64,000 nucleotides of DNA from Natronosalvus vescus. Lineage in GTDB: Archaea > Halobacteriota > Halobacteria > Halobacteriales > Natrialbaceae. Below, in pieces: positions 1-64,000 of the stretch. Location of the stretch: NCBI RefSeq assembly GCF_023973145.1, contig NZ_CP099546.1:3472001-3536000 (forward strand), written 5' to 3'. Position 1 is the first letter of the stretch; each line of letters begins with the position of its first letter. The notes under the pieces are model-generated. The model did no database searches. It saw nothing but the letters and a program-made list of their open reading frames with translations, and was not told where the DNA came from. The position numbers were made by a program, and so were the translations under genes.

Positions 1-2
1 GG

Positions 3-812
3 TATTTCGCTCGGAGTGCGCTCCCCTGGGGGCGTTCGACGGGATCGCCGGTCATGGCCTTTCTTCTCGCGAAAAACTCCGATTCGCGGTTCGAGGACAA
101 TCTCGCCGTCGTCGCACTCGCAGAACTCTTCGTCTTCGTCGGTAGCCTCCTCGTGGCACTCGTCGGCGCGGTTGCCGTCTTCGGCCACGCCGAATACGAT
201 CTCTGCTGGACGATCGGTGACGGCCTCTCCCCAGCGGCCATCAGCGACACGACGACCGGTATAGTACTCGTGCTCGGAACGGTGCTCTTCGCCGGCGTCG
301 TTTTAATTTATGCACGCAGCGGCAGCGACCTCGAGACCGTCGCCTACGCGTTCACCCGGCGGGTGGACGACGTCGTACAACCAGTTCCGCGCGTCTCGAG
401 GGCTGACCCTGTGAGCTACCGTCTGGACGGATTTATCCGGACGCTCGAGACGGTGAGTGCTGCACGGCGGACGCTGGTGATCGCTCTCACCATTGGGTTC
501 GTTAGCTGGCTCGTCAACGTACTCCCGCTGTATTTCGCGTTGCTGGCGCTCGGCGTCGAGGGATCGCTCCCGCTGGCGATGCTCTGTGCGCCGCTGGCGG
601 CGTTCGGTGGCGTTATCCCCCTTCCCGGTGGCACCGGTGGAATCGAGGCCGCACTCGTCGTGTTGCTCGTCGCGATCGGGGGCCTCCCGGCCGATCTTGC
701 CACCGCCGTCACCCTCCTCTATCGGCTGACGACCTACTGGCTACACCTGACACTCGGGGGCTCGGGGGCGCTCTTTCTGTCCGTTCGTGGCGATCGGACG
801 CTCACGGTGTGA
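3..812 (+). CDS. Flippase-like (UPF0104/LPG synthase transmembrane family) protein, 5' end cut off
   Basis: The frame is open from the left edge of the window and the first ATG (position 54) lies inside the family-like region, so only the C-terminal part of the gene is present. The product is strongly hydrophobic with about six membrane segments. A glycine/proline-rich loop (PLPGGTGGIEAALV) before the last helices matches the lysylphosphatidylglycerol synthase transmembrane/UPF0104 family. In archaea members of this family are often annotated as flippase-like or as AglD-related. Whether it moves lipid-linked sugars cannot be told here. It ends 168 bp before the convergent egsA gene. The family call is from hydrophobic pattern and loop motif only. 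Confidence 0.7.
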   Translation, partial: YFARSALPWGRSTGSPVMAFLLAKNSDSRFEDNLAVVALAELFVFVGSLLVALVGAVAVFGHAEYDLCWTIGDGLSPAAISDTTTGIVLVLGTVLFAGVVLIYARSGSDLETVAYAFTRRVDDVVQPVPRVSRADPVSYRLDGFIRTLETVSAARRTLVIALTIGFVSWLVNVLPLYFALLALGVEGSLPLAMLCAPLAAFGGVIPLPGGTGGIEAALVVLLVAIGGLPADLATAVTLLYRLTTYWLHLTLGGSGALFLSVRGDRTLTV

Positions 813-980
813 CCGAGATCAGCTGTCGGCTCTCCCAGGCCCAACCCTATACCCACACCCACACTGACGTCGACTCGAGCGACCACAACCACCTGTTCGG
901 AGCCGGATATACATCCAGGAACGCCTCCAAGGCGATGTGCACTCGACAAACAAAAACGAAAAACGAAATCGGACAGGCGA

Positions 981-2042
981 TCACTCGATGACGCCCGTTT
1001 TCGTCGCCACCTCCCGAGCAGCCCGTTCGTCCATCCCGTCACCCAGAATCGTGTATCGATCGCGGATCGCGTGACAGGTTGTCAGCGCCTCGATCACCGT
1101 TTCGTCGTCGATGTCCAGTTCCGCCGCCGTCGTCGGAGCGTCGATGCTCGCGAGGGCGTCCCGAATGTCGACCCAGATACCCCGCTCTCCCCCGTGAAGG
1201 TAGGCGATCATGATCGCGCCGACGCCGACCTGGTGGCCGTGCAAGGCTGCCCCCGGCGCGAGCCGATCGAGCTGGTGTGAAAAGAGGTGTTCCGCGCCGC
1301 TCGCCGGTCTCGAGGAGCTAGCGATGGACATCGCAACCCCAGAGGAGACGAGCGCCTTCGTGACGATCCACGCCGAGTCCTCGAGACCCGGTTTGATCAT
1401 GTCCGCGTTGCCGACGAGAATTTCGGCGGTCATCTCCGCGAGCGCAGCGGCATATTCGGAGTACTCGACGTTCTTCAGGCGGTGAGCCAGCCGCCAGTCC
1501 ATCACGGCCGTGTAATTCGAGATGATGTCCGCACAGCCGGCCGTCGTGAGTTCCCAGGGGGCATTCGCCAGTATCCCGGTGTCAGCGATGACCGCGAGCG
1601 GCGGTTCGGCGGCGACGCTGTGGCGGGTGTCGCCGTCCGGAACCGATCCGCGGTTGCTGACGATTCCGTCGTGGCTCGCCGCCGTCGGAACCGAGATGAA
1701 CCCGGCGTTCAGGTGGTCGGTCGCCATCTTCGCGATGTCGATCGCCTTCCCACCGCCGACGCCCATCAGGTACGACACGTCTTCGGCCTCGGCCGTCTCC
1801 AGGACGGTTTCGACCGCGTCGAAACTGGCCTCTTCGACGGTGACGATCGCCGGCTCGATACCCCGTTCCCGGAAGTCCGCCGCAATCGGTTCGGCGGCGA
1901 GTTTCCGCGGGGTGGGGCTGGTCACGAGCAGCGGTCGGCCCTCGAGGTGGAGGTCGTCGACGACAGCGACGGTCTCTGAAAGGACGTCGTGTCCGACGAC
2001 GACGTTCCGCGGGAGTCGAATCCACGTCGACTTCTCGAACAT
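981..2042 (-). CDS. egsA: sn-Glycerol-1-phosphate dehydrogenase
   Basis: Cytosolic NAD(P)H- and metal-dependent enzyme that reduces dihydroxyacetone phosphate to sn-glycerol-1-phosphate, the backbone of archaeal ether lipids. The 353-residue length is normal. The nucleotide-binding GVGGGKAID motif is at about residues 94-102 and the family stretch TAASHDGIVS at 120-129. Likely metal ligands are Asp172 (GCADI) and His residues near 252 (AEHLF) and 268-270 (LHGH). The gene diverges from hyuA with about 100 bp between the starts. It is a core archaeal gene and its lipid role is established for the family. The ATG at 2042 opens the conserved N-terminus directly. Confidence 0.95.
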   Translation of the reverse strand: MFEKSTWIRLPRNVVVGHDVLSETVAVVDDLHLEGRPLLVTSPTPRKLAAEPIAADFRERGIEPAIVTVEEASFDAVETVLETAEAEDVSYLMGVGGGKAIDIAKMATDHLNAGFISVPTAASHDGIVSNRGSVPDGDTRHSVAAEPPLAVIADTGILANAPWELTTAGCADIISNYTAVMDWRLAHRLKNVEYSEYAAALAEMTAEILVGNADMIKPGLEDSAWIVTKALVSSGVAMSIASSSRPASGAEHLFSHQLDRLAPGAALHGHQVGVGAIMIAYLHGGERGIWVDIRDALASIDAPTTAAELDIDDETVIEALTTCHAIRDRYTILGDGMDERAAREVATKTGVIE

Positions 2043-2144
2043 GGTTCAGACCTGGTTCGCCACGGTATAAAGGCGTTCCCTCCCACGACGTCTCAGCGGA
2101 TTCCGACGGACGGTTTTTAGCCCCCTCCCCTCCACGGGAGTGAT

Positions 2145-4268
2145 ATGACCACACCCACCGGCTGGCGCGTTGGCGTCGACGTCGGCGGTACTTTCACGGA
2201 CGTCGTCACCGTCCGCGATGGGACGATCCACGTCACGAAGACGCCGTCGACCCCCAATGTACCCGACGAGGGCGTCGTCGACGGCCTCGAGGCGCGACGC
2301 CGACACGGCGTAGCGAACCGTGATACCCGCCAGGACGCCCAGGACGCCCAGGACGAATCGGGCCTCGAGTACGGCGACATCGACTTCTTCGCGCACGGGA
2401 CGACCGTCGCGACCAACGCCGTCCTCGAGGGCGAGTGGGCCGACACCGCGCTCGTCACCACCGGGGGCTTTCGGGACGTCCTCGAGATCGGCCGCCAGGC
2501 ACGTCCCGACATCTACGATTTCGACGTGACGAAACCGGAACCGATCGTCCCCCGCGACAGGCGCTACGAGGTCACCGAACGACTCGACGAACGCGGGCGC
2601 GTCGAGACGCCGCTCGAGCCAGAGAGCGTAAACGCTGTCGCCGACGCACTCGCGGATACAGACGTCGATAGCATCGCCATCTCGCTGCTGTTCTCGTTCG
2701 AAAACACCGACCACGAGCGACGGGTTCGTGACCGCCTCGAGGATGTGGGTATCGACGCCTCGTTCTCGCTCTCGAGTGACGTCCTCCCCGAAATTCGGGA
2801 GTACGAACGGACGCTCGCCACGGCCCTGAACGCTGCACTCAAACCCGTGATGGACGCCTACATCGGTCGCCTCGCCTCGAGCATCGACGACCTCGGGGTT
2901 CCCGCTCCGCTCCGTATCATGCAGTCGAACGGGGGACTCATCGACGCCGACCAGGCCCGTAACCGACCGATCAACACGCTCCTTTCGGGACCTGCAGCGG
3001 GCGTCCAGGGGGCGGCCCACGTCGCCGGACTCCAGGGTCTCGAGAACGTCCTGACCCTGGACATGGGCGGCACTTCCTGTGACGTGTCGATGATCCGTGA
3101 CGGCGAGCCCGTCGTCTCGACCGACGTCACCGTGGGCGACTATCCCGTCGGCGTCTCCATGGTCGACGTCCACACGATCGGTGCTGGCGGCGGTTCCATC
3201 GCCTGGATCGACGCTGGCGGTGCGCTCCGCGTCGGCCCGAGGTCGGCGGGTGCGGTACCCGGCCCGATCTGCTACGGACGAGGCGGCGAGGAGCCGACCG
3301 TGACCGACGCCCATCTGCTCCTCGGTCGGCTCGATCCGGAAGCATTTCTGTCGGACGCTCTCGAGGTCGACGTCGACCGCGTCGAATCGATCGTCGCCGA
3401 ACGGATCGCCGATCCGCTCGGGATGAGCATCGAGGAGGCCGCCCAGGGGATCCTCGATGTCGCCAATGCGAACATGGAACGCGCCCTCAGGGTCGTGAGC
3501 GTCGAACGGGGACACGACCCCCGCGAGTTCGTCCTCGTCGCCTTCGGCGGCGCGGGCCCGCTCCACGCGAGCGCTCTCGCCGATGGACTCGATATCCCGA
3601 GAGTGGTGGTTCCCAGAACCGCGGGCGTCCTCTCCGCACTGGGTCTGGTGCTCACCGACCGCATCCACGACGCCAGCACCTCGATGGTCAGACGGCTCGC
3701 GGACGTTTCGTCAGAGACCCTCGAGGCCACATTCGAACGGCTCGAGCGCGAGGGGTACGACCGATTGGCCGGTGACGGAACCGCGGACGACGGCACTGAC
3801 GAGAACGGTCGAATCGTCCTCGAACGCGCCATTGACCTACGATATGTCGGTCAGTCGTTCGATCTGACGATTGCGCTCCCCGACGAACCGGTGACACAAT
3901 CGGTACTCGAAGTCGCCACCCGACGGTTCCACGAGCGACACGAGCAACGATACGGTCACGCCTCACCCGACGAATCGATCGAACTCGTCACCGTCCGACT
4001 GCGAGCTCGCGGCCTCGTCGATACGCCGACGCTCACAGCATCCAATCGAGACGGTGATCCGGACGATGCGATCCGGGAGGAACGGCCAGTCGGATTCGAC
4101 GAACGAACCCACGACACGCGAATCTACGATCGCGATCGACTGCCAGCCGATGTAGCTCTCGAGGGGCCGGCGATCGTCGAGGGGGCAGAGAGCACCGTCG
4201 TCATCCGGCCGGGCCAACACGCGACCGTCGACGAGTACGGCAGCCTTCTCGTGGAGGGAGAGCGATGA
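2145..4268 (+). CDS. hyuA: Hydantoinase/oxoprolinase family protein, subunit A
   Basis: ATP-dependent N-methylhydantoinase or 5-oxoprolinase A-type subunit, which opens cyclic amides (hydantoins, 5-oxoproline) with ATP hydrolysis together with HyuB. The N-terminus carries the actin-like phosphate-binding motif GVDVGGTFTDV (residues 10-20). A second glycine-rich nucleotide site (TLDMGGTSCDVS) and AFGGAGPLHA follow further in. The 707-residue length is usual. Near residues 63-70 an in-frame 9-bp DNA repeat (2331-2357) encodes QDAQDAQDE, probably a surface-loop expansion. The stop overlaps the hyuB start (ATGA), so the two are surely co-translated. The exact substrate is not decidable; hyuAB pairs are common in haloarchaea. 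Confidence 0.9.
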   Translation: MTTPTGWRVGVDVGGTFTDVVTVRDGTIHVTKTPSTPNVPDEGVVDGLEARRRHGVANRDTRQDAQDAQDESGLEYGDIDFFAHGTTVATNAVLEGEWADTALVTTGGFRDVLEIGRQARPDIYDFDVTKPEPIVPRDRRYEVTERLDERGRVETPLEPESVNAVADALADTDVDSIAISLLFSFENTDHERRVRDRLEDVGIDASFSLSSDVLPEIREYERTLATALNAALKPVMDAYIGRLASSIDDLGVPAPLRIMQSNGGLIDADQARNRPINTLLSGPAAGVQGAAHVAGLQGLENVLTLDMGGTSCDVSMIRDGEPVVSTDVTVGDYPVGVSMVDVHTIGAGGGSIAWIDAGGALRVGPRSAGAVPGPICYGRGGEEPTVTDAHLLLGRLDPEAFLSDALEVDVDRVESIVAERIADPLGMSIEEAAQGILDVANANMERALRVVSVERGHDPREFVLVAFGGAGPLHASALADGLDIPRVVVPRTAGVLSALGLVLTDRIHDASTSMVRRLADVSSETLEATFERLEREGYDRLAGDGTADDGTDENGRIVLERAIDLRYVGQSFDLTIALPDEPVTQSVLEVATRRFHERHEQRYGHASPDESIELVTVRLRARGLVDTPTLTASNRDGDPDDAIREERPVGFDERTHDTRIYDRDRLPADVALEGPAIVEGAESTVVIRPGQHATVDEYGSLLVEGER

Positions 4269-6016
4269 GCGACTCTACCGACCCCACCACTGACTCGAGC
4301 GGCAGTCGCCGCATCGACGCCGTCACCCTTGAGGTGATCCGCAACGCCTGCAGCGCCATCGCCGAGGAGATGAACGCGAACCTCATCAGAACGGGGTACT
4401 CCCCGAATATCAAAGAGCGGCGTGACTGTTCGTGTGCCGTCTTCGACGACAATGGGAGACTGCTCAGTCAGGCTGAGAACATGCCCGTCCACCTCGGCGC
4501 GATGCCCTTCTCCGTCGAGGCTGCCCTCGAGCGTTACTCCCCGGAGTCGCTCTCGCCGGGCGATGCGATCCTGGTGAACGACCCGTTCCGTGGCGGAGCG
4601 CACCTTCCGGATCTGACGCTCGTGACGCCCGTGTTCGCCGACGACGATATCCCTGAAGACTCAAGCGGTGACGACCGACTACCGCTCGTCGGCTTCGCCG
4701 CCAACCGCGCTCACCACGCCGACATCGGCGGCTCAACGGCCGGCAGCGTCGCCGCCGACTCCACGGAGATCTACCAGGAGGGGCTCCGAATCCCGCCGGT
4801 GAAACTGTACGATGGGGGCGACCTCGTCGAGGACGTTATGGAACTCCTTCTCGCGAACGTCAGAACGCCCGACGAACGACGAGGCGACATCCGGGCCCAG
4901 CAGGCCGCGAACGAAACCGGTCGGGAACGATTGCAGGAGCTCGCGAGTAAATACGGGCTCGAGACGCTTTCAACAGCCATTGCCGAGATTCACGACTACT
5001 CGGAGCGGCGAATGCGGGCCGAGATCGACCACCTGCCTGACGGCACCTACGCATTCTCTGACGTCCTCGACGACGACGGCCAGGGAACGATCGACATTCC
5101 GATCGAGGCGACCGTCACCGTCGACGGCGACACGATCGGGGTCGACTTCGAGGGGACGGCTCCCCAGACCGCGGGGGCGGTGAACGCGGTGTTTGCGGTC
5201 ACCGCCTCGGCGACGTACTACGCCGTTCGGTGCGTGACCGATCCGGACGTTCCGCCGAACGACGGCGCCTATCGGCCGATCGAGATCGACGCTCCCGAGG
5301 GAACGGTCGTCAACGCGAGTCCGCCCGCTGCGGTCGTCGGGGGAAACCTCGAGGTCTCCCAGCGAGTGACGGACGTAATCCTCGGTGCGCTCGCGGCCGT
5401 CGCGCCAGAACGGGCGGTCGCTGCCGGACAGGGGACGATGAACAACGTCACCTTCGGCGGTACCGATCCGCGTGATGGCACCCCCTACGCCTTCTACGAG
5501 ACCCAGGGTGGCGGCTTCGGCGGTCGGTCGAGCGGCGACGGGATTGACGGCGTCCACGTCCACATGAGCAACACGATGAACACCCCGGCAGAGGTGCTCC
5601 AGACGGCGTACCCACTCGCAGTCGAACGGTACGAGTTGCGCCAGGATACCGGCGGTGCCGGGAGACACCGGGGCGGGCTGGGACTGCGTCGTGATATTCG
5701 TGTCCGCGACCACGAACCAACGTTCAGCCTCCTTGCCGACCGCCGCCGACACGCTCCGTACGGAATCGACGGCGGTTCCAGGGGCGGGCGCGGCGACGAC
5801 AAACTGATTCGAGACGGCGAAGAGTACGACCTCGAGCCGAAGATCAAACGGGTTCTCGAGGCAGGCGATATCGTGAGCATCCGAACTCCGGGTGGCGGCG
5901 GGTACGGCGATCCGGCTGAGCGCGATCGCGAGGCGATCGAACGTGACCTCGACCTCGAGAAGTGTTCGCTCGAGGCGGCTCGAGACGGGTACAGGTTCGA
6001 AACCTCGAGCGAATAA
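4265..6016 (+). CDS. hyuB: Hydantoinase/oxoprolinase family protein, subunit B
   Basis: Partner of HyuA in ATP-dependent ring opening of hydantoin-like or 5-oxoproline-like cyclic amides. The 583-residue length is typical for the HyuB family. Recognisable segments are the N-terminal VTLEVIRNACSAIAEEMN region, the DDNGRLLSQ and NDPFRGGAHLPD motifs, and the glycine-rich GGGFGGRSSGDG and RTPGGGGYGDP stretches near the C-terminus. It overlaps hyuA by 4 bp. No transporter or racemase gene stands directly beside the pair. An N-carbamoyl amidohydrolase is not visible nearby, which leaves a 5-oxoprolinase-like role at least as likely as hydantoin use. Confidence 0.9.
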   Translation: MSDSTDPTTDSSGSRRIDAVTLEVIRNACSAIAEEMNANLIRTGYSPNIKERRDCSCAVFDDNGRLLSQAENMPVHLGAMPFSVEAALERYSPESLSPGDAILVNDPFRGGAHLPDLTLVTPVFADDDIPEDSSGDDRLPLVGFAANRAHHADIGGSTAGSVAADSTEIYQEGLRIPPVKLYDGGDLVEDVMELLLANVRTPDERRGDIRAQQAANETGRERLQELASKYGLETLSTAIAEIHDYSERRMRAEIDHLPDGTYAFSDVLDDDGQGTIDIPIEATVTVDGDTIGVDFEGTAPQTAGAVNAVFAVTASATYYAVRCVTDPDVPPNDGAYRPIEIDAPEGTVVNASPPAAVVGGNLEVSQRVTDVILGALAAVAPERAVAAGQGTMNNVTFGGTDPRDGTPYAFYETQGGGFGGRSSGDGIDGVHVHMSNTMNTPAEVLQTAYPLAVERYELRQDTGGAGRHRGGLGLRRDIRVRDHEPTFSLLADRRRHAPYGIDGGSRGGRGDDKLIRDGEEYDLEPKIKRVLEAGDIVSIRTPGGGGYGDPAERDREAIERDLDLEKCSLEAARDGYRFETSSE

Positions 6017-6190
6017 CCGCCCGTGGGTGAGATCGGTGGAGCCCAGAGATGAGCGGACAGGTGACCGAAGGTTGGGCCGGGCCGGCTGGTCACGCACTCG
6101 CTGCACCGAACCCGGACAACGGACTATGTCATAGGCGGTTTGGCCCCGCTATCGCATATAAACAATTGGGTCGGCTGGAACGTGACGTGC

Positions 6191-7180
6191 TCAGAGCGTA
6201 TCGAGGATATCGAGCACGCGCTCTTCGGCCTCGCGTCCAGGGTCGTGCTCGCTGCCATCGCGCTCGCTTTTCAGGTGTTCCTCGAGCGTCCGGGCCATCG
6301 CCTCCTCGAGCGGGGTGGACTCCCAGTCGAGTGCGGCGAGTTTGGCCGTCGAGAGGACGTGCGGGTAATCCCGGTAGAAGATGTAGTCGTCCGTCAAGAG
6401 GCCGCCAGCCTCGAGTTCGCGGGGGCCGGCGTGGACGAGTTCGACGTCCGCATCGGCGACGTCGGCGATCAATTCGACCATCTCCTGGAGGGTGACGAGA
6501 CGGCGATCGCCGATGTTGTAGAATTCGCCTGGGTCGCCGCGCTCGGCGACGATTCGAAGCGCGCTGGCGACGTCCTCGACGTAGGCGCGGTGCCAGATGT
6601 TGGTTCCGTCGCCGGGGACGATCAGTCGGTCGTACTCGAGGACGCGGTCGAGCCAGAAGTCGAGCCGTTCGGTGTAATCGTGGGGGCCGTAGACGATGCA
6701 GGGGCGAACGGACATCGCGTTGACTCCCCGTTCGGCGGCGGCGACCACCGCTCGGTCACCCTCGGCCTTGCGGTTGCCGTAGGTGTCCCCCGATTCGTCG
6801 GTCTCCTGTTCGGTCGTGCACGGACGCATCGGCGTCTCGTCCTCGCGTTTCGGGATCTCCTCGCGGCCGTAGGCGTCGCCGCTCGAGATGGAGACGTAGG
6901 CGTCGCAGTCGGCGAAAATCTCGGTCGCTGCACGAACGTCCCGCGGGTAGTAGGCCACGCAGTCGAACACCGCGTCTGGGTTCACGTCGGCCGCGGCGGC
7001 CTCGAGCGCCGAGTCGTTCGTCCGGTCGCCCTGAACCTGGGTGACGCGGTCGTCGTCGGCGAACGGATTATCGTAATTCCCCCGGTTGAAGATGGTGACG
7101 TCGTAGTCGTGGGCGAGCAACTCCTCGACCAGGTGGCGGCCGATGAATCGGGTGCCGCCGATGACGAGTGCGGTGTCCAT
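6191..7180 (-). CDS. NAD-dependent epimerase/dehydratase family protein
   Basis: Extended short-chain dehydrogenase of 329 residues starting at the ATG at 7180. The Rossmann glycine motif GGTRFIG is at residues 8-14. A Ser-rich active-site segment (SISSGDAYG) and a YGNRK motif supply the catalytic Tyr-x-x-x-Lys. The family uses NAD(P) to modify nucleotide sugars or, in some members, to act as an RNA-binding CP41-like protein; the substrate here is unknown. The frame stays open upstream of the ATG, but that part is antisense to ilvE and lacks family features. The start lies about 110 bp from the divergent ilvE start. Confidence 0.87.
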   Translation of the reverse strand: MDTALVIGGTRFIGRHLVEELLAHDYDVTIFNRGNYDNPFADDDRVTQVQGDRTNDSALEAAAADVNPDAVFDCVAYYPRDVRAATEIFADCDAYVSISSGDAYGREEIPKREDETPMRPCTTEQETDESGDTYGNRKAEGDRAVVAAAERGVNAMSVRPCIVYGPHDYTERLDFWLDRVLEYDRLIVPGDGTNIWHRAYVEDVASALRIVAERGDPGEFYNIGDRRLVTLQEMVELIADVADADVELVHAGPRELEAGGLLTDDYIFYRDYPHVLSTAKLAALDWESTPLEEAMARTLEEHLKSERDGSEHDPGREAEERVLDILDTL

Positions 7181-7288
7181 AGGTGACTCTCGTCCGTCCC
7201 CCGCAAAACGGTGACGGAGTCGGCCAACCGCTCGAGTTGGCTCGCGGAATCGCGAACGTTCATTACGGAGGGTTCCGTCTCCCCGGGT

Positions 7289-8218
7289 ATGGGATTTGAC
7301 GAGATGGACGTCGAAACGATCTGGATGGACGGCGAGTTCGTCGACTGGGACGACGCCCAGGTGCACGTGCTCACCCACGCCCTCCACTACGGAAGCGGCG
7401 TCTTCGAAGGCGCACGCTGTTACGAGACCGAGAACGGGCCAGCGCTCTTCCGCTGGGAGGAGCACCTCGACCGGCTCTTTGCCTCCTGTAAGCCCTACGA
7501 GATGGAGATTCAGCAATCCCACGAGGAGTTGACGACGGCGACAAAGGAACTCATCCGACGACAGGATCTCGCCTCCTGTTACGTCCGCCCGCTCGCCTTT
7601 TACGGCTACGAGAGCCTCGGCGTCAGTCCAGGGGACTGCCCGACCCGGACGATGATCGCCGTCTGGCCCTGGGGTGCCTACCTCGGGGAGGACGCACTCG
7701 AGAACGGCATCGACGTGATGGTGTCGTCCTGGCGGAAACACGCCTCGAGCCAGATTCCGACGAACGCGAAGACGACGGGGTTGTACGTCAACAGCATGCT
7801 CGCTGGCGAGGAAGCCCGTCGCAACGGCTACGCCGAAGCGATCGTCCTCAACAAGGAGGGGAACGTGGCCGAAGGGCCGGGCGAGAACCTCTTCCTCGTT
7901 CGTGACGGCGAGATTTTCACGCCCGGGCTCTCCGAGTCGATCCTCGACGGCATAACGCGCGATTCGGTGATCCGGATCGCCCGCGACCTGGGGTATACGG
8001 TGCACGACACCGTCTCGATTTCACGCGGGGAACTCAACACTGCCGACGAGCTGTTCTTCACCGGCTCGGCCGCCGAAGTGACGCCGATCAAGCGGGTCGA
8101 CAACGTGACGATCGGCGAGGGCACTCGTGGGCCGATCACCGAGGAGATCCAGACGCGGTTCTTCGACATCGTCGAAGGGCGCACCGACGAGTACGAGGAG
8201 TGGTTCGAGTACGTCTAG
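7289..8218 (+). CDS. ilvE: Branched-chain amino acid aminotransferase
   Basis: PLP-dependent class IV aminotransferase that interconverts Leu, Ile and Val with their 2-oxo acids. With the ATG at 7289 the protein is 309 residues, the usual size. The N-terminal HALHYGSGVFEGARCY motif is at residues 30-45. The PLP lysine is Lys161 in NAKTTGLYVNS. The phosphate-binding loop region includes GNVAEGPGENLFLV and FFTGSAAEVTP. The frame is open further upstream, but the extra codons look like intergenic DNA. It stands alone between a divergent epimerase and a gap of about 370 bp. Confidence 0.94.
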   Translation: MGFDEMDVETIWMDGEFVDWDDAQVHVLTHALHYGSGVFEGARCYETENGPALFRWEEHLDRLFASCKPYEMEIQQSHEELTTATKELIRRQDLASCYVRPLAFYGYESLGVSPGDCPTRTMIAVWPWGAYLGEDALENGIDVMVSSWRKHASSQIPTNAKTTGLYVNSMLAGEEARRNGYAEAIVLNKEGNVAEGPGENLFLVRDGEIFTPGLSESILDGITRDSVIRIARDLGYTVHDTVSISRGELNTADELFFTGSAAEVTPIKRVDNVTIGEGTRGPITEEIQTRFFDIVEGRTDEYEEWFEYV

Positions 8219-8593
8219 ACGCTCTTTAACTAGGGTTCTGCCAGTGACCGGATCGACCTACGATCAATCTGGGCCTACTGTGACCGGCCTCTTCATCTTC
8301 GACAATACCGATGCACTACTGGCGAGAGCGTCCACTCGAGCAGTCGATTCCGCTTTGCGACCATCGTGTGAAATGCTCGGGTACCGGCCGATTGCTCGAG
8401 CAGTGAGCCACTGTTCCGATCACCGTCGAAGAATTTCGTGAGGCTCTGTTGAACCCTTAGCTGGTGATCGGTTTCAGGAGTCGTGCTGAATACAGAGCGC
8501 GAATGTGGCACAGACTGAGGCGGGATCTGCGAGGGTTAGTGATCGGTCAGTACAGGGTATACAGTAGCCAGTATCAGAACTCATCTAGGAGGT
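8219..8593. other. Gene-poor gap with an inverted-repeat end
   Basis: No convincing coding sequence in either strand. Near its middle is CTCTGTTGAACC, and at 8483-8502 a sequence that recurs inverted at 8925-8944. The DNA from about 8480 to 8950 is visibly less GC-rich than its surroundings, as expected of a decayed mobile element. Confidence 0.5.
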
Positions 8594-8944
8594 CTACTTA
8601 TCCATAGCGGACATTACCTCAATCCCGAAACCAAAAATCCCAATAATGAATCCGATCAGCATGATCGTCGCTGCAGTCTCCATTCCAGATGGACCAATAA
8701 ACACGGAGAAGCCCCCAAACAGCACAGTGAGGATACCAAATCGTTGTAATGCTGCTCCAGCCATTGTAGGTTCAGTAAGACTGACTAAGTAAGTACATTC
8801 TGGTTGACCTACGCATGACTTTGGTTTCAGAATCCTACATTGGATACTGCTGTTCAACAAACAGCTGTATGTACCGGTTGGATTCGCCTGAAGGTGTGAA
8901 ATGAACGTGGGCGCCGTGCTGAACTCACCCTCTAAATTCAGCAC
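8483..8944. mobile_element. Possible MITE or decayed IS bounded by imperfect inverted repeats
   Basis: The left end reads GTGCTGAATACAGAGCGCGA (8483-8502). The reverse complement of 8925-8944 reads GTGCTGAATTTAGAGGGTGA, giving 16 matches in 20. The right end also holds a tight hairpin (GTGCTGAA 8916-8923 with TTCAGCAC 8937-8944). No transposase is visible inside the 462 bp; the only plausible gene is a 56-residue membrane protein. No clear target-site duplication could be seen, so this remains tentative. Confidence 0.4.
8594..8764 (-). CDS. Small two-helix membrane protein
   Basis: A 56-residue reading frame starting at the ATG at 8764 (MAGAALQRFG). It is almost entirely two hydrophobic helices, about residues 8-25 and 30-50, joined by a short loop (FIGPSGMET), and ends in a short charged tail. 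Small proteins of this type are common in haloarchaea and have no known function. The frame continues upstream for 60 codons, but that part has poor codon usage and no family look. The gene lies inside an AT-richer island flanked by inverted repeats. No function is proposed. Confidence 0.6.
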   Translation of the reverse strand: MAGAALQRFGILTVLFGGFSVFIGPSGMETAATIMLIGFIIGIFGFGIEVMSAMDK

Positions 8945-9001
8945 CCAATTCGTATCAACCGTTGAAGATTACACAGACCAACTCGAGGTGTTCCGATCAG
9001 G

Positions 9002-10357
9002 TCACAGATCCTCGAGCCACTCTGCGAAATCGGTCTGGAGGAACTCGACGTAATCGAGCACGCCGAGGAGCAGTGAGACGAAGAGGACGATCAAGACTGG
9101 GACGCGAACGGCCCAGATCCAGTACGTCCCGAGGTTCCCGAGCGGGCCGATACCGCGTCCGAGTTCCTCGATTGCGTCGTCGGCCCAGAACCAGGCGACG
9201 TATGCCGAAATGAGCAGGCCACCCAGCAACAGCAGGATGCCGTCGGCGAACCCGTCCAGGAGGTCGAGGAGAACGAGATCCCAGGCGGGGAGCAGGCCGA
9301 GGACGAACAGGCCACCGCAGACGGCGAGGGTGGCTGTCAGTCGATCCATGCCGCGTTCGTCGATGGCGTAGGAGACGACGACCTCGGTCAGACTGATCGC
9401 GCTCGAGAGCGCTGCGATGGCGACGGTACCGAAGAAGATGGCACCGATGATGCCACCGAGCGGAAGTTCACCGAAGGCCGCAGAGAGGCTGATGAAGATC
9501 GCACCGGCACCTGGATCTCCCGGGTCGACACCGGCAGTGAAGAGAATCGGGAAGACGACCAGGCCGACGACGACCGCGATGGCGGTGTCGAAGCCGATGA
9601 TCACCACCCCGTCTTCGGCCAGGTTTCGGTCAGAGCCGAGATAGGAGGCGTACGTGATCATGATCCCGAAGCCGAGAGACAGCGTGAAAAACGCCTGTCC
9701 GGCAGCGGCGGGCAGGACGGTCGTCCAGTCGGCGGCGAGTTGCTGGAAGTCGGGTGAGAGATAGTAGCTGTACGCTTCCGAGGCCCCCTCGAGGGTGAAC
9801 GCCCAGAGGGCGAGGCCGACGGTGATCGCGATGATCGCCGGCACCATCACCTTCACCGCGAGTTCGATCCCGCGACGGATGCCGAAGCCGACGATGGCGA
9901 CGACGATGAGCAAGAACAGCGCGTGGAAGGCCATCGCCTCGACGCCCTGTGCGAGCTCGAGGAACTGCCCACCGGCCCCGTCGACGTCGCTCACGTAGTC
10001 TCCCTGGAGACCGAGAATCGTATAGCGGATCGTCCAGCCGGCGACGACGCTGTAGTAGGACATGATGACGAACGTCGTGACGACGAAGATCCAGCCGACG
10101 TATCGCCAGGCACCGCTCCCGATTTCTCGGAGCGCTCCAACCGGATTCCGCTTGGTGTGCCGCCCAATGACGAACTCCACGAGAATAACCGGGAGTCCAA
10201 TTAGCGCGACGAACAGCAAATAGATCAGGAGAAATCCGGCCCCGCCGCTTTCGCCGGTGACGAACGGGAATCGCCAGATGTTTCCCAGTCCAACTGCGCT
10301 GCCGACGGCTGCCAGGACAAAGCCCGTCCTGGTGGCCCAGGTTTCGCGTTGACCCAT
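9002..10357 (-). CDS. Sodium-dependent transporter of the neurotransmitter:sodium symporter (NSS) family
   Basis: A 451-residue integral membrane protein with about 11-12 predicted helices, the LeuT-type fold. The signature stretch in helix 1, AAVGSAVGLGNIWRFPF (residues 16-32), contains the residues that in LeuT coordinate Na+ and the substrate. GGAGFLLIYL follows in helix 2. Bacterial and archaeal members carry amino acids or other small amines with Na+, which suits a salt-loving cell. The substrate cannot be read from the sequence. The gene stands alone, ends about 30 bp from a direct-repeat-poor gap and starts 293 bp from the next gene. Confidence 0.93.
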   Translation of the reverse strand: MGQRETWATRTGFVLAAVGSAVGLGNIWRFPFVTGESGGAGFLLIYLLFVALIGLPVILVEFVIGRHTKRNPVGALREIGSGAWRYVGWIFVVTTFVIMSYYSVVAGWTIRYTILGLQGDYVSDVDGAGGQFLELAQGVEAMAFHALFLLIVVAIVGFGIRRGIELAVKVMVPAIIAITVGLALWAFTLEGASEAYSYYLSPDFQQLAADWTTVLPAAAGQAFFTLSLGFGIMITYASYLGSDRNLAEDGVVIIGFDTAIAVVVGLVVFPILFTAGVDPGDPGAGAIFISLSAAFGELPLGGIIGAIFFGTVAIAALSSAISLTEVVVSYAIDERGMDRLTATLAVCGGLFVLGLLPAWDLVLLDLLDGFADGILLLLGGLLISAYVAWFWADDAIEELGRGIGPLGNLGTYWIWAVRVPVLIVLFVSLLLGVLDYVEFLQTDFAEWLEDL

Positions 10358-10649
10358 ATGCTGGCCACCACAATGGGCCTTTTAAACGCTTTGGGACCTG
10401 TTAATTCTTCACATTCAACCAACAGTCTCGAGTGTGAGAATGTGTTGTGTGCACCACGACCGCTTCGATCGACCTGCGTTCTGACGTACGAGAACGCGCT
10501 CTCTGAACCGCGCTGGATCGCCCTCGAAAACGTCATGACTGATCGGCACTGCCCTCGTCGAGGGATCCCTGTTTCTCCGCCCCGAGTCGCTCGAGGTCGC
10601 GTTCCGGATTTGCCTCGTTGCGACCGCCTGCCTTCCCGGTGAGTTCCCC

Positions 10650-10976
10650 CTAGACGGCCTCGCGAACCTCGACAGGGGACTCGAAGGTTTCGCCGGCGAG
10701 GCGGTCGAAGACGCTGCCGAGGGACTCCGTCTCGTTGGGAAGGTCGATCGAATCCAGGGCGTACTCGGTCGCGCGTTCCTCGCTGCTGACGGGGTATTCG
10801 ACCTCGCCAAGGTGACGCTCGACGTCCTCGAGGATCGATTCGACGGTGTCGGCTCGGTCGCGTTTCCGGGCTTCTGCTCGATCCTGCACGCGGTCTCGGC
10901 TGGGTTCCTCGTCATGGCCAGCGCTATGACGGTCGGTCGGAAAAGCGAGTGGCTGGCAAGCGCGTGTGTGGGTCAC
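10650..10976 (-). CDS. Small acidic DUF5789-like haloarchaeal protein
   Basis: Up to 108 residues, acidic, with a helical charged N-terminal half (RDRVQDRAEARKRDRADTV) and a conserved-looking C-terminal part (EVEYPVSSEE, IDLPNETESLGSVFDRL, ETFESPVEVREAV). The second half resembles the haloarchaeal DUF5789 family, whose function is unknown. The true start is uncertain: the ATG at 10976 gives an N-terminus unlike the family, and an in-frame GTG at Val30 would give a 79-residue protein that fits better. It lies alone between the symporter and the phosphoesterase genes, all on the minus strand. Confidence 0.65.
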   Translation of the reverse strand: MTHTRACQPLAFPTDRHSAGHDEEPSRDRVQDRAEARKRDRADTVESILEDVERHLGEVEYPVSSEERATEYALDSIDLPNETESLGSVFDRLAGETFESPVEVREAV

Positions 10977-11137
10977 GGTCTCGAGATACCGCTGGTGCTC
11001 GACGCCTCGAGCCCCTATCTGGTGTGTTTTCCTCGAGCCGTCACTGGTACGTTCCCGACACAGCTGCTCGGGCCATCATCGATTCTCGAGATAGCAGGAA
11101 GGGATGGAAGAGGAAGCAACACTGGACGAGAACGGTC

Positions 11138-12532
11138 TCAGCGAGACTGTTCCGTGGTGGCCTCTGCGGTAGCCGCTCTGGTGCCCGATTTTGACGTTTC
11201 GACGACGTACCGACCGGGGAGTTCGGGGTTGGGCTCCCTCCCGACGGTGAAAAAGCGCTCGGTGCGTGTCAGTTCCTCCGAGGCCGGACTCGATTTCGTG
11301 AACTGTTCGAAGCCCACGGCAACGCCGTCGGCATCTGCTTCGGCTGCGGGCGCGATCCGAACGGCTGCGAGCTGGTAGGACGGATAGAACACCGGCGGCA
11401 GGATACCGATGATCCCGTCCCGACGGTGGAGTCGTTTGAGCCACGTTCCCGAATTGACGAGGACGCCGCCATCGACCTCCTGAATCCCCGGTCGGTGGGT
11501 GTGGCCGTAACAGAAAATCGTCGTCTCCGGACGCTCGGTAAAGATCTCTCGAGCGGCTTCCTCGTAGGGGGCTTCGGGGTCGACGGTGAGGTCGGTTTCG
11601 AACACGCCAAAGCGGTTGACGGTCTTTCTGACGTCCCGGCGGATGAAATACAGCGGAATTCCCACGAGCAACAACAACCCGGCGACGGCGATGTTGATCG
11701 CGAAGAAGAACCACGCGGCGGTGCCGGCTCTGCCGAACTGCCCGAGGAACGTCGTCGTCTGCTCGATCGGTGCCGACCAGACGCCGGCCAGATCCAGTCC
11801 GACGAGAATCGCGAGGAGGGCGCTGATGTTGAACAACAGCAAGAACGGCACCAGCGAGTAGCGCAACAGCGGATTCATCTCACGGTAGAAGTACTTCGAG
11901 AAGAGCCAGACGGGCATTCGTTCGGTCGGGGTGACCGCCTGGACGTCCTTCAGCCAGTTGTACCGTCCACGATCGGAGAGCTGACCGGCACGGCTGGTGA
12001 CGAGGGTGTTGTAGAAGTAGCCCAGGGGCGTCGCGTGTGGGTTCCCCCAGTCCTCGATCCGGTTGTTGTCATCGCGCTGGTGGCCGTGTTCGAAGTGGAT
12101 CACCTGCTCGCCAACCGCCCGCGTGGTCGACTGTTCTTGCACCAGGTCGACGTTGTACGCAGCAAACCGATCGACGTACTCGTCGTACGCCGCCAGTTCG
12201 TGGTCGTGATTGCCCGGCATCAACGTGATGTGTACGTTCTCCCCGGTTGCCCGAAACTGCTCGAACAGCTCCGGATACGTCCGCTCGAGGACGTCGAACT
12301 TCTCGAGACCGTCGACTGTCGTAAACTCCCAGAGACCGAACGCGTCGCCGTTGATGATCAACTCGGCGTCTTCGTCGGTCTTCTCGAGTCGCTCGAGGAA
12401 GGCGAGCAGTTCGTCGAGAAACTCGACGTCCTCGAGTTGCTCGTCGCCGCCGATGTGGAGGTCGCTGATGACGTAGTAAACCCGGTCATCGGTATCGGGG
12501 GCCATTACGTCCACATCTCCGTTCCCATTCAA
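11138..12532 (-). CDS. Membrane-associated calcineurin-like metallophosphoesterase
   Basis: The N-terminal half has metallophosphoesterase motifs in order: ISDLHIGG (Asp and His), NGDAFGLWE, MPGNHDHE and, after a membrane region, YGHTHRPG. These are the dinuclear metal ligands of the calcineurin-like superfamily. Two hydrophobic segments lie between about residues 220 and 300 (LVPFLLLFNISALLAILV and an AWFFFAINIAVAGLLLLVG-type stretch), so the catalytic fold is interrupted by a membrane hairpin. This resembles UDP-2,3-diacylglucosamine hydrolase-like proteins but those need not be homologous in function. An alternative start at 12505 (MAPDTDDRVYYV) gives 455 residues and may be the true one. 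Confidence 0.83.
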   Translation of the reverse strand: MNGNGDVDVMAPDTDDRVYYVISDLHIGGDEQLEDVEFLDELLAFLERLEKTDEDAELIINGDAFGLWEFTTVDGLEKFDVLERTYPELFEQFRATGENVHITLMPGNHDHELAAYDEYVDRFAAYNVDLVQEQSTTRAVGEQVIHFEHGHQRDDNNRIEDWGNPHATPLGYFYNTLVTSRAGQLSDRGRYNWLKDVQAVTPTERMPVWLFSKYFYREMNPLLRYSLVPFLLLFNISALLAILVGLDLAGVWSAPIEQTTTFLGQFGRAGTAAWFFFAINIAVAGLLLLVGIPLYFIRRDVRKTVNRFGVFETDLTVDPEAPYEEAAREIFTERPETTIFCYGHTHRPGIQEVDGGVLVNSGTWLKRLHRRDGIIGILPPVFYPSYQLAAVRIAPAAEADADGVAVGFEQFTKSSPASEELTRTERFFTVGREPNPELPGRYVVETSKSGTRAATAEATTEQSR

Positions 12533-12902
12533 AGAATGTTGCCTTCGATAGTGGTTCGAGTCAGCCCGTACACAGGATGTCCCTCGTACTGGATGGGTAG
12601 TGACCGACGTATCCCACCCGGTGGACTCGAGTGATGCTGGTGATCGTGTGCATCCGGCTGTTGCCCGGGTCGTTTCAGGGGCACTCTTCGAATTTCAACG
12701 GGCGTACGAGTCTGGGCACCGGTTCACGACCGCCGTCGTGTCTCCAGTGGCGTCTCCTCTAACGGCCACTCCGAAGATGTCGTGACACACGCGTCTCGAG
12801 AAGCTTTGCAGATCGGTCGGACAGGGTGATATTGTTCGATACCACGCAATTAGGGGCGTGCTAGTGCGAAACGTTGAAACGTGACTCATACGACGTTAGA
12901 GT
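12533..12902. other. Intergenic region upstream of the amino acid ABC operon
   Basis: No credible gene. Just before the substrate-binding protein, GAAACGT occurs twice with an 8-bp period (12868-12874 and 12876-12882), followed by the inverted half ACGTT at 12893-12897. This could be a regulator site for the operon. Nothing else stands out in the rest of the gap. Confidence 0.4.
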
Positions 12903-13682
12903 ATGACTCGCAGATTCCAGATGGATCGTCGCGCCTACCTGCAGACCGTGGGTGCCGCTGGTGCAACGGCCGTCGTCGCCGGCTGTCTCGGAGACATCGG
13001 CGGCGGCGAGGACGTCATCGTCCCGGGAACCGCCTCGGGCTTCCCACCGTTCGAATTCACCGAAGACGGTGAACTGGTCGGGTTCGACATCGACCTCGCC
13101 GAAGAGGCCATCGACCGAGCGGGCTACGAGGTCGGTGACTGGACCGACATCGAGTTCGACTCGCTCATCCCGTCGCTCACGGAAGACGATATCGACCTCA
13201 TCGCGGCCGCGATGACGATCACCGACGAGCGAGCCGAGACGATCGCGTTCTCCGACCCGTACTACGAATCCGACCAGGCAGTCCTCGTCCACGCCGACGG
13301 CGACCTCGATCCGAACGACGTCGAGGATCTCGAGGGAGCCATCGTCGGTGCCCAAAGTGGCACGACCGGTGAGGGCGAAGTCGAGGCGCTCATCGAGGAC
13401 GGCATCGTCGACGGCGACGACTTCCGCCAGTACGACAACTACACCCTCGCGGTGCAGGATCTCGAGAACCAGAACGTGGACGCCATCGTCGTCGACATCC
13501 CCGTCGCCGAAAACTTCGAGGAGGGACGGGATGTCGAAATCGCGTTCGTCATCGAAACCGGCGAGGAGTTCGGCCTCGGCATGCGCCAGGACGACGATCG
13601 AATCGGGGACATCAACGACGCCCTCGCCGAGATTCAGGACGACGGAACCTACGAGGAGCTCGTCGAAAACTGGTTCGAGTGA
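12903..13682 (+). CDS. Polar amino acid ABC transporter, substrate-binding lipoprotein
   Basis: Extracytoplasmic solute-binding protein of 259 residues in the SBP_bac_3 family. The N-terminus has a Tat-like twin arginine (DRRAYLQ) followed by a hydrophobic run and lipobox VAGC at about residues 25-28, so it is exported folded and lipid-anchored. Family features include GTASGFPPFEF, GELVGFDIDLAEEAI, a DLIAAAMTITDERAETIAFSDPYY region and VGAQSGTTGE. These line the amino-acid pocket in homologues. The ATG at 12918 (MDRRAYLQ) is an equally good start. It is the first gene of a four-gene operon and is 7 bp from the permease. Confidence 0.93.
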   Translation: MTRRFQMDRRAYLQTVGAAGATAVVAGCLGDIGGGEDVIVPGTASGFPPFEFTEDGELVGFDIDLAEEAIDRAGYEVGDWTDIEFDSLIPSLTEDDIDLIAAAMTITDERAETIAFSDPYYESDQAVLVHADGDLDPNDVEDLEGAIVGAQSGTTGEGEVEALIEDGIVDGDDFRQYDNYTLAVQDLENQNVDAIVVDIPVAENFEEGRDVEIAFVIETGEEFGLGMRQDDDRIGDINDALAEIQDDGTYEELVENWFE

Positions 13683-13689
13683 GGCATAG

Positions 13690-14406
13690 ATGGACGCCGT
13701 CGTACTGGAAGTGAGCGACTGGGAGTTCGTCTTCGCCAACTGGGAATTTCTCCTGGAGGGGACGATCGTCACCATCTTGCTCACGCTCACCAGCCTGTCT
13801 CTCGGCTTTCTCGCGGGCTTTCCCGCCGGTGCCATCGAGGTGTACGGATCGGGCTGGCTCCGCGAGGTCGTGAGTACCGTCGGCGTCGTGCTTCGGGGGA
13901 CGCCGATCGTCGTTCTGATCGTCCTCTTTTACTTCGGACTGCCGATCCCGCGTCTGGGATCGATGCCGCTGCTGGACTTCGACCTCAAGGCGTTCGCCGC
14001 GGCAACGCTCGCACTGGGGCTCCGGAGCGCCGCCTATCAAGGGCAGGTGTTCCGTGGGGCAATCCAGTCGATCAGTTCCGGGCAGATGGAGGCCGCCCGC
14101 TCGGTCGGCATGAGCGAGCGACAGTCAATTCGCCACGTCATCTTCCCGCAGGCGATCCGGCGGTCGATCCCCGGCTTCCAGAACGAGTTCACGATCGTCC
14201 TCAAGGATACGAGCGTCGCCTTCGCAATTGGCCTCGCCGAATTGCTTACGCGAGCAGAACGGCTGTACCTCCAACCCGGTCGAGATACGGCGGTGATGGA
14301 GGTCATCATCGTGATCAGCGCGATCTACTTCGTGTTGACGTTCACGACCAACCGGACGCTCGATCGGCTCCACGAACGCTACGCGGTTCCCGGAGGGAAC
14401 GAATGA
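13690..14406 (+). CDS. Amino acid ABC transporter, permease
   Basis: A 238-residue inner membrane component of the HisM/GlnP type with about five helices. The cytoplasmic EAA loop that docks on the ATPase is clear (MEAARSVGMSERQSIRHVIFPQAIR region, around residues 136-160). LRGTPIVVLIVLFYFGLP is the typical conserved early segment. It is followed by the ATPase gene with a 4-bp overlap, so the pair is translationally coupled. A second, longer permease ends the operon, suggesting a heterodimeric channel. Confidence 0.93.
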   Translation: MDAVVLEVSDWEFVFANWEFLLEGTIVTILLTLTSLSLGFLAGFPAGAIEVYGSGWLREVVSTVGVVLRGTPIVVLIVLFYFGLPIPRLGSMPLLDFDLKAFAAATLALGLRSAAYQGQVFRGAIQSISSGQMEAARSVGMSERQSIRHVIFPQAIRRSIPGFQNEFTIVLKDTSVAFAIGLAELLTRAERLYLQPGRDTAVMEVIIVISAIYFVLTFTTNRTLDRLHERYAVPGGNE

Positions 14407-15137
14407 GTCTCTTACGTGTCGAACACGTCGACAAATCCTACGGCGACGAGGCGGTACTGCACGACGTCAGCTTCGAGATGGAGCGCCAGGACGTCGAAGT
14501 GATCGTCGGCCCGAGCGGGTCGGGGAAATCGACGATGCTCCGGTGTATCAATCGGCTGACCGAGATCGACGACGGCGCGATCTACCTCAACGACGTCGAG
14601 ATTCACGACATCGACGAGAACGACCTGCGGCGTCGCGTCGGGATGGTCTTCCAGGACTTCAGCCTGTTCGCCCACCGGACGGCCCTCGGGAATATCACGC
14701 TGGGGTTGACCCAGGTGCTCGAGCTCTCTTCAGAGGAAGCCGACGCCAGAGCCCACGACTACCTCGAGCGCGTCGGTCTCGGCGACCAGGTCGACTCCTA
14801 CCCGGCAGAGCTATCGGGCGGGCAACAACAGCGGGTCGGCATCGCGCGAGCGCTGGCGATGGATCCCGAACTGATCCTCTTCGACGAGCCGACGAGCGCG
14901 CTGGATCCGGAGCTGATCGGCGAGGTACTCGAGGTTATGCGGGATCTCGCCGAGGAGGGGATGACCATGCTCTGTGTCACCCACGAGATGGGCTTCGCCC
15001 GCTCGGCCGCGTCGACGCTCACGTTCCTCGATAAGGGCCGGATCGTCGAGCGTGGGCCGCCAGAGTCATTGTTCGACGACCCGGAACACGATCGCACTCG
15101 AGCGTTCCTCGGCGACCTCACGAGCGTTCATCAATGA
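14403..15137 (+). CDS. Amino acid ABC transporter, ATP-binding protein
   Basis: A 244-residue ATPase of the GlnQ/HisP type that powers uptake. Walker A GPSGSGKST is at residues 36-44, the signature LSGGQQQRVGIARAL in the second half, Walker B LILFDEPTSALDP, and the H-loop in CVTHEMGFAR. MVFQDFSLFAHRTALGN carries the Q-loop. It overlaps the permease genes on both sides by 4 bp (ATGA junctions). All motifs are intact. Confidence 0.95.
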   Translation: MSLLRVEHVDKSYGDEAVLHDVSFEMERQDVEVIVGPSGSGKSTMLRCINRLTEIDDGAIYLNDVEIHDIDENDLRRRVGMVFQDFSLFAHRTALGNITLGLTQVLELSSEEADARAHDYLERVGLGDQVDSYPAELSGGQQQRVGIARALAMDPELILFDEPTSALDPELIGEVLEVMRDLAEEGMTMLCVTHEMGFARSAASTLTFLDKGRIVERGPPESLFDDPEHDRTRAFLGDLTSVHQ

Positions 15138-16156
15138 CGATGGAGGAGGCGTATCGCGGCAGGGCGGTCGGCACCCTTCCGGGACGGAAGCGGCTCGTCG
15201 TCGGGGCGGTCGGCGTTCTCTTCTGGGCGTGGCTGCTCGCTCGCTGGGCCTACCACAACTCGATCCTCGATTGGGTGTTCTCGGGTCTTGGGCTCCCGAA
15301 TCTCATCCGATCGGATCTGGGCGTTCGCCAGCGAGAGCCCTGGATACCCGCCGCTCCGTTCGAAGCCGCAGCTGAGTCGGTTGCTGGCGTGGCGGTGACG
15401 CTCGGCCCCGCGGGAATTCCGCTCGAGTGGGTCGCGTGGCTGTTCGAACTCGCCGCGTTCGCCGCGGAGTCGGCACCGGCGCTGGCCGCAGGGGCGTTCA
15501 TCACGGTCTACCTCACCGTCCTCTCGATGTTCTTTGGCCTGTTCATCGCCGTGCCAGCGGCCGTGGCGCGGATCTACGGCGGCCCCGTTCTGAGCCGCGT
15601 GTCGCTGGCGTACACCGAACTCATTCGGGGAACGCCGCTGCTCGCTCAGCTCTTTTTACTCTACTTCGGGCTGCCGCTGGCGGGCTTTTTCGATAGCTTC
15701 GGATTCGTCGGCTACGGCGGGATTCCGCGGGCCGCCATCTTCGTCGCCATCGTTGGCTTCACGATCAACTCCTCGGCCTACCAGGCGGAGTACATCCGGT
15801 CGGCCCTCCAGTCGGTCGACCCCGGGCAGCTGACGGCCGCCCGTTCGGTCGGCCTCTCGAGGCTCCAGGGAATCCGCCACGTCGTGTTACCCCAGGGACT
15901 TCGCTTCGCCATCCCGGGCTGGACCAACGAGTTCGTCTACCTCATCAAGTACTCCTCGCTCGCGGCGTTCATCACCGTCCCCGAACTCTTCCGCCAGGCC
16001 AGAAACATCGGCTCGAGCACGTTCCAGTTCACCGACATCTACATCATCGCCGCGCTGTTTTATCTCGCACTCGTGTTGACGACAGCGCTCGCGATGGGGC
16101 GACTCGAGCGCGCGGTGTCAATTCCGGGGCTCGGAACCTCCTCTCGACGGGGGTGA
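15134..16156 (+). CDS. Amino acid ABC transporter, second (long) permease
   Basis: A 340-residue permease with an extended N-terminus. A first membrane segment (about residues 18-40) is followed by a roughly 70-residue segment outside the usual fold before the canonical five-helix core starts near residue 115. The EAA loop is clear (LTAARSVGLSRLQGIRHVVLPQGLR region) and LIRGTPLLAQLFLLYFGLP matches the conserved permease stretch. Such long permeases pair with a short one in polar amino acid systems. It closes the operon, overlapping the ATPase gene by 4 bp. Confidence 0.92.
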   Translation: MTMEEAYRGRAVGTLPGRKRLVVGAVGVLFWAWLLARWAYHNSILDWVFSGLGLPNLIRSDLGVRQREPWIPAAPFEAAAESVAGVAVTLGPAGIPLEWVAWLFELAAFAAESAPALAAGAFITVYLTVLSMFFGLFIAVPAAVARIYGGPVLSRVSLAYTELIRGTPLLAQLFLLYFGLPLAGFFDSFGFVGYGGIPRAAIFVAIVGFTINSSAYQAEYIRSALQSVDPGQLTAARSVGLSRLQGIRHVVLPQGLRFAIPGWTNEFVYLIKYSSLAAFITVPELFRQARNIGSSTFQFTDIYIIAALFYLALVLTTALAMGRLERAVSIPGLGTSSRRG

Positions 16157-16283
16157 ACGCGCCTCGAGCGGCCAAGGCAAATCGATGCTCCGAGCGCAGT
16201 AGCGCCAACTGGTTTGGTCATCGATTCAATTCCTGTTGGTGAGAACGAAAGAACCAAACACGACCTGTTCGAATCGGTACAGT

Positions 16284-16922
16284 ATGCCCTCCAGACGCAC
16301 CCTTCTCGCCACCGCCACGGCAACGGTGGCCGCCGCGTTCGGCGGCTGCACGGTGGTTACCGGCAGCGACGGGACGCACACACTGAAGCCTGACCGGCCG
16401 GCACTCCCAACTGTCGACGCGACGGTCGCTGCGAGCGATTCCGTCGAGTGGCGACCGGACGAAGGATACGTCGAAGTCACTGCGCTCCTCTTCGAGCACG
16501 ACGACGGCTCAGGGTTCACCCTCTCGACCCGGTGTCGCGTCGAATCCCACGACGAGGATCGACCCCACAGCCGATTCCGTGCGACTCACGACTGGTCACG
16601 CATTCTGGGTGAGATCACGGCGTTCGATTCGAACGCACAGCGAACGGACAGCAATCCAGCGTTCACGTACGCGAATCGAGAACAGCGGGACGAGCTCGAG
16701 TGGGAACTGTCGATCGACGACCCGGAGCCGTACCCACGGGTGTATCGATTTGCCAGCGAGTTCGATCCGGTAGTCGTTTCCGCGGGCGATCGTATCGCGC
16801 GAACGACGCTGGTTGCGGAGTACGAGAAGGATCGGTTCTTCGGCGGGACGTGCCAGACGGGAACGACCCTTCAGCTGGAGTACGGGGAAGGGGCGGCCGA
16901 GGACTGGGAACCCAGTGAGTAG
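16284..16922 (+). CDS. Secreted lipoprotein of unknown function
   Basis: A 212-residue protein from the ATG at 16284 with an RR start (MPSRRTLLATATATVAAAFGG) and a lipobox ending in Cys at about residue 22 (FGGC). This is a Tat lipoprotein signal. The mature part is beta-rich and acidic, without a motif I recognise. It contains a late Cys in GGTCQTG. The gene follows the amino acid transporter operon on the same strand after 127 bp, so a link is possible but not shown. It could be an extracytoplasmic accessory or an immunoglobulin-like domain protein. No function is assigned. Confidence 0.78.
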   Translation: MPSRRTLLATATATVAAAFGGCTVVTGSDGTHTLKPDRPALPTVDATVAASDSVEWRPDEGYVEVTALLFEHDDGSGFTLSTRCRVESHDEDRPHSRFRATHDWSRILGEITAFDSNAQRTDSNPAFTYANREQRDELEWELSIDDPEPYPRVYRFASEFDPVVVSAGDRIARTTLVAEYEKDRFFGGTCQTGTTLQLEYGEGAAEDWEPSE

Positions 16923-17004
16923 TGCCAGCTACCGTCGCGTCTCGAGGCGCAGTACGGTACTTCGCGGTCGAGACCTCACCATCGTCTCTCGCTCTGTTCC
17001 TGGC

Positions 17005-17013
17005 GTTATATGG
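17005..17013 (+). promoter_or_regulatory. TATA-like element of the 17040 USP gene
   Basis: GTTATATGG is centred about 31 bp before the ATG at 17040, near the distance expected for a leaderless or very short-leader haloarchaeal transcript. Confidence 0.45.
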
Positions 17014-17039
17014 TGTTAGACGCCGTATAGAGCACTGCT

Positions 17040-17489
17040 ATGTACGATAATATCGTGATCCCCACCGACGGAAGTACCCCGGCTCGGGCGGCCATCGACG
17101 AAGGACTCGCCCTGGCCCGTCTAACCGACGCGACCGTCCACGCGCTGTTCGTCGTCGAACCGATTCCGCTCGGGGGGTTCGGTGCCGGGAGCTCACCGGC
17201 CAGTGCCGAGTGGGACACCGTCGTCGAGAAACAGGAACAGGAAGGGCAGACGGCCGTCGACGAGGTCGTCGAGCGTGGCGCGGAGCTGGGCGTCGACGTA
17301 CGGACATCGATCGAGTACGGCAAGCCAAACGAAGAGATCCTCGACTACGTCGAAGGAAACGGCATCGACGCCATCGTCATGGGTACCCACGGTCGCTCCG
17401 GTGCCGGTCGGCTCGTGCTCGGGAGCGTGACCGAAAAGGTCGTCCGCAAAAGTGACGTGCCGGTGCTTACAGTGCGAATGGGTGACTGA
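17040..17489 (+). CDS. Universal stress protein (UspA family)
   Basis: A 149-residue single-domain USP. The N-terminal MYDNIVIPTDGS motif and the C-terminal ATP-binding signature GTHGRSGAGRLVLGS (G-x2-G-x9-G-S) are intact, so it should bind ATP. USPs are cytosolic dimers that affect stress survival by poorly known means. It is one of three USP genes in this window, each in a separate location. It is monocistronic, with gaps of 117 bp before and 392 bp after. Confidence 0.95.
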   Translation: MYDNIVIPTDGSTPARAAIDEGLALARLTDATVHALFVVEPIPLGGFGAGSSPASAEWDTVVEKQEQEGQTAVDEVVERGAELGVDVRTSIEYGKPNEEILDYVEGNGIDAIVMGTHGRSGAGRLVLGSVTEKVVRKSDVPVLTVRMGD

Positions 17490-17881
17490 GCGAGAACTCG
17501 AGGGGATGAGACGAGGTGGAAAGGGAACGCAGAGAGAAAGGATCATTGGCCGGACGGTACTAGCCTCGAGTGGCCGATGACGACCCACTCGCTCCGAACC
17601 GGACTCGGCATCCGGTAATGACGAGCCCTATGAGTGCCGAGGCCAGTTTTCTATCGATTCATTCCTGAGAGAAAGTAATCGGCCGCCAGTCAAGCGACGT
17701 CCCTCCCCCATCTTCGTTGCAAGCAATCTCCTGTGGTTGTACTCGCCTGACTCTGACGCTCGCTCGAGGAGGGGTGCCCTGTTAAATCACGTGAAACGTC
17801 TCTTCGTCGCTCACTGCCGTTCGCGGTCACTCTCACGGACAATGACCCAAAAATATAAGTCATGGAAGTGGCTGGCCGGAA
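17490..17881. other. Gap upstream of livF
   Basis: No supported gene. At 17849-17858 AAAATATAAG is a good TATA element about 27 bp upstream of the GTG at 17882, which supports that GTG as a leaderless start. I see no trace of other liv genes here. Confidence 0.5.
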
Positions 17882-18598
17882 GTGGTACCGGACGATGCGG
17901 TGCTCGCACTGGAGGGAGTCGACAGCGGCTACGGTGATCTGCAGGTGCTGTACGATCTTACACTCCACATCGAACCCGGGGAAATCGTCTGTCTCATCGG
18001 ACCGAATGGGGCGGGAAAGTCGACGGTACTCCGCACGGCCTTCGGATTGAACCAGCCCTGGGTCGGCGACGTCCGGTTTCGGGGTGAGTCAATCGGGGGC
18101 GTCGAGCCGGCGGAACTCGTCAGAAAAGGACTCGGATTCGTTCCCCAGACCGAGAACGTGTTCGGGTCGCTGACCATCGAAGAGAACCTTCGGATGGGTG
18201 GGGTCGCTCGAGATTCGGGGCTTTCAGCCGTTATCGGGTCATTGTACGAGCGATTCCCTATGCTCGAGGAGAAGCAACAGGCAAAGGCCAGAACGCTATC
18301 GGGCGGCCAACGACAGGTGCTCGCCCTCGCGCGGGCACTCGTTATGGAACCCGACGTGTTGTTCATCGACGAACCGTCAGCCGGCTTAGCACCGTCGATC
18401 GTTGCGGACGTCTTCGATAGCGTTCGGACGGTAAACGAGATGGGGACGGCTATCCTGATGGTCGAGCAGAATGCCCGCGACGGACTCGGCATTTCCGATC
18501 GTGGGTACGTTCTCGATCAGGGGACGGTTCGGTTCGAGGGAGCCGCGAACGAACTGCTCGATCATCCCGAGGTCGCCGAACTGTATCTCGGTGGGTAA
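17882..18598 (+). CDS. livF: Orphan branched-chain amino acid type ABC transporter ATPase
   Basis: A 238-residue LivF-type ATPase starting at GTG. Walker A GPNGAGKST is at residues 40-48, followed by the LivF-like LGFVPQTENVFGSLTIEENLRMG stretch, the signature LSGGQRQVLALARAL, Walker B DVLFIDEPSAGL and an H-loop replaced by the family-typical VEQNA. In normal systems LivF works with LivG, two permeases and a binding protein. None of these is adjacent: the neighbours are a USP and an ATP-grasp enzyme. It may serve permeases encoded elsewhere or be left over from a lost operon. A TATA element sits about 27 bp upstream. Confidence 0.9.
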   Translation: MVPDDAVLALEGVDSGYGDLQVLYDLTLHIEPGEIVCLIGPNGAGKSTVLRTAFGLNQPWVGDVRFRGESIGGVEPAELVRKGLGFVPQTENVFGSLTIEENLRMGGVARDSGLSAVIGSLYERFPMLEEKQQAKARTLSGGQRQVLALARALVMEPDVLFIDEPSAGLAPSIVADVFDSVRTVNEMGTAILMVEQNARDGLGISDRGYVLDQGTVRFEGAANELLDHPEVAELYLGG

Positions 18599-18837
18599 AT
18601 GATTCGCGATTGGGTTTCGGGAGAGCAATGTCCAGGATACCCGCCCCTGCGGACGTTGGACAAGAGGATCCTGACCACTGAACGCTCCACTCCCTCGAGT
18701 GATTTCTCTCGAACGGCCCAGTAGGGTCAACTTGTTCGTGTCGAGTGGGATCGACCCTGATTCGACGCGAGCGTTCGATGGCGGCCAGGTGGTCAGGTGA
18801 ATACGTTATGCCCGTGAAACACGTATAGTAGAGCACC

Positions 18838-20169
18838 ATGGCCGAACACCCGGTTCGGGTCGGCGTCCTGAGCTTTCACGATAGCAAGGAGTCGAAGGCG
18901 ATTCTCAACGCCGTGGAGGATTTCGGACACGAGCCAGTCTGGCTTCGCGAAAAGAACGTCCTCATCAGGTTCACGAACGGTCAATTCGTCCTCGAGCCCG
19001 ACGTGGACGTAGTGGTCAACCGGTTACTGTTGTCGACGGCGAAACAACCGACGGAAGCAGTTGGATTCGCAAACACCATCGCCCGGTTTCGGCCGATGGT
19101 AAACGACCCCGATGCGGCGGCACTCGCATCCCACAAGATCGCGTCCGCCGCGGCGATGGTCGACGACGACGTGCCGGTACCCGAAACGGCCCTCGCACTC
19201 GGGACGACCATGCTCGGACAGATCAGTCCCACGTTCGGCGATGAGTTCGTGTACAAAACAACCGTCGGTACGCACGGTGGCGGCGCGTGGAAGGTTCGCC
19301 AGACCGATCTGATCACCGGAACCGTCGGCACGCGACGGGCGTTCCTGCAGGAACTCGTTCACACCGACCGCGAGCGTCCACGAGATCTCCGGGTCTACGT
19401 GGTTGATGGCTCGATCGTAGGCGCGATGTACCGCTACGCCGCCGACGACGACTGGCGGACGAACATCGCTCGAGGCGGCCATGCGGAGGACGCGACCGAA
19501 ACACTTCCCGATGGAGTCGATACCATCGCGAAACGGGCGACGGACGCAGTCGGTCTGGACTGTGCCGGTGTGGATCTCATCGAAGGGAATGACGGGTGGT
19601 TCGTCCTCGAGGTGAACCCAACCGCTGGATTCAAAGGCCTCTTTCAAGCGACGGGACGGAGTCCGGCCCCTCACATCGCGAAACTGGCGATCGAGCGGGC
19701 CGGCGGGTCAGTCGACACCACGTTGGTAGCGATGTTGCAATCGACGCTCGATGACTCAATCCCATCGTGTGTGCCAATGACCGTCGAGCCGATCGAAGGC
19801 GAATCACCGACGATCGGGCTCACGGAACGGGTCGTCATTAGCGGCACCACCGATACGAAGACGGTGATCGGTCGCGCTGAACCGGTGGCGTCGCAGACGC
19901 GTATCGATCTCCAGCTCGCCGCCGCAATTGGGGCCGGCCCCATACAGGTCAGCGACGCCGGTAGCGATCAAGACGGGCGGAACGAACGGAAGCCGATCGT
20001 CGACGTGGTCGTCGGGATAGCGGGAACCGAGCAAACTGTAAACGCACAGGTCGAAGATAGAGCCGAGGCAACGTATCCACTGTTGCTCGGCCGAGACGTG
20101 CTCGCCGACTTTCAGATCGACGTCGGGACTCGGTACCAGGACGGATCCACGGAAACGCTCGGGAAATGA
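18838..20169 (+). CDS. RimK-like ATP-grasp ligase fused to a degenerate RimB-like aspartyl protease domain
   Basis: The first roughly 290 residues are an ATP-grasp ligase of the RimK/LysX type (VYKTTVGTHGGGAWKV glycine loop, Arg-rich ELVHTDRERPRDLRVYVVDG, and metal-binding CAGVDLIEG with LEVNPTAGFKG). This family joins amino acids to a carboxylate using ATP. The last 120 or so residues resemble the RimK-associated retropepsin-like domain: ISGTTDTKTVIGRA, then LAAAIGAGPI, VVDVVVGIAG and YPLLLGRDVL. The catalytic Asp-Thr-Gly expected after GRA is replaced by Glu-Pro-Val, so the protease is probably dead. The target is unknown. Confidence 0.82.
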   Translation: MAEHPVRVGVLSFHDSKESKAILNAVEDFGHEPVWLREKNVLIRFTNGQFVLEPDVDVVVNRLLLSTAKQPTEAVGFANTIARFRPMVNDPDAAALASHKIASAAAMVDDDVPVPETALALGTTMLGQISPTFGDEFVYKTTVGTHGGGAWKVRQTDLITGTVGTRRAFLQELVHTDRERPRDLRVYVVDGSIVGAMYRYAADDDWRTNIARGGHAEDATETLPDGVDTIAKRATDAVGLDCAGVDLIEGNDGWFVLEVNPTAGFKGLFQATGRSPAPHIAKLAIERAGGSVDTTLVAMLQSTLDDSIPSCVPMTVEPIEGESPTIGLTERVVISGTTDTKTVIGRAEPVASQTRIDLQLAAAIGAGPIQVSDAGSDQDGRNERKPIVDVVVGIAGTEQTVNAQVEDRAEATYPLLLGRDVLADFQIDVGTRYQDGSTETLGK

Positions 20170-20202
20170 TCGAGATGGGCGGGAGGAACCGCTCCGCTCA
20201 TT

Positions 20203-20236
20203 ACTCGATTGGGCTAAACCACCACTCGATTGGGCT
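20203..20236. repeat. Two-copy 21-bp direct repeat
   Basis: ACTCGATTGGGCT occurs at 20203-20215 and again 21 bp later at 20224-20236, each followed by A/G-AA. It lies between the ATP-grasp gene and the truncated HTTM gene. Confidence 0.6.
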
Positions 20237-20339
20237 GAAACTGACTCTCAGCTAACGCTCACTCGAGTCATCGGGTCGCCGGATCCAACGACCTGCAGAC
20301 GGCAAAGCATATGACACCCGACGAGACGGTTACACACGA

Positions 20340-20603
20340 ATGACGGAGTCGGTGCGAGCCAGCGTTCACCGGACGGGAGCCAGTTTTCGCGCGTTCCTGG
20401 TAGGATGCGTACGGATCGACACGCGGACACTGGCCGTCTTTCGAATCGGTGTGGCTCTCTTGATTCTGGCCAACCTGCTGCTCCGGGCGCGAAACTTTTC
20501 GTTCTTCTACACCGAGAACGGCGTCGTTCCACAGGCCCTCGCAACGCAAAATCGCCACCAACGGTTTTCTCGTCTCGGATCGTCGGAGCGCCGACTCGAA
20601 TGA
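20340..20603 (+). pseudogene. Truncated HTTM (vitamin K-dependent gamma-carboxylase-like) membrane protein
   Basis: Residues 1 to about 68 look like the start of a haloarchaeal HTTM-domain protein: VRIDTRTLAVFRIGVALLILANLL, then RARNFSFFYTENGVVPQALA. This is a first amphipathic stretch and helix followed by the FYT-x-x-G-V-x-P motif. A full HTTM protein has several hundred residues and four helices. Here the resemblance stops at about nucleotide 20545, followed by some 19 unrelated residues and a stop. No continuation is visible in other frames before the acyl-CoA dehydrogenase. It is best read as the 5' remnant of a gene whose body was deleted. Confidence 0.65.
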
Positions 20604-20730
20604 GAGCAGAAGCGATAGCATCCCGCGAGCTAGGATGCAGGAGAAAAACCCGACAACCGCTTTGCCTTCTTCTCGATACATTCACCCTCGGTTCCAATAT
20701 GCACTTCCCGCCTGGAACCGACAACCGGAT

Positions 20731-21882
20731 ATGGACGTCCTGGATGAGAGCCTCGTTCCGGAACACGCCCGCGACGTTAAAGCGGAGGCTCGAGACTTCG
20801 CAACGGAGTACATCGAACCGAACGCCGAGGAGCACTTCGTATCCGGGGAGTACCCGACGGAAATTCTCGAGGCGGGCCAGGAGGCAAATCTGGTCGCACA
20901 GGATATCCCGGAGGGGTGGGGCGGACGCGGACTCGACTTAGCCCAGTTGCTGGCGGTAACCGAGGAGTTCTATCGTGCTGACGCGGGGATCGCACTCACG
21001 CTCCAGTTGGCGAGTTTCGGGTGTGAAATTACCTACAAGTTCGGCAGCGAAGACCAGTGTGAGGCGTACGTGAAGCCGGTAGCACAGGGCGACCAGATCT
21101 CCGGCTTGGCCGTCTCCGAGCCCGAAACGGGCAGCGACCTCGCCGGGATGCAGACGAGGGCGGAGAAAGACGGCGACGAGTGGGTGCTCGACGGCGAGAA
21201 GTACTGGATCGGGAACGGCGTCGAAGCCGACTGGGTGACGGTGTACGCGCGTACCGGTGACGACGAGGACAACCGCTACGGGAACCACTCGATGTTCATC
21301 GTCCCGACCGACAGCGACGGATACCAGGCCGAACACATCCCCGAAAAGATGGCGATGCGGGCCTCGAAACAGGCACACATTTCGTTCGACGACTGCCGCA
21401 TACCCGGGGAGAACCTCGTTGGCTACGAGGGAGCGGGCTTCATGATGCTCGCGGATTTCTTCAACCACGGCCGGGTCATCGTAGCGGGGCACGGTCTCGG
21501 AATCGCTGCCGCCGCTATCGAGGAAGCCTGGTCGTTCACGCACGAGCGCGAGGAGTTCGGTCGGACGATCAACGAGTTCCAGGCCGTTCAGCACGGGCTC
21601 GCTGATATGCTCATGGAGTTCGAAAGCGCCCGAGCGCTCGCTTGGCGGGCCTGTGAAAAGGTGCAGGCCGACGATCACCCCGGCTACTGGGCCGCACTGA
21701 CGAAAACCAAGGCGACGGAGGCTGCGGTTTCGATCACCGAGCAGGGGATGCAGTTCCACGGTGGTCGCTCCGTCCTGAACGATCGGCGAATCGCCCGACT
21801 CTACCGCGACGCCCGGGTGCCGGTAATCTACGAGGGGGCGAACGAAGTCCAGCGGAACCTGATTTACCGGCAACGGCCGTGA
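20731..21882 (+). CDS. Acyl-CoA dehydrogenase
   Basis: A 383-residue FAD enzyme that oxidises an acyl-CoA to the 2-enoyl-CoA. The ATG at 20731 (MDVLDESLVPEHARD) is preferred, since upstream in-frame codons are not family-like. Seen motifs are the FAD/substrate region AVSEPETGSDLAGMQTRA, the WIGNG segment, and C-terminal QFHGGRSV and YEGANEVQRNLIYRQ. In many family members the catalytic Glu lies in the YEG(T/A) stretch, and it is present. The acyl chain preference cannot be told. No beta-oxidation partner is adjacent. Confidence 0.93.
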   Translation: MDVLDESLVPEHARDVKAEARDFATEYIEPNAEEHFVSGEYPTEILEAGQEANLVAQDIPEGWGGRGLDLAQLLAVTEEFYRADAGIALTLQLASFGCEITYKFGSEDQCEAYVKPVAQGDQISGLAVSEPETGSDLAGMQTRAEKDGDEWVLDGEKYWIGNGVEADWVTVYARTGDDEDNRYGNHSMFIVPTDSDGYQAEHIPEKMAMRASKQAHISFDDCRIPGENLVGYEGAGFMMLADFFNHGRVIVAGHGLGIAAAAIEEAWSFTHEREEFGRTINEFQAVQHGLADMLMEFESARALAWRACEKVQADDHPGYWAALTKTKATEAAVSITEQGMQFHGGRSVLNDRRIARLYRDARVPVIYEGANEVQRNLIYRQRP

Positions 21883-22048
21883 GTCGGAGTTGGAAAGATC
21901 CTCATTTCTGAGGGCAGTGGTTCCGCAAAACCCGTCAGGACGGATGTTTCGTCCGAGAGTTCGCGTTCTAAAGTTCGCCTTCACTGCGGGGGCTCGAGAA
22001 GCATCGACATCCGACTCAGTTCCAGTGTACACACGAAATGGGGCAACT

Positions 22049-22120
22049 CGAGCGGTAGGAGGCGTCTCGACGTGAGAGATGGCCCGAGCGGTATGAGTCG
22101 TCTCGAGCGGTAGGAACGGA
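22049..22120. repeat. Tandem repeat, roughly 17-19 bp unit
   Basis: CGAGCGGTAGGAGGCGTCT (22049-22067), a degenerate 17-bp unit, CGAGCGGTATGAGTCGTCT (22085-22103) and CGAGCGGTAGGAACGGA (22104-22120). The copies lie between two convergent genes, the acyl-CoA dehydrogenase and the glycosyltransferase, so they could affect mRNA ends. Confidence 0.6.
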
Positions 22121-22145
22121 AATATCGTAGGAGGGACTGCCGCCA

Positions 22146-22813
22146 TCAGTACTCGGCTCGGACGCGCTGAGCGTCGAGCCGAGTGTAATACCACAGCGTT
22201 CCGGTCAATCCCTGTTCGGCGATTCGTCGGCCCGACGTTTCCACCAACACTTCGGGACAGTACTCCGTCGACACCGTCGCGCCAAGCTCCCTGCTCAATG
22301 CCGTATCCTCGTTCGGCACCGTCGGAAAGCCGTCGAACCGGTCGAACGTCCGGTGGTGGACGAAGAAGTTGAATCCCGGGAGTACCGGTCGCTCGAGTCG
22401 GGGAAAGACGTGATTGATCGTCAGCTCCACGAGCTTGGCTCGACTGGGGCCGGTTACCCGACATCGGGCTGAGGCCACAGTCAGGTCGTTCGCCTCGACG
22501 AACTCGAGCATAGTCGGGAGGTAGTCCGGTCGGACTCGTGTATCGGCGTCGACGAACGCGAACCACTGACCGCTCGCGTATTCCGCCCCGCGATTCCGTC
22601 CGGCGGCGATACTCGAATCGGATCCCTCGATCACTGTGGCGTCGTACTCACGAGCGATCGCCACGGTGTCGTCGACCGAGCCACCGTCCACGACGATCAC
22701 TTCAATCGGGACGGTCGTCTCGAGGCTCTCGATGCTCGAGAGCGCACGACCGAGGTACGGTGCTTCGTTTTCGCCGGGATGATGAAACTGACTACTGGTT
22801 CGGTCATCGTCAT
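22146..22813 (-). pseudogene. Family 2 glycosyltransferase with a frameshift
   Basis: The N-terminus (MTMTEPVVSFIIPA, start at 22813 or 22807) and the main body from GTG at 22700 (IVVDGGSVDDTVAIAREYD) are in different frames. Shifting frame around 22771-22778 gives the expected join: PA, one lost residue, NEAPYLGRALSSIESL, then EVIVVDGG. One missing base explains the break. The body has the GT-A DxD (FVDADTR) and a C-terminal membrane-proximal WYYTRLD. The intact protein would be about 222 residues and transfer a sugar from a nucleotide donor. It is either a real pseudogene or a sequencing error. Confidence 0.75.
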
Positions 22814-22985
22814 CAGGTTGTCGTCACCACACGTGTGATTTGTCGGTGACATTGAGACCGTAATTCGAGTCTTGCTAAACGGATCGAAGAGATCCAGTGC
22901 CAAGGAGTTCTGGAAGCTTTATCCGCCGGGTGGCTCAGCGGAGCGACCCGACTCGATGCAGTGGTTCTGGTTTCATTTTCCATGT

Positions 22986-23624
22986 TCATCTCTCGCGAAA
23001 GCGTTCGAGATCGGCCTCGTCCATCGGGAGCACCTGATCCGGAATGGCGTCAAATACCGGTTCCGGGATTCGCTCGAGCACCCTCTCGGCAACGACGACC
23101 AGCGGCTTCCGAACCAGCACGTACCCGACCGACACCGCGAGCAGTCCCAGTACGACCGTATCGATCGGGTCGCCGAAAACCAGTGCTGCCGGGATGACGA
23201 GCAGGCCCGACAGCAGCAGATCCTCGGGTGCACCGTCGTACCGGATCCAGCGTCGGGGCTCGAGCCACCGATCGTGGTAATGGCTGTACACTGCCCGATC
23301 GGACGTCCCCTCCCAGGGTTTGAGCTCGAGTCCGCCGCCGAAGACGTCCATGGTGGAGTGCATACCGGCTGCGAGGACGAAGATCGAGAGTCCGATCGTC
23401 GTCGGCGTTGTGACGAGGATTGCAACGACGGCGCTCACGGCTCCGAGAACCCAGTAGTAGATCGGGAAGTGGAGGTTTCGCCGGTGTCCCGCGTAGAGGT
23501 CGAGATCGGGAAATATGCCCCCGGCGATCGCGGCGACGGCGATCACGAACGCGAACTCCGGCAGGACGATCGCAACGATGGCGGCGACAGCGAGGGCGGC
23601 GAACGCGTGAGTCGTGGCCATCAT
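22986..23624 (-). CDS. YdjM-like membrane-bound metal-dependent hydrolase family protein
   Basis: A 212-residue membrane protein with about five helices. Motifs of the LexA-regulated YdjM family are visible: N-terminal MATTHAFAALA, GGIFPDLDL with acidic metal ligands, HRRNLHFPIYYW, and AAGMHSTMDVFGGG with a His-Asp pair. The family is annotated as inner-membrane metal-dependent hydrolase, but no substrate is established. The start may be Met1 or Met2. It is divergent from the membrane protein gene at 23884. Confidence 0.83.
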   Translation of the reverse strand: MMATTHAFAALAVAAIVAIVLPEFAFVIAVAAIAGGIFPDLDLYAGHRRNLHFPIYYWVLGAVSAVVAILVTTPTTIGLSIFVLAAGMHSTMDVFGGGLELKPWEGTSDRAVYSHYHDRWLEPRRWIRYDGAPEDLLLSGLLVIPAALVFGDPIDTVVLGLLAVSVGYVLVRKPLVVVAERVLERIPEPVFDAIPDQVLPMDEADLERFRER

Positions 23625-23700
23625 CGTCGGGTAAACTGTCTTCGAACGGGAGTCTTAAAGGAGTCTCGCGTGATCGCGCAAGCGAGCAACGGGTGGCTCA

Positions 23701-23777
23701 CGGTACACGTCGCACCACCAGTTTCACGGTACACGTCTCGCAACCAGTTTCAGCGTACACGTCTCGCCACCAGTTCA
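23701..23777. repeat. Three-copy 26-bp tandem repeat
   Basis: Copies at 23701-23726, 23727-23752 and 23753-23777 share the pattern GGTACACGTCTCGCAACCAG followed by TTTCA, with a few substitutions. They occupy the region between two divergent membrane-protein genes, about 107 bp upstream of the 23884 start. Confidence 0.8.
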
Positions 23778-23883
23778 TCACCCCTACTCTGCAAGCCTCG
23801 GGCTTTACCCACGACGGACGGTACGAGCGTATCATCGGTCGTACTGCCCGTCGGATTGAACGAACCCATTGTCAAGCGAAGCG

Positions 23884-25158
23884 ATGTCACGTACTCCATC
23901 TCGAGCCTTACACGGCGAAAAATCGAACGCCTACCTCTCCTGGGTCGCGATCGCCGTCGTCCTCCTGATCGGCGGCTACGCGATACTCGAGCAACTCGTC
24001 CACGAAACGCTGTTCGCAGCGACCGTCGTCACCGTCGCACTCGTGCCAATGATCGTCCTCGAGACGAGACGGGCAGCCCTCCCCTGGGAGGTGACTGTGG
24101 TCGCCGTTGCACCGTTGCTTGCGGCGATCGCTGCCCCCGACCTCTTGACTCGACAACTCGTCATCTATGCCGGGGCGGCGATACTCGCACTCGCACTGAC
24201 GCTCGAGGTGCACGCCCTCACCGAGGTTCGCTTCGAACGATGGCTCGCCGTGACCGTGGTTGCGATGGTCTCCGCGGCGATCGCGGCCATCTGGGCGATA
24301 CTCACCTGGGTACAGGATCTCGCTGCGGGGACGACAATTCTAGCCGGGAATACGGAACTCATGTGGCTACTGATCACGGCGACTGTCGCGGGGATCATCG
24401 CTGGCGTCTGTTTCGACCTGTACTATCGGGGGTTCCCCGGCGAAGAACTCGTCTCAGCGCCCGTCGATGGCGTCGAGGAGCATGTGTTCGCGATCGAAGC
24501 GGACATCGACGGTCACCCGCCGCTGGAAGAACGCCTTCCCCTCTCCGGGCGCGTCCAGTTCGGCCTCATCCAGACGCTCCGTCTCGGTATGGTCGCTATC
24601 TTCGTCTATGGGCTCTTCAACCTCGACGTCGGTGTGATATCTAATGCCGGCGGGATGCTCGCGATCACGTTCGTGCCCACGATGCTCCGTCGTCGCTACG
24701 ACCTACCGTTCGACGCGGGGCTCACCCTCTGGATCACGCTCGTCGTCTTTTTGCACGCGATCGGCTCGTTTTACATCTACGATCGATCGTTCTGGTGGCA
24801 CAACCTCACGCACCCGCTTTCGGCGACGCTCGTCGGTGGACTGGGATACATCGCGATTCGTGTCATCGATGAACACCGTGACGAGATCCACGTCCCGCCA
24901 GAACTGGTACCTGGATTCGTCGTCGTCTTCGTCCTCTCCTTCGGCGTGTTCTGGGAGATCGGCGAGTTCGGGTTCGACCTCATCGCAAATGCCACCGGCC
25001 TCGAGATGCCCCTGGCCCAGCACGGCCTGGACGATACGATGACGGATCTCGTGTTCAACACGTTCGGCGCCGTCGTGGTCGCCGTCTGGGGGCTCCCCTA
25101 CCTCACCAATCTCACCGACGTCGTGACCGACCGACTGGAGGACTGGGTCGATCGGTGA
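23884..25158 (+). CDS. Multi-pass membrane protein, DUF2238/YjdF-like C-terminus
   Basis: A 424-residue protein from the ATG at 23884 with about ten helices. The N-terminal half has six helices and a cytoplasmic acidic loop (about residues 205-225). The C-terminal half contains IYDRSFWWHNLTHPLSATLVGG, FWEIGEFGFD and LDDTMTDLVFNTFGAVVV. Those His, Glu and Asp-rich membrane motifs resemble the DUF2238 (YjdF) family, in which the role is unknown. It is preceded by the 26-bp tandem repeats. No operon partner is evident. Confidence 0.75.
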   Translation: MSRTPSRALHGEKSNAYLSWVAIAVVLLIGGYAILEQLVHETLFAATVVTVALVPMIVLETRRAALPWEVTVVAVAPLLAAIAAPDLLTRQLVIYAGAAILALALTLEVHALTEVRFERWLAVTVVAMVSAAIAAIWAILTWVQDLAAGTTILAGNTELMWLLITATVAGIIAGVCFDLYYRGFPGEELVSAPVDGVEEHVFAIEADIDGHPPLEERLPLSGRVQFGLIQTLRLGMVAIFVYGLFNLDVGVISNAGGMLAITFVPTMLRRRYDLPFDAGLTLWITLVVFLHAIGSFYIYDRSFWWHNLTHPLSATLVGGLGYIAIRVIDEHRDEIHVPPELVPGFVVVFVLSFGVFWEIGEFGFDLIANATGLEMPLAQHGLDDTMTDLVFNTFGAVVVAVWGLPYLTNLTDVVTDRLEDWVDR

Positions 25159-25200
25159 GACGCTCGGTGGTACGATGGTTTCCTGCGCGCCTCACCGCGG

Positions 25201-25536
25201 TTAGCTTTTGTCGGGTTGCTCGAGCATACGGGCGACCGTCACGAACGCCTCGAACTTTGGCGGCGCACCCTGCACCTGCACGACCTCTTCGTCCGGGCAG
25301 TACTGGATGAACTCCACCTCGTCGGTTTTAGGGAGGTGCGTGTGTTTCAGATCGATCGCGATATTGTCGAACTCGTCCCACGATAGTTCCGACCCGGGTG
25401 GGTTCTCTTCCCAGTCAGCGATCACAGCGACCAGTTCTTCGACGGCGACTGGGCCGTCTTGTTCGTGCAGATAGTAGAGCGCATATCGACGCCGCTCGTC
25501 GCTGAGAAGAGTGAAGACGGTGTCCAGCGTGACCAT
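25201..25536 (-). CDS. DUF7344-like winged-helix protein
   Basis: A 111-residue protein from the ATG at 25536. The N-terminal TVFTLLSDERRRYALYYL with VAVEELVAVIADWE is typical of the haloarchaeal DUF7344 HTH family, often encoded near sensors and regulators. The C-terminal half (IDLKHTHLPKTDEVEFIQY) is the usual continuation of the wing region. It probably binds DNA, but its targets are unknown. The frame is open further upstream, yet the 70 extra codons do not look like part of this family. Confidence 0.8.
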   Translation of the reverse strand: MVTLDTVFTLLSDERRRYALYYLHEQDGPVAVEELVAVIADWEENPPGSELSWDEFDNIAIDLKHTHLPKTDEVEFIQYCPDEEVVQVQGAPPKFEAFVTVARMLEQPDKS

Positions 25537-26086
25537 TTGCCGGTAAGAGGCAGACAACCAATTTAGCCCCATCGGTTTATAAAGTATAATTGTCACCATC
25601 TCACAACGAGAGGCCGACCGGGCAGTCCATACAAGTGCAAGGTATACCCGTCTCGTCGTGTCGTAGGCCTCCTTGAAGTGCACGCCGGTTGTCGGATCGA
25701 CGGCCAGCGGATAGTACTCCAGATCGACGATGAATGGAACGAGCACCTCGTGAAAACGGCTGCATTCGATGGCTTACAGAACTCACCGAACGGCTGCTCG
25801 GGGCTGACGAGCGACGATGCACGTTTGGACATCGTGCTCGACCACCTACGGGATTACTTTTACGTCCAGGACAGTTCGTGATTATCTCGAGTGTTCGTCG
25901 ACCTCGTGGATCGCACTCAGCAGTACTCTCGAGAGTCCCACAGTCGGCCCGAGTGACTGGACGACCACCAGGTGGCTCAGGGTGGTTGACGACCACCAAG
26001 CGTCCCAGGTGCTGGGCGACCACCAGGGGTTCGAAGTGTACGAAGGTGTGTACGAACTTTAACTCGCTACACCTCGTTCGTCTCTC
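25537..26086. other. 550-bp gap with a possible gene remnant and repeats
   Basis: No intact gene. On the minus strand, about 25620-25770 reads as plausible protein with good codon bias (LVPFIVDLEYYPLAVD then TTGVHFKEAYD) but is flanked by in-frame stops upstream, so it may be a decayed gene. I cannot name its family. The right end (25960-26040) is a tandem repeat. Confidence 0.35.
25960..26040. repeat. Tandem repeat, 27-28 bp unit, in front of a USP gene
   Basis: Units start at 25960, 25988 and 26015, each opening with GACGACCACCA or GGCGACCACCA. The first unit also holds inverted ACCACC/GGTGGT stretches that could fold. The repeat ends about 50 bp before the USP start at 26087, inside its presumed promoter region. 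Confidence 0.7.
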
Positions 26087-26536
26087 ATGGAGTTCCTCGT
26101 GGCTGTCGACGGCTCTAAAGCGGCCAGAAACGCGCTCACCTACGCTGGCGATATTGCGGAAGCGATGGACGCCTCGATCACTGCCGTCCACGCCATCGAC
26201 CCGGCGGTTTTCGAGGAGGGTGGCACCGAACCGATCACTGGGTTCGCAGATGCCGGTCGGCGTCTGGTTATCGAAAGCATCGAAGCTACCGAAGAACGCG
26301 GGCTCGCCCTGCTCGATGAATTCGAGGCGGTCGCCGAAGACGAAGAGATCTCTATCGAGACGTCGTTGCTCTACGGCGACCCTGTGACGGCGGTCACCGA
26401 TTACGCCGAGGACGTCGACGCCGACACCATCTTCGTGGGCCATCGTGGTCGATCGGAGCGTACCGACCTCATGCTCGGAAGCGTCGCCAAATCGATCGTC
26501 GAACGGGCAACCGTCCCGGTCACGGTCGTCAGATAA
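26087..26536 (+). CDS. Universal stress protein (UspA family)
   Basis: A 149-residue single-domain USP. MEFLVAVDGSKAARNALTYA is the typical start. The nucleotide-binding signature GHRGRSERTDLMLGS is intact (G-x2-G-x9-G-S), so ATP binding is likely. It is monocistronic and convergent with the CBS-domain gene 98 bp downstream. A tandem repeat lies close upstream. Confidence 0.95.
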   Translation: MEFLVAVDGSKAARNALTYAGDIAEAMDASITAVHAIDPAVFEEGGTEPITGFADAGRRLVIESIEATEERGLALLDEFEAVAEDEEISIETSLLYGDPVTAVTDYAEDVDADTIFVGHRGRSERTDLMLGSVAKSIVERATVPVTVVR

Positions 26537-26633
26537 CGGGGGAACGAAGGGGGCTCAACTGTCGGTTGTAGTCTCTTACCGATGAGGCCCGATACGGTCT
26601 GGTCTCACTGGTAAACAGTTACAACCGATCGTA

Positions 26634-27851
26634 TCACGCCTCGAGCAGCCAGCCGAAGCGTTTCTCCCAGAACTCCGGGGCAGGTGGCTTTTTCGTTCGG
26701 CCGTAGGTTTTCTTGTCCCTGATCTGGCGCTCGAGGGTATCTCGGGCCTCGTTGATCGCCTGACTCGCACCATATCCTTCACCTGAGGCGATGTACAGAC
26801 CGCTATCGGTGTAGAGACGAATGCGCGCGAGCAACAGCGGGACGCCACGACGAGTCTCGTCGTGTTCGTGGAGGTGTACTTTCGCGTCAAGCACGTTCAT
26901 TCCGTGATCTCGATCGTCGAACTTCTCGATCACGGCGACGATCCGATCGTAACTCACGTCGTCGATGAGGTCAGTTCCGTAGATCTGGACGCCGCGGTTC
27001 CCGCCGGCCTCCCACGTGAGCGAATCGAGGACGTCGGTTTTCGTAACGATGCCGTGGGGTAAACCGTCCTCGGTGACGACCAGCGACGAGGTGCTAGCGT
27101 CGAACATCTCGGCGACGGCAACGTCGAGTGTTTCACTCGGGTCGATCGTTCGCACCGGGGAGGCCATGACGTCTCGAACCGGGAGGTCGAGCATCCGGCT
27201 CTGTTCGCCCTCTCGAGCGCCGAATCCCCCGCCTCGGGTACGAGCGGCGCTGGATGAGATCTTCCCGCCGAAGGGATCAGTTCCGCTGGCGTCCCCACCC
27301 TGGCTTTTCATCTCGGCGCGAACCGTGAGGTCGGTAACGTCGTATAGGCTAAGGACACCGACTGCAGCATCGTCCTCAACGACGGGGAGGTGGGTGATTC
27401 TGTGTTCCCGGAAGACGTTGAGGGCTTCCCCCAGGCGTGCATCCGGCTCGAGCGTGACGAGATCCGATGATTGAGCCTCGGCGACCGTCGCGGCATGGAG
27501 GAACGATTCGACTTTCCGCAGGATTGCATCGACGGTGACGACGCCGATCAGCTCCTGGCCCTCGAAAACCGGCAGCAGCTGGGAATCGCTGTCGATCATC
27601 AGTTGTGCCACCCTGCGGATGTCCTCCCCAGGCGCTAGCTGCGGGACGTGCCAGACGAGTGAGCCGAGTTTTTCGCCAGGTTGCCGGTGGGAGGTCGCGA
27701 GCTGTCTGCGGGTAACGATTCCTTCGTACCGTTCCCCGCGGACGACGACCCCTCTGACGCCCGACTCTTCGAACGTTCCGACGAGTTTCGAAACGGGTGT
27801 CTCCGGGGTGAATTCGATGTAGTCCTCCGAAATGATATCTGTAATCTCCAT
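26634..27851 (-). CDS. Four-CBS-domain protein with a C-terminal ribosome-hibernation-like domain
   Basis: A 405-residue soluble protein. Four CBS modules can be traced (starting near residues 1, 65, 125 and 225), each ending in a typical G-hydrophobic-V(T/S) strand such as GVVTVDAIL, GVLSLYDV and GIVTKTDVL. A loop of about 35 residues rich in Gly, Ser and Arg separates the third and fourth. The last 110 residues (VIEKFDDRDHGMNVLDAKVHLHEH, then ARIRLYTDSG and INEARDTLERQIRDKK) resemble the HPF/RaiA fold. CBS pairs sense adenine nucleotides in known proteins, so an energy-sensing ribosome factor is one inference. Confidence 0.82.
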   Translation of the reverse strand: MEITDIISEDYIEFTPETPVSKLVGTFEESGVRGVVVRGERYEGIVTRRQLATSHRQPGEKLGSLVWHVPQLAPGEDIRRVAQLMIDSDSQLLPVFEGQELIGVVTVDAILRKVESFLHAATVAEAQSSDLVTLEPDARLGEALNVFREHRITHLPVVEDDAAVGVLSLYDVTDLTVRAEMKSQGGDASGTDPFGGKISSSAARTRGGGFGAREGEQSRMLDLPVRDVMASPVRTIDPSETLDVAVAEMFDASTSSLVVTEDGLPHGIVTKTDVLDSLTWEAGGNRGVQIYGTDLIDDVSYDRIVAVIEKFDDRDHGMNVLDAKVHLHEHDETRRGVPLLLARIRLYTDSGLYIASGEGYGASQAINEARDTLERQIRDKKTYGRTKKPPAPEFWEKRFGWLLEA

Positions 27852-28058
27852 GGTTTGTTTGGTGTGTCCGGCTACTCAGGGGGCAGTACGACCGATGCCG
27901 TGACAGCAGGTGTGTCTCCGCCACTAAGAAGTAGGGCCTGAACAATCGTTATCGTTGTGCTCATTCCCGAATTCTCGGAACTGTAACGGGACGGGCCGGG
28001 AACGGTGACGAGGTCGGCCACCGTCTATCCTTTAATCTGGCTGATGTAGACGTACACT

Positions 28059-29186
28059 ATGAACCGCTTCGTCCGCCACTCGAGACTTGACAGCCACGGT
28101 ACTGTACTGGTCGTCGTCATCATCGCCGTCGTGTCGATCGCCACAGGGCTCGCGGCGATGGTAACCGAACCGCTTCTTGCCGGCGAAGGCTACGTCGGAA
28201 CGCTCCAAACCGCCACGGGGTTTAGCGCCGTACTCGTCGGGTTTCTACTCCTCGCAGCTGCCTGGGGGATGCGTCAGGGATATCGTATCGCCTACGTCGT
28301 CGCCCTCCTCATGATTCTGCTTTCGGCGGCACACGGCATCGCACAGACGCGTCCCATTTCGATTCCGCTCGTCGTCCTCTCGACTATCGCCATCGTGGTG
28401 CTCCTCCGACGACAGCGACGCGAGTATACGCGCTCGTTCTCTTTCACACCAACCCAAATCGGCGCACTAATCGCAATCAGTGGGGTCGTCGTGTACGGAA
28501 CGGTCGGTGCCTACGTCCTCCGAACCGACCTGGAAGGGGTGGAAACGGTGCTGGATGGATTGTACTTCACGCTCGTCACGGCGAGTACCGTCGGGTATGG
28601 CGACGTATACGCGACCAGCGAGGCGGGACGGCTGTTTGCCATTACGCTGATCCTCCTCGGGCCGGTGAGCATCGTCGCCGTCGCCGGGACGCTGTTCGGC
28701 CCGGCTCTCGAGTCCCGTCTCAGGCGCGCCGGTACCCGGATACGGGCGACTCAAGCAGAACGAGTGACGGACGGAGAGCGCGTCCTGTTGCTGGCACACG
28801 TCGAGAATGGCGAGCAAGTCGTGAATCACCTCGCGGATCAGGCGTCGCTCACGGTTGTCACGCCGGGGGAAGACTGGGCGCACGAACTCGAGGCCAACGG
28901 TATAGAAGTACACGTCGGTAACCCGGCAGACGACGATGTCCTCGAGCGAGTCACGGACGCAAAACAGGTTGCCATCGTCATTGCAACCGACGCAGAGACA
29001 ACCCCGTACGCCGTGCTTGCTGCCCGCCGATTCGACCCCGATGCTCGAGTGGTTGCCGTCACGACAGTCGGTCACGAGGCGGATCTGGCCGAGATGGGGG
29101 CTGACGTGACGATCGATCCAGTGGGTCTGCTCGCCAGAACGACGGCCACCGCTGCGCTGGGAGGAGACGCGGATTCGATCCGGTGA
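28059..29186 (+). CDS. Potassium channel with TrkA-N-like domain
   Basis: A 375-residue protein. The first 120 residues hold four hydrophobic helices ahead of the usual channel pair. The pore follows with the selectivity filter TVGYGD at residues 177-182 between two helices. A cytosolic Rossmann-like domain (about residues 250-360) follows. Its first strand reads VLLLAHVENGEQVV, where the GxGxxG dinucleotide motif is absent, so it may not bind NAD or nucleotides canonically. The rest (IVIATDAETTPYAVLAARRF, AEMGADVTIDP) fits RCK domains. It diverges from the CBS gene. Confidence 0.88.
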   Translation: MNRFVRHSRLDSHGTVLVVVIIAVVSIATGLAAMVTEPLLAGEGYVGTLQTATGFSAVLVGFLLLAAAWGMRQGYRIAYVVALLMILLSAAHGIAQTRPISIPLVVLSTIAIVVLLRRQRREYTRSFSFTPTQIGALIAISGVVVYGTVGAYVLRTDLEGVETVLDGLYFTLVTASTVGYGDVYATSEAGRLFAITLILLGPVSIVAVAGTLFGPALESRLRRAGTRIRATQAERVTDGERVLLLAHVENGEQVVNHLADQASLTVVTPGEDWAHELEANGIEVHVGNPADDDVLERVTDAKQVAIVIATDAETTPYAVLAARRFDPDARVVAVTTVGHEADLAEMGADVTIDPVGLLARTTATAALGGDADSIR

Positions 29187-29490
29187 GGTTCCCGCTCCTC
29201 GAGCGACCCCGGCCAGTACCAGCGCTTCATGAGGGTCGGTGGCGTCCCGCCGAACCGATCGCCAATTCTGTACCCGGACGATAGATGGGAAGCGATTACA
29301 ACTCCGACAATAGGATTGCTGTACGTCATATTCGTCGTAACTACCTCCCGTTGTCGGGTGCGTCGGGAAACCGGTTCCACAAACCGTAACAGTGGAAAGG
29401 GTGTTCAATAGCCACCTATTGTGCGCATACTCGGCCTTGCACAACGTGCCATCCGGATTGACGGTGCTGCCTCCCGAACGAATGGACGCC
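29187..29490. other. Intergenic gap upstream of the DUF2267 gene
   Basis: No supported gene and no clear repeat. A short reading frame that opens at 29392 runs into the DUF2267 gene but its N-terminal codons do not look like the family. Confidence 0.4.
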
Positions 29491-29967
29491 ATGAATTTCG
29501 ACGAGTTCACGGGTACGATCCAGCACCGTCTCGAGTTTCCGGACACTGGCCGAACGCTCCGGGCGATTCGGGCGACGCTCATGACACTGGGCGAGCGAAT
29601 ACCCGAAGGGAACGCCGACGATTTCGCTGCCTCGCTCCCAATGGAGATAAAGTGGTACATGACTGGAGCCGTCCACGACCACGGCCAGCGATTCGACTGG
29701 AACGAGTTCCTCGACCGAGTCACCGAGATCGAAGGTGAGGGCGTCGACAAACCCGAGGCCGCCTACCACGCTCGAGTCATCATCGACCAAGTGGAAACGC
29801 TGGTACCGCCCTCGGATTTCAGGCAACTCCGCGATCAACTCCCGGAGAGCGAGGACGACGAGAACTGGCGCAAACTGTTCGAGGTCGTCGATGCAGGGGG
29901 ATGGGGCGATGCTGAAGAAGCCCAGACCGGTGGTGGCCCACAACCCGATGCGGCGACTGAGGAATAG
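29491..29967 (+). CDS. DUF2267 family protein
   Basis: A 158-residue soluble protein from MNFDEFTGTIQHRLEF. The pattern of a conserved ATRATL-like stretch (AIRATLMTLGERIPEGNADDFAASLPMEIKWYM) and a second similar half (FLDRVTEIEG then AAYHARVIIDQVETLVP) fits DUF2267, a helical domain present in halophiles and soil bacteria with no settled role. The tail is acidic. ATG at 29482 is an alternative start. It precedes the ggt gene by 86 bp on the same strand, so co-transcription is possible. Confidence 0.82.
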   Translation: MNFDEFTGTIQHRLEFPDTGRTLRAIRATLMTLGERIPEGNADDFAASLPMEIKWYMTGAVHDHGQRFDWNEFLDRVTEIEGEGVDKPEAAYHARVIIDQVETLVPPSDFRQLRDQLPESEDDENWRKLFEVVDAGGWGDAEEAQTGGGPQPDAATEE

Positions 29968-30053
29968 CCCGTTCCTGTCGTCGAGGTGTTTGCAGACGGG
30001 GTCGGACACACCACCCCGCACCATTTTACCCTCGGTGCTGGTAGGCCGTTCGC

Positions 30054-31844
30054 ATGGATTCGACTCTCCGCCGACGTGAGTTTCTGGCTGGGAGCGGTGG
30101 GATTGGAGTCGTGAGCGTGGCCGGACGTGTCGGGCACTCGAGATCGGAAGCGGACGACGCCCCCTCTGGAGACCCCAATTCCGTCGCGGTCGTCTCGCAG
30201 CATCACCTCGCCACCGAGGCGGGCCTCGAGGTACTCGACGAGGGTGGGACGGCTGCCGATGCCGCAATCGCCGTCGCTTGCACCCTGAGCGTCGTCGAAC
30301 CCTGGTTTTCCTCCGCGTTGGGCGGTGGCACCTGGGCACTGTACTACGATACGGAATCGAACGAGGTCACCAGCGTGGACGGCGTCGGCCCAGTCGGTTC
30401 CGAGGCGACACCTGAGGATTTCGAAGCCCGGGCCGATACCGCTGGGATACACCAGTCGATCGTTCCCGGTGCCTGGGATGGATGGATGCAGTGGCTCGAT
30501 CGGTACGGTGTTCTGGAACTCGAGGACGTGCTGGCTCCCGCGATCACGATCGCCCGGGACGGGTACCCCGTCAGCCCGGAGATGGAACGCTGGCTCGAGC
30601 GACGGGCCGACCTGATCGACGACCGACCAGCGGCGGCGAGTATCTACAAACCGAACGGTGACATCTTCGAAGAAGGTGAGACGGTCACCCAGCACGAGAT
30701 GGCGGACACGTTCGAGACCCTCGCCGATGTGTACGCCGACCATCGTCAGAAAGGGCGGAGCGACGCGATCCAGGCGGCGAGAGACCACTTCTATCGGGGG
30801 CCGATCGCGGAGGCGATCGTGGCCTACTCCGACGAACACGACGGCTATCTCACGAGTTCGGATTTCCACGAGTTCGAGTCCGAGATCGTCGATCCGATCT
30901 CGATCGAGTACCACGACGACGTTCGCGTGTACCAGAACCCCCCGAACAGTCAGGGGATCACCCAATTGCTGGCGCTGAACGTCCTGACGGAGTACGACCT
31001 CTCCGAACTGGATCCGGACGATCCCGATGCCGTGCACCTCCAGGTGGAGGCCATAAAGCTCGCGTTTGCCGACCGATACCAGCACGTCGGCGATCCCAAT
31101 CGGGTCGACGTTCCCGTTGCCCAGTTACTAGACGACGACTACAGGCGAAGCCAGGCTGACCGAATCGACATGGAACGGGCAATGGAGTGGCCGATCGACT
31201 CCGGTCTGTCCGATGCATCCGACGAACTCGACGAACTCGACGAGCGCAGCGAGTTCGACCACACGACGACCTTCCACGTCGTCGATGCGGACGGGAACGC
31301 CGCCGCCGTGACGACCAGTCTGGGCGCGCAGTTCCTCGTTATCGGGGATACGGGGATCCACATCAACAACCGCATGCGGATGGTCGCCCTCGAGGACGAT
31401 GACCCCAACCTGCTGACGCCCGGGTACAAGGTGCGCCACACGTCCAATCCATACATGGCTCTCCGGAACGGTCGACCCTACATTCTGGGCGGAAACACCG
31501 GCGTGGATACGCAACCGCAGGGACAGACTCAGCAGTTTCTGAACGTCGTCGAGTTCGGACTGAACGCACAGGAAGCAGTTTCCCGTCCACGGTTCGTGAG
31601 TACAGCGTTCCCGTCCACACAGTATCCCTACGAGGTCGAAAGCACCCTCCAGATGGAGTCGGCGTTCCCCGCGGACGTAATCGAGGAACTCGAGGAACGT
31701 GGTCACGACGTCGAAGCGGGGAATATCTCCGTCGGAACGGCGACGATGATCGTGGTCGACGACTCTCGAGAGCGGATTCACGTCGGCGCAGAACCACGAA
31801 TCTCGACCGCTGCGGGGAGCGTGCCGGCGTCGGTCGACGAATAA
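30054..31844 (+). CDS. ggt: Gamma-glutamyltransferase, secreted (Tat signal)
   Basis: A 596-residue N-terminal nucleophile hydrolase that cleaves gamma-glutamyl bonds and moves the glutamyl group to amino acids or water. The N-terminus is a twin-arginine signal (TLRRREFLAGSGG) with no lipobox Cys, so it is exported folded. VSQHHLATEAGLEVLDEGGTAADAAIA is the family start. The autoprocessing Thr is Thr404 in HTTTFHVVD, directly before the small subunit. C-terminal GGNTGVDTQPQGQTQQ and SRPRFVS motifs fit. It may cleave gamma-glutamyl compounds such as gamma-glutamylcysteine outside the cell. Confidence 0.92.
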   Translation: MDSTLRRREFLAGSGGIGVVSVAGRVGHSRSEADDAPSGDPNSVAVVSQHHLATEAGLEVLDEGGTAADAAIAVACTLSVVEPWFSSALGGGTWALYYDTESNEVTSVDGVGPVGSEATPEDFEARADTAGIHQSIVPGAWDGWMQWLDRYGVLELEDVLAPAITIARDGYPVSPEMERWLERRADLIDDRPAAASIYKPNGDIFEEGETVTQHEMADTFETLADVYADHRQKGRSDAIQAARDHFYRGPIAEAIVAYSDEHDGYLTSSDFHEFESEIVDPISIEYHDDVRVYQNPPNSQGITQLLALNVLTEYDLSELDPDDPDAVHLQVEAIKLAFADRYQHVGDPNRVDVPVAQLLDDDYRRSQADRIDMERAMEWPIDSGLSDASDELDELDERSEFDHTTTFHVVDADGNAAAVTTSLGAQFLVIGDTGIHINNRMRMVALEDDDPNLLTPGYKVRHTSNPYMALRNGRPYILGGNTGVDTQPQGQTQQFLNVVEFGLNAQEAVSRPRFVSTAFPSTQYPYEVESTLQMESAFPADVIEELEERGHDVEAGNISVGTATMIVVDDSRERIHVGAEPRISTAAGSVPASVDE

Positions 31845-31938
31845 GCGGTGCGTACGGTGGACGGTTCGTCTTTCTCGCTCGAGTATACCAACCCAACTGC
31901 CTCACGGAAGCACGATCACGGAAATGAAGACGAGGATA

Positions 31939-31992
31939 CTGACCAGGCCAACCAGGCTGACCAGGCCAACCAGGCCAACTAGGCCAACCAGT
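31939..31992. repeat. Six-copy 9-bp tandem repeat
   Basis: The units are CTGACCAGG, CCAACCAGG, CTGACCAGG, CCAACCAGG, CCAACTAGG and CCAACCAGT, in that order. The tract is 133 bp upstream of the double-USP gene start. Its core ACCAGG recalls the GACCACCAGG tract in front of the USP at 26087. Confidence 0.85.
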
Positions 31993-32125
31993 GCCATCGG
32001 TAGCCCCCCGTTCGTTCGCAGTGGATCAGTTCAGTACGGATCGCTTCGGAAGGCCCGATCCAATCGACATAAACGAGATGTTACACCTGAACAGAACCAA
32101 TAGCGTGGTCGACGTAGGAACTGCC

Positions 32126-32959
32126 ATGTACGATGACGTCCTCATCGCGGTCGACGGCAGTGACGTTTCAGCGACGGCGGCGACGGCGGGTATTGCACTC
32201 GCCAACACCCTCGAGGCACGGGTACACGTCCTCGCAGTCGTGCAGGACGGACGAGACGACGTCGAAACGCGACGAGCACAACGGACGGCCGACGTCGAGG
32301 ACATCGCCGCCGAAGCAACTGCGGCTGGGTGTGAAGCCGAGTGGGCCGTCCGAACCGGTCGACCCGCAAACGAAATTCTGGCCCACGCCGACGAATACGA
32401 CGTGGACGCGATCGTCGTCGGCACCCACGGCCGTACCGGTTTCAGGCAGGTACTCCTCGGGAGCGTCGCCCTCGAGGTGATCCGCGATGCTCGACAACCG
32501 GTGGTGACAATCGGCCCCGAAGCGACGTTGGCCGACGACCGGTGGCAACTCGACGAGATTCTCCTCGCAACGGACGGTTGGCCGGGATCGGCGGCGGCGA
32601 CGAACCACGCGCTTTCGCTTGCCGAGGCGTTCGATGCTACCCTCCACGTGCTGTACGTGACCGCCGCCAGTTCCGACCTTCCGGAACTGCAGTCGGCGTT
32701 CGAGGAACACGGCGAGAGAGCGACGATGGACGTCCTCGAGCGGGCCGACGCTCGCGGCATCGAGGCGAAGCGAACGATCGCGGAGGGGTCGGCACACGAG
32801 ACGATCCTCGAGCACGCCGGTAGCGACGCAGTCGACCTGCTCGTGATGGGAACGGAGAGCAAATCACGTCTCGATCGATTTGTCGTCGGCAGCGTCTCCC
32901 AGCGTGTGGTACCCACCGTACACGCCCCGGTTCTCACCGTGCGAACGATCGAGTCCTGA
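32126..32959 (+). CDS. Double-domain universal stress protein
   Basis: A 277-residue protein from the ATG at 32126 (MYDDVLIAVDGSDVSA) made of two USP domains. The first has an intact ATP signature GTHGRTGFRQVLLGS. The second ends in GTESKSRLDRFVVGS, where the second glycine of the signature is lost, so only one half may bind ATP. Frame extends upstream of this ATG, but the added codons run through intergenic repeats. The 9-bp tandem repeat lies upstream. Confidence 0.92.
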   Translation: MYDDVLIAVDGSDVSATAATAGIALANTLEARVHVLAVVQDGRDDVETRRAQRTADVEDIAAEATAAGCEAEWAVRTGRPANEILAHADEYDVDAIVVGTHGRTGFRQVLLGSVALEVIRDARQPVVTIGPEATLADDRWQLDEILLATDGWPGSAAATNHALSLAEAFDATLHVLYVTAASSDLPELQSAFEEHGERATMDVLERADARGIEAKRTIAEGSAHETILEHAGSDAVDLLVMGTESKSRLDRFVVGSVSQRVVPTVHAPVLTVRTIES

Positions 32960-33004
32960 CCCTCGTAATCGACTCGTCGTGACTGAACGCAGGTCGACGA
33001 TCCC

Positions 33005-33015
33005 GGGGGGGGGGG
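33005..33015 (+). repeat. Homopolymeric G11 tract at a promoter
   Basis: Eleven consecutive Gs directly upstream of a TATA-like ATACTTTTGACTT (33016-33028), which is about 27 bp before the ATG at 33049. The tract therefore sits where the B-recognition element would be. Confidence 0.85.
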
Positions 33016-33048
33016 ATACTTTTGACTTACAGCGTGATTGTGCGAGGT

Positions 33049-33360
33049 ATGGCTCGAGACATCACCGTGTTCGGTCGCTACACGTACCTCGCCACCGAGG
33101 TGTTCTGGGGAACGATCGCGTTTCTCCTGCTCCGTCGGGCGGGTGCGCTCAGACGCGCCGCTGTAACGATCCTCACGCTGTACCCGATTGCCTACGTCTG
33201 GGACTGGTACACCCTCGAGGTCGGCGTCTTTGACATCACCCTGCGAACGGGGTACGAGGTGGGTGGCATCCCGATCGAAGAACACCTGTTTGCGGTCGTC
33301 GTCCCGGGACTCGTCATCGCCTTTCACGAGACCCTGTTCGGGGCGACCGCGTCAGAGTGA
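33049..33360 (+). CDS. Lycopene-cyclase-like single-domain membrane protein
   Basis: A 103-residue protein from the ATG at 33049 with about three helices. LYPIAYVWDWYTLEVGVFDITL and GIPIEEHLFAVVVPGLVIAFHETLF match the lycopene cyclase domain of CarR/CrtY type, in which the PIEE(H/F)LF Glu pair sits in the membrane. Functional cyclases in haloarchaea have two such domains in one chain, or two subunits in actinobacteria. Only one half is present here and no carotenoid gene is beside it. It may be a subunit or a different role of the fold. Confidence 0.72.
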   Translation: MARDITVFGRYTYLATEVFWGTIAFLLLRRAGALRRAAVTILTLYPIAYVWDWYTLEVGVFDITLRTGYEVGGIPIEEHLFAVVVPGLVIAFHETLFGATASE

Positions 33361-33420
33361 CCGAGCAGGGACACGTTTACCAGTCGACTGACTTATCACG
33401 GGCTGTGACGGAGTACGCGT

Positions 33421-34185
33421 ATGACCCGTGATTGTCGAACCGATCCAGCGAGCGGATCGAAGTCGTCCATCACTGTCGGTAGCCCCACTTCTCGAGGGAG
33501 TTCGGGTGTTGGATCGATACTGATTGCCATCGGTTTCATCGGTGCGCTCGTTCTCGCGGGCATTTTCGTCGCGCCACAGGCGCTCGCCTACGTCGAGGAC
33601 GAACTGGGTGGCTCGGCGATCGATCCACCGGCGTTGGGTGACCGTACCCCTGAACACGTAGATCAGAACGATCCGGGCGAGACTCGTTACAATACTGAGG
33701 CCGAGACGGTGTCATCGGTCGCCGTCGAAGATCGGGTTCACGAGCTGGTCAACGAACGGCGGGCCGAACACGGACTCGAGCCGATCGGCTTCGACGGGAC
33801 GATCGCGTCCGTCTCCCGTGCCCACAGCCAGGACATGTACGAGCGGGAGTTCGCCCACGTCAACCCCGACGGGGAGACACCGCACGACCGGTTCGACGCC
33901 GTCGCCGACTACTGCCAGGTTTACAGCGAGAACATCGCGCGGACGAGCGTCGGGACGCTGGTCGAACGATCCTACGACGGCGAGCGAGTCGAGTACCACA
34001 CTGCCGACGAACTCGCAGAAGGGCTCGTCGAGCAATGGATGAATTCGCCCGAACACCGCGCGGCGATTCTCGGAGAACAGGAGGCAGTCAGGGAGGCTGG
34101 TGGCTGGGATCGCGGCGGCGTCGGCGTCTACATCACCGACGAGGGTCGCGTGTTCGCCACCCATAACTTCTGTACGGTTCGGTGA
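33421..34185 (+). CDS. Membrane-anchored CAP (SCP/PR1) domain protein
   Basis: A 254-residue protein with a single N-terminal membrane helix (about residues 33-53) after a Ser/Gly/Thr-rich start, so the rest lies outside the cell. A linker rich in Asp, Pro and Thr leads to a CAP domain of about 145 residues. Its typical residues are His in RAHSQDMYE, Glu in YSENIAR, His in NSPEHRAAIL and His in ATHNFC. CAP domains are secreted with varied roles and no single activity. It follows the lycopene-cyclase-like gene by 60 bp on the same strand. Confidence 0.88.
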   Translation: MTRDCRTDPASGSKSSITVGSPTSRGSSGVGSILIAIGFIGALVLAGIFVAPQALAYVEDELGGSAIDPPALGDRTPEHVDQNDPGETRYNTEAETVSSVAVEDRVHELVNERRAEHGLEPIGFDGTIASVSRAHSQDMYEREFAHVNPDGETPHDRFDAVADYCQVYSENIARTSVGTLVERSYDGERVEYHTADELAEGLVEQWMNSPEHRAAILGEQEAVREAGGWDRGGVGVYITDEGRVFATHNFCTVR

Positions 34186-34257
34186 ACGGCCGGATGCGTT
34201 CGTCCTCGTGCCTGATGACTTCGAATACTCTTAGTAGCGGACGTTGAAGCCAGGCGT

Positions 34258-35079
34258 ATGGCCAGTCACTCGGATCGAGACGTACGTGAACTACTCACTG
34301 CAGTCGCACGGACGGCCTCCGACCGCGACATCACGTTCTTCGCCGCAGGATTCGCCTACTACGCCTTCGTGTCGCTGATCCCACTCGTCCTCCTCGCGAT
34401 CGTCGTCGGCTCGTTTCTCGGCGGTGAAGCGATTGCCGAACGCCTCATCGTCCTCGCCGGCGACTTTCTGCCAGCTGCCGGCGAAGACCTCGTGCTCGAG
34501 ATCCTGACGACGGAATCGGGTCGTGCAGAAGCGACCGTCGTCGCCCTCGCGGTGGCGACCTGGGGTGCCCTGAAGGTCTTCCGGGGACTCAGTCTCTCCT
34601 TCGACCAGGTGTACGACACCCCCGTCGAGGATTCCTTCGTCGAGCAGATCATCGAGGGGGTTACGGTGATTCTGGTCGGTACCCTGGCGCTCTTGCTCAT
34701 GATCGTTCTCGGTGCGTTCATCGGTCTCGTCCCCGATTTCGTTCCGTTCGCGGGCCTGCTGGGCTGGCTGGCGCTGCTCGTTGGCCTCGTCCTCGTCTTC
34801 GTGCCGATGTACTACGTGTTGCCGCCGATCGACATTCCCCTGAGGGAGGCGCTTCCGGGCGCGATCTTCGCCGCTATCGGCTGGGTGATTCTTCAGGGGG
34901 GCTTTCAGCTCTATGCCGCCAACGCAGGACAGTATCAGGCCTACGGGGCGATCGGAGCCATCCTCCTGTTCGTCACCTGGCTGTACTTCGCCGGTATCTT
35001 GATTCTGCTCGGGGCCGTGATCAACGTCGTTCTGTCGAAGCGAGAGGTGGCAGTCGGCGACGGAGGAACCGACCGGTAG
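34258..35079 (+). CDS. YihY/virulence factor BrkB family membrane protein
   Basis: A 273-residue protein with six predicted helices. The N-terminal FFAAGFAYYAFVSLIPLVLLAIV and later QGGFQLYAANAGQYQAYGAIGAILLFVTWLYFAG stretches are characteristic of the YihY (formerly RNase BN-annotated) family. The AY(F/Y)AF-SL-P motif is the usual hallmark. The molecular function is unknown; it is not a nuclease. It precedes an acidic protein by 77 bp. Confidence 0.92.
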   Translation: MASHSDRDVRELLTAVARTASDRDITFFAAGFAYYAFVSLIPLVLLAIVVGSFLGGEAIAERLIVLAGDFLPAAGEDLVLEILTTESGRAEATVVALAVATWGALKVFRGLSLSFDQVYDTPVEDSFVEQIIEGVTVILVGTLALLLMIVLGAFIGLVPDFVPFAGLLGWLALLVGLVLVFVPMYYVLPPIDIPLREALPGAIFAAIGWVILQGGFQLYAANAGQYQAYGAIGAILLFVTWLYFAGILILLGAVINVVLSKREVAVGDGGTDR

Positions 35080-35155
35080 CGAGTGACGATTGTCCGATAA
35101 TTTCTGCACTTCCCACGGAGAAACCTTATGGTCGCTCGAGCAACACACGCCTATC

Positions 35156-36142
35156 ATGAGCGAACACGGTGCTGAGTCGACGGGGGAAGGAACTGAACGC
35201 GAGTCGGCAGGGGAACAGGCCGAACGCGAGTCGGCAGGGGATGAGCCAACCGACGGTTCCGGAGAGGCCACTCCAAACAGTCCGGGTGGCGGGCCGAAAC
35301 GGGTGGTCTCGAAGACGAGCGTCGACGACATTCTCGCCTCGTTGGACGACACTGCGAGCAGCGATCCATCGCCGGCCGTGTCACGGAGGTCAGCGGCGGA
35401 ACCGACGACACTCGAGTCGACCCACGAGGACACCGACTCGAGTAGCGAGGCGAACGCCGACACAGCGGCTGCCGAAGCTGACGGTGATCCAACGACCGAT
35501 GCTGAGACGGACGTCGACGAACCGTCGGGGGGCTCGAGCGGTCTCGGCGGCGAGGCACCGGGATCGAGTGCAGTCTCAGCGGAGACGGACTCGATCGTCG
35601 ATCCATCCGGTGAGCTGGATTCGGGATCAGGGTCTGGATCGACATTCGCTGTCGAGGACGAGCCGACAGTCGAAGTCGATGGCGAGTCCGGAATCGACAC
35701 TGGGGAAGTCAGCGGGGAGCCGAAACCATCATCGGAACCGACACCGCCAGTCGAAGACGAGCCGGAGGCAGACGCTGCACTCGCGGATCGGATCGATCGC
35801 GGGTCGGTCACGGGTGCAGACGTCCGGGCTGCCGAGGCCGGCGAGGGTCGGGAAGCCACGCCAGAAATCGACGACATCGACCTCTCCCTGGACGACCTCG
35901 AGGGGTCGGGGTCGGCGTCGGTTTCTGACGCTGCCGACAGTGGCTCCGATGCCGGCCCACTCGCCGGAACACTCGAGCCATCCGTCGACCGAGATGACGA
36001 CGACTCCGCGGAATCGAATTTCGTCGCTCGAGCCGATTCCGGAACTCGAACCGGTGATGACGATGGTGACGGCGACAAGGAGGATGCAGACGAGTCGTCG
36101 GGTGGTATCGTTGGTCGCATTCGGCGACTCTTTTCATCGTAA
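35156..36142 (+). CDS. Acidic low-complexity protein
   Basis: A 328-residue protein from the ATG at 35156. Nearly all residues are Asp, Glu, Ser, Thr, Gly and Ala. Two near-identical nine-residue units (ERESAGEQA then ERESAGDEP) occur near the N-terminus, encoded by a 27-bp DNA duplication. Two short helix-like motifs stand out, VVSKTSVDDILASLDD near residue 48 and EIDDIDLSLDDLEG near 238. The C-terminus is basic and hydrophobic (SSGGIVGRIRRLFSS), perhaps a membrane or partner contact. I cannot place it in a family. It is a disordered protein, perhaps structural or regulatory, likely cytosolic. Confidence 0.72.
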   Translation: MSEHGAESTGEGTERESAGEQAERESAGDEPTDGSGEATPNSPGGGPKRVVSKTSVDDILASLDDTASSDPSPAVSRRSAAEPTTLESTHEDTDSSSEANADTAAAEADGDPTTDAETDVDEPSGGSSGLGGEAPGSSAVSAETDSIVDPSGELDSGSGSGSTFAVEDEPTVEVDGESGIDTGEVSGEPKPSSEPTPPVEDEPEADAALADRIDRGSVTGADVRAAEAGEGREATPEIDDIDLSLDDLEGSGSASVSDAADSGSDAGPLAGTLEPSVDRDDDDSAESNFVARADSGTRTGDDDGDGDKEDADESSGGIVGRIRRLFSS

Positions 36143-36499
36143 TCGGACGATGATCCGACGCCTCACAGACACCCGTCTCGAGCCCCCGTCTGTTGGAACC
36201 GGTCGTAGATCGGCGTCCTGTGCTCGTCGAAATACTCGAGGTTATCGCGTTTCCTGCACGGGGTACGGTGGTGGGGGTGCATACCCCAGTGTGTCGAGTG
36301 TTCCGGAGTGGGTGGCGATGCTGCCTCGAGGCAACGTACTGTTCCCTCGTGAGCCGCCTGCAACGACGCGAATCACCTGAGCGTTCTCAAATATGTTATC
36401 GCTGCGCGGAATAATCCGATCCTACTCGGAACGTCAACCAGGAGACACGCGTGTGCAGGCCCTACTTGCATGCGTATCCCCCGCATTGGGTGGGGCACT
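36143..36499. other. Gap of 357 bp, nothing supported
   Basis: Reading frames here have poor codon patterns and no recognisable domains. CAAATATG at about 36389-36396 is TATA-like but more than 100 bp before the PRC gene. No repeats were seen. Confidence 0.4.
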
Positions 36500-37234
36500 A
36501 TGTGCCCACAATTCACGGCCAAAGACGTCGGCAAACGCGTTCACGACGAAAACGGCGAGGACATCGGCATGGTCACGGACGTCGATCAAGGCGTTGCACA
36601 CGTCGAACCGGATCCGGGAATCACCGACAGTATCAAAGCGGCGCTTGGCTGGAGTTCCCCCAGTGGTGATACGGTAACCCTCAGGGAATCGGACGTCTCT
36701 CGCATTACCGATGACGTTGTCCATCTCGGTGGCCAATCACAGAGCGATATGGGGACGAGCGGTCGACAATCGGCGACGGGGGGAACCGACGACACGGACG
36801 TACTCGGTGGGGGATCGGCGAGCGACATGGCGACCCGCGGTCACGAACACGAGACTGCAACCGGCGACATGCCCGAGGAAGAGGATGACGGAATCCTCGG
36901 TAGCGATGACGATGGCGGCCTCCTTGGAGACGACGATGACGGCGTTATGGGAGACGACGATGATTCGATCTTCAGTGACTCGAACTCGAGCGAACGCGAA
37001 CGCCATAGCGGCGACGAAGGGCTGATGGACGAAGGTCGCGAAAACGACGTCGACAGACACGCCGACGAACCACGGACGGGCGAGCCACGGACGGGCGCTG
37101 GTGAGGAACCAACGCACGGCCACGATCACGATCACGATACGGACTCGGACATAGATCTCGAGAGAGACGAATCACCGCTCGAGGACGACAGTGATGACGA
37201 ATCACGTAGCCGCGCTGACCGTGACGACGAATAG
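36500..37234 (+). CDS. PRC-barrel domain protein with acidic histidine-rich tail
   Basis: A 244-residue protein from ATG at 36500 (MCPQFTAKDVGKRVHDENG). The first 75 residues form a PRC-barrel (VGKRVHDENGEDIGMVTDVDQGVAHVE, then VSRITDDVVHLG), a beta domain used in RNA metabolism and photosystem proteins. The rest is disordered and very acidic, with GDDDDGVMGDDDDS-like repeats, PRTGEPRTG and HGHDHDHDTD, which could bind metal. The HD-rich tail is unusual. No membrane helix is visible. Function unknown. Confidence 0.83.
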   Translation: MCPQFTAKDVGKRVHDENGEDIGMVTDVDQGVAHVEPDPGITDSIKAALGWSSPSGDTVTLRESDVSRITDDVVHLGGQSQSDMGTSGRQSATGGTDDTDVLGGGSASDMATRGHEHETATGDMPEEEDDGILGSDDDGGLLGDDDDGVMGDDDDSIFSDSNSSERERHSGDEGLMDEGRENDVDRHADEPRTGEPRTGAGEEPTHGHDHDHDTDSDIDLERDESPLEDDSDDESRSRADRDDE

Positions 37235-37339
37235 GAGGTTGGTGGATGAACGGCAATCGGTACAGGTGAGCGAAGCTCGTTGAGAGAACGAGTGACTAAT
37301 TAATCCACCCACGCGCGAATCTGTCGCTTGAGCACCCGA

Positions 37340-38641
37340 TCACTCGGATCGAGTGAACGCTGCCAGATTCGACTGTAACCCTGCCGCGAGCGAGGACTTT
37401 CGCTGGAGGCGGGCCAGCGACACCGGTAACTGCGTGGAGACGGTTCGAACGGCGTCGTGGAACGTCTCGGCCGTCCCGAACTCGCCGTCGAAGGCGTTTC
37501 GAACGCTCTCTCTGACCTGCCAGACCCCCACCGGTGCCCAGTAGTCGTCGCTCACCTCACGCAACACCAGACACTTCGCCTGCCGTCCGATCGACTCGAG
37601 GTGCTCGAGGACGCCGACCCGCGCGGCGTAGTAGGCGCCGGCGGTTTCCTCGACGTAGCTCGAGCGCCCCTCGTAGCCTTCAGCGGCGCTCCCCATCCAG
37701 ATGTTCCCTTCGGGGTCGGGGTTCCAGATGCTGCCGGGCGCTTTCATCTCGACGAGTTCGTACTCCCACGTGCCGGGCGCGAGGATGACCCAGTAGCGGT
37801 TGCCCATGTACTCGTTTGCCCACACCTGTACCTCGTCGATGCTTGGGGCGTTTTTGATCCGACCGCGAAGGAACTGCCCGACGGTGTCGTCGACGGCGGT
37901 GATCGACCACCGTGTCGGGACGAGTCTGCGCTGGGTGGCCTCCCCGAGCGCGCCCGCCGAGAGGATCGAGTTGATCTCGTAGACGTCGAACCCGCGGCGA
38001 TAGAGGTACGTCATCGCCCCCTGGGCCTGCCAGTCGTCGTCCTCGAGGGTCTTTTTCACTGGCCTGGGGACGTGGGGGTTCTCCCGGAGGTCGGCCGAGC
38101 GGGCCGTCGCCCGCGGGCCACGGGGCGTCGCCACGTCGGTTCCCGCATCCAGTCCGAGATCCGGGGTGCCCTCGAGGCCGATCTCGAGGTCGACGGGCCG
38201 ATCCGAGATGGCGACCTCCCGCTGGACGCCGACGAAGCCGTCCCAGACGTCGTGTACCGACGGGGCGAGCCGGCTGGCGATACCTGGCGCGTCGACGTTG
38301 GCGCGTTTGCTGGAGTTGAGCAGGCCGGTACGTCGCTGGAGGACGTCTCCAATGCCGTACCCCTGCTGGTACCACGCGCCGTCGGTGACGTAGGAGGCGG
38401 CGTCGTCCTCGTCGCCGACCGGTGAGAGGACGCCGACCGGAATATTGGGATAGCTCGAGCGGCCGACGAAGATCGACGGGGCCGTCGAGCCGACGAGGGA
38501 ATCCCCCGAGAGCGACCGCTCGAACTTGCGCTCGAAGTCCTCGAGGTGATCCGTGATGGCGTAGGACTTCTCTTTTGCGAGCTGACGCCGTTTCGCTTCT
38601 TCGTCCGGCTCCAGCTCCTCGATGTAGTCGTCGAGGCGCAT
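37340..38641 (-). CDS. nreA: Archaeal DNA repair protein NreA
   Basis: A 433-residue protein from the ATG at 38641 (MRLDDYIEELEPDEEAKRR). The N- and C-terminal Nre regions are visible, including SSYPNIPVGVLSP, the Arg/Thr-rich PRGPRATARSADLRENPHVPRPVKKTLED stretch, and GNRYWVILAPGTWEYELVEM. Near the C-terminus QSNLAAF fits a PCNA-interacting (PIP) peptide, as known for NreA. Experiments in Haloferax link this family to repair of mitomycin C damage. It diverges from the HTH gene by 135 bp. Confidence 0.92.
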   Translation of the reverse strand: MRLDDYIEELEPDEEAKRRQLAKEKSYAITDHLEDFERKFERSLSGDSLVGSTAPSIFVGRSSYPNIPVGVLSPVGDEDDAASYVTDGAWYQQGYGIGDVLQRRTGLLNSSKRANVDAPGIASRLAPSVHDVWDGFVGVQREVAISDRPVDLEIGLEGTPDLGLDAGTDVATPRGPRATARSADLRENPHVPRPVKKTLEDDDWQAQGAMTYLYRRGFDVYEINSILSAGALGEATQRRLVPTRWSITAVDDTVGQFLRGRIKNAPSIDEVQVWANEYMGNRYWVILAPGTWEYELVEMKAPGSIWNPDPEGNIWMGSAAEGYEGRSSYVEETAGAYYAARVGVLEHLESIGRQAKCLVLREVSDDYWAPVGVWQVRESVRNAFDGEFGTAETFHDAVRTVSTQLPVSLARLQRKSSLAAGLQSNLAAFTRSE

Positions 38642-38776
38642 AGTCGTTCTTCGTTCGTAGGGGCGGTATGGCTTTGAATGTTCGTCTCGCCATCGACGGC
38701 ACACAAACGGGGCGGATGTTCTGACCCAGAAAAACCGGGTTGCTTTTGATACTCGTGGCGGAACGATGGATCAATC

Positions 38777-39124
38777 GTGAGTGAGGACGCACCACTCTCT
38801 GACATCCTCGCCCTACTCGACGACGAGTACGCCCGCGCGATCCTCACCGAAACGAGCGTCGAACCCATGTCCGCCAGCACTCTGAGCGACCGCTGTGATG
38901 CTTCCCTCCCGACGATTTACCGCCGACTCGATCGGCTTCGGGAGTGTGGACTCATCAGCGAACAGACCGAACTCGCACCGGACGGCAACCACTACAGCGT
39001 CTACGAGGCCAGCCTGGAACGACTCGAACTCACCCTCGAGGACGGCACGCTCTCGCTCGAGGTCACACGGCGGGAGGAAGACGTTGCCGACAAGTTCACC
39101 CGCCTCTGGGAGGGGATGCGATGA
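38777..39124 (+). CDS. Winged-helix transcription regulator (ArsR-like)
   Basis: A 115-residue protein starting at GTG. The HTH core is ILALLDDEYARAILTETSVEPMSASTLSDRCDASLPTIYRRLDRLRECGLI in pieces, with recognition helix at about residues 41-54. The wing and dimer region follow. The next gene starts within its stop codon (ATGA), a tight pair with a small membrane protein that is common in haloarchaea. The HTH likely regulates its own operon, but no operator was assigned. Confidence 0.9.
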   Translation: MSEDAPLSDILALLDDEYARAILTETSVEPMSASTLSDRCDASLPTIYRRLDRLRECGLISEQTELAPDGNHYSVYEASLERLELTLEDGTLSLEVTRREEDVADKFTRLWEGMR

Positions 39125-39429
39125 CCGACGTCGTTCGTCTCGATCAGGCGTCGATGTTCGAACTGGCGACGGTGGTGAGTCTGTTGCTCGTGGCCGTCGT
39201 CGGGACGATCATCGCGATTCAGGCATACCGGGGCTATCGCCGAAACGACAGCGATCCGATGCTGTACCTGGCGATTGGATTGGCATTTCTGACGCTCGGT
39301 CCGTTCGTGATCAACGTCACGTTATCGTCCGTTGGCGGCGTCGATCAGACCGTTACGGTGTTTCTCGAGAACGTGAGTCGGCTGATCGGACTCGTTTCGA
39401 TCACGTATTCGCTGTACGGGGCTGGCTGA
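39121..39429 (+). CDS. Small three-helix membrane protein (DUF7521-like) paired with HTH
   Basis: A 102-residue protein starting at the ATG overlapping the HTH stop. It has three hydrophobic helices, about residues 12-35, 45-68 and 80-100, with basic RGYRRND between the first two. Such proteins are regularly found downstream of a haloarchaeal HTH gene and may act as a membrane sensor for it; the function is not known. Moderately sure about the family, sure about the coding status because of the coupling. Confidence 0.82.
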   Translation: MTDVVRLDQASMFELATVVSLLLVAVVGTIIAIQAYRGYRRNDSDPMLYLAIGLAFLTLGPFVINVTLSSVGGVDQTVTVFLENVSRLIGLVSITYSLYGAG

Positions 39430-39866
39430 GGAAGCCGCATTCGAGGGTGAGCGGCTGGGGGTGGTTCGACGGCGATATACTGATTCTGGGTGGAACGACT
39501 ATATTGACTTAAAGAGAAGTTGGTTTTTTCTCAACGTGAATCTGCTTGCGGGTATTGATATATAACGGGCCAGTACCACCAGGTGCAGGACGTCACCGGC
39601 ACCGCTGTACGATCCGGATCGGCCCTCCACTGCATCCACCTCACCCGTCGCACGTGCCTCTGACATCACGTCGACTGACCGACCGATCCGGTTTCAGTGA
39701 GACTGGTGGCTGACGACGCCGTCGACCGCCGATCGAGCGTTCGCGCCATCCGTCCGTTGCCGTGACGAACCCACCTATTCCTGCACGGTGAATTGATGCC
39801 AGTTGCAACTGACGTTTTTATCCCATATAGAAATGCTTAGGATAGTGAATAATAGAATGCGTAATT
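39430..39866. other. AT-richer intergenic region
   Basis: 437 bp without a convincing gene. Several AT-rich runs occur (CTATATTGACTTAAAG, TATTGATATATAACG, and CCCATATAGAAATG close to the lipoprotein start), which are likely promoter elements. The composition differs from the surrounding coding DNA, as expected of haloarchaeal upstream regions. Confidence 0.4.
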
Positions 39867-41048
39867 ATGAGACGGGGCCGTGCAGGAATGCTGTTGGTGG
39901 GGGTAACGATCATGGTAGTAATGGCCGGGTGTACGGCAGTTCTCCCGGGGGAGGGACAACCCGATGGAGGGACTCTCCTCGAGGACGCGCTCGATTCGGC
40001 CGACGACACCCCAACCGTCGTCGGTGAGCGAACGGTCACGTTCGACGGAAGCGAGACCACCCACACGACTCGAGAACGTGTCTGGGAACGACAACCGACG
40101 GCGACACGGTCGGAAGTCATCTCCATTGAGGGCTTCGACGGCGGATACACGAACGACCTCATCGTTCGAAATGGGTCGACGGTCTGGCTGGCCGACACGG
40201 AGACCGGTGAGGTCACGAGCCACGACCTGGAATCGAACCACACCGGTCTGTCATTCGACGACCGACTCGAGCGCTACGAAGTTACCTACGAAGGAACCGA
40301 TACCGTCGCGAATCGATCGGCACACGTCGTCTCCGTCGAACCTCGCGAGGAAGCGATCGAACAGGGAGTTGGGTTCCTGGTCGGCGATACCCACTATCTG
40401 TATCCGCTCGAGACGAGCCCATACCCCGAAACGGACGTCCGGGAACAGACGCTCTGGCTCGACGAGGAGTTCGGCTATCCACTCAAGGTCGAACAGACGT
40501 ATACGGACATCGACGGAACGACTCTCGAGGTGACAGTCTCCTACGACTCGATCACCTTCGGTGCTGACCTCGAGGATGATCTTTTCGACCCGCCAGTACC
40601 CGAAGATGCTGAATCTGATGGGAGTGAGACTGACGAGAACGATACCGGAGAAACGGAGAACGACTCGGGTACAGAACCCGAAACCGAATACGTCGAGTTC
40701 GACTCACGTGAGGAAGCCGCGTCCTATCTCTCCTTCGACGTACCGTCGGTTACGTTCCCGGCGGCGTACGAACGGCAGAGTATCGCCGCCGACACCTGGG
40801 ACGGCGTCCAGACCTACCACGAGGAGTATCTAATCGGTGACGACATGTTCTGGTTCAGCGTTTCGGAAGGCGACTTACATCCGGAGGATCCCGACTGCGA
40901 GGGAGTCAGCGAACTCGAGGCGAGCGTGACCACCGTCTACGAGACGACGCTGGTAACCTGGACGTGTGGGGAGCTGACGTACGAGGTGAGTAGTTCGATC
41001 GACGAGGACGACCTGCTCGAGCAGGCAGAACGGATCGGGTGTCAGTGA
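39867..41048 (+). CDS. Lipoprotein with LolA-like and DUF4367-like domains
   Basis: A 393-residue protein. The N-terminus has a hydrophobic signal ending in lipobox VMAGC at about residue 22. The first domain (to about residue 240) has the beta pattern of LolA/RseB-like lipoprotein-carrier folds (QPTATRSEVISIEG, NGSTVWLADTET, EVTYEGTDTV, LWLDEEFGYPLKVEQTY). After an acidic linker comes a DUF4367-like domain (VEFDSREEAASYLSFDVPSV, then EEYLIGDDMFWFSVSEG, ending with two Cys). Proteins with this pairing are often anti-sigma-like or envelope-stress associated in bacteria, but that role is not proven in archaea. Monocistronic. Confidence 0.75.
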   Translation: MRRGRAGMLLVGVTIMVVMAGCTAVLPGEGQPDGGTLLEDALDSADDTPTVVGERTVTFDGSETTHTTRERVWERQPTATRSEVISIEGFDGGYTNDLIVRNGSTVWLADTETGEVTSHDLESNHTGLSFDDRLERYEVTYEGTDTVANRSAHVVSVEPREEAIEQGVGFLVGDTHYLYPLETSPYPETDVREQTLWLDEEFGYPLKVEQTYTDIDGTTLEVTVSYDSITFGADLEDDLFDPPVPEDAESDGSETDENDTGETENDSGTEPETEYVEFDSREEAASYLSFDVPSVTFPAAYERQSIAADTWDGVQTYHEEYLIGDDMFWFSVSEGDLHPEDPDCEGVSELEASVTTVYETTLVTWTCGELTYEVSSSIDEDDLLEQAERIGCQ

Positions 41049-41214
41049 CGGGTGTGGCGGACTACGGTAGCCGTTCTCGAGGGAACGACGATAGGCCGTT
41101 GTCGATGGAATACCGACAATCGTTGACTGGAAATCACCGACAGCAACTGAGCTGCGGACAACGAAAGCCGCGGCTACCGGGCGTCAGCGGTACGGAGAAA
41201 TGGATGGGGTGGCG

Positions 41215-42177
41215 TTAGCCGTGGATTCCCATCGCTTCGATCTGCTCTTGATACCGGTTGCGGATCGTCACTTCGGTCACCTGTGCGACGTCGGCGACCT
41301 CTCGCTGGGTCTTTTTCTCGTTACAGAGCAGCGACGCCGCATAGATTGCAGCGGCGGCGTAACCGGTTGGTGACTTCCCCGAGAGGAGTCCTTCTTCGGC
41401 CGTTTTCTCGATGATTTCGTTGGCCTTCGTCTGGACTTCCTCCGAGAGTTCGAGTTCGGAGCAGAATCGAGGGACGTACTTTTTCGGGTCGACCGGTTTC
41501 ATCTCGAGGCCGAGTTCCTGTGAGATGTACCGGTACGTGCGACCGATTTCTTTGCGTTCGACGCGGGATACCTCGGAGATCTCTTCGAGGCTGCGCGGGA
41601 TGCCTTCCTTTCGACAGGCAGCATACAGTGCCGACGTGGCGACCCCTTCGATCGATCGGCCACGAATGAGGTCTTCTTTGAGCGCTCGTCGATAGATGAC
41701 CGAGGCGACCTCACGAACGGATCGTGGGACGCCGAGTGCCGAAGCCATCCGATCGATCTCAGAGAGCGCAAACTGCAGGTTTCGTTCGCCGGCATCTTTG
41801 GTTCGGATGCGTTCTTGCCACTTGCGCAGTCGATGCATCTGACTGCGCTTTTTCGAGGAAATGGATCGACCGTAGGCATCTTTGTCCTTCCAGTCGATCG
41901 TCGTCGTTAGCCCCTTATCGTGCATCGTCTGGGTCGTCGGTGCACCGACTCGGGACTTGTTCTGTCGTTCCTGGTGGTTGAACGCCCGCCATTCAGGGCC
42001 GGGGTCGATCTGTTCTTCCTCCACGACGAGCCCACAGTCTTCACAGATGAGCTCACCCCGGTCAGAGTCCTTAACGAGATTATCCGATTCACATTCGGGA
42101 CAGGCACGTACCCCCTCCTGATCTTCGGTCTCGTCCGTCTCGCGCATTCGCTCCCGCTGGCGGGTAGACCGTGTCAT
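41215..42177 (-). CDS. tfb: Transcription initiation factor B
   Basis: A 320-residue archaeal TFIIB homologue. The N-terminal zinc ribbon has Cys26, Cys29, Cys45 and Cys48 (CPECESD and CEDCGL). The B-finger/linker follows ([24 protein letters not shown]). Two cyclin-fold repeats span about residues 120-310. It places RNA polymerase on TATA/TBP and recognises the BRE. Haloarchaea have several TFBs with distinct promoter use, so the paralogue cannot be named. Start at 42177 agrees with a leaderless transcript from the TATA at 42203-42210. Confidence 0.97.
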
Positions 42178-42202
42178 CGCACTTTTATAGTAGTAGCATA
42201 GG

Positions 42203-42210
42203 TATATATA
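42203..42210. promoter_or_regulatory. Palindromic TATA box serving divergent tfb and rnhA
   Basis: TATATATA is the only strong TATA element in the 54-bp gap between the starts of tfb (42177, minus) and rnhA (42232, plus). Its centre is about 26 bp from the rnhA ATG and about 30 bp from the tfb ATG. Those are the distances expected for leaderless promoters in both directions. Confidence 0.7.
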
Positions 42211-42231
42211 AGTCTTTGGTAGCTATTTTCT

Positions 42232-42933
42232 ATGTCTGACGCGGATACCCTGAATTCGGCCGCCTCGTCCGAGTTTTCGGTCGGTTTTCGATACGGAACC
42301 GCAAAGGTTTTACTCGGTCTGTTGCGACAACTGGGTCATATGCCGGTTATCGAATGTGACGTCGACGTGGCCCGCGAACTACTCGAGGACGCGGGTGTGA
42401 CGGTCGAGGATGGAAACACCCAACACGAGCGCTGGCGGGCGTCTCGTGGGGGTGCAACGGCCGTTGGCTACGAGAGTAAGGTCGTCGTACAGGGGTCAAA
42501 TCCCCGTGATCTCGAGGCGGTTATTCGCGACGGTGGAGGGCGAGCACACGTCTACTTCGACGGTGGCGCGCGCGGCAATCCCGGCCCCGCTGGCATCGGC
42601 TGGGTGATCGTCACGAGCGAGGGAATCGTCGCCGAGGGAAGCGATACGATCGGTCACGCGACGAACAATCAGGCCGAGTACGAGGCGTTAATCGCCGCTC
42701 TCGAGGCTGCTCGGGACTATGGCTACGACGAAGTGCACGTCCGTGGGGACTCCGAGTTGATCGTCAAACAGGTGCGAGGGGAGTACAACACGAACAATCC
42801 CGAACTCAGAGAGCGGCGAGTCACCGTTCACGAACTGCTCTCGGCGTTCGACGAGTGGACGCTCGAGCACATCCCGCGAGACGTCAACGAGCGGGCTGAC
42901 GAGCTGGCGAACGAAGCGATGGATCGGAGTTAA
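42232..42933 (+). CDS. rnhA: Archaeal-type ribonuclease HI
   Basis: A 233-residue protein. Residues 1-100 are a haloarchaeal N-terminal extension (VGFRYGTAKVLLGLLRQ). The RNase H core follows with catalytic Asp110 (YFDGGARGNPGPAG), Glu149 (NQAEYEAL), Asp173 (RGDSELIVKQ) and Asp223 (ERADELAN). It cleaves RNA in RNA-DNA hybrids, removing Okazaki primers or R-loops. All four acidic residues are present. It is divergent from tfb and 66 bp ahead of the next gene on its strand. Confidence 0.95.
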   Translation: MSDADTLNSAASSEFSVGFRYGTAKVLLGLLRQLGHMPVIECDVDVARELLEDAGVTVEDGNTQHERWRASRGGATAVGYESKVVVQGSNPRDLEAVIRDGGGRAHVYFDGGARGNPGPAGIGWVIVTSEGIVAEGSDTIGHATNNQAEYEALIAALEAARDYGYDEVHVRGDSELIVKQVRGEYNTNNPELRERRVTVHELLSAFDEWTLEHIPRDVNERADELANEAMDRS

Positions 42934-42999
42934 ACAGAGCTCTCGACGGACGTAGTTTCCAACGACTTCTATAGCCTCGACTTCGTTGTCTCGTGACGA

Positions 43000-43638
43000 A
43001 TGACTGATCACGACGCCCACGGCGGTGAACCCACTGTCGAGAGTGCCGACGAAGCCGCCCACAACGAACTCCCGGCAAGGATCATCGAGGAAGCCGAGCG
43101 GCTTCGCCGACTCGAGCGAAACGCAATTGACGAGGGCGAGCAAGTGGCCTACGCCGACCGCCGAGAGGCGATGCTCGAGGAGTACGGGTTCACGGATCAC
43201 GTTCGACTCGACGACGCCAACGAAGTACTCGTGTTACACCCCGTGGAGTGGCACGATCCCGAGGAAGGTGTCATCCGAACGGATCGAATCGAGGATCTCT
43301 CGCGTGCGATCGAAATCCCCCTCGAGGGTTCCGGCGATCCCGACGACTGGGACACCGTCGACGAACAAAATCGGGCGCTCGCGGCTGCGGTCCGCGAGGA
43401 ACACGGCGACGTTCACGGCGATACGGCCGACGCGCTCGCCGATTTCATGGGGAATCACTACGCCAAGCCAATCCCCTCGGCCTCGACCGCCGAACTCGAG
43501 GAGTTCTGTACGGAGTACTTCGTTCGAAACGCCTGGCCCTCGAGCGAACAGCGCGCGTGTCTGGATGACTCTCTCGAGCGTATCTTCGAGACGGCCGAGA
43601 AACCGGTGCCCGAATTCCGGTCTGAACCGTCTCTGTGA
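43000..43638 (+). CDS. Haloarchaeal hypothetical protein, DUF7108-like
   Basis: A 212-residue acidic soluble protein. An N-terminal coiled-coil-like stretch (LPARIIEEAERLRRLERNAIDEG) is followed by DRREAMLEEYGFTDHVR, VLVLHPVEWHDPEEGVI and a C-terminal HYAKPIPSASTAELEEFCTEYF region. I believe this is the family usually found after rnhA in haloarchaea, of unknown function. No catalytic motif is recognised. Its constant place next to rnhA hints at a role in nucleic-acid maintenance, which is inference only. Confidence 0.8.
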   Translation: MTDHDAHGGEPTVESADEAAHNELPARIIEEAERLRRLERNAIDEGEQVAYADRREAMLEEYGFTDHVRLDDANEVLVLHPVEWHDPEEGVIRTDRIEDLSRAIEIPLEGSGDPDDWDTVDEQNRALAAAVREEHGDVHGDTADALADFMGNHYAKPIPSASTAELEEFCTEYFVRNAWPSSEQRACLDDSLERIFETAEKPVPEFRSEPSL

Positions 43639-43660
43639 TGTCAGAACGGGTGTCGTTCGG

Positions 43661-44020
43661 TTAGTAGCTGTTCTCGACGATTTCGGCGATCTCGTCCGCA
43701 CGGTCGTCGCCCGTGACGACCTTCGAGAGCGTCCACTGGATGCCGTCGAGGACAGCGTCGTAGCCTTCCTCGGTCAGTTCGTACTGGTTCGTCCGCTTGT
43801 CGAGTTCGCTCTTTTCGACCAGACCGAGGTCGACGAGTTCGTCGAGGTTGGGGTACAGCCGACCGTGGTTGACCTCCGTCCCGTAATACTCCTCGAGCTC
43901 GCGCTTGATGGCGAGCCCGTACATCGGTTCCTTCGCGAGGATAACGAGAATGTTCGTTTGAAACGCGGTGAGTTCGCGTGCGATACTCTGTTCGCCGGTG
44001 ATTGCTTGTGCCTCTGACAT
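43661..44020 (-). CDS. PadR family transcriptional regulator
   Basis: A 119-residue protein from the ATG at 44020 (MSEAQAITGEQ). The winged helix has the family pattern LTAFQTNILVILAKEPMYGLAIKRELEEYYG, then VNHGRLYPNLDELVDLGLVEK with RTNQYELTEEG for the wing. PadR regulators form dimers and repress promoters, usually with a nearby target. The upstream region has two direct repeats that bracket a TATA-like element, so self-regulation is likely. Convergent with the DUF7108-like gene. Confidence 0.92.
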   Translation of the reverse strand: MSEAQAITGEQSIARELTAFQTNILVILAKEPMYGLAIKRELEEYYGTEVNHGRLYPNLDELVDLGLVEKSELDKRTNQYELTEEGYDAVLDGIQWTLSKVVTGDDRADEIAEIVENSY

Positions 44021-44032
44021 AGTCGTGCAAAT

Positions 44033-44059
44033 GTCACCAAGATATTTAAGAGTTACCAA
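44033..44059 (-). promoter_or_regulatory. Direct repeats around the padR promoter
   Basis: GTCACCAA (44033-44040) and GTTACCAA (44052-44059) are 19 bp apart and frame GATATTTAAG, whose reverse complement (CTTAAATATC) is the likely TATA of padR, about 25 bp before its start. A good candidate site for self-repression. Confidence 0.5.
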
Positions 44060-44208
44060 CTATTCGATTTACGGAAGAGATCTGGTGGGTAGATCGCCCG
44101 ATAGCGGCCGTATTCGTTACGAATGTGGATCTGACACACACCTGATCTCGAGTGAGTATCCGGGCGGATTACGAAAGTACTTTTTGATCGACCGCAGACG
44201 TGACGTGT

Positions 44209-44742
44209 ATGGTTAATCTCTGGGAAGACCTCGAGACCGGACCGAACGCACCGGAAACGATCTACGCCGTCGTCGAGTGTCTCAAAGGCGAGCGCAACAA
44301 GTACGAGTACGACAAGGACGTTCCGGGCGTCGTCCTCGACCGGGTACTCCACTCGAACGTTCACTACCCCTCTGACTACGGATTTATTCCGCAAAGCTAC
44401 TACGACGACGAGGATCCGTTCGACGTCCTCGTTCTCGTCGAAGATCAGACGTTCCCCGGCTGTGTCATCGAGGCCCGTCCAGTCGCACTGATGAAGATGG
44501 ACGACGACGGCGAACAGGACGACAAGGTCATCGCCGTCCCGGAGGAGGATCCACGTTTCGATCACATCCAGGATCTCGAGGACATTCCACAGCAGACCCG
44601 TGACGAGATCGACGAGTTCTTCGCGACCTACAAGAACCTCGAGAAGGGGAAGGAAGTCGAAACGCTGGGCTGGGAGGACAAACAGGCCGCCCACGACGCG
44701 ATCGAACACGCCCAGGAGTTGTACGAAGCGCACTTCGGCTGA
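44209..44742 (+). CDS. ppa: Inorganic pyrophosphatase
   Basis: A 177-residue soluble family I pyrophosphatase from the ATG at 44209. It hydrolyses pyrophosphate made in biosynthesis. The family region YPSDYGFIPQSYYDDEDPFDVLVLVED is present in pieces, with the metal-binding Asp residues of DEDPFDVLVL. Glu/Lys residues of NKYEYDKD fit the active site. Length is usual. It is cytosolic and probably housekeeping. It stands alone after the divergent padR gene. Confidence 0.96.
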   Translation: MVNLWEDLETGPNAPETIYAVVECLKGERNKYEYDKDVPGVVLDRVLHSNVHYPSDYGFIPQSYYDDEDPFDVLVLVEDQTFPGCVIEARPVALMKMDDDGEQDDKVIAVPEEDPRFDHIQDLEDIPQQTRDEIDEFFATYKNLEKGKEVETLGWEDKQAAHDAIEHAQELYEAHFG

Positions 44743-44801
44743 CCCTATATTCGGGTTCAGTTGGTGCCTTTTTGAGTTGCTTGGCGCTGTGTCATCCCGG
44801 T

Positions 44802-44853
44802 GTGATACCCTCGAGTTATCACGATGGGTCGACACCATGCATTATGAGCATGG
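44802..44853. promoter_or_regulatory. Two short inverted repeats upstream of a small gene
   Basis: GTGATA-N9-TATCAC at 44802-44822 and CCATGC-N7-GCATGG at 44835-44853. The second directly abuts the TATA-like TAATTTTATT (44855-44864), which is about 32 bp before the ATG at 44892. They may be operators for that small gene, or the first may be part of the ppa terminator. Confidence 0.4.
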
Positions 44854-44891
44854 GTAATTTTATTGGGGTTGTCGCCGTATCTCTTACCGAG

Positions 44892-45026
44892 ATGGCAACC
44901 AACCAGGACACGACCCACGGCCAGCAACTGACCGCCGACAGACGGCCGTCCGGAACCGGGATGGCGCACCTGACAGTTGTGCCGACGAATTTCGATCCTG
45001 ACGAGTCTCAAACTGACCGAGACTGA
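44892..45026 (+). CDS. Small hydrophilic protein of 44 residues
   Basis: An ATG at 44892 opens a 44-residue frame (MATNQDTTHGQQL, ending in VPTNFDPDESQTDRD). The composition is polar and acidic at the end, with one hydrophobic stretch (GMAHLTVVPT). A TATA-like element and two inverted repeats lie at proper distances upstream, which supports expression. I do not recognise the family. It could be an unstructured regulator or translation by-product. It runs in the same direction as the phosphodiesterase gene. Confidence 0.5.
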   Translation: MATNQDTTHGQQLTADRRPSGTGMAHLTVVPTNFDPDESQTDRD

Positions 45027-45178
45027 GACTGCGTATCTCCAGTCGATCTGACCGCCACCGTATCGATTCTCGATCGAGCAACGTGTGTCGGTCGAGTAAC
45101 GTGTGGGCACCGTCTATCGTTCTCGAAAACAGTGTCTCGAGACGAACCTTCTTGTAGCCGGTCGGGCTAGAAGCAGCC

Positions 45179-46522
45179 ATGGGTTTGTTCGACCGATTGC
45201 GTGGCGATGGGAACCCGCGCGTCGCGTTCATCGGGATCGACGGAGTGCCGTACAGTCTTCTCAAGGACAACCGCGATAGATTCCCCAATTTCGCCGCCCT
45301 CGCAGATGAGGGGACGGCCAGCGAAATCTCGAGTATCGTCCCGCCGGAGTCGAGCGCCTGCTGGCCTGCCCTCACCACCGGAGTTAACCCTGGTGAAACC
45401 GGTGTGTATGGCTTTCAGGATCGAGAGGTCGGGACGTACGACACCTACGTCCCGATGGGTCGTGAGGTGCAGGCGACCCGCCTCTGGGATCGCGTCACCG
45501 AAGCCAATCGACGGGCGACCGTCCTCAACGTCCCCGTCACGTTCCCGCCACAGCGAGACGTCCAGCGAATGGTCTCGGGCTTTCTCTCTCCCGACCTCGA
45601 GAAGGCCGCCTTCCCGGACGACGTTCGGAAGTACCTCGAGTCGATCGGCTACCGTATTGACGTCAACCCGAAACTGGGTCACGAGACGGACAAAACGGCG
45701 TTCATCGAAGACGCCCACGAGACGATCGACGCCCGATTCGAGGCGTTTCGTCACTACCTCGAGGAAGACGACTGGGATCTCTTCTTCGGCGTCTTCATGA
45801 CGACCGATCGGGTGAACCACTTCCTCTTCAAGGACTACGAGCGCGACGGCGAGTACAAAGACGAGTTCCTCACGTTTTACGAGAAACTCGACGACTACGT
45901 CGGTCGCATTCGAGACCTGCTCCCCGACGACGTCACGCTCATCGTCGCCTCCGATCACGGGTTCACCAGCCTCGACTACGAGGTGCACTTCAACGAGTGG
46001 CTCCGGGAGGAAGGCTGGCTCAGCTTCGACACCGACAGCCCCGAGGAACTCAACGACATCGCCGACGAGACGAGAGCCTACTCGTTCATCCCCGGGCGGT
46101 TCTATCTCAACCTCGAGGGGCGCGAACCCCGTGGCTCGGTCGCCGAAGAGGACTACGACGACGTCCGAGACGAACTGAAGGCCATGCTCGAGGGATTCGA
46201 GAGTCCCGACGGCGAACCGGTCGTCGACCGCGTCGTCGAGAAGGAGACGGCGTTCCGTGGCGAGCATGACGATATCGCGCCTGACCTGGTCGCCATTCCG
46301 AACAAGGGCTTCGATTTCAAATCCGGGTTCAAAGCCGACAACGATATCTTCACGACTGGCCCGCGAAACGGGATGCACAGCTTCGACGACACGAGTCTCT
46401 TTATCGACGATCCGGACGCGTCGATCGACGAGGCCGACCTCTACGACATCGCGCCGACGATCCTCGAACTGATGGACGTCGAATTCAAACGGTCGGCGTT
46501 CGACGGTGCGAGCCTGATCTGA
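45179..46522 (+). CDS. Alkaline phosphatase superfamily phosphodiesterase/pyrophosphatase
   Basis: A 447-residue protein of the type I phosphodiesterase/nucleotide pyrophosphatase branch. The metal-site pattern is visible: FIGIDGVPYSLL near residue 18, the nucleophile region PPESSACWPALTTG at about 54-67, MTTDRVNHF, VASDHGF and NGMHSFDD near the C-terminus. No signal peptide is present, so it is cytosolic. Homologues cleave phosphodiester or phosphate monoester bonds of nucleotides, sugars or lipids; the substrate here is unknown. ATG at 45179 opens the family-like start. Confidence 0.9.
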   Translation: MGLFDRLRGDGNPRVAFIGIDGVPYSLLKDNRDRFPNFAALADEGTASEISSIVPPESSACWPALTTGVNPGETGVYGFQDREVGTYDTYVPMGREVQATRLWDRVTEANRRATVLNVPVTFPPQRDVQRMVSGFLSPDLEKAAFPDDVRKYLESIGYRIDVNPKLGHETDKTAFIEDAHETIDARFEAFRHYLEEDDWDLFFGVFMTTDRVNHFLFKDYERDGEYKDEFLTFYEKLDDYVGRIRDLLPDDVTLIVASDHGFTSLDYEVHFNEWLREEGWLSFDTDSPEELNDIADETRAYSFIPGRFYLNLEGREPRGSVAEEDYDDVRDELKAMLEGFESPDGEPVVDRVVEKETAFRGEHDDIAPDLVAIPNKGFDFKSGFKADNDIFTTGPRNGMHSFDDTSLFIDDPDASIDEADLYDIAPTILELMDVEFKRSAFDGASLI

Positions 46523-46599
46523 CGCCCAGGGCCGAGTCGGCCATCCGACGGGCGGATCGGTTTCGATTGCGTTTTGAGGTTCCTCACGTTCACTCGAGT

Positions 46600-47073
46600 A
46601 TGAGCGACGACGAGGCTAGCGGTTATGACGAGCAGACCACTGGCGACGAGGAACTGACCGAAGTGATCCACGCACGCGGTCACGAGCACGTCTCTGCCCA
46701 GCACGCGAGCACGTTCGAGGTGACGACCGACGACTACCTGACGCCGGCCGGCGACTGCATTCTCGCGATCGAAGCCGACCGTGTCCCCGCAGACTTCGAC
46801 CCGGCGTTCGTCGAGGCGTGTCGGGACGAAGACGCGACGATCACCGTCACCGTCGAAGCGGACGGGCACAGCGACACCGTCACGGGACGTGGCGACCCCA
46901 ACCTCGAGTTTACGAACGACCGAAGTGCGGTCGGCCGCACGAGCGAGTACGTCGACGATCGAACGATCCTGCTCGAGGCCGATTTCGCCGCCGAGGGATT
47001 CGATCGGAAACTGGTCGCGGCGCTGGGGGACGGGGCTGCGGTGACCGTTACAGTGTCGGTTACTATCACGTAA
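46600..47073 (+). CDS. DUF371 family protein
   Basis: A 157-residue protein from the ATG at 46600. Motifs VIHARGHEHVSAQHASTFEVT, LTPAGDCILAIEADRV and the later VGRTSEYVDDRTILLEAD match the archaeal DUF371 family. It is a small beta-rich soluble protein found in nearly all archaea of several phyla; its function is unknown. A charged N-terminal extension of about 25 residues precedes it, as is usual in haloarchaea. It follows the phosphodiesterase after 77 bp and could be co-transcribed. Confidence 0.87.
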   Translation: MSDDEASGYDEQTTGDEELTEVIHARGHEHVSAQHASTFEVTTDDYLTPAGDCILAIEADRVPADFDPAFVEACRDEDATITVTVEADGHSDTVTGRGDPNLEFTNDRSAVGRTSEYVDDRTILLEADFAAEGFDRKLVAALGDGAAVTVTVSVTIT

Positions 47074-47353
47074 TCGTCCTCGAGAACCGCAGATCGTGTA
47101 CGAATCGGTTCCACCGTGCATCGATCGCGGCACCTCTCGAACCGTGACTGTGATGAAAATGAGTGATTAGGTGAAACGACCAGCGAACATCGATGAGTTA
47201 GAAGTCGAGCGCCGTTCGGTACCGTCGTCGATGACACCGGTCAATACGTGGCTTCTCGATCACAACGATTGGCTCGAAGCGTTGAACCGGTGATTACCGA
47301 CTGGAACGATTGCGGCCAGCTATCCATTTTTGAGTTGACAGTATGGTGGAGAC

Positions 47354-49510
47354 ATGACAGACAAACACGTACCACTACAGTCGCCGACGCTGGACGGCAC
47401 CAGTCGCCGGCTGTTTCTCAAGCTCACGGGCGCGGCTGGCGTGATGGCTGGCCTCGGCGGCCTGGCAACCGCCCAGGAGGAGACGGCGATCGAACTGGGC
47501 GGCGTCACTTCCGGCTGGGAAGGGAGAGCACCCCCCGAGATCGAGGGCGAAACGAATCCGACGTTGTCCCTCGAGCCGGGTGAAACGTATACCATCACCT
47601 GGGAGAACGTCGACGGCCTCCCCCACGACATCATCATCCTCGACGCAGAGGGCGAAGAAATCGTCGGCACGGAGATCATGGACGACCAGGGCGAAACCCA
47701 GACCCTCGAGTTCGAAGCGACCGAGGAGATGTCGGAGTACTACTGTTCGGTACATCCGACGACGATGCGCGGTGACATTCAGATCGGTGACGCCGAGGAC
47801 GACGAGGCGGAAGACGAGGCGGCTGACGAGGAGACCGACGTCGTCGGCGAGGGGCCGACGGTCGGTCTCGAGCGCGTCGCTGACGGCTTTGTCTCGCCGG
47901 TCGGCTTCGAAGTCGCACCGGGCGAGGACGACCGATACTACGTGCTCGATCAGCCTGGGCAGCTCTACGTGGTCGACGGCGACGGGGGCGACCCCCAGGA
48001 GTTCGTCGACCTCTCGGATCGGATGGTCGAGGTCGGCGACGCGACCGGCGGCGGCTTCGACGAACGTGGTCTGCTCGGTGTGGCGTTCCACCCAGACTAC
48101 CAGGAGAACCGCCGGCTCTTCGTTTACTACAGCGCCCCGCTTCGCGACGAACCAGCAACCGATGACGATGATACCGACGATGAGTACGAGTCGGACGATG
48201 CTGCCGACGAAAACGGCGATGACAACGAAACCGAAGCGAACGGAGAAGATAACGAAAACGGCGAGAACGACGAGGAGGAAGGATACGACCACACCGGCGT
48301 ACTCGCGGAATTCACCGCAACCGAGGACTTCGAGAGCGTCGATCCGGACTCCGAGGTGACGATCCTCGAGGTGCCTCAACCGCAATTCAACCACAACGGT
48401 GGCCCGCTGATCTTCGGACCTGACGGCTATCTGTACTGGGCGCTGGGGGACGGCGGCGGAGCAGACGACATCGGGTTCGGCCACGTCGAGGACTGGTACG
48501 ATGAGAACGAGGGCGGGAACGGCCAGGACACGACGGACAACCTGCTCGGGAGTATCCTCCGGATCGACGTCGATGTGGAGGGTGAAAACGGCGAGCCGTA
48601 CGGCATTCCCGAGGACAACCCGTTCGTCGACAGCGACGATGGCCTCGACGAGTACTTCGCCTGGGGGCTTCGCAACCCGTGGCGGGCCTCGTTCGACGAC
48701 GAGGGCCGATTCTTCGTCGCGGACGTCGGACAGGTGCTGTTCGAGGAGGTCAACATCGTCGAAAACGGCGGTAACTACGGCTGGAACGTCAGGGAAGGTA
48801 TCGAGTGTTTCAGCACGGATACGCCTGACGACCCGCCCGAAGAGTGCCCGACGACGACCCCAGAGGACGTGCGTGGCGGCGAAGAACTGATCGATCCCAT
48901 TATCCACTATCCACAGCGGGTCGACGGCGAGATTCTCGGTATCGCGGTGATCGGTGGCTACGTCTACGACAACGACACCGTTCCGGAGCTACAGGATCAC
49001 TACGTCTTCGGCGACTGGAGCGACGCGTTCGAAGCCCCCTCTGGGACGGTCTTTGCGTCGCCAACCGAGGAGTACGAGCCCATGGCGGGTCGAACCGAGG
49101 ACGACCTGTGGGAGATCGACCGCCTTTCGGTGGCCAACGCACCGGGTGGCGAACTCCACCGGTTCATCCTCTCGTTTGGCCAGGATCACGACGGCGAACT
49201 GTACGTCCTGACGACGGCACGGTACACCGACGGGGAGACCGGTGAAGTGTTTCGAATCGTCGCCGAGGAGGACGGCGAGGAGATCGAACCACCGGAGAAT
49301 CCGATCGGGGTCGACGACGAAGAGGAGGAAGACAGAGAGGAAGAAGTAGACGAGGAGGAAGTCGAAGACGAGGAGGAAGAAGCAGACGAGACGGAAGATA
49401 CCGATACAGAAACGGATGAAGACGAGGAATCGAATGACGACGGCACAGAGTCGGATGAGAGCACCGAGACGGAGTCCGATACCGACACGAACGACGAAGA
49501 CAGCGAATAG
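47354..49510 (+). CDS. Secreted cupredoxin-PQQ-type sugar dehydrogenase fusion
   Basis: A 718-residue protein. The Tat signal (TSRRLFLKLTGAAGVMAG) is cleaved near AQEE. Residues about 60-135 are a plastocyanin-like domain with copper ligands His (GLPHDII), Cys and His (YYCSVHPTTM) and Met. From about 170 comes a sorbosone/glucose dehydrogenase beta-propeller (GFVSPVGFEVAPGEDDRYYVLDQPGQ, QPQFNHNGGPLIFGPDGYLYWALGDGG), which in the family binds PQQ. A 45-residue acidic insert interrupts it near residue 265-310, and an 80-residue Glu/Asp tail ends the chain. The fusion suggests a soluble dehydrogenase with its own copper electron acceptor. Confidence 0.9.
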   Translation: MTDKHVPLQSPTLDGTSRRLFLKLTGAAGVMAGLGGLATAQEETAIELGGVTSGWEGRAPPEIEGETNPTLSLEPGETYTITWENVDGLPHDIIILDAEGEEIVGTEIMDDQGETQTLEFEATEEMSEYYCSVHPTTMRGDIQIGDAEDDEAEDEAADEETDVVGEGPTVGLERVADGFVSPVGFEVAPGEDDRYYVLDQPGQLYVVDGDGGDPQEFVDLSDRMVEVGDATGGGFDERGLLGVAFHPDYQENRRLFVYYSAPLRDEPATDDDDTDDEYESDDAADENGDDNETEANGEDNENGENDEEEGYDHTGVLAEFTATEDFESVDPDSEVTILEVPQPQFNHNGGPLIFGPDGYLYWALGDGGGADDIGFGHVEDWYDENEGGNGQDTTDNLLGSILRIDVDVEGENGEPYGIPEDNPFVDSDDGLDEYFAWGLRNPWRASFDDEGRFFVADVGQVLFEEVNIVENGGNYGWNVREGIECFSTDTPDDPPEECPTTTPEDVRGGEELIDPIIHYPQRVDGEILGIAVIGGYVYDNDTVPELQDHYVFGDWSDAFEAPSGTVFASPTEEYEPMAGRTEDDLWEIDRLSVANAPGGELHRFILSFGQDHDGELYVLTTARYTDGETGEVFRIVAEEDGEEIEPPENPIGVDDEEEEDREEEVDEEEVEDEEEEADETEDTDTETDEDEESNDDGTESDESTETESDTDTNDEDSE

Positions 49511-49770
49511 CCACTCGCGGCTCGAGTAACCCCCCGGAACTCACACTTTTTTCGATATACGATCGGAGTCGCGTCCGCTTCCGTCTCGAGGCACCTCACT
49601 GCATAGTCACCCCGCTCTCACGCGTTCACGGTGACGCTTTCCCGGGTTTCTCGATCGAGCCTTCGCTCAGTGAGGATACTGCCGCCGGACGAACAGGTTA
49701 CTTTGAGGAAAGCTATGCGATAACGTTCGTGTTGCCTTAGAGATATTATCGGACACTGCAAGGGCCACGT

Positions 49771-52035
49771 ATGAAAAACAGTTCAAAGCGTGGTCAAGTC
49801 GTGAACTCGTCCGCTGAATCGGTGAAGCGACGACGGTACCTCGGTCTATGTGCTACCGCCCTGACGGCTTCCCTCGCAGGATGTTCGGCGTTGACCGACC
49901 ACGAGTTCGTTGCCAATCGGGTTTACCTTCCCGAGTCGAGCGCTCACGGCTACGATGAGGTGGTCGCGGAGACGATTGCGATCGAGGAACAGGAGTCGGT
50001 CGGCGGGATGAACGTGCAGGTGAGCGTGACGAATCACCTCGTCGCCTATCAGGAACTCGGTAGTGACGGCGACGACAGGGGCGGAGCGGAAGACGGGTTT
50101 TCGGATGCGTCGGCCATGCACGAACTCCTCGGATCCGAGGGCGGCGTCGCCGTCCCCGCGAACGCGATGGGGATGGCGGCGGGAGCGCCGCCGTTCGCCT
50201 CGAGCGAGGAGGAGTGGGTGGTCGATCCGAGTCAAACGGCAGTCCTCGTTCCCGAGGGATCGCCGCGCTCGGAGGAGGATTCCGTAAACGCCGAACCGGG
50301 GGTTCCGCTCGTCGTGACCTCGCGCCCCGAGCTCGAGTCGGTGCTCCCGCTACCAGACGGACAATCCAGCATCGAACTGCCGGACGCTCGAGCGGATCGG
50401 ATGGAGCTTCCGGACGGACGAAGCACGGTCGGGCGGCTCGAAGAGAGTGCCTGGCCAGATTCATTCGAAGCCAAGTTGGACGGCGTGTTGTTCCCCGGTG
50501 ATCACTTCTTCCCCGGCGACTCATTCATCCCTGGCGATTCCTTCGATGCGGTTCGAGTGGCGTACATCCCTGGGGATTCGTTCTTCCCGGGCGACCACTG
50601 GATCCCCGGCGACTCATTCATCCCTGGCGATTCCTTCGAACCCGAACGATGGAACGCGGAGCTGTTCTCCGCGGGGGACACAATCGAAGCCGACGTTGTC
50701 GTCGCGCCGCCGCACGTCTTCGCGCCGGCCGTCGAAGTGAACGCCCGCGCCGAACTCCCCATCGAAGAACTCGAGATCGGCCGCCTCGACGGAGCGCCGG
50801 TCGGTGCGACGCTGATCATCGGGGACAACGGAGACGTCGCGCCGATGGCGGCGTTCCCGGGCGACATGTGGTTCCCCGGCGATCACTTCACGGTCACGGA
50901 ACCCGCCGTGTTGATGCCGCTCGACGAGTTCTACCCAGGTGGCATGTGGGACGAGGAACGCTATCCCGCGGGGTGGAGCGACTGGATCGGCAAAGGCTAC
51001 TCTGGGGATGCGTACGACGAAGGATACGGCGTGTTCTTCCCCGGTGAAGAGGCGGTCGGACGACTCTACGATGATCGAGAGTCGGTCGGGAGGCTCTACG
51101 GCGAAGAGGCTGTCGAGCAGCTCAACGGGGAAGAGGCAGTCGGGAGACTCTACGTCGCCGAACCCGGAGCGAAGATTCCGGCTGGGCCGACCGTCATCTT
51201 TTTCCCCGGCGGCATGTGGTTCCCCGGCGGCACGTGGTTCCCTGGTGGCACGTGGCTGGAGGAGGCGTTCCCCGGCGGCATGTGGTTCCCCGGTGACACG
51301 TGGTTCCCCGGTGACATGTGGTTCCCAGGCGATTCGTACCTCGAGATGGAACTCGGAGCCGGATTCACGAGCGCCGTCGAGTTCTCCGAGGAGTTCCCTG
51401 GCGAGACGTTCATCCCCGGCGACTCCTTCACCCCGGTGGGCGCGGTTCACTACTCAATGGGAACAGACGAACTGCTGGCGGGCTACGCCGCCGCTGGTGC
51501 CGACACAGCAGGAACTCCCTGGGAAGCGATGGCGATGACCGGCGGCGACCTCTCCGACCTCGACCCGAGGGCGGGCGAGATGACCCTCGCTGGACTCTCC
51601 TCGCCGGCAGCGAGCGTGGCGGGTCAGTCGCTCAATCCAATCGCGAACATGTCGCCGTCGGAACTCCTCACCGACGGAGAGGCTCGGTCGTTGCTCGGAC
51701 AGGCCGGCCTCGAGGGTGCCGACGGCAAGTGGATCCGAGGGCCCGACAGAATTCACACGGCCGAGACCCAGGTGGCCGACTTCGAGAGCCCCCACCAGGT
51801 CGAGACGTTCGCCGGGCTGACAGGGTCGGAAGACAATCCGACAGTCGTGATCACCCGAGTCGGCCTCGTCGAGAGCGATGACGACGTGGTCGTGCTCTTC
51901 TCGAGCAACGGGTGGGGTGTCGACCAGACGTCCCGCGAGTACGTCGGTGACGACGGGTACGTGACCGAAGCCGCCTTCGAGGACGATACCGAGCACGTCC
52001 TCGAGGTGTTCGGTTCGTTCGTGTACGACGGTTGA
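49771..52035 (+). CDS. Lipoprotein built around FPGD-type hexapeptide repeats (DUF6517-like ends)
   Basis: A 754-residue Tat lipoprotein (VKRRRYLGLC, then lipobox LAGC at about residues 35-38). N-terminal residues to about 100 and C-terminal residues from about 590 (LDPRAGEMTLAGLSS, GQSLNPIANMSPSELLTDGEARSLLGQAG, ETFAGLTGSEDNP) resemble the small haloarchaeal DUF6517 lipoproteins. Between them lies a huge insertion. It holds runs of [FI]-P-G-[DG]-[SHMT]-[FWY] at residues 241-258, about 266-291, 362-373, 478-495, 500-523 and 542-553, plus a 10-residue EEAVGRLYDD-like repeat at about 425-465. Directly downstream is an insertion sequence. Confidence 0.78.
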   Translation: MKNSSKRGQVVNSSAESVKRRRYLGLCATALTASLAGCSALTDHEFVANRVYLPESSAHGYDEVVAETIAIEEQESVGGMNVQVSVTNHLVAYQELGSDGDDRGGAEDGFSDASAMHELLGSEGGVAVPANAMGMAAGAPPFASSEEEWVVDPSQTAVLVPEGSPRSEEDSVNAEPGVPLVVTSRPELESVLPLPDGQSSIELPDARADRMELPDGRSTVGRLEESAWPDSFEAKLDGVLFPGDHFFPGDSFIPGDSFDAVRVAYIPGDSFFPGDHWIPGDSFIPGDSFEPERWNAELFSAGDTIEADVVVAPPHVFAPAVEVNARAELPIEELEIGRLDGAPVGATLIIGDNGDVAPMAAFPGDMWFPGDHFTVTEPAVLMPLDEFYPGGMWDEERYPAGWSDWIGKGYSGDAYDEGYGVFFPGEEAVGRLYDDRESVGRLYGEEAVEQLNGEEAVGRLYVAEPGAKIPAGPTVIFFPGGMWFPGGTWFPGGTWLEEAFPGGMWFPGDTWFPGDMWFPGDSYLEMELGAGFTSAVEFSEEFPGETFIPGDSFTPVGAVHYSMGTDELLAGYAAAGADTAGTPWEAMAMTGGDLSDLDPRAGEMTLAGLSSPAASVAGQSLNPIANMSPSELLTDGEARSLLGQAGLEGADGKWIRGPDRIHTAETQVADFESPHQVETFAGLTGSEDNPTVVITRVGLVESDDDVVVLFSSNGWGVDQTSREYVGDDGYVTEAAFEDDTEHVLEVFGSFVYDG
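50491..51429 (+). repeat. DNA encoding FPGD hexapeptide repeats
   Basis: About twenty 18-bp units of the form TTCCCCGGCGAC plus two codons, some in perfect tandem (50491-50544; 51202-51255; 51268-51339) and some isolated. Units differ mainly at the fifth codon. Between 51043 and 51165 a second repeat of about 30-33 bp encodes EEAVGRLY-type units. Confidence 0.85.
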
Positions 52036-52043
52036 CATCCCCC

Positions 52044-53410
52044 CGCCCTTACCAGTAGTTGCCGATTCAACGCAGTCAGCTGAGCGAAGCTGGTCGATCG
52101 AACGTCTTGGATTGTGGCGCTCCGACGATCGTTACGACACAGCGAGAAAGAGAGCGAAGAAACGCCGCTGCTGGCGGCGTTTCTGAGCGTTTCCACTCGG
52201 TGGCGGCGTTCTGACCGATCAGCTCGGTCGGACTGATTACCGCCTATCCGTAATCGGTCACAACGACGAATTCGCGGAAGAGACGCGTCGAAATCTGCGG
52301 TTTCTTTGGCACAGCACCGGCTGAGACGAGCACATTTGCGAGGATCCACAGATTGTACATCGAAACTGCGAACAGGAAGTAAAAGAGCCGCACCGAGAAC
52401 GTCGGTGACGACGTTCGCGGGAGGAAGTCACCGATCTGGCGATAAGAAGTTTCAATTCCCCAGCGGCGGCGGAACGCCGCCGCGTACGCTCTCGCCGACT
52501 CTGTCTTGAGCTCGAGGTTCGTCACGAACCAGACGTGCTCGTCTTCGGTTGATCGATGTGGAACGGCAAACACGGTTACTCCGACTGAAGCGGTCGGCTT
52601 GCGTTTTCGTTGCATCCGATACTCGTCGACGACCGTCTCAGCGCCGGCGCTGAGACGGGCTTTCATCCCTTTACTCGGGCGTGCACGGACAAGATAGTCG
52701 ACGTCGAGCTGTTCGAGTTCCGCAACGACGTGAACCTGGTAGAAGCCTCTGTCGAGATAGACGTGTCTAATCGAGACGTACTCTCGTGCCGTTTCGAGCA
52801 GCGAGCGAACGGCGTCGCGCTTTTCGCGGAAGCCGTTCGCCTCCAGCGCCAGCACGTCAAGCGTGAATCGCGTTCCTGGTGCGACGACACAGATCGTCGC
52901 AAAACAGTACGTTCGATTGGTTCCCTGGTCGGGATAGGTGATCAGGACGTGGTCAGTGTCAACGTCGCCGTAAAACCGCCATTCGTGAAGATCGATCGCA
53001 ACATCGACACACTCGGGTAACAGACGTAATTCCCGAAGAATCTGGAAGAGATCGTCGCGGACGCCATCGAACTGGTCGTCGATGGCGTCCGCCTCCAGAT
53101 TCCGGAGGTGGTAGAGCAGTGATTTTGCGAGCCCGTTGCGAGCCGTCGACGTAACGTCGACGGACTCGCCGTCATGGAGTTGGCACGTTTTCCCGGCTGT
53201 ATTGGCGAACTCCTGTTCGAAGGCACCACGAGAGAGGACTTTCTGGAAGTCCTCTCTCGTATAGCTCCCACAGGGTTTGATGTCGAAATCGAGCGCTGGA
53301 TAAACGACGGTAGATGCGGCGCGACAGACTTGTTTTGCTTCGGCCGTCTTGACCATAGCCACCCTACCAGCAACGCCGCAAACTAGGTTCGGCAACTACT
53401 GTGAAGGGCG
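52044..53410 (-). mobile_element. IS4-like insertion sequence with 22-bp terminal inverted repeats
   Basis: The ends at 52044-52065 and 53389-53410 are inverted copies of each other with 20 matches in 22. The perfect inner core is CAGTAGTTGCCGA. The element is 1367 bp and holds one transposase on the minus strand. No target-site duplication is obvious at the flanks, so the insertion may be old or rearranged. It landed 8 bp after the stop of the FPGD-repeat gene. The subfamily (ISH3- or ISH8-like) is not settled. Confidence 0.85.
52244..53356 (-). CDS. DDE transposase, IS4-like
   Basis: A 370-residue transposase from the ATG at 53356 (MVKTAEAKQVCRAAS). The acidic triad candidates are Asp in VAIDLHEWRFYGD, Asp in HVYLDRGFYQ and Glu in RRRWGIETSYRQIG; the last matches the IS4-family Y-x2-R-x3-E type signature. 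The chain is uninterrupted, so the element may still be mobile. It cuts and pastes DNA at the 22-bp terminal repeats. An alternative upstream start at 53395 lies inside the terminal repeat and is less likely. Confidence 0.9.
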   Translation of the reverse strand: MVKTAEAKQVCRAASTVVYPALDFDIKPCGSYTREDFQKVLSRGAFEQEFANTAGKTCQLHDGESVDVTSTARNGLAKSLLYHLRNLEADAIDDQFDGVRDDLFQILRELRLLPECVDVAIDLHEWRFYGDVDTDHVLITYPDQGTNRTYCFATICVVAPGTRFTLDVLALEANGFREKRDAVRSLLETAREYVSIRHVYLDRGFYQVHVVAELEQLDVDYLVRARPSKGMKARLSAGAETVVDEYRMQRKRKPTASVGVTVFAVPHRSTEDEHVWFVTNLELKTESARAYAAAFRRRWGIETSYRQIGDFLPRTSSPTFSVRLFYFLFAVSMYNLWILANVLVSAGAVPKKPQISTRLFREFVVVTDYG

Positions 53411-53518
53411 AGGTTTTGCGCCTGCTCATCCCATAAATTGTTCTGTGGTTCCCCTCGAGGAATCTCCAGCACGTCCGGCATTTCGAAGAAGCGACGAACG
53501 AGAAGCAGTCGGTTCGGG

Positions 53519-54844
53519 TTATCGCTCGGCCTCGAGCGCCGCTCGGAGACCGTCGAGCCCGCGCTCGAGTTCATCCTGCGTTATCGATAGCGGCGGCTGT
53601 AGGCGCATGACGTTCTTGTAGAAGCCCCCGACGCCCATCACGATGCCAGCGTCGCGGAGGTGTGCGGACACGCGTTTCGCGAGCGCTGGATCAGGAGCTG
53701 GTGCGACGCCGTTCGGCCCCGTCTCGTCCGGGTCGACGAGTTCGACACCCTGCATCAGTCCGAGTCCGCGCGTCTCGCCGACGACGTCGAACACCTCCTC
53801 GAGCGCCTCGAGTTCCGCTGCCAGCCAGCCACCCCGTTCGCGAGCGTTTGCAGTGATGCCACCCTCGAGTTCCTCGATCGAGGCGAGCGCCGCCGCGCAG
53901 GCGACGGGATTCCCCCCGAACGTCGAGAGGTGGTCGCCAGACTCGAAGGAGTCTGCGATGGCCGCCGGGGCGGTGAACGCGCCGAGCGGCAGCCCGTTGG
54001 CGATTCCCTTCGCCTGGGTCAGGATATCGGGGGTGACGTCGAAGTGCTCGCAGGCAAACAGCTCACCCGTGCGCCCGTAGCCCGTCTGCACCTCGTCGGC
54101 GATGAGCAGCGCGTCGTGCCCGTGCGCGATCGATTTGACGCGCTGGAGGTAGTCAGCCGGCGGAACGACGATACCGCCTTCGCCCATCACGGGTTCGACG
54201 ATAATCGCCGCGAGGTCGCCGGACGTGTGGGCGTCGATCACGCGTTCGATGTCCGCCGCGGCGCGTTCGGCGAACACCTCGTCCGAGCGATCCCGATGCG
54301 GTGACCGGTACTGGTACGGCGCCGGTGCGTGGGTAACGTCGTTGAGCGTCGGGGCCATCCCGTCCTTGTACGCGCGGTTACCGGTGAGCGCGAGGCTACC
54401 CAACGTTCGGCCGTGGAACGCCATCTCGAGGGCGATCACCTCTTTCGACCCGGTGTGCTTGCGGGCGAGCTTGACGGCGCCCTCGACGGCTTCGGTACCC
54501 GAGTTACAGAAGAAGGTCTTCTGGAGGTCGCCCGGGGTGATTTTAGCGATTCGCTCGGCCAGCTCGGCGACCGGCTCGTTCGGGTGGACGTACGAACAGC
54601 CGTGGACGAATCGCTCGAGCTGGTCTGTGGCGGCGCTCGCGACGGCCTCGTTTCCGTGGCCGACGTTGACGACCGAGATGCCCGAGAACAGGTCGAGGTA
54701 CTCGTTGCCGTCGAAATCCGTGAGCGTACAGCCGGATGCCTCTCGAACCGGGACGTCGAGTGACTTCCAGATCGGCATGAGGTACTCGTCGTAGGCGGAT
54801 TCGATTCTCTCGTTGTCTGATTTGGTAGCTGATGATTTTGTCAT
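53519..54844 (-). CDS. Class III (PLP-dependent) aminotransferase
   Basis: A 441-residue fold-type I omega-aminotransferase. FFCNSGTEAVEGAVKLARKHTG binds the cofactor phosphate, then VIALEMAFHGRTLGSLALTG, the Asp of LIADEVQTGYGRTG, and PLP Lys in LTQAKGIANGLPLGA. STFGGNPVACAAAL is also typical. Relatives act on ornithine derivatives, 4-aminobutyrate, diaminobutyrate or beta-alanine. In this island it may remove the amino group of the compound brought in by the transporter. Its promoter lies in the gap shared with the Lrp-like gene, where a palindrome sits. Confidence 0.93.
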   Translation of the reverse strand: MTKSSATKSDNERIESAYDEYLMPIWKSLDVPVREASGCTLTDFDGNEYLDLFSGISVVNVGHGNEAVASAATDQLERFVHGCSYVHPNEPVAELAERIAKITPGDLQKTFFCNSGTEAVEGAVKLARKHTGSKEVIALEMAFHGRTLGSLALTGNRAYKDGMAPTLNDVTHAPAPYQYRSPHRDRSDEVFAERAAADIERVIDAHTSGDLAAIIVEPVMGEGGIVVPPADYLQRVKSIAHGHDALLIADEVQTGYGRTGELFACEHFDVTPDILTQAKGIANGLPLGAFTAPAAIADSFESGDHLSTFGGNPVACAAALASIEELEGGITANARERGGWLAAELEALEEVFDVVGETRGLGLMQGVELVDPDETGPNGVAPAPDPALAKRVSAHLRDAGIVMGVGGFYKNVMRLQPPLSITQDELERGLDGLRAALEAER

Positions 54845-54868
54845 ACGATGCTAATCATTAACCCACTA

Positions 54869-54889
54869 TTGATTAACGATGATAATCAA
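54869..54889. promoter_or_regulatory. 21-bp palindrome, probable operator of the Lrp-like regulator
   Basis: TTGATTA-N7-TAATCAA is a perfect inverted repeat in the gap between the aminotransferase (minus) and the Lrp-like gene (plus). A further half, TAATCATTAA, lies at 54852-54861. The palindrome overlaps the expected core promoter of the aminotransferase (about 28 bp from its start). It also abuts the TATA-like GTATATACC at 54892-54900. Confidence 0.65.
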
Positions 54890-54960
54890 CAGTATATACC
54901 TGACGGAGATTGCCGTCACTACCCGGAACGTAGATGTGCCTTCCGTCAGCACAGTCAGCT

Positions 54961-55485
54961 ATGAGTAGAAAACCAAAACCGGATGGCGTCAACTGGGAGT
55001 TCAAGGAGCGTGATCTCAAAATACTGCGCGAACTGGCTCGGGATCCACAGATCTCGAGTCGGGAACTCGCAGCGGTTCTCGAGGAGAAGTACGGTATCGA
55101 CGTCTCTCACGTTACTGTGAGCGAGACGATCAGGCAGATGCGAGAACGGGATATCTTCCGCGAGGCAATCCTTCCGAACGAACAGTTCTACAACTTCGCG
55201 TTGTTCGAGTTCAAATTCAATCCCGAACACTTCGGCGAGCACTGGGAGGAGGCGATGGAGTACATCATGGACGACGAACACACGATGATGTACTTCATCT
55301 CGAACGGCGAGTACCAGTGGAAGACCATCATGATGTTCAGAACGCGCGAAGCGGAATCGAAGTGGATCCACGAATTCTACAAGCAGTACGGGAACGTCGT
55401 CTCGAACGTCCGCAACTCCGTCGTTCACAACCTCCTCAAGTTCCGTACCGATCCGGAGATTTTCGAACTGCTCAACGATACCTGA
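54961..55485 (+). CDS. Lrp/AsnC-like transcription regulator
   Basis: A 174-residue protein from the ATG at 54961. The HTH is LKILRELARDPQISSRELAAVLEEKYGIDVSHVTVSETIRQMRERDI in pieces, residues about 18-65, with typical AsnC spacing. The C-terminal domain (YNFALFEFKFNPEHFGEHWEEAMEYI) resembles the ligand-binding RAM domain but is more divergent. AsnC-type regulators answer amino acids or catabolic intermediates. Its place between the aminotransferase and the transporter operon makes it the likely local regulator. Its stop is immediately followed, with no gap, by the stop of the convergent permease gene. Confidence 0.88.
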   Translation: MSRKPKPDGVNWEFKERDLKILRELARDPQISSRELAAVLEEKYGIDVSHVTVSETIRQMRERDIFREAILPNEQFYNFALFEFKFNPEHFGEHWEEAMEYIMDDEHTMMYFISNGEYQWKTIMMFRTREAESKWIHEFYKQYGNVVSNVRNSVVHNLLKFRTDPEIFELLNDT

Positions 55486-56304
55486 TTACCGACCGCGGTG
55501 CAGTGCACGTTGAATCAGCAATCCGACGATCGGGACGACGATGGTTACCACGAGCACGAGCGTCGCGAGCACGTTCACCTTCGGCGTGATCGTCGTCCGC
55601 ACCATCGAGTAGATCACGACCGGAACCGTCGTCGTCTCCCGCTGTACCCAGAACTGGGTCGCGGTGAACTCGCCGAACGAGATGACGAACGCCAGCACCA
55701 TCGCCGTGATCAGCGCCGGGGCTATCAGCGGCAGGGTGACCTCCCGGAACGTGGTGAGTCGATCCGCACCCAGCGTCATCGCAGCGTCCTCGAGCGTCTC
55801 GTCGAACAGATAGAGTCTGCTACGGACGATCAGGAACGCGTAGGGCAACGCGATCAGCGTGTGCATCACGACCAGCCACCAGATGCTGCGGCCCCACCCG
55901 ATCTCGCTGAAGAAGATCGTCGACGCGACGCCGACGATAACCGGTGGGACGATCATCGGCGTCAGCAAGGCGATCGCCAGCGCCTTCTTCATCGGGAACG
56001 GCTTCCGAACGAATCCCATCGCCGTGAGCGTTCCGATCGCGCCCGCCAGAATCGCCGCTGCGATTCCGACTTGCGTGCTCACCCAGACGGCGTTGAGGAA
56101 CACGTCGTCCTCGAAGAACTCGTAGTACCAGTACAGGGTGAGACTCTCCGGCGGGAACGTCGCGATCCGCTGTGGGTTAAAGGAGTTGATGACGACGACC
56201 GCCAGCGGCAGAAACATGCTCAGGTAGACGAGTGCCGAGACGAGCTTGATCGTCGTCCAGTTCCACGAATTGCTGACCTCTCTGGCGTACTTCCGGACGC
56301 TCAT
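55486..56304 (-). CDS. ABC transporter permease, PotC type
   Basis: A 272-residue permease with six helices, part of a spermidine/putrescine-type system. The EAA loop reads EDAAMTLGADRLTTFREVTLPLIAPAL around residues 165-190. It joins PotB-type permease into the channel. Its first codons overlap the PotB-type gene by 4 bp. It ends the transporter operon. Confidence 0.93.
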   Translation of the reverse strand: MSVRKYAREVSNSWNWTTIKLVSALVYLSMFLPLAVVVINSFNPQRIATFPPESLTLYWYYEFFEDDVFLNAVWVSTQVGIAAAILAGAIGTLTAMGFVRKPFPMKKALAIALLTPMIVPPVIVGVASTIFFSEIGWGRSIWWLVVMHTLIALPYAFLIVRSRLYLFDETLEDAAMTLGADRLTTFREVTLPLIAPALITAMVLAFVISFGEFTATQFWVQRETTTVPVVIYSMVRTTITPKVNVLATLVLVVTIVVPIVGLLIQRALHRGR

Positions 56305-57233
56305 AGCTGCGTTCCCTCCAGGGCTTCCTCGAGGTCGGCTCGCCTGGTGAACAGGTAGAGCGCGATTACGATCAGGCCCACGTAGATGATCGACAGCGTT
56401 GCGGCGAACGGCCAGTTGAAGTCCTGGGTGAATACCGTCTCGATGACCGGGGCGATCAGTCGATCGCCGGTTCCGCCGAGCAACTCGGGGGCGAGGTAGG
56501 CGCCCGCAGAGAGGATGAACGTGAACAGGATTCCCGACACGATCCCCGGCCAGGATAGCGGGAAGGTCACCTCCCAGAACGCCCGGGCGTCACTCGCCCC
56601 GAGCGTCTTCGCCGCCTGGATGACCTCCTCGTCGATCGTGCTGACGATGGAGTACACCGGTAACACCATGAACGGCATGATGCTCACCGCCAGCCCGAGT
56701 ATCATCCCGTGCGTCGTGTACAGAATGCTGATCGGTTGACTGACGATACCGATCCAGAGGAGGAAGTCGTTGACGATACCTTCGCGTCCCAGGATCGGAA
56801 TCCACGCGTAGGTTCGGATCACGAGCGGAACCCAGAACTGTACCACGACGAGACCGAGCAGAATTGGCGTCCAGCGGCTGTTGGTTCGTCCAAGGAAGTA
56901 CCCGAGCGCGTAGCCGAAGGGCAACACGATCAGCGTCGTGGCCACCCCCACGAGGATCGAGCGGATGATCACCCACTGGTAGACCGTTCCGCCGGCGAAG
57001 CGCCGATAGTTCTCGAGCGTCGGTTCGTAGATGATCGTCCCGAACTCGCCGGCCCGGAAGAAGCTGAAGGCGACGATGATCGTCAGGGGGACGAACAGGA
57101 AGAACAGCACCCAGAGTAGCCCCGTCCCCGGCGAGAGGAGGTAGCCGAACCGCTCGCTCTCCATCAGTCGCTGTTTGATCGATTCCGTTCCGTCGTGACC
57201 GTCTGCGGTCGGTGTCGCTGTGTTACTACTCAT
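56301..57233 (-). CDS. ABC transporter permease, PotB type
   Basis: A 310-residue permease with six helices and a charged N-terminus of about 45 residues. The EAA loop is QAAKTLGASDARAFWEVTFPLSWPGI, near residues 205-230. VQFWVPLVIRTYAWIPILGREGIVN is a usual PotB-family stretch. It starts 9 bp after the M24 gene stop and overlaps the PotC-type gene. Confidence 0.93.
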   Translation of the reverse strand: MSSNTATPTADGHDGTESIKQRLMESERFGYLLSPGTGLLWVLFFLFVPLTIIVAFSFFRAGEFGTIIYEPTLENYRRFAGGTVYQWVIIRSILVGVATTLIVLPFGYALGYFLGRTNSRWTPILLGLVVVQFWVPLVIRTYAWIPILGREGIVNDFLLWIGIVSQPISILYTTHGMILGLAVSIMPFMVLPVYSIVSTIDEEVIQAAKTLGASDARAFWEVTFPLSWPGIVSGILFTFILSAGAYLAPELLGGTGDRLIAPVIETVFTQDFNWPFAATLSIIYVGLIVIALYLFTRRADLEEALEGTQL

Positions 57234-57242
57234 TCGATCACC

Positions 57243-58436
57243 TTACACGAACTTCGCATGGTCTGGGTGTGGGGTTCGCGAGAGAACCTCGTGCCCGCTT
57301 TCGGTGACGAGCACCATATCTTCGAACCGTACGCCGGCGACGCCCCGCCGGAACAGACCCGGTTCGATCATGACGATCGTGTTCGCCTCGAGCGTGACCG
57401 ACTGGGTCGGCCCGATGTACGGGGGTTCGTGGGCCACGACGCCGATGCCGTGGCCGATGATCCCGTCGGTCATCCACTCCTCGTAGTCGAACTCGACGAA
57501 GACGTCCCGGGCAGCGCTGTAAACGTCGCGCCCGGTCGCGCCGGGTTCTATCGCGTCGATCGCCGCCTCGTGCGCCTGAAACGTCGCCTGATACATCGAG
57601 CGCTGCTCGTCGCTGGGCGTACCGGGAAACGCCATCCGGGCCAGTTCACTGTAGTACCCCTTCCACATCGGCCCCTGGTCGAGTTGAACGAACTCGCCTC
57701 GCCTGATCCGCTTCTGGGAGGGAAACTCCTGACAGCGTGACCACCGCCCCCCGGAGCTAACGATCGACGGGAGGGCGTAGGCTCCGGCCGCCCCGGCCGA
57801 GATCATGGCGTCCATGATCGTCCCTGAGACCTCACATTCGCGAGCGCCGACCTCCACGGCATCGATGCCGGCCTCGATCGCGAGCTCTGCGATCTGTAGC
57901 CCTTCCTCGATGAGGGCGATTTCGGCCGCTGACTTGTGCGTTCGTGCCCGAAAGAGCAGGTCGCCCCCATCGGTCAGCTGCGCGTTCGGGAGCGCCGCTT
58001 CGAGCTTTCGGACGAACCGGTACTCCATATGCGGGTCGAGGGCGACGACGCCGTCGGCGACGCCGCGCTCCTCGAGTACCGCTGTGAACGTGGTGGCGGC
58101 TGTAGCCGACGCTGTCGAGAACGAGACCACATCCTCGAGCCAGTGCCGTTCCTCGAGATCCGCGGCCAGGCGCGGGGCGGCGACGAACGTCGGTTCGCCC
58201 TCGCGGGTGACGACTGCGCCGTGTTCGGCAGACAACGAGAAACTGTCGTACGGGCCGAAGCCGACGAGGTATCGGAGGTTGTCCGAGCGGTTGACGATCA
58301 GGGCGTCGACGTCGGCATCGGCCATACGGGTCTGTATCGTCTCGAGGTTGGCGCGGGCGATCGGCTCGAGTACCCGAAACAGTTCCTGCCGCTCGTACTC
58401 CCAGTGGCCGGGTTCGCCGTGGTGGCCGCCGGTCAT
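57243..58436 (-). CDS. M24 family (Xaa-Pro peptidase/creatinase-fold) hydrolase
   Basis: A 397-residue protein from the ATG at 58436. The N-terminal creatinase-like domain and the C-terminal pita-bread domain are both visible. Metal-ligand positions are Asp in VQLDQGPMWKGYYSE, Glu in place of the usual Asp at that SE, His in GHGIGVVAHEPP, and Glu in MIEPGLF and RFEDMVL. The family includes prolidases, creatinase and ectoine hydrolase (DoeA). Lying between transporter genes, it probably cleaves the imported compound. A 4-bp overlap with the ATPase gene shows co-translation. Confidence 0.87.
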   Translation of the reverse strand: MTGGHHGEPGHWEYERQELFRVLEPIARANLETIQTRMADADVDALIVNRSDNLRYLVGFGPYDSFSLSAEHGAVVTREGEPTFVAAPRLAADLEERHWLEDVVSFSTASATAATTFTAVLEERGVADGVVALDPHMEYRFVRKLEAALPNAQLTDGGDLLFRARTHKSAAEIALIEEGLQIAELAIEAGIDAVEVGARECEVSGTIMDAMISAGAAGAYALPSIVSSGGRWSRCQEFPSQKRIRRGEFVQLDQGPMWKGYYSELARMAFPGTPSDEQRSMYQATFQAHEAAIDAIEPGATGRDVYSAARDVFVEFDYEEWMTDGIIGHGIGVVAHEPPYIGPTQSVTLEANTIVMIEPGLFRRGVAGVRFEDMVLVTESGHEVLSRTPHPDHAKFV

Positions 58437-59545
58437 TGGGCCTCCACTGGCGAGGTATCGTCGCGCGAACTGGTGATTGTTCCATGAGCTGGCGTGTAAA
58501 TTACGTTCGATGGATCGATCCCGAGCCACACGTCGTCGCCGGGTTCGAGCATCCGATCGGTGGCGTTCCCGCTCGCCTGAATCGTCGTCTCTAGGTCGGG
58601 AACGGTGACGAAGTAGACGGCGTCTCGACCCTGGTAGTCAACACTTTTGACGGTTCCCTGGAAGACGTTCTCTCCCGCGAGACGATCAGCTTGCAAGGTG
58701 ACGAGTTCAGTTCGGAAGAAGGAGGCAACGCGGTCGCCGTCGGCAAACCCTTCGCGGCCCTCGACGGCAAGCGTCGCGCCGTCAACGTTGATTTCGGGTT
58801 CCCTGCCGAGTGAAAGCGTGCCGTCGATTCGACTCGAGCTCCCGAGGAAGTCCGCGACGAACGGCGAGTCGGGTCGTTCGTACGCCGTTTTCGGATCGGT
58901 GAACTGCTCGAGTTCTCCGCCGTTCATCACCGCAATTCGGTCACCCATAGAAAGCGCCTCCGTCTGATTGTGAGTGACGTATATCGTCGTAATACCGGTT
59001 TCACGCTGGATGCGCTTGAGTTCGGTACGCATCGTTTTGCGGAGCTTCTTGTCGAGGTTCGAGAGCGGTTCGTCCATCAACACGAGGTCGGGGTCGAACG
59101 CGAGCGCACGAGCGACGGCGACGCGCTGTTGTTGGCCACCGCTACACTCGTGAGGATAGGACGCTTCGTAGCCCTCGAGGTCGATCATCGAGAGCATCTC
59201 CGACACCTTTCGGTCTCGCTCGTCCTCGCTGGCGCCACGCATTTTCAACCCGAACGCGATGTTTTCGGCGATCGTCTTGTGTGGAAAGAGCGCGTAGTCC
59301 TGAAAGACGACGCCGATGTCTCGTTCGTAGGCGGGGAGGTTCGTGAGGTCACGACCCCGGAGCGTAATCGAACCCGAGGTCGGGGTCTGGAGGCCAGCGA
59401 CGTTGAGCAGCGTCGTCGTTTTCCCGCATCCGGAGGGACCGACGACCGTGACGAACTCGCCCTTCTCGACGGATAGCGAGACGCCATCGACCGCCACGGT
59501 GTCGCCAAACACCTTTCGTAAGTCTTCGATCTCAAGAAATGCCAT
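58433..59545 (-). CDS. ABC transporter ATP-binding protein, PotA type
   Basis: A 370-residue ATPase. Walker A is GPSGCGKTT at residues 36-44, Q-loop in VVFQDYALFPHKT, the signature is ECSGGQQQRVAVARAL and Walker B LVLMDEPLSNLD. The C-terminal TOBE domain (about residues 280-360, with GDDVWLGIDPSNVIY) is typical of polyamine, iron and sugar importers. It powers import with the two permeases and the binding protein encoded nearby. Confidence 0.95.
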   Translation of the reverse strand: MAFLEIEDLRKVFGDTVAVDGVSLSVEKGEFVTVVGPSGCGKTTTLLNVAGLQTPTSGSITLRGRDLTNLPAYERDIGVVFQDYALFPHKTIAENIAFGLKMRGASEDERDRKVSEMLSMIDLEGYEASYPHECSGGQQQRVAVARALAFDPDLVLMDEPLSNLDKKLRKTMRTELKRIQRETGITTIYVTHNQTEALSMGDRIAVMNGGELEQFTDPKTAYERPDSPFVADFLGSSSRIDGTLSLGREPEINVDGATLAVEGREGFADGDRVASFFRTELVTLQADRLAGENVFQGTVKSVDYQGRDAVYFVTVPDLETTIQASGNATDRMLEPGDDVWLGIDPSNVIYTPAHGTITSSRDDTSPVEAQ

Positions 59546-59584
59546 GATGTGTACAGGGTGTGTCGTTAAATGAGGTGTCGTCGA

Positions 59585-60718
59585 TTACGCCGACTGGATG
59601 CTCTCCCACTCCTCGGACCACTCGTCGGAGTGTTCGTCCTCGTATCCCGGGTCGAGGAAGGTGAGCCGTTCGCCTCCGGAGGGATCGTAGTCGCCGAGTG
59701 CTTCGATGTCGTCGGACGTCACGTCGGTCGCCGGCGGGTAGCCGAGCGTTTCCGCCAGCGGAACCATTACGTCATCGCCCAACAGATAATCGAAGAACGC
59801 CAACGCCGTCTCTCGCTTGTCGTCGTCGAGATCGGCAACCATCACCCAGTTGTCAGACCAGCCGTAGGCGCCTTCTTCCGGAACGACGTAATCGAGGTGG
59901 TCGTGACCGTCGTCGATAGCGGCTTTGATTCGCCCACCCCAGGCTTCCCCGACGTACGCCTCGTTCTCGGAGAACATTCGGACGTGTTCGTCACCCGTCG
60001 TCCAGTAGTTGGAGATCAGATCGCGCTGTTCACGAACCGACTCCCAGATCGCCGCCATTCCCTCATCGTAGGAACCGTTCTCCTCGATGTCGTTCGGATC
60101 CATCCCGAGGTACAGCGCAGTCGTAAACACGCGGACGAAGTCAGTTCCCTGCATCGTGATGTTCCCGTCGTTTGCCTCGTCCCAGCACGCCTCCCAGGAG
60201 TCCAATTCACCGAGTTCGTCCCGGTTGTAGGCCATGCCAACGGTTCCGTACACCGTTGGAACGCCGTGGACATCGTCACCGGCGTCGTAAATCGGGTTCC
60301 TGAACGTCTCGAGGAGATTGTCGTAGTTCTCCAGTTCGTCCGGGTCGATCGAATCCCAGACCCCTTGATCTGCACCCATGTACAGCGTGTTCGCGGAGGT
60401 GATCGAGACGTCGGCGTCGGATTGGCCTTGCTGGATCTGCTGATAGCCATCGAACTGATCGCTGATCTGGTGAACGTCGACTTCGACGTCGTGTTCGTCT
60501 TCGAACCCCGAAAACACCTGCTCCTGATAGGTGTCGATGTAGTGTCCACCGGTGACCTGTGCGACGAACGGTTCGTCCGAGTCACTTCCCATGCACCCGG
60601 CCAAACCCGCAATGCCAACGGCACTTGCGCCACCGATCGATCGTAACACGTGTCGACGACTCCGCCCAGGTTCGCCGGTATTGGTATCCATCCCCATCTT
60701 CGTTCGGACTTTTCTCAT
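59585..60718 (-). CDS. ABC transporter substrate-binding lipoprotein, PotD-like
   Basis: A 377-residue solute-binding protein. The Tat lipoprotein signal (RSRRHVLRSIGGASAVGIAGLAGC) ends in a lipobox Cys, near residue 42. The mature part has the family 1/PotD-like pattern (ADVSITSANTLYMGADQGVWDSI, VPTVYGTVGMAYN, ENEAYVGEAWGGRIKAA, YPPATD). Ligand type cannot be read. A start at 60688 (MDTNTGEPG) is as good as 60718. It heads the minus-strand transporter operon. Confidence 0.92.
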   Translation of the reverse strand: MRKVRTKMGMDTNTGEPGRSRRHVLRSIGGASAVGIAGLAGCMGSDSDEPFVAQVTGGHYIDTYQEQVFSGFEDEHDVEVDVHQISDQFDGYQQIQQGQSDADVSITSANTLYMGADQGVWDSIDPDELENYDNLLETFRNPIYDAGDDVHGVPTVYGTVGMAYNRDELGELDSWEACWDEANDGNITMQGTDFVRVFTTALYLGMDPNDIEENGSYDEGMAAIWESVREQRDLISNYWTTGDEHVRMFSENEAYVGEAWGGRIKAAIDDGHDHLDYVVPEEGAYGWSDNWVMVADLDDDKRETALAFFDYLLGDDVMVPLAETLGYPPATDVTSDDIEALGDYDPSGGERLTFLDPGYEDEHSDEWSEEWESIQSA

Positions 60719-60739
60719 TGTACGACGATAACATGGAAC

Positions 60740-60764
60740 AGCTACCTAATAAAACTTGGTAGCT
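60740..60764. promoter_or_regulatory. Inverted repeat in the divergent promoter region of the island
   Basis: AGCTACC (60740-60746) and GGTAGCT (60758-60764) form a perfect 7-bp inverted repeat with an 11-bp spacer. It lies 22 bp upstream of the transporter operon start at 60718, within the 168-bp gap to the M20 gene. Probable operator or stem; no factor can be assigned. Confidence 0.5.
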
Positions 60765-60886
60765 AAATGTTCATTAACACCAACCGCAATAAACTAATAC
60801 CGGCATAAAGCTTAACACTGTTAGAGACAATTGGTGACTGATGACACGACAATACGCACGTTCGCCGCGACCGCTGGAGGGGTCGA

Positions 60887-62191
60887 ATGCGACCCACTAG
60901 CGTCGATCCAGCTGTGCTCGAGCGGGTCGAATCTGCCGTCGGGGACTGTAGCGATGAACTCCTCTCATTCGCTACCGATCTCGTGGCGATTCGAAGCATT
61001 CCAGGGAACGAGGGCCCCGCCCAGGAACGCGTCCGGGAGCGCCTCGAGGCGTTCGGGCTTGCAGTGGAGGAGATTCATCCAACCGACGTCCAGGGCCTCG
61101 AGAGCCACGAGGAGTACATCGAGCCCGAGACGCCGTACGGGGATCGACCGAACCTGCTCGCCACTCGACCGGGAACGGGCGACGGGCCATCGTTGTTGTT
61201 CAACGGACACGTCGACGTCGTTCCCGAGGGCGACCGGGACGCCTGGTCGTTCGATCCCTTCGCCGGCTCCGTCGAAGACGGGCGGTTGCTCGGTCGCGGT
61301 GCATCGGATATGAAAGGCGGCGTCGCCGCGATGATCTACGCGATGGCGGCCCTGGAGGGTGCCGGGATCGAACTCGCCGGCGACCTGTCGATCAACACCG
61401 TCATCGAGGAGGAGTACGGTGGTTCGGGCGGGACGCTCGCGAGCGTCCTCGCGGGTGTCGACGCGGACGCGGTCGTCATCCCCGAACCCACGGACTTCGA
61501 TACCTGGATCGCAAACGATGGCGTCTCGTACTTCCGGGTGACCGTCGAGGGGAAGGGCGCCCACGCTGCCGAAACGGATTCGGGCGTGAACGCCGTCTCG
61601 AAACTCTTGCCGATCTATCACGCACTCGAGACCCTCCACGACGAGCGCAAGACGACCGTTCACGACGAGCTCTTCGAAGAGTGGCACGAACACACCGTCT
61701 CGCTCAACCTCGGGACGATCCGCGGTGGCGAGTGGGTCTCGAGCGTTCCCGACGAGGCGTCCCTCGAAGCACGGATCTCACACGCACCCGCGGAGACGCG
61801 CGCGGAGATCCACGACGTCGTCGAGCGGACAGTGAGTGAGGCCGCCGCGGGAGATCCGTGGCTCGCGGAACACCCGCCCGACGTCGAGTGGTTCGGCTGG
61901 CGCGGGAGTTCGGCGAAGGTCGGCCCGGACGAGCCGATCGTCGACGCCGTCGAACGCGTCGTCGATGACGTTCTCGGACGCGAAAGCCACGCCAAAGGCT
62001 TCCCTGGCGGTATCGACACCCGATTTTTCGTCAACGAGGCCGACACGCCGGCGATCTGTTTCGGGCCGGGCGCGTACAACATCCACGGCACCGACGAGTA
62101 CCTCCCCGTCGAGGAACTCGAGGAACTGACCCTCGCGCTCGCGATCCTCGCGATGGAGTGGTGTGGGTACGAGGTGGACGACGGTGAGTGA
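60887..62191 (+). CDS. M20 family metallohydrolase (ArgE/DapE deacylase type)
   Basis: A 434-residue cytosolic zinc hydrolase. The metal ligands are His and Asp in NGHVDVVPEG and GRGASDMKGG, Glu pair in VIEEEYGGSGG, and His near the C-terminus in YNIHGTDEYLPVEEL. A dimerisation domain is between. It cleaves N-acyl or peptide-like amide bonds; acetylornithine deacetylase and succinyl-diaminopimelate desuccinylase are members. First gene of the right-hand operon, overlapping the creatininase-family gene by 8 bp if that begins at GTG 62184. Confidence 0.9.
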   Translation: MRPTSVDPAVLERVESAVGDCSDELLSFATDLVAIRSIPGNEGPAQERVRERLEAFGLAVEEIHPTDVQGLESHEEYIEPETPYGDRPNLLATRPGTGDGPSLLFNGHVDVVPEGDRDAWSFDPFAGSVEDGRLLGRGASDMKGGVAAMIYAMAALEGAGIELAGDLSINTVIEEEYGGSGGTLASVLAGVDADAVVIPEPTDFDTWIANDGVSYFRVTVEGKGAHAAETDSGVNAVSKLLPIYHALETLHDERKTTVHDELFEEWHEHTVSLNLGTIRGGEWVSSVPDEASLEARISHAPAETRAEIHDVVERTVSEAAAGDPWLAEHPPDVEWFGWRGSSAKVGPDEPIVDAVERVVDDVLGRESHAKGFPGGIDTRFFVNEADTPAICFGPGAYNIHGTDEYLPVEELEELTLALAILAMEWCGYEVDDGE

Positions 62192-63065
62192 GGGTACCGA
62201 CGCGGCTCCGCGACGGTACGACGAACTCACCTGGCCCGAGATCGACGAGGCAGCAGAGAGGGGAGCGACAGTGCTCGTCCCCGTCGGTGCGACCGAAGAT
62301 CACGGCCCCCACCTCCCGCTGGACGTCGATCGTCGAATCGTCGAGGCCATCTGTGAGCCAGCTGCCGCCGCACGCGAGGATGTCCTCCTCTTTCCGACGA
62401 TCGACCACGGGTACCTTCCCCACCACATGGACTACCCGGGTGGGATCACGATCGGCTGGCGGACGTTCGTCGACTACGTCATCGACGTCTGCGTGTCACT
62501 GGCCCACCACGGGTTCGAAAAGATCGTGCTGGTCAACGGTCACGGCTCGAACCACCACTTGCTCGAACTCGTCACCCGCCAGGTAATCCTCCAGTACCCA
62601 GACGTCCACTGTGCATTCCTCTCGTGGTGGCAACTCGAGGAGGTTCGGGACGTCGCCGCGGCCGTGCGCGAGGCCGGCCCACAGGGGTCAGCCCACGCCG
62701 GAGAGATGGAGACCTCGATCTACCTGCATCTGTACCCCGACCGAGTCGACATGGACGCCGCCGTCCGGGACGTTTCCTATCCCGAGAGTCGCCACTTCAA
62801 CAACCTCGACCTCGCTGGCGAAACTCGCCCCGAGGACTCCACGCCCGTCACGATGATGGAGTGGTGGTCGACGATCTCGGAGACCGGCGTCATGGGGGAT
62901 GCAACGGCGGCTACCGCAGAGACCGGCGAACTGTTGCTCGAGGCCGCTGTCGATGGACTCGATTCGGTTCTCGAGGAGTTCGCCTCACATCCGATCCGGG
63001 AAATCGATGACCACCACACCCGCCCCACGAACGACCGCGACTACGACCCTTTCAGACCACGATGA
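62184..63065 (+). CDS. Creatininase family amidohydrolase
   Basis: A 293-residue protein, starting at GTG 62184 inside the end of the M20 gene (a longer frame opens at 62163 but with fewer family features). Metal-site motif GATEDHGPHLPLDVDRRI and NGHGSNHHLLEL, with AHAGEMETS later, are those of the creatininase family. Members open lactam or formamide bonds (creatinine, formylaminopyrimidine intermediates). Here a role on a cyclic amide or a formyl group of the imported compound is an inference. The gene is coupled with both neighbours. Confidence 0.88.
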   Translation: MSEGTDAAPRRYDELTWPEIDEAAERGATVLVPVGATEDHGPHLPLDVDRRIVEAICEPAAAAREDVLLFPTIDHGYLPHHMDYPGGITIGWRTFVDYVIDVCVSLAHHGFEKIVLVNGHGSNHHLLELVTRQVILQYPDVHCAFLSWWQLEEVRDVAAAVREAGPQGSAHAGEMETSIYLHLYPDRVDMDAAVRDVSYPESRHFNNLDLAGETRPEDSTPVTMMEWWSTISETGVMGDATAATAETGELLLEAAVDGLDSVLEEFASHPIREIDDHHTRPTNDRDYDPFRPR

Positions 63066-64000
63066 CACACCCGATCACTGGCACCGATCACCGAGACGGA
63101 ACCGATGACGATCCGAGCGGACGCGAGAAGGTCACGGATCTCGAGACCGCAATCGCCGACTCCGTTCACGACGGGGCGAGCGTCGCCTTCGGCGGGATGG
63201 GTGGACGCGATCCCGAGGCGGCCGCACGCGAGATCGTCCGTCAGGAGAAGTCCGGACTCACCGTACTCGACGACGCGCGAACGACTCTTCTGGACATCAT
63301 GGTCGGCGCCGGGTGCGTCGACGAGTACGTCGGCTCCTGGGTCGGAACGAGTCTCATCTCGCAGGGCCACAACATCCGGAACGCCGTCGAGAACGACGTC
63401 CCCCACCACCTGCAGATGCGCGACGTCTCGAACTTCGGCTCCTCGTTGATGTTTCTCGCGGGCGCGATGGACGTCCCGTTCGTCCCCACCCGGTCGATGC
63501 TCGGCACCGACATTCCCGAACACAACGACGCTCTCGAGATTATCGACGACCCGTTCGGATCCGGTGACAAGCTAACGCTCGTACCCGCGGAACGCCCGGA
63601 CGTCGCGATCATCCACGTCCAGCGGTGCGATCCGCTCGGGAACGCACAGATCCACGGGAACGTCGTCAACGACCATCTCAAGGCTCGCGCCGCGGAGCAC
63701 ACGGTCATCACCTGCGAGGAGATCGTCTCGACCGATGAGATCCGCGAGTCGCCCGAGTTGACGCGCATCCCGTTCTACACAGTCGATGCCGTCGCCGAGG
63801 TGCCGTTCGGCTGTCACCCCTGGCACTGTTACGGCCGCTACTACGCCGACCTACCGTTCTATCGGGAGTACGGCCTCAGATCGCAGAATCGCGACGACTT
63901 CCTCGAGTGGGTCGAGGAGTGGATCGTTCCCCACGAGGACTATCTCGAGAAGATCGGTGAAGACCGACTCGAGACGCTCGAGCGGATGGAACGCGAGATC
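63062..64000 (+). CDS. CoA-transferase subunit A (glutaconate CoA-transferase-like), 3' end cut off
   Basis: Starts at the ATG overlapping the previous stop by 4 bp and remains open to the right edge, 313 codons. Motifs VAFGGMGGRDPEAAAREIVR near residue 41, IIHVQRCDPLGNAQIHGN and VITCEEIVST are those of family I CoA-transferase A subunits such as GctA. These move CoA from acetyl- or succinyl-CoA to a dicarboxylic or keto acid. The B subunit with the catalytic Glu should follow outside the window. It would activate the carbon skeleton left by the island's earlier enzymes. Confidence 0.86.
   Translation, partial: MTHPITGTDHRDGTDDDPSGREKVTDLETAIADSVHDGASVAFGGMGGRDPEAAAREIVRQEKSGLTVLDDARTTLLDIMVGAGCVDEYVGSWVGTSLISQGHNIRNAVENDVPHHLQMRDVSNFGSSLMFLAGAMDVPFVPTRSMLGTDIPEHNDALEIIDDPFGSGDKLTLVPAERPDVAIIHVQRCDPLGNAQIHGNVVNDHLKARAAEHTVITCEEIVSTDEIRESPELTRIPFYTVDAVAEVPFGCHPWHCYGRYYADLPFYREYGLRSQNRDDFLEWVEEWIVPHEDYLEKIGEDRLETLERMEREI

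Follow-up and report, generated by a model that had tools for sequence, protein, structure and literature searches.

The hexapeptide [FI]PG[DG]x[FWY], which is arrayed in a predicted surface lipoprotein of Natronosalvus vescus, appears on strong sequence evidence to be a real, selected and recurrent motif of exported proteins. The array gene lies in a window of 64,000 nucleotides of the single contig (NZ_CP099546.1, positions 3,472,001 to 3,536,000), and the hexapeptide was also found in proteins exported by other haloarchaea and by members of at least six bacterial phyla.

The array gene is a complete ORF encoding 754 amino acids in an uninterrupted frame (Table 1), and a genome-wide search of the one-contig genome returned it as the sole match of its kind. 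The Pfam family PF20127 (DUF6517) matches the protein in two stretches with 55.8 bits against a cut-off of 23.9. Profiles built from both halves of the domain leave 508 residues between them, compared with 211-531 in the other array-bearing members, 39 in the relative L037 and 5-17 in ordinary haloarchaeal members. The window protein resembles the family in that the profile matches above the cut-off to either side of the insert, and in its predicted lipoprotein signal; it differs in the long, array-bearing connection. A short connection is a trait of ordinary members rather than a formal criterion of the family, and the window protein lacks it. The N-terminal KRRRYLGL..LAGC, read by eye, fits a Tat lipobox, and homologues carry similar signals. 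The product is a predicted Tat lipoprotein of the cell surface. The earlier note's description of a DUF6517 lipoprotein whose large insert is rich in hexapeptides is borne out, with the surface location remaining a prediction from the lipobox.

Table 1. Features of the array gene, with positions counted from the first nucleotide of the window
Feature	Position	Strand	Basis
Complete gene, predicted DUF6517-family lipoprotein with hexapeptide-array insert, 754 aa	49771..52035	+	ORF and Pfam
DUF6517 core, N-terminal half, approximately residues 18-98	49822..50064	+	Profile search, Pfam
Predicted Tat signal with lipobox, KRRRYLGL...LAGC, Cys38	49828..49884	+	Read from sequence; homologues similar
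Array-bearing insert, 508 residues, approximately residues 99-606	50065..51588	+	Profile search
Array block 1, residues 241-289: FPGDHF FPGDSF IPGDSF ... IPGDSF FPGDHW IPGDSF IPGDSF	50491..50637	+	Pattern, counting
Array block 2, residues 362-373: FPGDMW FPGDHF	50854..50889	+	Pattern, counting
Single copy YPGGMW, residues 388-393	50932..50949	+	Counting
Word YPAGWSDW, residues 398-405	50962..50985	+	Also present in a Natrialba swarupiae homologue and in a Balneolaceae lipoprotein that is otherwise unrelated
VGRLY words, approximately residues 430-461	51058..51153	+	Counting
Array block 3, residues 478-523: FPGGMW FPGGTW FPGGTW ... FPGGMW FPGDTW FPGDMW FPGDSY	51202..51339	+	Pattern, counting
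Array block 4, residues 542-553: FPGETF IPGDSF	51394..51429	+	Pattern, counting
DUF6517 core, C-terminal half, residues 607-754; only here is the predicted structure fairly confident	51589..52032	+	Pfam, profiles, AlphaFold2

Upstream of the array gene (47354-49510, + strand) lies a gene for a Tat-signal protein with a glucose/sorbosone dehydrogenase domain (GSDH, Pfam) and a C-terminal tail that is very acidic and of low complexity. Downstream (52244-53395, - strand) is an ORF for a putative DDE transposase.

The insert holds 17 strict copies of the hexapeptide, or 20 if the pattern also admits Y as the first residue, E as the fourth, or a free end, in agreement with the previous estimate of about twenty. 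In 10,000 rounds of shuffling the window protein, the mean was 0.01 hexapeptides and the maximum was 2. At the DNA level, a two-copy pattern gave 12 matches in the window, all on the + strand inside the array gene, against an expectation of 0. Two minor repeat types had been reported as well; both occur, but they are thin, with VGRLY present three times alongside two other GRL words, and LPDG twice. The word YPAGWSDW occurs once.

Repeats of surface proteins are a known kind of structure, and no described family covers this hexapeptide in the libraries searched, as had been supposed. The array gave no match above threshold against Pfam, NCBIfam or PDB sequences, only weak sub-threshold ones; the bacterial arrays tested against Pfam and NCBIfam were likewise not recognised, and literature searches on the motif and on DUF6517 returned nothing relevant. 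The six-residue period is shared with the hexapeptides of left-handed beta-helices, but the window protein has 0 tandem pairs of their hexads ([LIV][GAED]xx[STAV]x) and no such Pfam match. Asp/Gly-rich turns in exported repeat proteins are also a feature of the RTX calcium-binding repeats, whose GGxGxD nonapeptides are absent from the window protein, again with no Pfam match. The elastin-like repeats (VPGVG, APGVGV) carry a tandem Pro-Gly turn at a regular spacing of 5-6 residues, and this spacing is common to both. Unlike them, the hexapeptide has aromatic residues at positions 1 and 6, a mostly acidic position 4 and few copies, and its arrays mostly keep to one flavour per protein in exported proteins of prokaryotes.

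An initial protein scan of genome contigs gave no relatives, whereas a DNA pattern scan did. Among 273 haloarchaeal genomes, the two-copy pattern located arrays in DUF6517 proteins and in P0002, the second array lipoprotein of a Salinarchaeum MAG, together with a small number of single pairs in isolation. A control of matched composition, with Pro-Gly reversed to Gly-Pro, produced 4 matches, all of them single and isolated. Array-bearing close relatives occur in two other Natronosalvus members with ten IPGSTW/IPGSSW-type copies each, one of these being Natronosalvus amylolyticus, where the gene resides on a 417-kb plasmid. The relative in a Salinarchaeum MAG has FPGDSF/FPGDAF copies, and others have YPGSMW, FPGETY, FPDSTF/FPDGYF or quite different tandem words. 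The last group includes L049 (GNNPFLT, five times) and L047 (DRHGPM), which suggests that repeats of several types can be accommodated at the insert site. With the hexapeptides masked, several types of insert can be told apart: one is common to the window protein, L100, the Natronosalvus relatives and L034; another to L038, L041, L047 and L049; and a further one is that of Natrialba swarupiae (L271), which is related to P0003 and L043. For P0002, a search of 392 haloarchaeal genomes gave no full-length relative, the other matches falling on its signal and acidic region.

The same array module can stand on different C-terminal parts. P0003 and L043 share 50% identity over approximately 350 residues, array included, and differ at their C-terminal ends, that of L043 being beta-helix-like just below the Pfam cut-off and that of P0003 having no Pfam match. 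P0003 is a plasmid lipoprotein of Natrinema halophilum (L273:5638-7767); its C-terminal domain contains GHAWMRH and NCLDWA, possibly as part of a Cys/His hydrolase, and is followed by two small genes.

Beyond the haloarchaea, a three-copy pattern in which residue 4 was left free detected at least 119 stretches in 84,980 species genomes. The earlier note had missed this recurrence in many bacteria and in other haloarchaeal surface proteins. Among the matches listed, residue 4 was by far most often Asp, despite the freedom of the pattern. Those listed with D or E at this position number 29, a few of them haloarchaeal, and 23 of the 29 lie in ORFs with an export signal, compared with 4 of the 90 other listed matches; an export-signal ORF was here one that encodes 130 aa or more and starts with a hydrophobic, signal-like stretch, by a hydropathy heuristic rather than SignalP. 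The carriers include Porphyrobacter, Maricaulis, Alkalicaulis, Oceanicaulis, Phaeobacter and Roseovarius, and further Lujinxingia, Myxococcales, Gemmatimonadota, Balneolaceae, Salinibacteraceae, Flavobacteriaceae, Spirochaetaceae and a Clostridiales MAG. Judged by their names, the bacteria are mostly marine, saline or soda-lake organisms. Viral contigs contained no array, which says little because the control pattern also gave 0.

Approximately ten scaffolds carry the hexapeptide, with no similarity detectable between them outside the repeats. With the repeats masked, these comprise two beta-helix groups, two small secreted groups of which one has Tat signals, the L136/L268 lipoproteins, DUF6517 and several singletons. 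Homology between archaeal and bacterial scaffolds was considered and rejected, as masking left none except the short word YPAGWSDW. This word is common to haloarchaeal proteins (the window protein, L116/L271) and the otherwise unrelated Balneolaceae lipoprotein L136.

At five alphaproteobacterial loci (L095, L203, L119, L171 and L196), a gene for a Hanks-type Ser/Thr kinase is found no more than a few kilobases from the array gene, and at four of these an ECF sigma factor is also present, none being detected at L171. The kinase and sigma-factor genes beside the arrays suggest that the alphaproteobacterial array proteins form part of a surface programme under environmental control. In Xanthomonas citri, a kinase is described that phosphorylates its ECF-type partner (PMC13147305). 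Three arrays of Myxococcota/Bradymonadia also have kinases nearby, but at a greater distance, and kinases are common there anyway.

The codons of the arrays bear on how they arose and are kept. In simple counts over non-independent units, most bacterial arrays have a within-array pN of 0 with pS from 0.21 to 1.0; among them are those of Maricaulis (pS 0.81), Oceanicaulis (0.84), Phaeobacter (0.96) and Lujinxingia (0.53). The seven FPGDNF copies of Maricaulis are written in seven different 18-mers. In Porphyrobacter TH134 (L203), four units read FPGDML instead of the FPGDMF of its relatives, and three different codons encode their Leu. Because synonymous divergence accompanies a pN of 0, the array copies are, as judged from their codons, under peptide-level selection and not products of fresh slippage. 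The window array has a pS of 0.53 and a pN of 0.25 (pN/pS 0.47), its amino-acid changes clustering at residues 1, 4, 5 and 6. The previous claim that variation falls mostly at one codon is right in so far as changes are clustered, but the Pro, Gly and Asp codons also vary synonymously.

The expansion by slippage proposed at the same time was not upheld. Third positions of Pro and Gly codons vary freely, pN/pS stays below 1, and the two other Natronosalvus species (G001 and G004) have the same 10 copies, with units and codons matching almost position by position. A neutral, functionless low-complexity insert generated by slippage could account for the 18-base tandem layout and for the variable presence of the insert among DUF6517 proteins, such as the gap of L037. 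It is nonetheless very improbable given the synonymous divergence under strong amino-acid conservation, the copy number and codon register kept between two species, and the concentration of arrays in exported proteins. Between the closely related L203 and L112, pS is 0.79 in the array and 0.33 in the flanks, so that either turnover or faster divergence has affected the array. A comparison of copy number in the family of Porphyrobacter found a match only in the query genome among 150 sampled genomes. Identical peptide units with diverged codons are also known from multi-copy peptide precursors, and this resemblance is what would commend a precursor that yields short peptides by cleavage or modification. 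That explanation is very improbable, since spacers and cleavage sites are missing between the units, dispersed copies sit inside longer domains, and no processing enzyme was present among the neighbours examined.

The copies within a protein tend to one flavour. Residue-5 identity within proteins, again a simple count over non-independent units, is 0.518, compared with a mean of 0.152 and a maximum of 0.185 when units are shuffled among proteins. Residues 4 and 6 covary, G or S at 4 going with W at 6 and D or E with F, Y, L or M (17:9 versus 9:47; Fisher p approximately 2e-5, with phylogeny ignored). Self-packing is the simplest reading of a uniform flavour, because like residues then have to fit one another; different array proteins of a single genome, on the other hand, carry different flavours. 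On these two grounds, the uniform flavour and the covariation, the preferred reading is that the PG-turn repeats pack on their own kind to form a surface stalk or cohesive element, to which a probability of roughly 0.37 is given. Recurrence on unrelated scaffolds, the high share of export signals, the selection on the peptide and the neighbouring kinase and ECF sigma-factor genes also speak for it, and the occurrence of one array module on different C-terminal parts, as in L043 and P0003, is consistent with it. Uniformity is weaker in the window protein than in bacteria, because it mixes F with W and D with G and has the higher pN/pS; this mixing counts against self-packing, as do dispersed single copies, which do not obviously stack. 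Uniform flavour may also be due in part to independent births of arrays from one seed unit.

One flavour within each protein would also be expected if each hexapeptide docked to a cognate partner, be it a surface protein, a glycan or an ion, with the flavour tracking that partner. An acidic residue 4 could contact ions, and in a Balneolaceae/Salinibacteraceae orthologue pair the tandem and dispersed copies shift jointly from FPGD[NSH]F to FPGD[EQ]L. Such multivalent docking is rather unlikely: a single genome contains four flavours (FPGDSF, FPGDAY/F, FPGDTW and FPGDEL), which would require several partners, and the neighbours examined include no conserved partner gene besides the cytosolic kinase and sigma-factor genes. 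It is more speculative still, and quite improbable, that flavour-specific PGDxF arrays on exported proteins of halophilic archaea and bacteria assemble only with arrays of their own flavour, as a code running across domains by which homotypic recognition would sort the proteins of the surface or adjacent cells.

Structure prediction gives little order to the arrays. AlphaFold2 returned pLDDT values of 22-34 for those of the window protein and of a small bacterial family, from alignments of only 4 and 11 sequences, and drew them as unstructured loops between folded elements. Over residues 651-750, the C-terminal DUF6517 core reached block values of mostly 57-85; for the small bacterial family, the core came to approximately 70. 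Searching the PDB by sequence gave no significant relative, and Foldseek with the bacterial model gave no significant match. The solenoid or calcium-binding rod suggested in the earlier note finds no support in the array values. The low array pLDDT and the lack of a PDB relative count against self-packing. The loops, the PG at six-residue spacing and the copy number that varies among homologues would also suit an elastic or extended linker, in which the repeats form a loose, elastin-like beta-spiral and act as a flexible spacer without a packed fold. This linker is a possible but doubtful alternative, as a plain spacer needs neither identical aromatic and residue-5 choices with a pN of 0 nor covariation of residues 4 and 6.

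The window protein is most likely exported via Tat and lipid-anchored outside the haloarchaeal cell, displaying the Pro-Gly-turn insert from the middle of its DUF6517 domain. Under the self-packing reading, each unit may form a tight PG turn with aromatic residues to either side and pack on identical neighbours in the same chain, possibly also between chains. The packed units could then build a compact stalk or cohesive patch, by which the scaffold domain would be held off the cell or stuck to other matter.

The hexapeptide is apparently unnamed, despite spanning the Archaea and several bacterial phyla. As codons drift while the peptide stays constant, the arrays offer a natural experiment on repeat uniformity without homogenisation of the DNA. 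The hexapeptide is probably a real building block of cell surfaces, and it provides a testable motif for the way in which many uncharacterised exported proteins of saline habitats may be put together.
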